Below are positions 1-10,759 of a DNA stretch of 10,759 nucleotides, piece after piece. Under the pieces are notes generated by a model, which did not search any database, was not told the origin of the DNA, and worked only from the letters and a program-made list of their open reading frames with translations. This DNA comes from Actinomycetota bacterium (GTDB lineage: Bacteria; Actinomycetota; Humimicrobiia; Humimicrobiales; Humimicrobiaceae): positions 11,568 through 22,326 of the forward strand of contig PMCC01000043.1 in the NCBI GenBank assembly GCA_003155275.1, read 5' to 3'. Numbering within the stretch: the first letter of the stretch is position 1; every line of letters starts with the position of its first letter. Made by a program: the position numbers and the translations under genes.

Positions 1-585
1 GTGGAATTGGTAAAAAAAGCCATAGATGAAAAGGCAACTATTGACGAAATCATAAACAAGTCTTTATCGCCGGCTATGCTGGAAGTGGGAGACAAGTTCG
101 GTTCAGGCGAGCTTTACATGCCTGACATGCTGCTTGCAGCAAAAGCCATGAAGACCGCTATGGATTATATCAAGCCGCTTCTAAAAGGTTCAGAGCATGT
201 TGCTGAAAAAGGAGTGCTGGTAATAGGCACTGTAAAAGGCGATTTGCATGACATCGGAAAAAATCTTGTAGTCACAATGGCAGAAGGCCAGGGTTTTAAA
301 GTAGTGGATTTGGGCATAGATGTTGATTACAGCAGATTTGTAGATGCAATAAAAGAACACAAACCTGACATAGTGGCATTCTCAGGCCTGCTTACAACAA
401 CCCTGGCAAATGTTCCAGCTCATATTAAGGCAATTGAGGATGCCGGACTTCGTAAAGATGTTGTTATTGCTGTAGGCGGCGCCCCGGTTACCAGGCACTT
501 TGCAGACATGTATGGCATTGAGATATACGCTCCGGATGCATCAAGCGCTGCAAAAGAGTTTGTAAAAGTCATAAGCAAAAAATAA
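1..585 (+). CDS. Corrinoid (B12-binding) methyltransferase shuttle protein, 5' end outside window
   Basis: Carries a methyl group on a cobalamin cofactor between a substrate-specific methyltransferase and a downstream acceptor methyltransferase; cytoplasmic. The visible 194 residues hold the helical cap domain (about 1-65) and a Rossmann-like B12 domain (about 70-194). The base-off/His-on signature D81-L-H83-D-I-G86 supplies the lower cobalt ligand H83, followed by S128-G-L-L-T-T-T and the V-G-G at 158-160, all typical of the MtbC/MttC family. Family members are about 210-215 aa. Aligned with the second corrinoid protein in this window, about 19 N-terminal residues are missing, so the GTG at base 1 is probably an internal valine and the gene starts upstream. 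It ends 52 bp before the first MttB-family gene, its likely partner. Family assignment is secure; the substrate is not known. Confidence 0.93.
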   Translation: MELVKKAIDEKATIDEIINKSLSPAMLEVGDKFGSGELYMPDMLLAAKAMKTAMDYIKPLLKGSEHVAEKGVLVIGTVKGDLHDIGKNLVVTMAEGQGFKVVDLGIDVDYSRFVDAIKEHKPDIVAFSGLLTTTLANVPAHIKAIEDAGLRKDVVIAVGGAPVTRHFADMYGIEIYAPDASSAAKEFVKVISKK

Positions 586-625
586 ATAACATTGCTGGCA
601 AAAGTTTTTATTGAAAAAGGCACAA

Positions 626-631
626 AGGAGG
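626..631 (+). promoter_or_regulatory. Strong Shine-Dalgarno AGGAGG fixing a TTG start at 638
   Basis: A perfect AGGAGG lies six bases before TTG at 638-640. Starting there gives a protein beginning M-R-R-G-F-T-R-K, which matches the M-R-K-G-F-I-R-K start of the paralogue at 2674. The more upstream in-frame TTG at 611 has no comparable site, and the AGGAGG itself would then lie inside the coding region. Confidence 0.85.
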
Positions 632-637
632 CAGTCC

Positions 638-2089
638 TTGAGAAGAGGCTTTACCAGAAAATTTGAACCTGTAAGGGTGCTTACTGACTCCCAGGTCGAA
701 ACCATACACAAAAGGACCCTTGAGGTTCTCTCAGAAGCCGGCTGCAAGTTTGAATCACAGCGGGCGCTAAAGCTTCTAAAAGAAAGCGGCTGCAAGGTAG
801 ATTTTGAGGGGCATATTGTATATTTTCCTCCTGATATTGTAGAAAGCAGTATTAAAAATTGCCCAAGCAGTTTTTTGGTCCGTTCAAGAGACCCAAAGGA
901 CAATCTTTTGATTGGCGGAAATACGTTATATTTTATGTCATCTCTTGGAGCGCGGCTTTCAAACATTGACACTGGCGATGTCAGCATTCCTACTATGCAG
1001 GAAAATAACCAGGCGGTGTTTATTTCTGATGCCCTTGATTCCATAGATCTTTACAGCGGGTACACTCCATATTTTGAAATCGAAGGCGTTGAGCCAGTGA
1101 TGCTCTGTTCCACGAGCCTTGCAATGAGGCTTAGAAATTCAACGAAGATTACCAGGGGAACACAGCCTACTGACACTTTCATTTGGGAGACCCAGATTGC
1201 GAAGGCTGCAGGCCAGGAGCTTATTGGAAATATGGAAGCTGCAGCTCCGCTTTCGTATCCTGAAGATGCCATAAATGCGGCATTCACCTATGTTGAGGCA
1301 GGATTTCCGGTATATATCGCAGCGGGTTCAGTAATGGGTGGAACTGCACCGGTTACTGTTGCTGGTTCGACAATCAGCAATAATGCGGAACTTCTGGCAG
1401 CAGTTGTATTTATCCAGTGTATAAAGAAAGGAACAGGAATCATTGCTAATGATTTCGTGACTCCAATGAACATGGAAAGCGGGGATTTGTTCTTCTGTTC
1501 TCTTGGCGCAAGTCTTCACCAGATGGCGTTTAACCAGATATGGCATGACCTTTATAAGATCCCGACAAACAATACCGGTTCTGCCTTTCCTTATTCCAAA
1601 AAGGCAGATTACCAGAGCGCATATGAAAAAACCCATATTGCAATGTCATCAGCGCTTTCAGGTGCGAATATGATAGTATTTCACGGCGGTGTTACGGCTG
1701 AGCTTTCTTACAACCCTATACTTGCAATAATTGATGATGATATCGCTATTACGATCGGAAAAACTATCGAAGGATTTGAGGTAAGCGAAGAGACCATGGC
1801 TGTTGATTTAATAAAGTCAGTGGGCCCTGTTCCTGGTACATTTTTAAATAAAAATCATACCAGGACCTGGTGGAAAAAGGAATATTTCATGCCCAAATCA
1901 GCTGACAGGACCTCATTTCCAGAGTGGCAGCGCACTGGTAAAAAAGGTGTAATAGAGAAAGCAAAAGAACGTATGGAAGAGATACTGGCGACACACAAGG
2001 TAAAGCCATTAAGTGGTAGTCAGGATGCTGAGATTGACTGCATACTGGATGAGGCCAGAAAATACTACAAGGCCAAAGGACTTCTTTGA
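638..2089 (+). CDS. MttB-family (non-pyrrolysine) corrinoid-dependent methyltransferase, paralogue 1
   Basis: Predicted to move a methyl group from a small substrate to the cobalt of a partner corrinoid protein; cytoplasmic TIM-barrel enzyme. It is 483 aa, normal for the trimethylamine methyltransferase family. The hallmark block S231-V-M-G-G-T-A-P-V-T-V-A-G and following S-N-N-A-E is the family's conserved glycine-rich segment, and I171-T-R-G-T-Q and N271-D-F-V are also shared with the paralogue. There is no in-frame TAG, so it lacks the pyrrolysine of methanogen MttB and belongs with the MtgB-like homologues, whose known substrates include glycine betaine, proline betaine and carnitine. The TTG start at 638 is chosen from its SD and from exact length agreement with the paralogue. 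It follows the corrinoid gene and precedes a RhaM-type mutarotase. Family sure; substrate unknown. Confidence 0.93.
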   Translation: MRRGFTRKFEPVRVLTDSQVETIHKRTLEVLSEAGCKFESQRALKLLKESGCKVDFEGHIVYFPPDIVESSIKNCPSSFLVRSRDPKDNLLIGGNTLYFMSSLGARLSNIDTGDVSIPTMQENNQAVFISDALDSIDLYSGYTPYFEIEGVEPVMLCSTSLAMRLRNSTKITRGTQPTDTFIWETQIAKAAGQELIGNMEAAAPLSYPEDAINAAFTYVEAGFPVYIAAGSVMGGTAPVTVAGSTISNNAELLAAVVFIQCIKKGTGIIANDFVTPMNMESGDLFFCSLGASLHQMAFNQIWHDLYKIPTNNTGSAFPYSKKADYQSAYEKTHIAMSSALSGANMIVFHGGVTAELSYNPILAIIDDDIAITIGKTIEGFEVSEETMAVDLIKSVGPVPGTFLNKNHTRTWWKKEYFMPKSADRTSFPEWQRTGKKGVIEKAKERMEEILATHKVKPLSGSQDAEIDCILDEARKYYKAKGLL

Positions 2090-2162
2090 TTTTTTTAAGG
2101 AATGCCGGTAAGACAAAGAGCAAAATTTAAGTATTTTATTTAAAGACGAAAGGAATAAGAAT

Positions 2163-2501
2163 ATGGAAAGCAGTTGCTTTTATATGAAAATCAAACCTGA
2201 TGGGATAAAGGGTTATGTGGATATCCATAAAAAAGGCCATGTATGGAATGAAGTGCTGGAAAATATAAAGAATGCAGGTTTTGAAAAGATGAAGATATTT
2301 ATGCTTGATAACAATGCCATTTGTTATATAGAATCGGAAAATATTGAAAAAGCATTTGAATATCTTGGGAAACAACCGGGTACGCCAAAGTGGAACGAAG
2401 CTACTTCAGCATTCATGGATACACAGCCTGATTATGGATCGGATGAAGCTGTAAAAACCCTCGAATGTGTTTTTGATTTTGAAGGCGGCGAGCAGAAATA
2501 A
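2163..2501 (+). CDS. rhaM: L-rhamnose mutarotase (RhaM) family protein
   Basis: Expected to interconvert the alpha and beta anomers of L-rhamnose or a related deoxysugar in the cytoplasm. The 112-aa protein is close to the roughly 104-aa E. coli RhaM and has the same ferredoxin-like layout: an opening strand (F6 to K11), a G17-Y18-V-D-I-H22 helix start, V27-W28-N-E-V, and W77 after the second helix. Y18 and H22 fall at the numbers of the E. coli RhaM active-site tyrosine and histidine; the E. coli Trp pair is reduced to K76-W77 here. The ATG follows AAGGA seven bases upstream. It sits between two MttB-family genes, 73 bp after the first, which is not a usual rhamnose operon neighbourhood, although a rhamnulokinase-type gene lies downstream. 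Family call is firm from sequence pattern; the exact sugar is not shown. Confidence 0.8.
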   Translation: MESSCFYMKIKPDGIKGYVDIHKKGHVWNEVLENIKNAGFEKMKIFMLDNNAICYIESENIEKAFEYLGKQPGTPKWNEATSAFMDTQPDYGSDEAVKTLECVFDFEGGEQK

Positions 2502-2663
2502 GGCAGATGAAAATAAAAAGAAAATAGAAATCCAATGATATAAAATGGTGATAGTCCAGTTGATACAAATAGCATTTTTTTAAAACTGGAAATCAAAAGA
2601 AGAAAAAGCTGCAGAATGAAACATTAAAGGGCTAAAAGAATTGAAATTTTAAAAAGAGTTAAT

Positions 2664-2670
2664 GGGGGAA
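2664..2670 (+). promoter_or_regulatory. Shine-Dalgarno-like GGGGGAA deciding the ATG at 2674
   Basis: This purine run lies three bases before ATG 2674 and overlaps the alternative ATG at 2662. Using 2674 makes the protein begin M-R-K-G-F and gives 483 aa, exactly the length of the paralogue starting at 638. Confidence 0.7.
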
Positions 2671-2673
2671 ATT

Positions 2674-4125
2674 ATGAGGAAAGGTTTCATAAGAAAGCTG
2701 GAACCTTTTAGGATCCTATCGAATGCACAGGTTGAATACATACATAGCTCAACGCTGGAAGTGCTTGAGAAAACAGGCATTAAGCTTGAAAGCGACAGAG
2801 CCTTAAAGCTTTTAAAGGAGAATGGTTGCAGAGTTGATTTTGAGATAAAAGTAGTCAAGTTCCCTCCTTTCCTTGTTGAAGAAGCAATAAGAAGCGCACC
2901 GAGCAGTTTTTCAGTAAAAGCCAGGATCCCCGAGGATGATTTGCATATAAGCCCATCAACCCTGTATTTTATGCCTGCAGCAGGCGCAAAGCTCCATGAT
3001 GAGAGGACCGGCAAGCTTTCTATTGCAACTCTTGAGCAGAACAATCAGGGAGTCAGGCTTTGTGACGCTTTGGAGACAGTTGATTTCCAGGCATCATACT
3101 GTCCTTTCTTTGAGTTAAAGGATGTTAAACCAGTGATGCTTCTGGCAGAGAGCCAGGCGAGCATCGCCAGAAACACGACAAGGGTTTCAAGAGGCGCACA
3201 AGCAACCGATTCTTTTATATGGGAGGCCCGTATTGCCAATGCTGTGGGCAAACAACTGATTGGCACCATCGAAGGGGCAGCCCCGCTTTGCTTTCCGGAA
3301 GATGCCATAAATGCGGCATTTGAGTATATGGATAACGGGTTTCCTATCTGGGCAACAGGAGGCTCTGTGATGGGTGGAAGTTCACCGGTCACAGTTGCAG
3401 GCGCAAGCATCAGCAACAATGCCGAGACCCTGGCTGCCATAACCCTTATCCAATGTTACCGGCGAGGCCATCCGGTTATTGCAAATGATTTTGTGATTCC
3501 AATGGATATGGAAAGTGGAAACCTGTTTTTTGGAGCAATAGGCTCAGGATTTCACCAAATGGCATTTAACCAGATATACAGGGACCTTTACAGGATTCCC
3601 ACCAGTAATGCAATGGCTGCATTTCCCAACTCAAAGCTTATAGATTACCAGAATGCTTTTGAAAAAACCCATCTTGCAATGAGCGCCGCGCTTTCTGGCG
3701 CAAGCATGATTGCTTTTTTGGGTTCAGTAAGCCAGGAGCTTGCGTGGAGTCCGTTGCAGGCGGTAATAGACAATGACTCGGCAAACATAATAGGACGCTA
3801 TATTGAAGGGTTTGAGATAAACAGTGACACTGCGGCTATTGAACTTATCAGCGAGGTTGGCCCGTCTCCCGGCTCTTACCTTGGCAAGAAGCACACCCGG
3901 GAAAACTGGAAGAAAGAATACTATGTGCCTAAAGTCTTTGACAGGCTTTCATATCAGGATTGGGAAAGGACCGGAAAGGTTTCAGTGATTGACAAGGCAA
4001 AGCAAAGAGCTGAAGAAATACTGGCTGAGCACAATGTGAAGCCTTTGAGCGATGATGAAGAGCGGCAGGTACGAAAGATACTCGATGACGCCAGGGCCTA
4101 CTACATGAAAAAAGGTCTTCTTTAG
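2674..4125 (+). CDS. MttB-family (non-pyrrolysine) corrinoid-dependent methyltransferase, paralogue 2
   Basis: Same predicted reaction as the gene at 638: substrate to Co(I)-corrinoid methyl transfer. A residue-by-residue hand alignment gives about 278 identities over 483 positions (57-58%) with no gaps. Conserved blocks include S231-V-M-G-G-S-S-P-V-T-V-A-G, S-N-N-A-E-T, N271-D-F-V-I-P-M, F293-H-Q-M-A-F-N-Q and H407-T-R. No in-frame amber codon. Differences concentrate in residues about 101-150, including the stretch before Y142/C143, and in the last 30 residues, so the two copies may differ in substrate or partner. The gene follows a 172-bp gap after the mutarotase, with no clear promoter seen there, and precedes its own corrinoid gene by 89 bp of AT-rich DNA. 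A two-subunit enzyme or two enzymes for successive methyl groups are both possible. Confidence 0.93.
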   Translation: MRKGFIRKLEPFRILSNAQVEYIHSSTLEVLEKTGIKLESDRALKLLKENGCRVDFEIKVVKFPPFLVEEAIRSAPSSFSVKARIPEDDLHISPSTLYFMPAAGAKLHDERTGKLSIATLEQNNQGVRLCDALETVDFQASYCPFFELKDVKPVMLLAESQASIARNTTRVSRGAQATDSFIWEARIANAVGKQLIGTIEGAAPLCFPEDAINAAFEYMDNGFPIWATGGSVMGGSSPVTVAGASISNNAETLAAITLIQCYRRGHPVIANDFVIPMDMESGNLFFGAIGSGFHQMAFNQIYRDLYRIPTSNAMAAFPNSKLIDYQNAFEKTHLAMSAALSGASMIAFLGSVSQELAWSPLQAVIDNDSANIIGRYIEGFEINSDTAAIELISEVGPSPGSYLGKKHTRENWKKEYYVPKVFDRLSYQDWERTGKVSVIDKAKQRAEEILAEHNVKPLSDDEERQVRKILDDARAYYMKKGLL

Positions 4126-4214
4126 TTAAGTTTTTATTTTGATTAAAATTTAAATAATATATTTTTAATAATATATATAATTATATTTCTGTATCAGGAA
4201 GGAGAATACTTATA

Positions 4215-4859
4215 ATGTCTGATTATATCCAGCGCTTAAAAGATATCGTCACAGATTTTGATATTGACAATGCTCAAGCAGTGGCAAAAGAAGCGATAGA
4301 GAGTGGTGTCGACCCGGTGGCAGCTGCTGCAGCATTAACCGATGCCATAAGGCAGGTAGGAGATGCATTTGGCAAAGGGGATTTGTTTTTGCCTGACCTT
4401 GTCTGCGCCTCTGAAGTACTAAAAAAAGCATTCCCTGTTATAAATGAAGCCATAGAGAAAAGCGGCCGGAAACAGGCATCCCTTGGAAAGGTCGTAATCG
4501 GAACGGTATTTGGGGACATTCATTCTATCGGAAAAGGGATGGTTGCAACCCTTCTTTATGCCGCAGGTTTTAAGGTAATTGATTTGGGTATAAACGTAAA
4601 AGGCGACGATTTTCTTAAAGCGGTAAAAGAGGAAAATGCAGACGTTCTTGCAATGTCGGCCCTTCTTACTACTACAGCCATGGAACAGAAAAAAGTTATA
4701 CAGGGCCTAAAGGACGCAGGACTGCGTGATAGGGTAAAGGTTATTGTAGGCGGAAGCCCGATAAACCAGGAGTTTGCCGACTCAATAGGCGCAGATGCCT
4801 ACGGAGCCACTGCACCCGAAGGAGTTAAGGTCATAAAAAGGCTTTTGGGTATTGAATAA
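4215..4859 (+). CDS. Corrinoid (B12-binding) methyltransferase shuttle protein, complete
   Basis: Methyl carrier for a cobalamin-dependent methyltransferase, most likely the MttB-family product encoded just upstream. The full 214 aa has the cap domain (about 15-90) and the B12-binding domain (about 92-210). The cobalt-ligand motif is D101-I-H103-S-I-G106, so the D-x-H-x-x-G consensus is kept, but the usual D-I-G-K-N context is S-I-G-K-G here, unlike the first corrinoid protein. S148-A-L-L-T-T-T and V178-G-G180 complete the site. ATG 4215 has AAGGAG at 4199-4204, a rather long ten-base spacing. The two corrinoid proteins are clearly diverged, more so than the two methyltransferases, which suggests separate dedicated pairs. 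The family is certain; the pairing is inferred from adjacency. Confidence 0.94.
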   Translation: MSDYIQRLKDIVTDFDIDNAQAVAKEAIESGVDPVAAAAALTDAIRQVGDAFGKGDLFLPDLVCASEVLKKAFPVINEAIEKSGRKQASLGKVVIGTVFGDIHSIGKGMVATLLYAAGFKVIDLGINVKGDDFLKAVKEENADVLAMSALLTTTAMEQKKVIQGLKDAGLRDRVKVIVGGSPINQEFADSIGADAYGATAPEGVKVIKRLLGIE

Positions 4860-4979
4860 ATTAAATTACTTATTGTGGAAACAGTCAAATACTCAAGCAA
4901 GGATTTTTCATTAAATGTGCCTCATGGTAAAATTTTCTAAAATAGGCATGATAATTATAAGACAGGAGTGGCAGTTAAA

Positions 4980-5765
4980 ATGGTGAAATATGATTTTAAA
5001 GGCAGGCTGGCAGCAGTAACCGGCGGAGCAAGCGGTATAGGGGAAGCTGTTTGTGAAGCTTTTGCCAAAAACTCGTCAGATGTGGCAGTAATGGACATCA
5101 ATGAAATTGCGGGCCGTAATCTTGCCGCCGAGCTATCGGAAAAATACAAAGTGAAGGCTAATTTTTACAAATGCAATGTTGCAGATTTTGAAGAGACGCA
5201 GAATACAGGCCTTAAAATATTAAAAGATTATGGCAGGATAGATACTCTTATAACCGCTGCAGGCTATGGCTCAAAAGTAGCGATAACCGAGCTTGGAATA
5301 GATGAGTGGAAAAAAACGGTAGACATTAACCTAAACGGAACATTCTATGCCATAAAGGCATTTATAAGTAAGATGATTGAACAGAAAAAGGGAAACATCA
5401 TCCTGATAGGTACCGGAGCAGTTATTACCGGAAGCGGTGGAGGGGTGCACTACGCATCAACGAAAGTCGCCCAATACGGTATTGTCAAAGCCCTGTCATA
5501 TGAGCTTTTACCTTCAGGCATAAGGTCAAATATAATAACCCCTCATATAATTGATACCCCGATGCTGCGAAAAAGATATCCCGACAATCCTGAAACTAAT
5601 GCAAAACTTGCAGCAAGGGTTCCAATCGGGCGCATCGGGCTTCCGGCAGACATTGCAAATATCGCCTTATTTTTGGCTTCTGATGAGTCGGCTTATATAT
5701 GCGGAGCTGATATAGTGGCTGATGGCGGCGGGCTTTTCTATTTAAATCCGGCAGCTTCCAAATAA
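4980..5765 (+). CDS. Classical short-chain dehydrogenase/reductase (SDR), NAD-type
   Basis: Cytoplasmic oxidoreductase expected to oxidise or reduce a hydroxyl or keto group using NAD(H). Numbering from the upstream in-frame GTG at 4968 (265 aa), the cofactor motif T18-G-G-A-S-G-I-G25 is followed by an acidic D43 ending strand 2, which favours NAD over NADP. N121 and the Y162-x-x-x-K166 pair are present, but the position 13 residues before the tyrosine, normally the catalytic serine, is T149, and the NNAG motif reads T96-A-A-G. I prefer ATG 4980 (261 aa) because the GTG at 4968 overlaps the AGGAG at 4964-4968. The gene lies between the second corrinoid gene and the kinase in the same direction. 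A sugar or polyol dehydrogenase would suit the kinase and mutarotase, but SDR sequence alone does not set the substrate. Confidence 0.88.
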   Translation: MVKYDFKGRLAAVTGGASGIGEAVCEAFAKNSSDVAVMDINEIAGRNLAAELSEKYKVKANFYKCNVADFEETQNTGLKILKDYGRIDTLITAAGYGSKVAITELGIDEWKKTVDINLNGTFYAIKAFISKMIEQKKGNIILIGTGAVITGSGGGVHYASTKVAQYGIVKALSYELLPSGIRSNIITPHIIDTPMLRKRYPDNPETNAKLAARVPIGRIGLPADIANIALFLASDESAYICGADIVADGGGLFYLNPAASK

Positions 5766-5823
5766 CTTTAATGACTATAACTATTCTGATGATTTTTGGA
5801 TTTAAGGTATTTCAGTGAGTTTT

Positions 5824-5835
5824 AAACTATAGTTT
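5824..5835. repeat. 12-bp perfect palindrome upstream of the kinase gene
   Basis: AAACTATAGTTT is self-complementary and lies about 70 bp before the kinase start, in the 139-bp gap after the dehydrogenase gene. It could be an operator; with no loop and a short stem it makes a poor terminator. Being AT-rich in AT-rich DNA, it could also be chance. Confidence 0.25.
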
Positions 5836-5877
5836 TTATAAACATTTTTTAAGAAAATTAACTAAAATTATCTTTAA

Positions 5878-5902
5878 GCGAAAGGAAATAGCGAAAGGAA
5901 AT
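5878..5902 (+). repeat. Tandem duplicate of a 12-bp ribosome-binding segment
   Basis: GCGAAAGGAAAT occurs twice, at 5878-5889 and 5891-5902, separated by one base. Each copy has an AAGGA core. The second ends two bases before ATG 5905, placing its AAGGA at a usable distance; the first is 13 bases further upstream and would be a standby site at most. Confidence 0.6.
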
Positions 5903-5904
5903 TT

Positions 5905-7386
5905 ATGGCAGTGCAGAATTATCTTATATTTGATTTTGGAGCAAGCAATGGCCGCGGTCTGGTTGCAAATTACGATGGCAGCAAGTTTGGCTTTGACGTA
6001 CTTCACAGGTTTGACAATGTTCCTGTTTATCTGGCAGGCACCATATATTGGGATTTTTTAAGATTATTTTCTGATCTTAAGGCCGGACTGGCAATGGCAG
6101 CTAAAAAATATAGGGATATAAAATCAATGGGCATTGATACATGGGGTGTTGACTTTGGTATTCTTGATAAAAACGGCGCGCTGATTGCAAACCCTGTAAA
6201 CTACCGGGATAAGCACAGAAACAGTATGCCTGCCAAAGTTTATAAGATCATTTCTGCCCGGGAGCTGCAGAATATAACAGGATGCGCGCTGGCATCCTAT
6301 TACAGCCTATTTAACCTTTATTCGCTTAAAATCCAGGATGCCACGGAATTTAACAATGCACATAAACTGCTTATGATGCCTGATTTGTTTAATTATTTCC
6401 TTACCGGGGTTGCCGTAAATGAATATACTGACGCGCATACATCGCTAATGGTGAATCCTTTTACCGCCAGATGGGAGCCGCAAATTCTTGACAGGCTTGG
6501 TTTTCCAAAGGATATTTTTTGCGAGATAGTGCAGCCGTCAAGCAAGGTAGGGGACTTACAGAAAAGTGTCTGCGGCGAGTTGGATATAAGCCCCATATCT
6601 GTTATAGCCCCGGTAACCCATGACACTCCTTCTGCAATAGCCGGCATTCCGGTCGCAGACAAGTCCAAAAATACGGTGTTTATGAGTATCGGCACCTGGG
6701 GAGTAAACGTAGTTGAGCTGAATGCACCCCTTATAAGCGATGAGGTATTTAAGACTGGGTTTGCAAATGAGGCAGGGGCTGCAGGAAAGACACTGCTTTT
6801 TAAGAACTTCGTCGGTATGTGGCTTTTCCAGCAGTCAAGGGAGAAATGGCTCAAAGAAGTCGAGGGCGGACTTTCCTGGGATGATATTATGAACCTTGCA
6901 AAAAACACTTCAACCATTAAGTCCTTTATAGATGTTGACGCCACAGAATTTGTGCTTGCCCAGACAGATATGCCCGCAACAGTCCGGGAGTTCTGCAAAA
7001 AGACGGGCCAGAAAATACCTGGGAGCATAGGCGCCGTTGCAAGAGTCATTTATGAGAGCATGGCCTTAAAAGTAAAGCATAACTTAATGGATCTGGAAAA
7101 GATTACTGGAAAAAAGATAGGTGCGATGCATATGGTCGGCGGCGGGACCAAGGATGTCTTATTATGCCAGTGGATGGCCGATGCCACCGGACTGCTGGTA
7201 TATGCCGGCCCAACTGAGACAACATCAGTAGGGAACCTGCTGATGCAGCTTTTGGCAGCAGGAGAGATAAAGAGTCTTGATGAAGGAAGACAGATAGCGC
7301 TAAAGTCAGCAAGCATAAAGAATTATGCGCCAACCAATACAGGATACTGGAACAGGATATATGAAGATTTTGTGAAGGTATTATAA
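5905..7386 (+). CDS. rhaB: Rhamnulokinase-type FGGY carbohydrate kinase
   Basis: Phosphorylates a ketose such as L-rhamnulose at O-1 with ATP; cytoplasmic. The 493 aa agree with the usual 480-490 for RhaB. Domain I opens with the phosphate loop D10-F-G-A-S-N-G-R17, followed by G76-I-D-T-W-G-V-D-F and N98-Y-R-D102, which RhaB proteins share. Domain II has T238-H-D240-T-P-S-A, where D240 is the likely catalytic base, S261-I-G-T-W and the ATP-site G412-G-G-T-K-D. These features match RhaB better than xylulokinase or glycerol kinase; L-fuculokinase is the nearest alternative. It is the last + strand gene of the cluster, 139 bp after the dehydrogenase. No rhamnose isomerase or rhamnulose-1-phosphate aldolase is nearby, so a non-standard sugar or a split pathway is possible. 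Confidence 0.87.
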   Translation: MAVQNYLIFDFGASNGRGLVANYDGSKFGFDVLHRFDNVPVYLAGTIYWDFLRLFSDLKAGLAMAAKKYRDIKSMGIDTWGVDFGILDKNGALIANPVNYRDKHRNSMPAKVYKIISARELQNITGCALASYYSLFNLYSLKIQDATEFNNAHKLLMMPDLFNYFLTGVAVNEYTDAHTSLMVNPFTARWEPQILDRLGFPKDIFCEIVQPSSKVGDLQKSVCGELDISPISVIAPVTHDTPSAIAGIPVADKSKNTVFMSIGTWGVNVVELNAPLISDEVFKTGFANEAGAAGKTLLFKNFVGMWLFQQSREKWLKEVEGGLSWDDIMNLAKNTSTIKSFIDVDATEFVLAQTDMPATVREFCKKTGQKIPGSIGAVARVIYESMALKVKHNLMDLEKITGKKIGAMHMVGGGTKDVLLCQWMADATGLLVYAGPTETTSVGNLLMQLLAAGEIKSLDEGRQIALKSASIKNYAPTNTGYWNRIYEDFVKVL

Positions 7387-7388
7387 AT

Positions 7389-8456
7389 TCATCTGAGGAA
7401 TATAAAACTGTTGCCGCCTATCTTTACAACTATGACAAACTGTATTGCCAGCAGCAGGATAAAGATTAATATGCAGAAAATTTTCAAAGGTTTTTTAATG
7501 AAATTTTTATCAGGATTTGAATACAGGATATTGTTAATTTTTAACTTAAGAAACCTTAAGTTTATTTTTTGGAAAGATACAAACCCTGAGCTTTGAATAA
7601 ATAAATATTTTTTATCAGATTTTTTATTTATGGTTTTAATTTTTAAAATAATATTTAAGACACCTGTCGCAATTATTTTTGGGGATATGCCGGAAAACTT
7701 TAATATTAAATTATCGCAGCCTTTCTCCTGCTCAAATTTAATCAGGTGATATGCAATATATGCGAAAGGATTAAAAAATAAAAGGTCCTTAAATATTAAA
7801 GACAGCCAGCTGATTAAATTATCATGCCGCCTTATATGCGCTAATTCATGGCTTAATAATATTTCTTTTTCTTCATAGGTTAAAATATCCAATAAAACTG
7901 GAGAGATGACTATTGTCGGTTTTTTAATACCCACAACAAATGGAGAAAAATAATTCCTGTAAGTTAAATTAATTTGGGGAGTTTTAACATTAAGCCTGCC
8001 TGCAGAATATTTAAGAATTTTATAAATATCCGGGATATCTGCTTCTGTTACTTTTTCTTCATAGGCCAGTCTCTTATAAAATAAAAACAGGTAAGACCAA
8101 CGTACTAATAAAATTGCCAATATGCACAAAAAAACTATGGCCAGGATAATTGTGTCAATGTTTGAATAAAATAAAAAACTATCGTTTGCTGAGTCTATTC
8201 TATGAAAAATTGTATTCGGGCTCGGAAATCTAAAACCTAAAACGCTGCTCCTGCTATTAAAAAAATTTATATTAAGCTTAAAATCTTCAAGCACAATCAG
8301 GAAAGGCTTTATCAATGGTAAAAAAAGAAACATTATCCTGATGTTGGAATCGCGTATTCTGAATACTGAAAGAATAAGCAGGACTATTGTTAAAGTTATG
8401 AAACTATCATAAACCATCACCAAAATAAAATCTTTCAAAAAGTCTATGATAGTCAT
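7389..8456 (-). CDS. M56-family (BlaR1/MecR1-like) membrane metallopeptidase lacking the sensor domain
   Basis: Integral-membrane zinc protease expected to act as signal transducer for the BlaI-type repressor encoded upstream. Hydrophobic segments lie near residues 10-31, 41-57, 101-126 and 324-346. The catalytic H203-E-L-A-H207 motif, continuing I-R-R-H-D, and a downstream E242-Q-E-K-G-C-D248 that offers the third zinc ligand are typical of M56. At 355 aa it is much shorter than BlaR1/MecR1 (near 600 aa): the protein ends shortly after the last membrane helix, so there is no extracytoplasmic penicillin-binding domain. Its start lies 13 bases after the repressor stop and has only a weak SD, which suggests translational coupling. 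The stop is two bases from the kinase stop on the other strand. Codon choice is markedly A/T-rich compared with region 1. Confidence 0.88.
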   Translation of the reverse strand: MTIIDFLKDFILVMVYDSFITLTIVLLILSVFRIRDSNIRIMFLFLPLIKPFLIVLEDFKLNINFFNSRSSVLGFRFPSPNTIFHRIDSANDSFLFYSNIDTIILAIVFLCILAILLVRWSYLFLFYKRLAYEEKVTEADIPDIYKILKYSAGRLNVKTPQINLTYRNYFSPFVVGIKKPTIVISPVLLDILTYEEKEILLSHELAHIRRHDNLISWLSLIFKDLLFFNPFAYIAYHLIKFEQEKGCDNLILKFSGISPKIIATGVLNIILKIKTINKKSDKKYLFIQSSGFVSFQKINLRFLKLKINNILYSNPDKNFIKKPLKIFCILIFILLLAIQFVIVVKIGGNSFIFLR

Positions 8457-8469
8457 GCTTTCAATTTTT

Positions 8470-8895
8470 CTATTTTATCTCTTTAAGCATTTTCTTTATT
8501 CCATCAGCTGAAACATTCTTATCATCAGACAAAAACCTTGAAACCATACCTGTGGTGGCCCCTGCCAGCAGCTTGTCAGCTACTGAATTTATTATGTTTT
8601 TTGAAAGTTCCTTTCGGTCTATTACAGCTGTATAAATGTATGTTTTGGCTGTCTTGTCCTGTCTGAGTAAGCCCTTATCGGCCAGGGCCGTCATGGTAGA
8701 CATGACCGTAGTGTAGGGGATAAACCCTTCCTCTTTATCTTCCATTTCTTTTCTTAACATAATCTCATGAACCTCACGAACTGATATGGGCCCCCTGTCC
8801 CATATGATCTTCATTATCTCAGCCTCAAGGTTGCTGATGCTGTTTATTCCGCTGATTCCTAATTCTTCCGATTTTTTTCTTAGACTGTTAACCAT
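8470..8895 (-). CDS. BlaI/MecI/CopY-family winged-helix transcriptional repressor
   Basis: DNA-binding repressor, dimeric in this family, normally inactivated by cleavage after signalling from a BlaR1-type protease. The 141 aa show the N-terminal winged helix: L23-E-A-E-I-M-K-I-I-W-D (helix 1), the P36-I-S-V-R-E-V turn and the recognition helix Y61-T-T-V-M-S-T-M-T-A-L-A-D-K-G, followed by the wing T85-Y-I-Y. The C-terminal half (about 95-140) is helical and would carry dimerisation. There is an N-terminal extension of about 20 residues compared with typical members. It is first in a two-gene - strand unit with the M56 protease. No beta-lactamase or penicillin-binding protein gene is in the window, so targets other than its own promoter would lie elsewhere. 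Confidence 0.93.
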   Translation of the reverse strand: MVNSLRKKSEELGISGINSISNLEAEIMKIIWDRGPISVREVHEIMLRKEMEDKEEGFIPYTTVMSTMTALADKGLLRQDKTAKTYIYTAVIDRKELSKNIINSVADKLLAGATTGMVSRFLSDDKNVSADGIKKMLKEIK

Positions 8896-9031
8896 TTCAA
8901 TTCACCGCTTTCTTTTTACGAGCTTGATTAAAACCCGCATATTTAATGTTATTACGATTGACAATTTTCACAGTTTTAAATATTTAAAAAACAAAGCTTT
9001 TAAATAGAACTGTATTAATATAACTATTATT

Positions 9032-9061
9032 CTAATATTGAAAGTCTATATTAACTGTCAA
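9032..9061 (-). promoter_or_regulatory. Candidate promoter for the repressor/protease unit
   Basis: Read on the - strand, a perfect -35 TTGACA (9061-9056) is followed after 18 bases by TATTAG (9037-9032), a moderate -10. The predicted transcript would have a leader of about 130 bases before the repressor ATG at 8895. The long leader and imperfect -10 keep confidence moderate. Confidence 0.4.
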
Positions 9062-9064
9062 TAT
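9035..9064. promoter_or_regulatory. 30-bp imperfect palindrome, candidate repressor operator
   Basis: Outer arms ATATTGA and TCAATAT are perfect complements, with inner AGT/ACT arms; 12 of 15 symmetric base pairs match. It covers the -35 and touches the -10 of the - strand promoter, where a repressor would block transcription. It does not show the tight TACA/TGTA core of staphylococcal BlaI/MecI operators, so binding by this BlaI-type protein is inference. Confidence 0.45.
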
Positions 9065-9122
9065 GATTATAATAGCATAAAATCTAAATTTTTACAACTA
9101 AGTTTAATATTTTTTATAAGTA

Positions 9123-9206
9123 TTTAGTCGAGGCAATAGTCAACGTTTTTGCCTTGGCTAAAGAGGCTCTTATTAAAAAGCAGCCCGCTTTGACGAATAC
9201 CCCTGG
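9123..9206 (+). other. GC-richer island with a 14-bp hairpin stem; gene remnant or structured RNA
   Basis: Bases 9123-9136 pair with 9149-9162 over 14 positions (two G-T wobbles) around a 12-base loop. A small second stem AAAGC/GCTTT lies at 9177-9191. The segment is visibly richer in G and C than the flanks. It is also readable as protein on the + strand (frame of 9127, including V-F-A-L-A-K-E-A-L-I-K-K and ending at TAA after P-G, stop at 9206-9208), but without any start codon after the last in-frame stop at 9085. It matches no riboswitch class I recognise. Confidence 0.35.
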
Positions 9207-9418
9207 ATAATCTTAAAAAATATTTATTTAAATAGTTATAAATAATTGTATTTTTATATGCAAAATTATATTTATTAATAGTTCGCATATTAAAAGTATA
9301 TATAAAGCATTTATTTCTACATTTATATCGATAATATTCAATAATATCATTACGATAAAACCGTATAATAATTATTATAAATTTATAAAAAAAATATAAA
9401 AATTTATTTAAAAAAGCC

Positions 9419-9447
9419 TTGACATTACAAAGATTAAGTATAATAAT
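9419..9447 (+). promoter_or_regulatory. Sigma-70-type promoter for the small ORF and HD-GYP gene
   Basis: TTGACA at 9419-9424 is followed after 17 bases by AATAAT (9442-9447), five of six matches to TATAAT. The upstream DNA is A/T runs that could serve as an UP element. Half-sites ATTACA (9424-9429) and TGTAAT (9447-9452) form an inverted repeat framing the spacer and -10. Confidence 0.6.
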
Positions 9448-9514
9448 GTAATAAGATTAATTGAAAGAAATTAAAATACTTAAATTAAAGTTTTTTTACA
9501 CTTTTTTAATTTTT

Positions 9515-9546
9515 ACTGTCAGTGTTGTTTTAGCAAGACTGGCAGT
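9515..9546 (+). promoter_or_regulatory. Leader hairpin in the 5' untranslated region
   Basis: ACTGTCAGT (9515-9523) pairs with ACTGGCAGT (9538-9546): nine pairs with one G-U, then after a mismatch three further pairs and a six-base loop. No T-run follows, so it is not a plain intrinsic terminator. It lies downstream of the promoter and 27 bases before the SD of the small ORF. It could be a regulatory or stabilising leader structure; it is not a cyclic-di-GMP riboswitch I can recognise. Confidence 0.4.
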
Positions 9547-9582
9547 CAGCAATTTTGGAATATATGAGTAATGGAGGGGAAA

Positions 9583-9654
9583 ATGAGCAAGATTTGGAAA
9601 GTATTATTAGTCCTTGGTTCTCTTGTTGGCATTTGTGCTACTGTAAGATGGTAG
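9583..9654 (+). CDS. Small hydrophobic ORF, 23 codons, strong ribosome-binding site
   Basis: ATG 9583 follows GGAGGGG (9573-9579), one of the strongest SD sites in the window. The peptide opens M-S-K-I-W-K and continues with a hydrophobic stretch (V7 to V21, with C18) before R-W and a TAG stop. It looks like a signal-peptide or single membrane segment. The +1 frame from 9647 stays open for 16 more codons (D-G-S-I-F-A-G-T-I-E-N-Y-E-E-T-K, TAA at 9695), so a single-base indel could have cut a peptide of about 38 aa. It precedes the HD-GYP gene by 77 bp and probably shares its promoter. Options are a leader peptide, a small membrane or exported signalling peptide, or a decayed gene; no family is recognised. 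Confidence 0.4.
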   Translation: MSKIWKVLLVLGSLVGICATVRW

Positions 9655-9731
9655 TATTTTTGCAGGAACAATAGAGAATTATGAAGAAACGAAATAATTC
9701 CTATAATTGAGAATTAGAAGAGGGATTCCTG

Positions 9732-10759
9732 TTGAAAGAAGAAGGCAATAAAGTAGGTCTATTATTTTATGTGTTTGTAATTTTTATAGCAGGATTGTCA
9801 TCTTTTATATATATAATTCTCAAATATAGGAATATTTCTTTGCTGGGAACTATCCTTTTCGGTTTGCTTATTTTTACATCGGATAATCTTTCTGCACCCC
9901 TGCCAAAAACCGGCAGCGTATCAGTCAATTTCGGCATATCTCTGGCAAGCCTTATTATATTCGGGCCCTCTACCGCGCTTATCGTTACGCTCATCTCCAT
10001 TTTTAATATAAAAGAGCTTGTTAAAAGAGTGCCATACTATAAGCACCTCTTTAATGCAGGGCAATACCTGCTCTCTTTTTCAGCAGGAGCAGTGCTTTTT
10101 GAATTGTATTACGACAGGTCTCAGGTAAATTTTTTTTACGCCAGGAATGTCTGGGTAATAATTCTTATAACCTATATATTCTTTATCCTGAATACCGTGT
10201 TAACTGCGGGAGCAATCTCTTTAAGTTCGGGCACTAATATACTGAATGTATGGATATTTAATTTTGCCTGGCTTATACCGTTCCAGTTTTTTCTTGCTTC
10301 AATGGCCCTGGCTATCGCTTTTTTATATCTGCGGTACAGTCCTTTTACACTTATCTTTACATCGCTTCCGCTTATAATTGCACAGTACACATATCTTCTG
10401 CGGATCAAAGAAAGGAGGACGATACTTAACAGCATTATGCAAATCGTAAAAATAATCGAAGCAAAAGACGTATACACAGCGGGCCATTCCATGAGGGTCG
10501 CTGCATACAGTGAAAAAATAGCAAGGGGAATGCGGCTGAACGAATATGATATCGAAATAGTAAAAAACCTGGCCAGCCTTCATGATATTGGTAAAATACA
10601 AATTGATTTGTCCATACTTAACAAGAAAAAAATGCTTACCAATAAGGATTGGGCAGAAATAAAAAAGCACCCTGTTATAAGCTATGAGGTTGTCAAGCAG
10701 ATAGATTTTCTAAAAGATAAGGCCATATCCATTCTTTATCATCATGAGAGAATTGACGG
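9732..10759 (+). CDS. Multi-pass membrane HD-GYP domain protein, 3' end outside window
   Basis: Probable cyclic-di-GMP phosphodiesterase with a membrane-embedded sensor. The open frame of 342 codons runs off the window. Residues 1-225 hold about seven hydrophobic segments (near 8-30, 35-51, 66-91, 110-125, 139-160, 172-200 and 204-222); the V-N-F-G-I-S-L stretch at 65 and L-F-N-A-G-Q-Y at 106 look like the N-terminal membrane module often fused to HD-GYP domains. After a short linker (K226-E-R-R) the HD-GYP domain begins: G251-H252-S-M-R-V, the metal-binding H284-D285-I-G-K, K312-H-P, and H337-H-E-R-I-D342, just before the expected G-x-G-Y-P. TTG 9732 is preceded by GAGGG at a seven-base spacing, and an in-frame stop at 9708 leaves no other start. 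Catalytic GYP residues and any further domains are not visible. Confidence 0.88.
   Translation, partial: MKEEGNKVGLLFYVFVIFIAGLSSFIYIILKYRNISLLGTILFGLLIFTSDNLSAPLPKTGSVSVNFGISLASLIIFGPSTALIVTLISIFNIKELVKRVPYYKHLFNAGQYLLSFSAGAVLFELYYDRSQVNFFYARNVWVIILITYIFFILNTVLTAGAISLSSGTNILNVWIFNFAWLIPFQFFLASMALAIAFLYLRYSPFTLIFTSLPLIIAQYTYLLRIKERRTILNSIMQIVKIIEAKDVYTAGHSMRVAAYSEKIARGMRLNEYDIEIVKNLASLHDIGKIQIDLSILNKKKMLTNKDWAEIKKHPVISYEVVKQIDFLKDKAISILYHHERID

Follow-up and report, generated by a model that had tools for sequence, protein, structure and literature searches.

MttB-superfamily methyltransferase genes in a sugar-type operon of Humimicrobiaceae: a candidate anaerobic route for O-methylated sugars

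Introduction

Why should genes for corrinoid-dependent methyltransferases of the MttB superfamily be interleaved with genes for sugar catabolism? The question is raised by a 10,759-nucleotide stretch of DNA (hereafter the window; positions 11568-22326 of contig C148) from a member of the Humimicrobiaceae, a family of Actinomycetota. The host genome is a draft of 2.18 Mb in 178 contigs, 85% complete, with N gaps within the cluster described here. The initial annotation proposed that two MttB-family proteins and their corrinoid partners demethylate a methylated sugar-like compound, for example an O-methyl-rhamnose or O-methyl-fucose. In the available excerpts of two papers, further substrates of non-pyrrolysine MttB homologues are called unknown (PMC8604678), and MthB is counted as no more than the sixth member whose substrate has been identified (PMC12155760).

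Results

Two MttB genes and a mutarotase gene lie in a sugar-type operon

Gene calls, together with Pfam and NCBIfam profiles, filled positions 1-7386 of the window with seven genes of one direction (Table 1). All seven genes of the initial annotation were recovered with profile matches and in the order it had given, including the RhaM-type mutarotase between the two MttBs. The gaps between them measure 25-160 bases. We detected no terminator-like site on the plus strand of 1-7386, promoter- and terminator-like counts were no higher than the shuffle level, and neither the window nor L012 gave an Rfam match at gathering scores. The 5′ end of the first gene lies upstream of the window (full ORF L012:11556-12152, with an unresolved base just 5′ of it), and a convergent M56 peptidase/BlaI-type pair follows downstream.

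Table 1. Genes at positions 1-8895 of the window, with the profile evidence for each
Feature	Position	Strand	Evidence
Corrinoid (B12-binding) protein 1, MtgC/MtbC-like	1..585	+	PF02310 84 bits, PF02607 60 bits; D-L-H...T
MttB1, MttB-superfamily corrinoid methyltransferase without pyrrolysine codon	611..2089	+	PF06253 240 bits
RhaM-family sugar mutarotase	2163..2501	+	PF05336 70 bits (vs 23.4); TIGR02625 24.5 bits, below cut-off 99.6
MttB2, second MttB-superfamily methyltransferase	2662..4125	+	PF06253 258 bits
Corrinoid protein 2	4215..4859	+	PF02310 90 bits, PF02607 53 bits; D-I-H...T
Short-chain dehydrogenase/reductase (SDR)	4968..5765	+	PF13561 176 bits
FGGY kinase, rhamnulokinase/fuculokinase branch	5905..7386	+	TIGR02627 364 bits, below cut-off 528
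M56 peptidase/BlaI-type pair	7389..8895		

MttB1 and MttB2 are paralogues (57% identity), and MttB2 forms its own subclade in the tree with a support of 100. Both exceed the PF06253 gathering cut-off, have the MttB fold and are encoded alongside triad-bearing corrinoid proteins. Each corrinoid protein keeps an Asp-x-His motif plus a Thr 51 residues past the His, the triad described for MttC in an excerpt of PMC9842639. The starts of MttB1 and MttB2 may lie ~10 and ~4 codons further in, because most aligned orthologues start there. RhaM and the FGGY kinase pass their Pfam thresholds but miss the NCBIfam equivalog cut-offs, so that their substrates are uncertified; the RhaM/RhaB-type identity in the initial annotation thus holds at the level of the Pfam family and falls short of TIGR02625 and TIGR02627. 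The closest solved structures to the kinase are L-fuculose kinase 4c23 (272 bits) and L-rhamnulose kinase 2cgj (231 bits). Among the matches listed for the SDR, the cut-off was reached by 0 of 25 NCBIfam models; it is possibly a sugar, lactaldehyde or polyol oxidoreductase.

The cluster starts ~11 kb upstream of the window on the same strand. In order, its upstream genes begin with those for a UroD-like protein and a DeoR regulator; next come the importer genes, for an RbsB-type binding protein, an RbsA-type ATPase (interrupted by Ns) and two RbsC-type permeases, and then genes for an isomerase-like protein of 473 residues, a creatininase-family protein and another UroD-like protein. Since a sugar importer, an isomerase-like protein and a regulator lie upstream, the window shows the 3′ part of a sugar-type operon. 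The RbsB-, RbsA- and RbsC-type subunits together make a CUT2-type ABC importer (PF13407, PF02653 and RbsA homology), none of them reaching a sugar-specific NCBIfam cut-off. The creatininase-family protein matched PF02633 at 182 bits, the creatininase equivalog at 82 (cut-off 235) and, weakly, IolN at 62 (cut-off 245). For the isomerase-like protein we found no PDB sequence match, and as a profile (E up to 1) it gave only hits with E values of 0.18 or worse; with a model pLDDT of 51.8, its likeness to arabinose/fucose isomerases is a lead only. The best NCBIfam matches of the UroD proteins, MtaA/CmuA-type (76 bits) and PRK06252 (65 bits), were both below cut-off. The annotated cluster genes include no glycoside hydrolase, and no aminotransferase, deaminase or amine importer.

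The proposed betaine-binding residues of MtgB are replaced

We considered and rejected a pyrrolysine-type trimethylamine methyltransferase, as neither MttB frame has an internal stop and the TIGR02369 scores are 274 and 293 bits against 525. The initial annotation had also pointed to a comparison with the active site of MtgB, in which Y94, N199, R309 and H345 are proposed, from docking, to hold glycine betaine. We aligned 100 of 105 proteins with MtgB after merging near-identical proteins of different genomes, dropping five shorter than 400 residues and trimming frames longer than 560. None of the four residues was retained in any of the 22 clade proteins, and at the position of Y94, for which stacking on the cation has been proposed, all 22 have Ala, Leu, Thr or Val. 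The Asn, R309 and H345 occur together in 26 of 44 controls; the Arg/His pair is missing in the other 18, which also have no sugar neighbors, so a changed pocket alone does not show a sugar substrate. These losses speak against MtgB-type binding. Two pocket glutamates, E209 and E364 in MttB1, are conserved. The MttB model itself is of low quality in the pocket loops, and a by-eye look at invariant alignment columns revealed no evident metal site. Pocket and genomic context together disfavor betaine or amine demethylation by these MttBs.

MttB1 matched 146 plasmid records, and the 30 listed are 24-27% identical. We take these 30, from their names, to be mostly Alphaproteobacteria, with one archaeon.

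Two gene layouts recur within the Humimicrobiaceae

When GTDB species genomes were scanned with an alignment of three MttBs of the host genome (MttB1, MttB2 and one more), 19 loci emerged, titled Actinobacteria, Actinomycetes or Actinomycetota (17), Ca. Calidifonticultor (one) and Ca. Humimicrobium oleiphilum (one); the two clade-specific peptide patterns of the scan pick up close relatives only. MttB1 relatives (E up to 1e-100) were present in 22 of 61 genomes, and all 22 belong to the Humimicrobiaceae. PF06253 matched in 28 of 35 family genomes, and in the host genome it gave 11 match rows, corresponding to ~nine genes.

The layout of the window (type A: importer, isomerase-like protein, creatininase, MttB1, RhaM, MttB2, kinase and SDR) was found in three genomes of two genera, namely the window, L024 and L025 with L073, and in all three MttB1, RhaM and MttB2 stand side by side. 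L024 and L025/L073 carry an extra RhaM. Both corrinoid genes are present in the window and in L025, and none lies within 10 kb in L024. A partial case, L026, has LacI, a corrinoid protein, MttB1, RhaM and an isomerase-like protein, while L029 and L038, on short contigs, have MttB2 without MttB1. In L025, the cobalamin genes CobT and CobA/BtuR follow the type A cluster.

A second layout, type B, was found on contig C65 of the host genome and in L027, L028, L030, L031, L033, L035, L040, L042 and L074. Its usual order is LacI, corrinoid protein, MttB3, binding protein, RbsA and two permeases, followed by varying sets of UroD, FGGY kinase, a TIM-barrel isomerase-like protein and RhaM. The corrinoid gene lies directly 5′ of MttB3 in most type B clusters (L027, L030, L031, L033, L042 and L074). 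The TIM-barrel protein scored 80 bits with xylose isomerase and 70 bits with L-rhamnose isomerase RhaI, both below cut-offs, and it matched IolO weakly (37 bits, cut-off 300). Relatives add a class II aldolase beside an MttB (L073), transaldolase-family proteins (L026 and L031) and an L-rhamnose isomerase (L027); an isochorismatase-family protein occurs in the type B relative L030.

MttB genes of the family are linked to sugar genes

We typed the neighbors within 10 kb of each MttB by phmmer, using the same queries throughout and nine sugar-gene classes. The sample comprised 66 MttB places from the family (26 in the core clade, 13 in a middle set scoring 380-550 bits and 27 others), drawn from ~95 rows of which some are pieces of one gene and others lie on contigs outside the sample. 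As controls we used 46 MttBs of other Actinomycetota, from 40 regions picked by hand among ~74 match rows that fell outside the family. These rows came from a draw of 296 genomes across the phylum, in some of which only five candidates were scored.

The initial annotation had staked its proposal on recurrent linkage, and linkage recurred: at least one sugar class was present at 22 of 26 core-clade places and at least two at 19 of 26, with sugar genes in 11 genera (RbsA in eight, RhaM in five). Among the 18 core-clade places with at least 8 kb of flank, 17 had any sugar class (RbsA 14, RhaM 13, FGGY 11). The four places without one comprise three with 2-6 kb of flank and L039, which has 10 kb on one side. 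At least one sugar class occurred at 8/13 places of the middle set (at least two at 3/13) and at 17/27 of the other family MttBs (at least two at 10/27), the latter mainly with CUT1 permeases, ROK kinases and isomerase-like proteins. At the controls we observed a sugar class in 0 of 46, despite a corrinoid protein nearby in 30 and a RACo-type activator in 19; as the queries come from the host family, they might overlook more divergent sugar genes at these loci. Over the 763 kb of control loci, the best match to the RbsA query was at most 118 bits, to SDR at most 97, and to UroD at most 34, and CUT1 matched a single protein at 26. Conversely, of the 52 RhaM rows from the 35 genomes of the family, 19 have an MttB within 12 kb, versus ~2.7% expected; the rows share ancestry, and the p values of linkage are therefore nominal. 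The linkage of MttB with sugar genes is more than chance.

The host genome encodes a probable route from corrinoid to folate

Outside the cluster, the host genome encodes a methyl-tetrahydrofolate (THF):corrinoid methyltransferase (L154; NF005719 286 bits, cut-off 259) and one RACo-domain protein (G000:C43). The nearest solved structures to the former, 4o0q, 4o1e and 4o1f, are labeled DHPS, and 4O1E is named as a methyl-THF template for CdmA in an excerpt of PMC13222342. FTHFS (in two pieces) and MTHFR were also found, and CdhC (acetyl-CoA synthase, PF03598) had no match in this 85% complete genome. On this gene inventory, the methyl group probably goes to folate and then to oxidation or biosynthesis, rather than to acetogenesis.

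Discussion

From the genes, their order and their recurrence, we infer a substrate, a methyl-transfer step and a direction of flow. We consider it probable that the operon serves the anaerobic catabolism of an O-methylated sugar by corrinoid O-demethylation, with an O-methyl-6-deoxyhexose of the rhamnose/fucose type as the most likely substrate. The ribose/arabinose-type ABC importer would take up the O-methyl sugar. Together with both corrinoid proteins, MttB1 and MttB2 would then act as ether-cleaving enzymes that transfer the methyl group from the sugar oxygen to Co(I), the two MttBs probably serving different methyl positions or different isomers. After demethylation, RhaM would set the anomer, the arabinose/fucose-isomerase-like protein would make the ketose, and the FGGY kinase would phosphorylate it ahead of aldol cleavage. 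The corrinoid-bound methyl group would pass to THF via the methyltransferase encoded elsewhere in the genome, and the RACo-type activator would keep the cobalt reduced. The initial proposal of methyl-sugar demethylation thus gains from the linkage, the importer, the isomerase-like protein, the regulators and the aldolase-family genes of relatives, while the substrate, the methyl position and the demethylating protein named here stay predictions.

The corrinoid O-demethylases known so far are UroD-superfamily proteins, and UroD-like genes occur both here and beside RhaM without MttB, so MttB need not cleave the ether. The UroD-like proteins might be the sugar O-demethylases, with the MttBs acting on a pathway intermediate or on some other methylated compound, an alternative that we regard as unlikely yet worth serious weight. 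MtvB, OdmB, VdmB and MtoB are UroD-superfamily corrinoid O-demethylases according to excerpts of PMC13222342 and PMC10418091; the cluster has two UroD genes, and UroD matches number 28 in the host genome and as many as 40 in relatives. A UroD-like gene lies within 2.5 kb of each of the four RhaM genes in the host genome, two of which sit on contigs that gave no MttB match (C124 and C57), and at least 14 of the 52 family RhaM rows have a UroD within 5 kb. However, the adjacency of MttB1, RhaM and MttB2 is kept across two genera, most type B clusters place a corrinoid gene immediately before MttB3, and it is the MttB pocket positions themselves that are altered. Whether UroD or MttB cleaves the ether, corrinoid-linked methyl-sugar catabolism is retained as the core claim. 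The creatininase-family protein of the cluster and the isochorismatase-family protein of L030 would suit another substrate, an N-methylated sugar-like compound (a quaternary or dimethylamino sugar, or a betaine-type glycoside) on which MttB keeps its C-N chemistry; both families include amide hydrolases. Methylated amines are indeed the known MttB-family substrates in the available parts of PMC8604678, PMC12155760 and PMC9768040. Replacement of the cation-stacking Y94 throughout the clade and a cluster annotation free of amine-processing and amine-import genes make this alternative improbable.

It is more improbable again that the pathway serves a different methylated polyol, for example a methyl inositol, a sugar acid or a methylthio sugar. 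The likeness to RhaM and RhaB would then be at family level only; both proteins do fall below equivalog cut-offs, and there are weak matches to IolN (creatininase) and IolO (type B TIM-barrel protein); but the latter protein scores better with aldose isomerases (xylose isomerase and RhaI), the structures nearest to the kinase are L-fuculose and L-rhamnulose kinases, and the isomerase-like protein offers a further lead to a sugar. Finally, MttB genes might merely hitchhike in sugar operons without a common pathway, given that the close clade was found in one bacterial family only and shared ancestry could preserve an accidental order. We give this explanation almost no credence, because the linkage is kept across two layouts and three MttB subclades, and because other-clade MttBs of the family also have sugar genes nearby, mostly with other transporters and kinases (CUT1 and ROK), unlike the MttBs outside the family.

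The preferred reading, O-demethylation of a methylated sugar by MttB, resembles several known systems in part. Glycine betaine demethylation by MtgB/MtgC/MtgA (2qne, 9yce) likewise uses a non-pyrrolysine MttB-superfamily methyltransferase and a corrinoid protein, together with a methyl-THF:corrinoid methyltransferase and a RACo-type activator, which here are encoded elsewhere in the genome. It differs in that the present locus has replaced betaine residues, two MttBs, two corrinoid proteins and surrounding genes for sugar import, isomerization and phosphorylation. MtpB, MtcB, MtyB and MthB of E. limosum share the superfamily and the presumed Co(I) chemistry, and MthK of E. limosum is a precedent for a kinase within an MttB pathway; they act on quaternary amines that carry an acidic group (PMC12155760, in excerpt), whereas we propose a sugar ether. 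MtvB, OdmB, VdmB and MtoB transfer the methyl of a methyl ether to a Co(I) corrinoid protein, as proposed here, and the present cluster has UroD-like genes too, but they are UroD-superfamily methyltransferases I with aromatic substrates (excerpt of PMC13222342). The rhaMABD and fucIKA operons share the mutarotase, an isomerase-like protein, the FGGY kinase and a sugar importer, with a class II aldolase in one relative; here the members are below equivalog cut-offs, the isomerase is different and corrinoid methyltransferases are inserted. Finally, P450 demethylation of 6-O-methyl-D-galactose in porphyran-degrading Flavobacteriia also removes a monosaccharide methyl ether before sugar catabolism; it is oxidative and yields formaldehyde (excerpt of PMC10033563), while the present route would be anaerobic. 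The type 1 mlp clusters of Kountz and Balskus were judged a different system, as their theme is methyl-sulfur/selenide and the available text mentions no MttB, sugar or rhamnose.

Titles cited in PMC5120137 name methyl and 6-deoxy sugars among the components of marine dissolved organic matter. In open-licence PMC literature, judged by title or abstract start, we found no MttB acting on a sugar, and in the same literature no enzyme for anaerobic methyl-sugar demethylation; the ether demethylation of a monosaccharide that we met there is the aerobic P450 route. As the MttB-family substrates described in that literature are methylated amines, a sugar ether would add a new class of substrate. The novelty lies in established families within a pathway that, with the proposed substrate class, is without precedent in that literature.

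If correct, our reading would extend the MttB superfamily beyond C-N bonds to alkyl C-O bonds. It would also give the P450 route for methyl sugars (PMC10033563, in excerpt) a counterpart that needs no oxygen. We tentatively suggest that a branch of MttB turned from amines to sugar ethers, becoming O-demethylases, and that some Humimicrobiaceae may be specialized anaerobic consumers of methyl sugars. A single genome would then carry up to ~nine MttBs along with tens of UroD-like methyltransferases, and many of these would be coupled to a dedicated importer, isomerase and kinase, each set serving a sugar with a different methylation.

Genomic context of the window

Because one unresolved base (L012:11556-11567, on the window's own contig) lies within the first corrinoid gene, immediately ahead of the window start, the 5' end of this gene is uncertain in the present assembly. 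The genes that follow the kinase gene at the other end are listed in the table.

Features 3' of the kinase gene, and RhaM genes on other contigs of the same genome (G000)
Feature	Location	Strand	Remark
M56 (BlaR1-type) peptidase and penicillinase-repressor-family regulator	window 7389-8895	-	convergent with kinase gene
MASE9-like membrane region with HD domain	window 9732-10757	+	runs off window end
RhaM and adjoining UroD-like gene(s)	L090:2177-4804 (G000:C124)		contig without MttB match
RhaM and adjoining UroD-like gene(s)	L091:2765-4074 (G000:C57)		contig without MttB match

MttB, RhaM and UroD-like genes outside the window

Elsewhere in G000, MttB genes adjoin genes for a CUT1 importer and a ROK kinase (C85, L014), for a CUT1 importer, an FGGY kinase and an isomerase-like protein (C51, L015), and for isomerase-like and UroD-like proteins (C136, L013). 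On G004:C204, the gene for a RACo-type corrinoid activator comes straight after a pair of tandem MttB genes (L075:5517-10362), and RhaM, UroD-like and corrinoid genes lie on the upstream side. Cobalamin genes, CobT and CobA/BtuR, lie immediately 3' of a relative's type A cluster (L025:17229-18924).

Across 35 genomes of the window's family, UroD-family matches ranged from 1 to 40 per genome (the maximum in G029), with 28 in G000. The remaining two RhaM genes of G000, on C124 and C57, both adjoin UroD-like genes. Methyl-sugar demethylation may also proceed by a second route, via UroD-like proteins.
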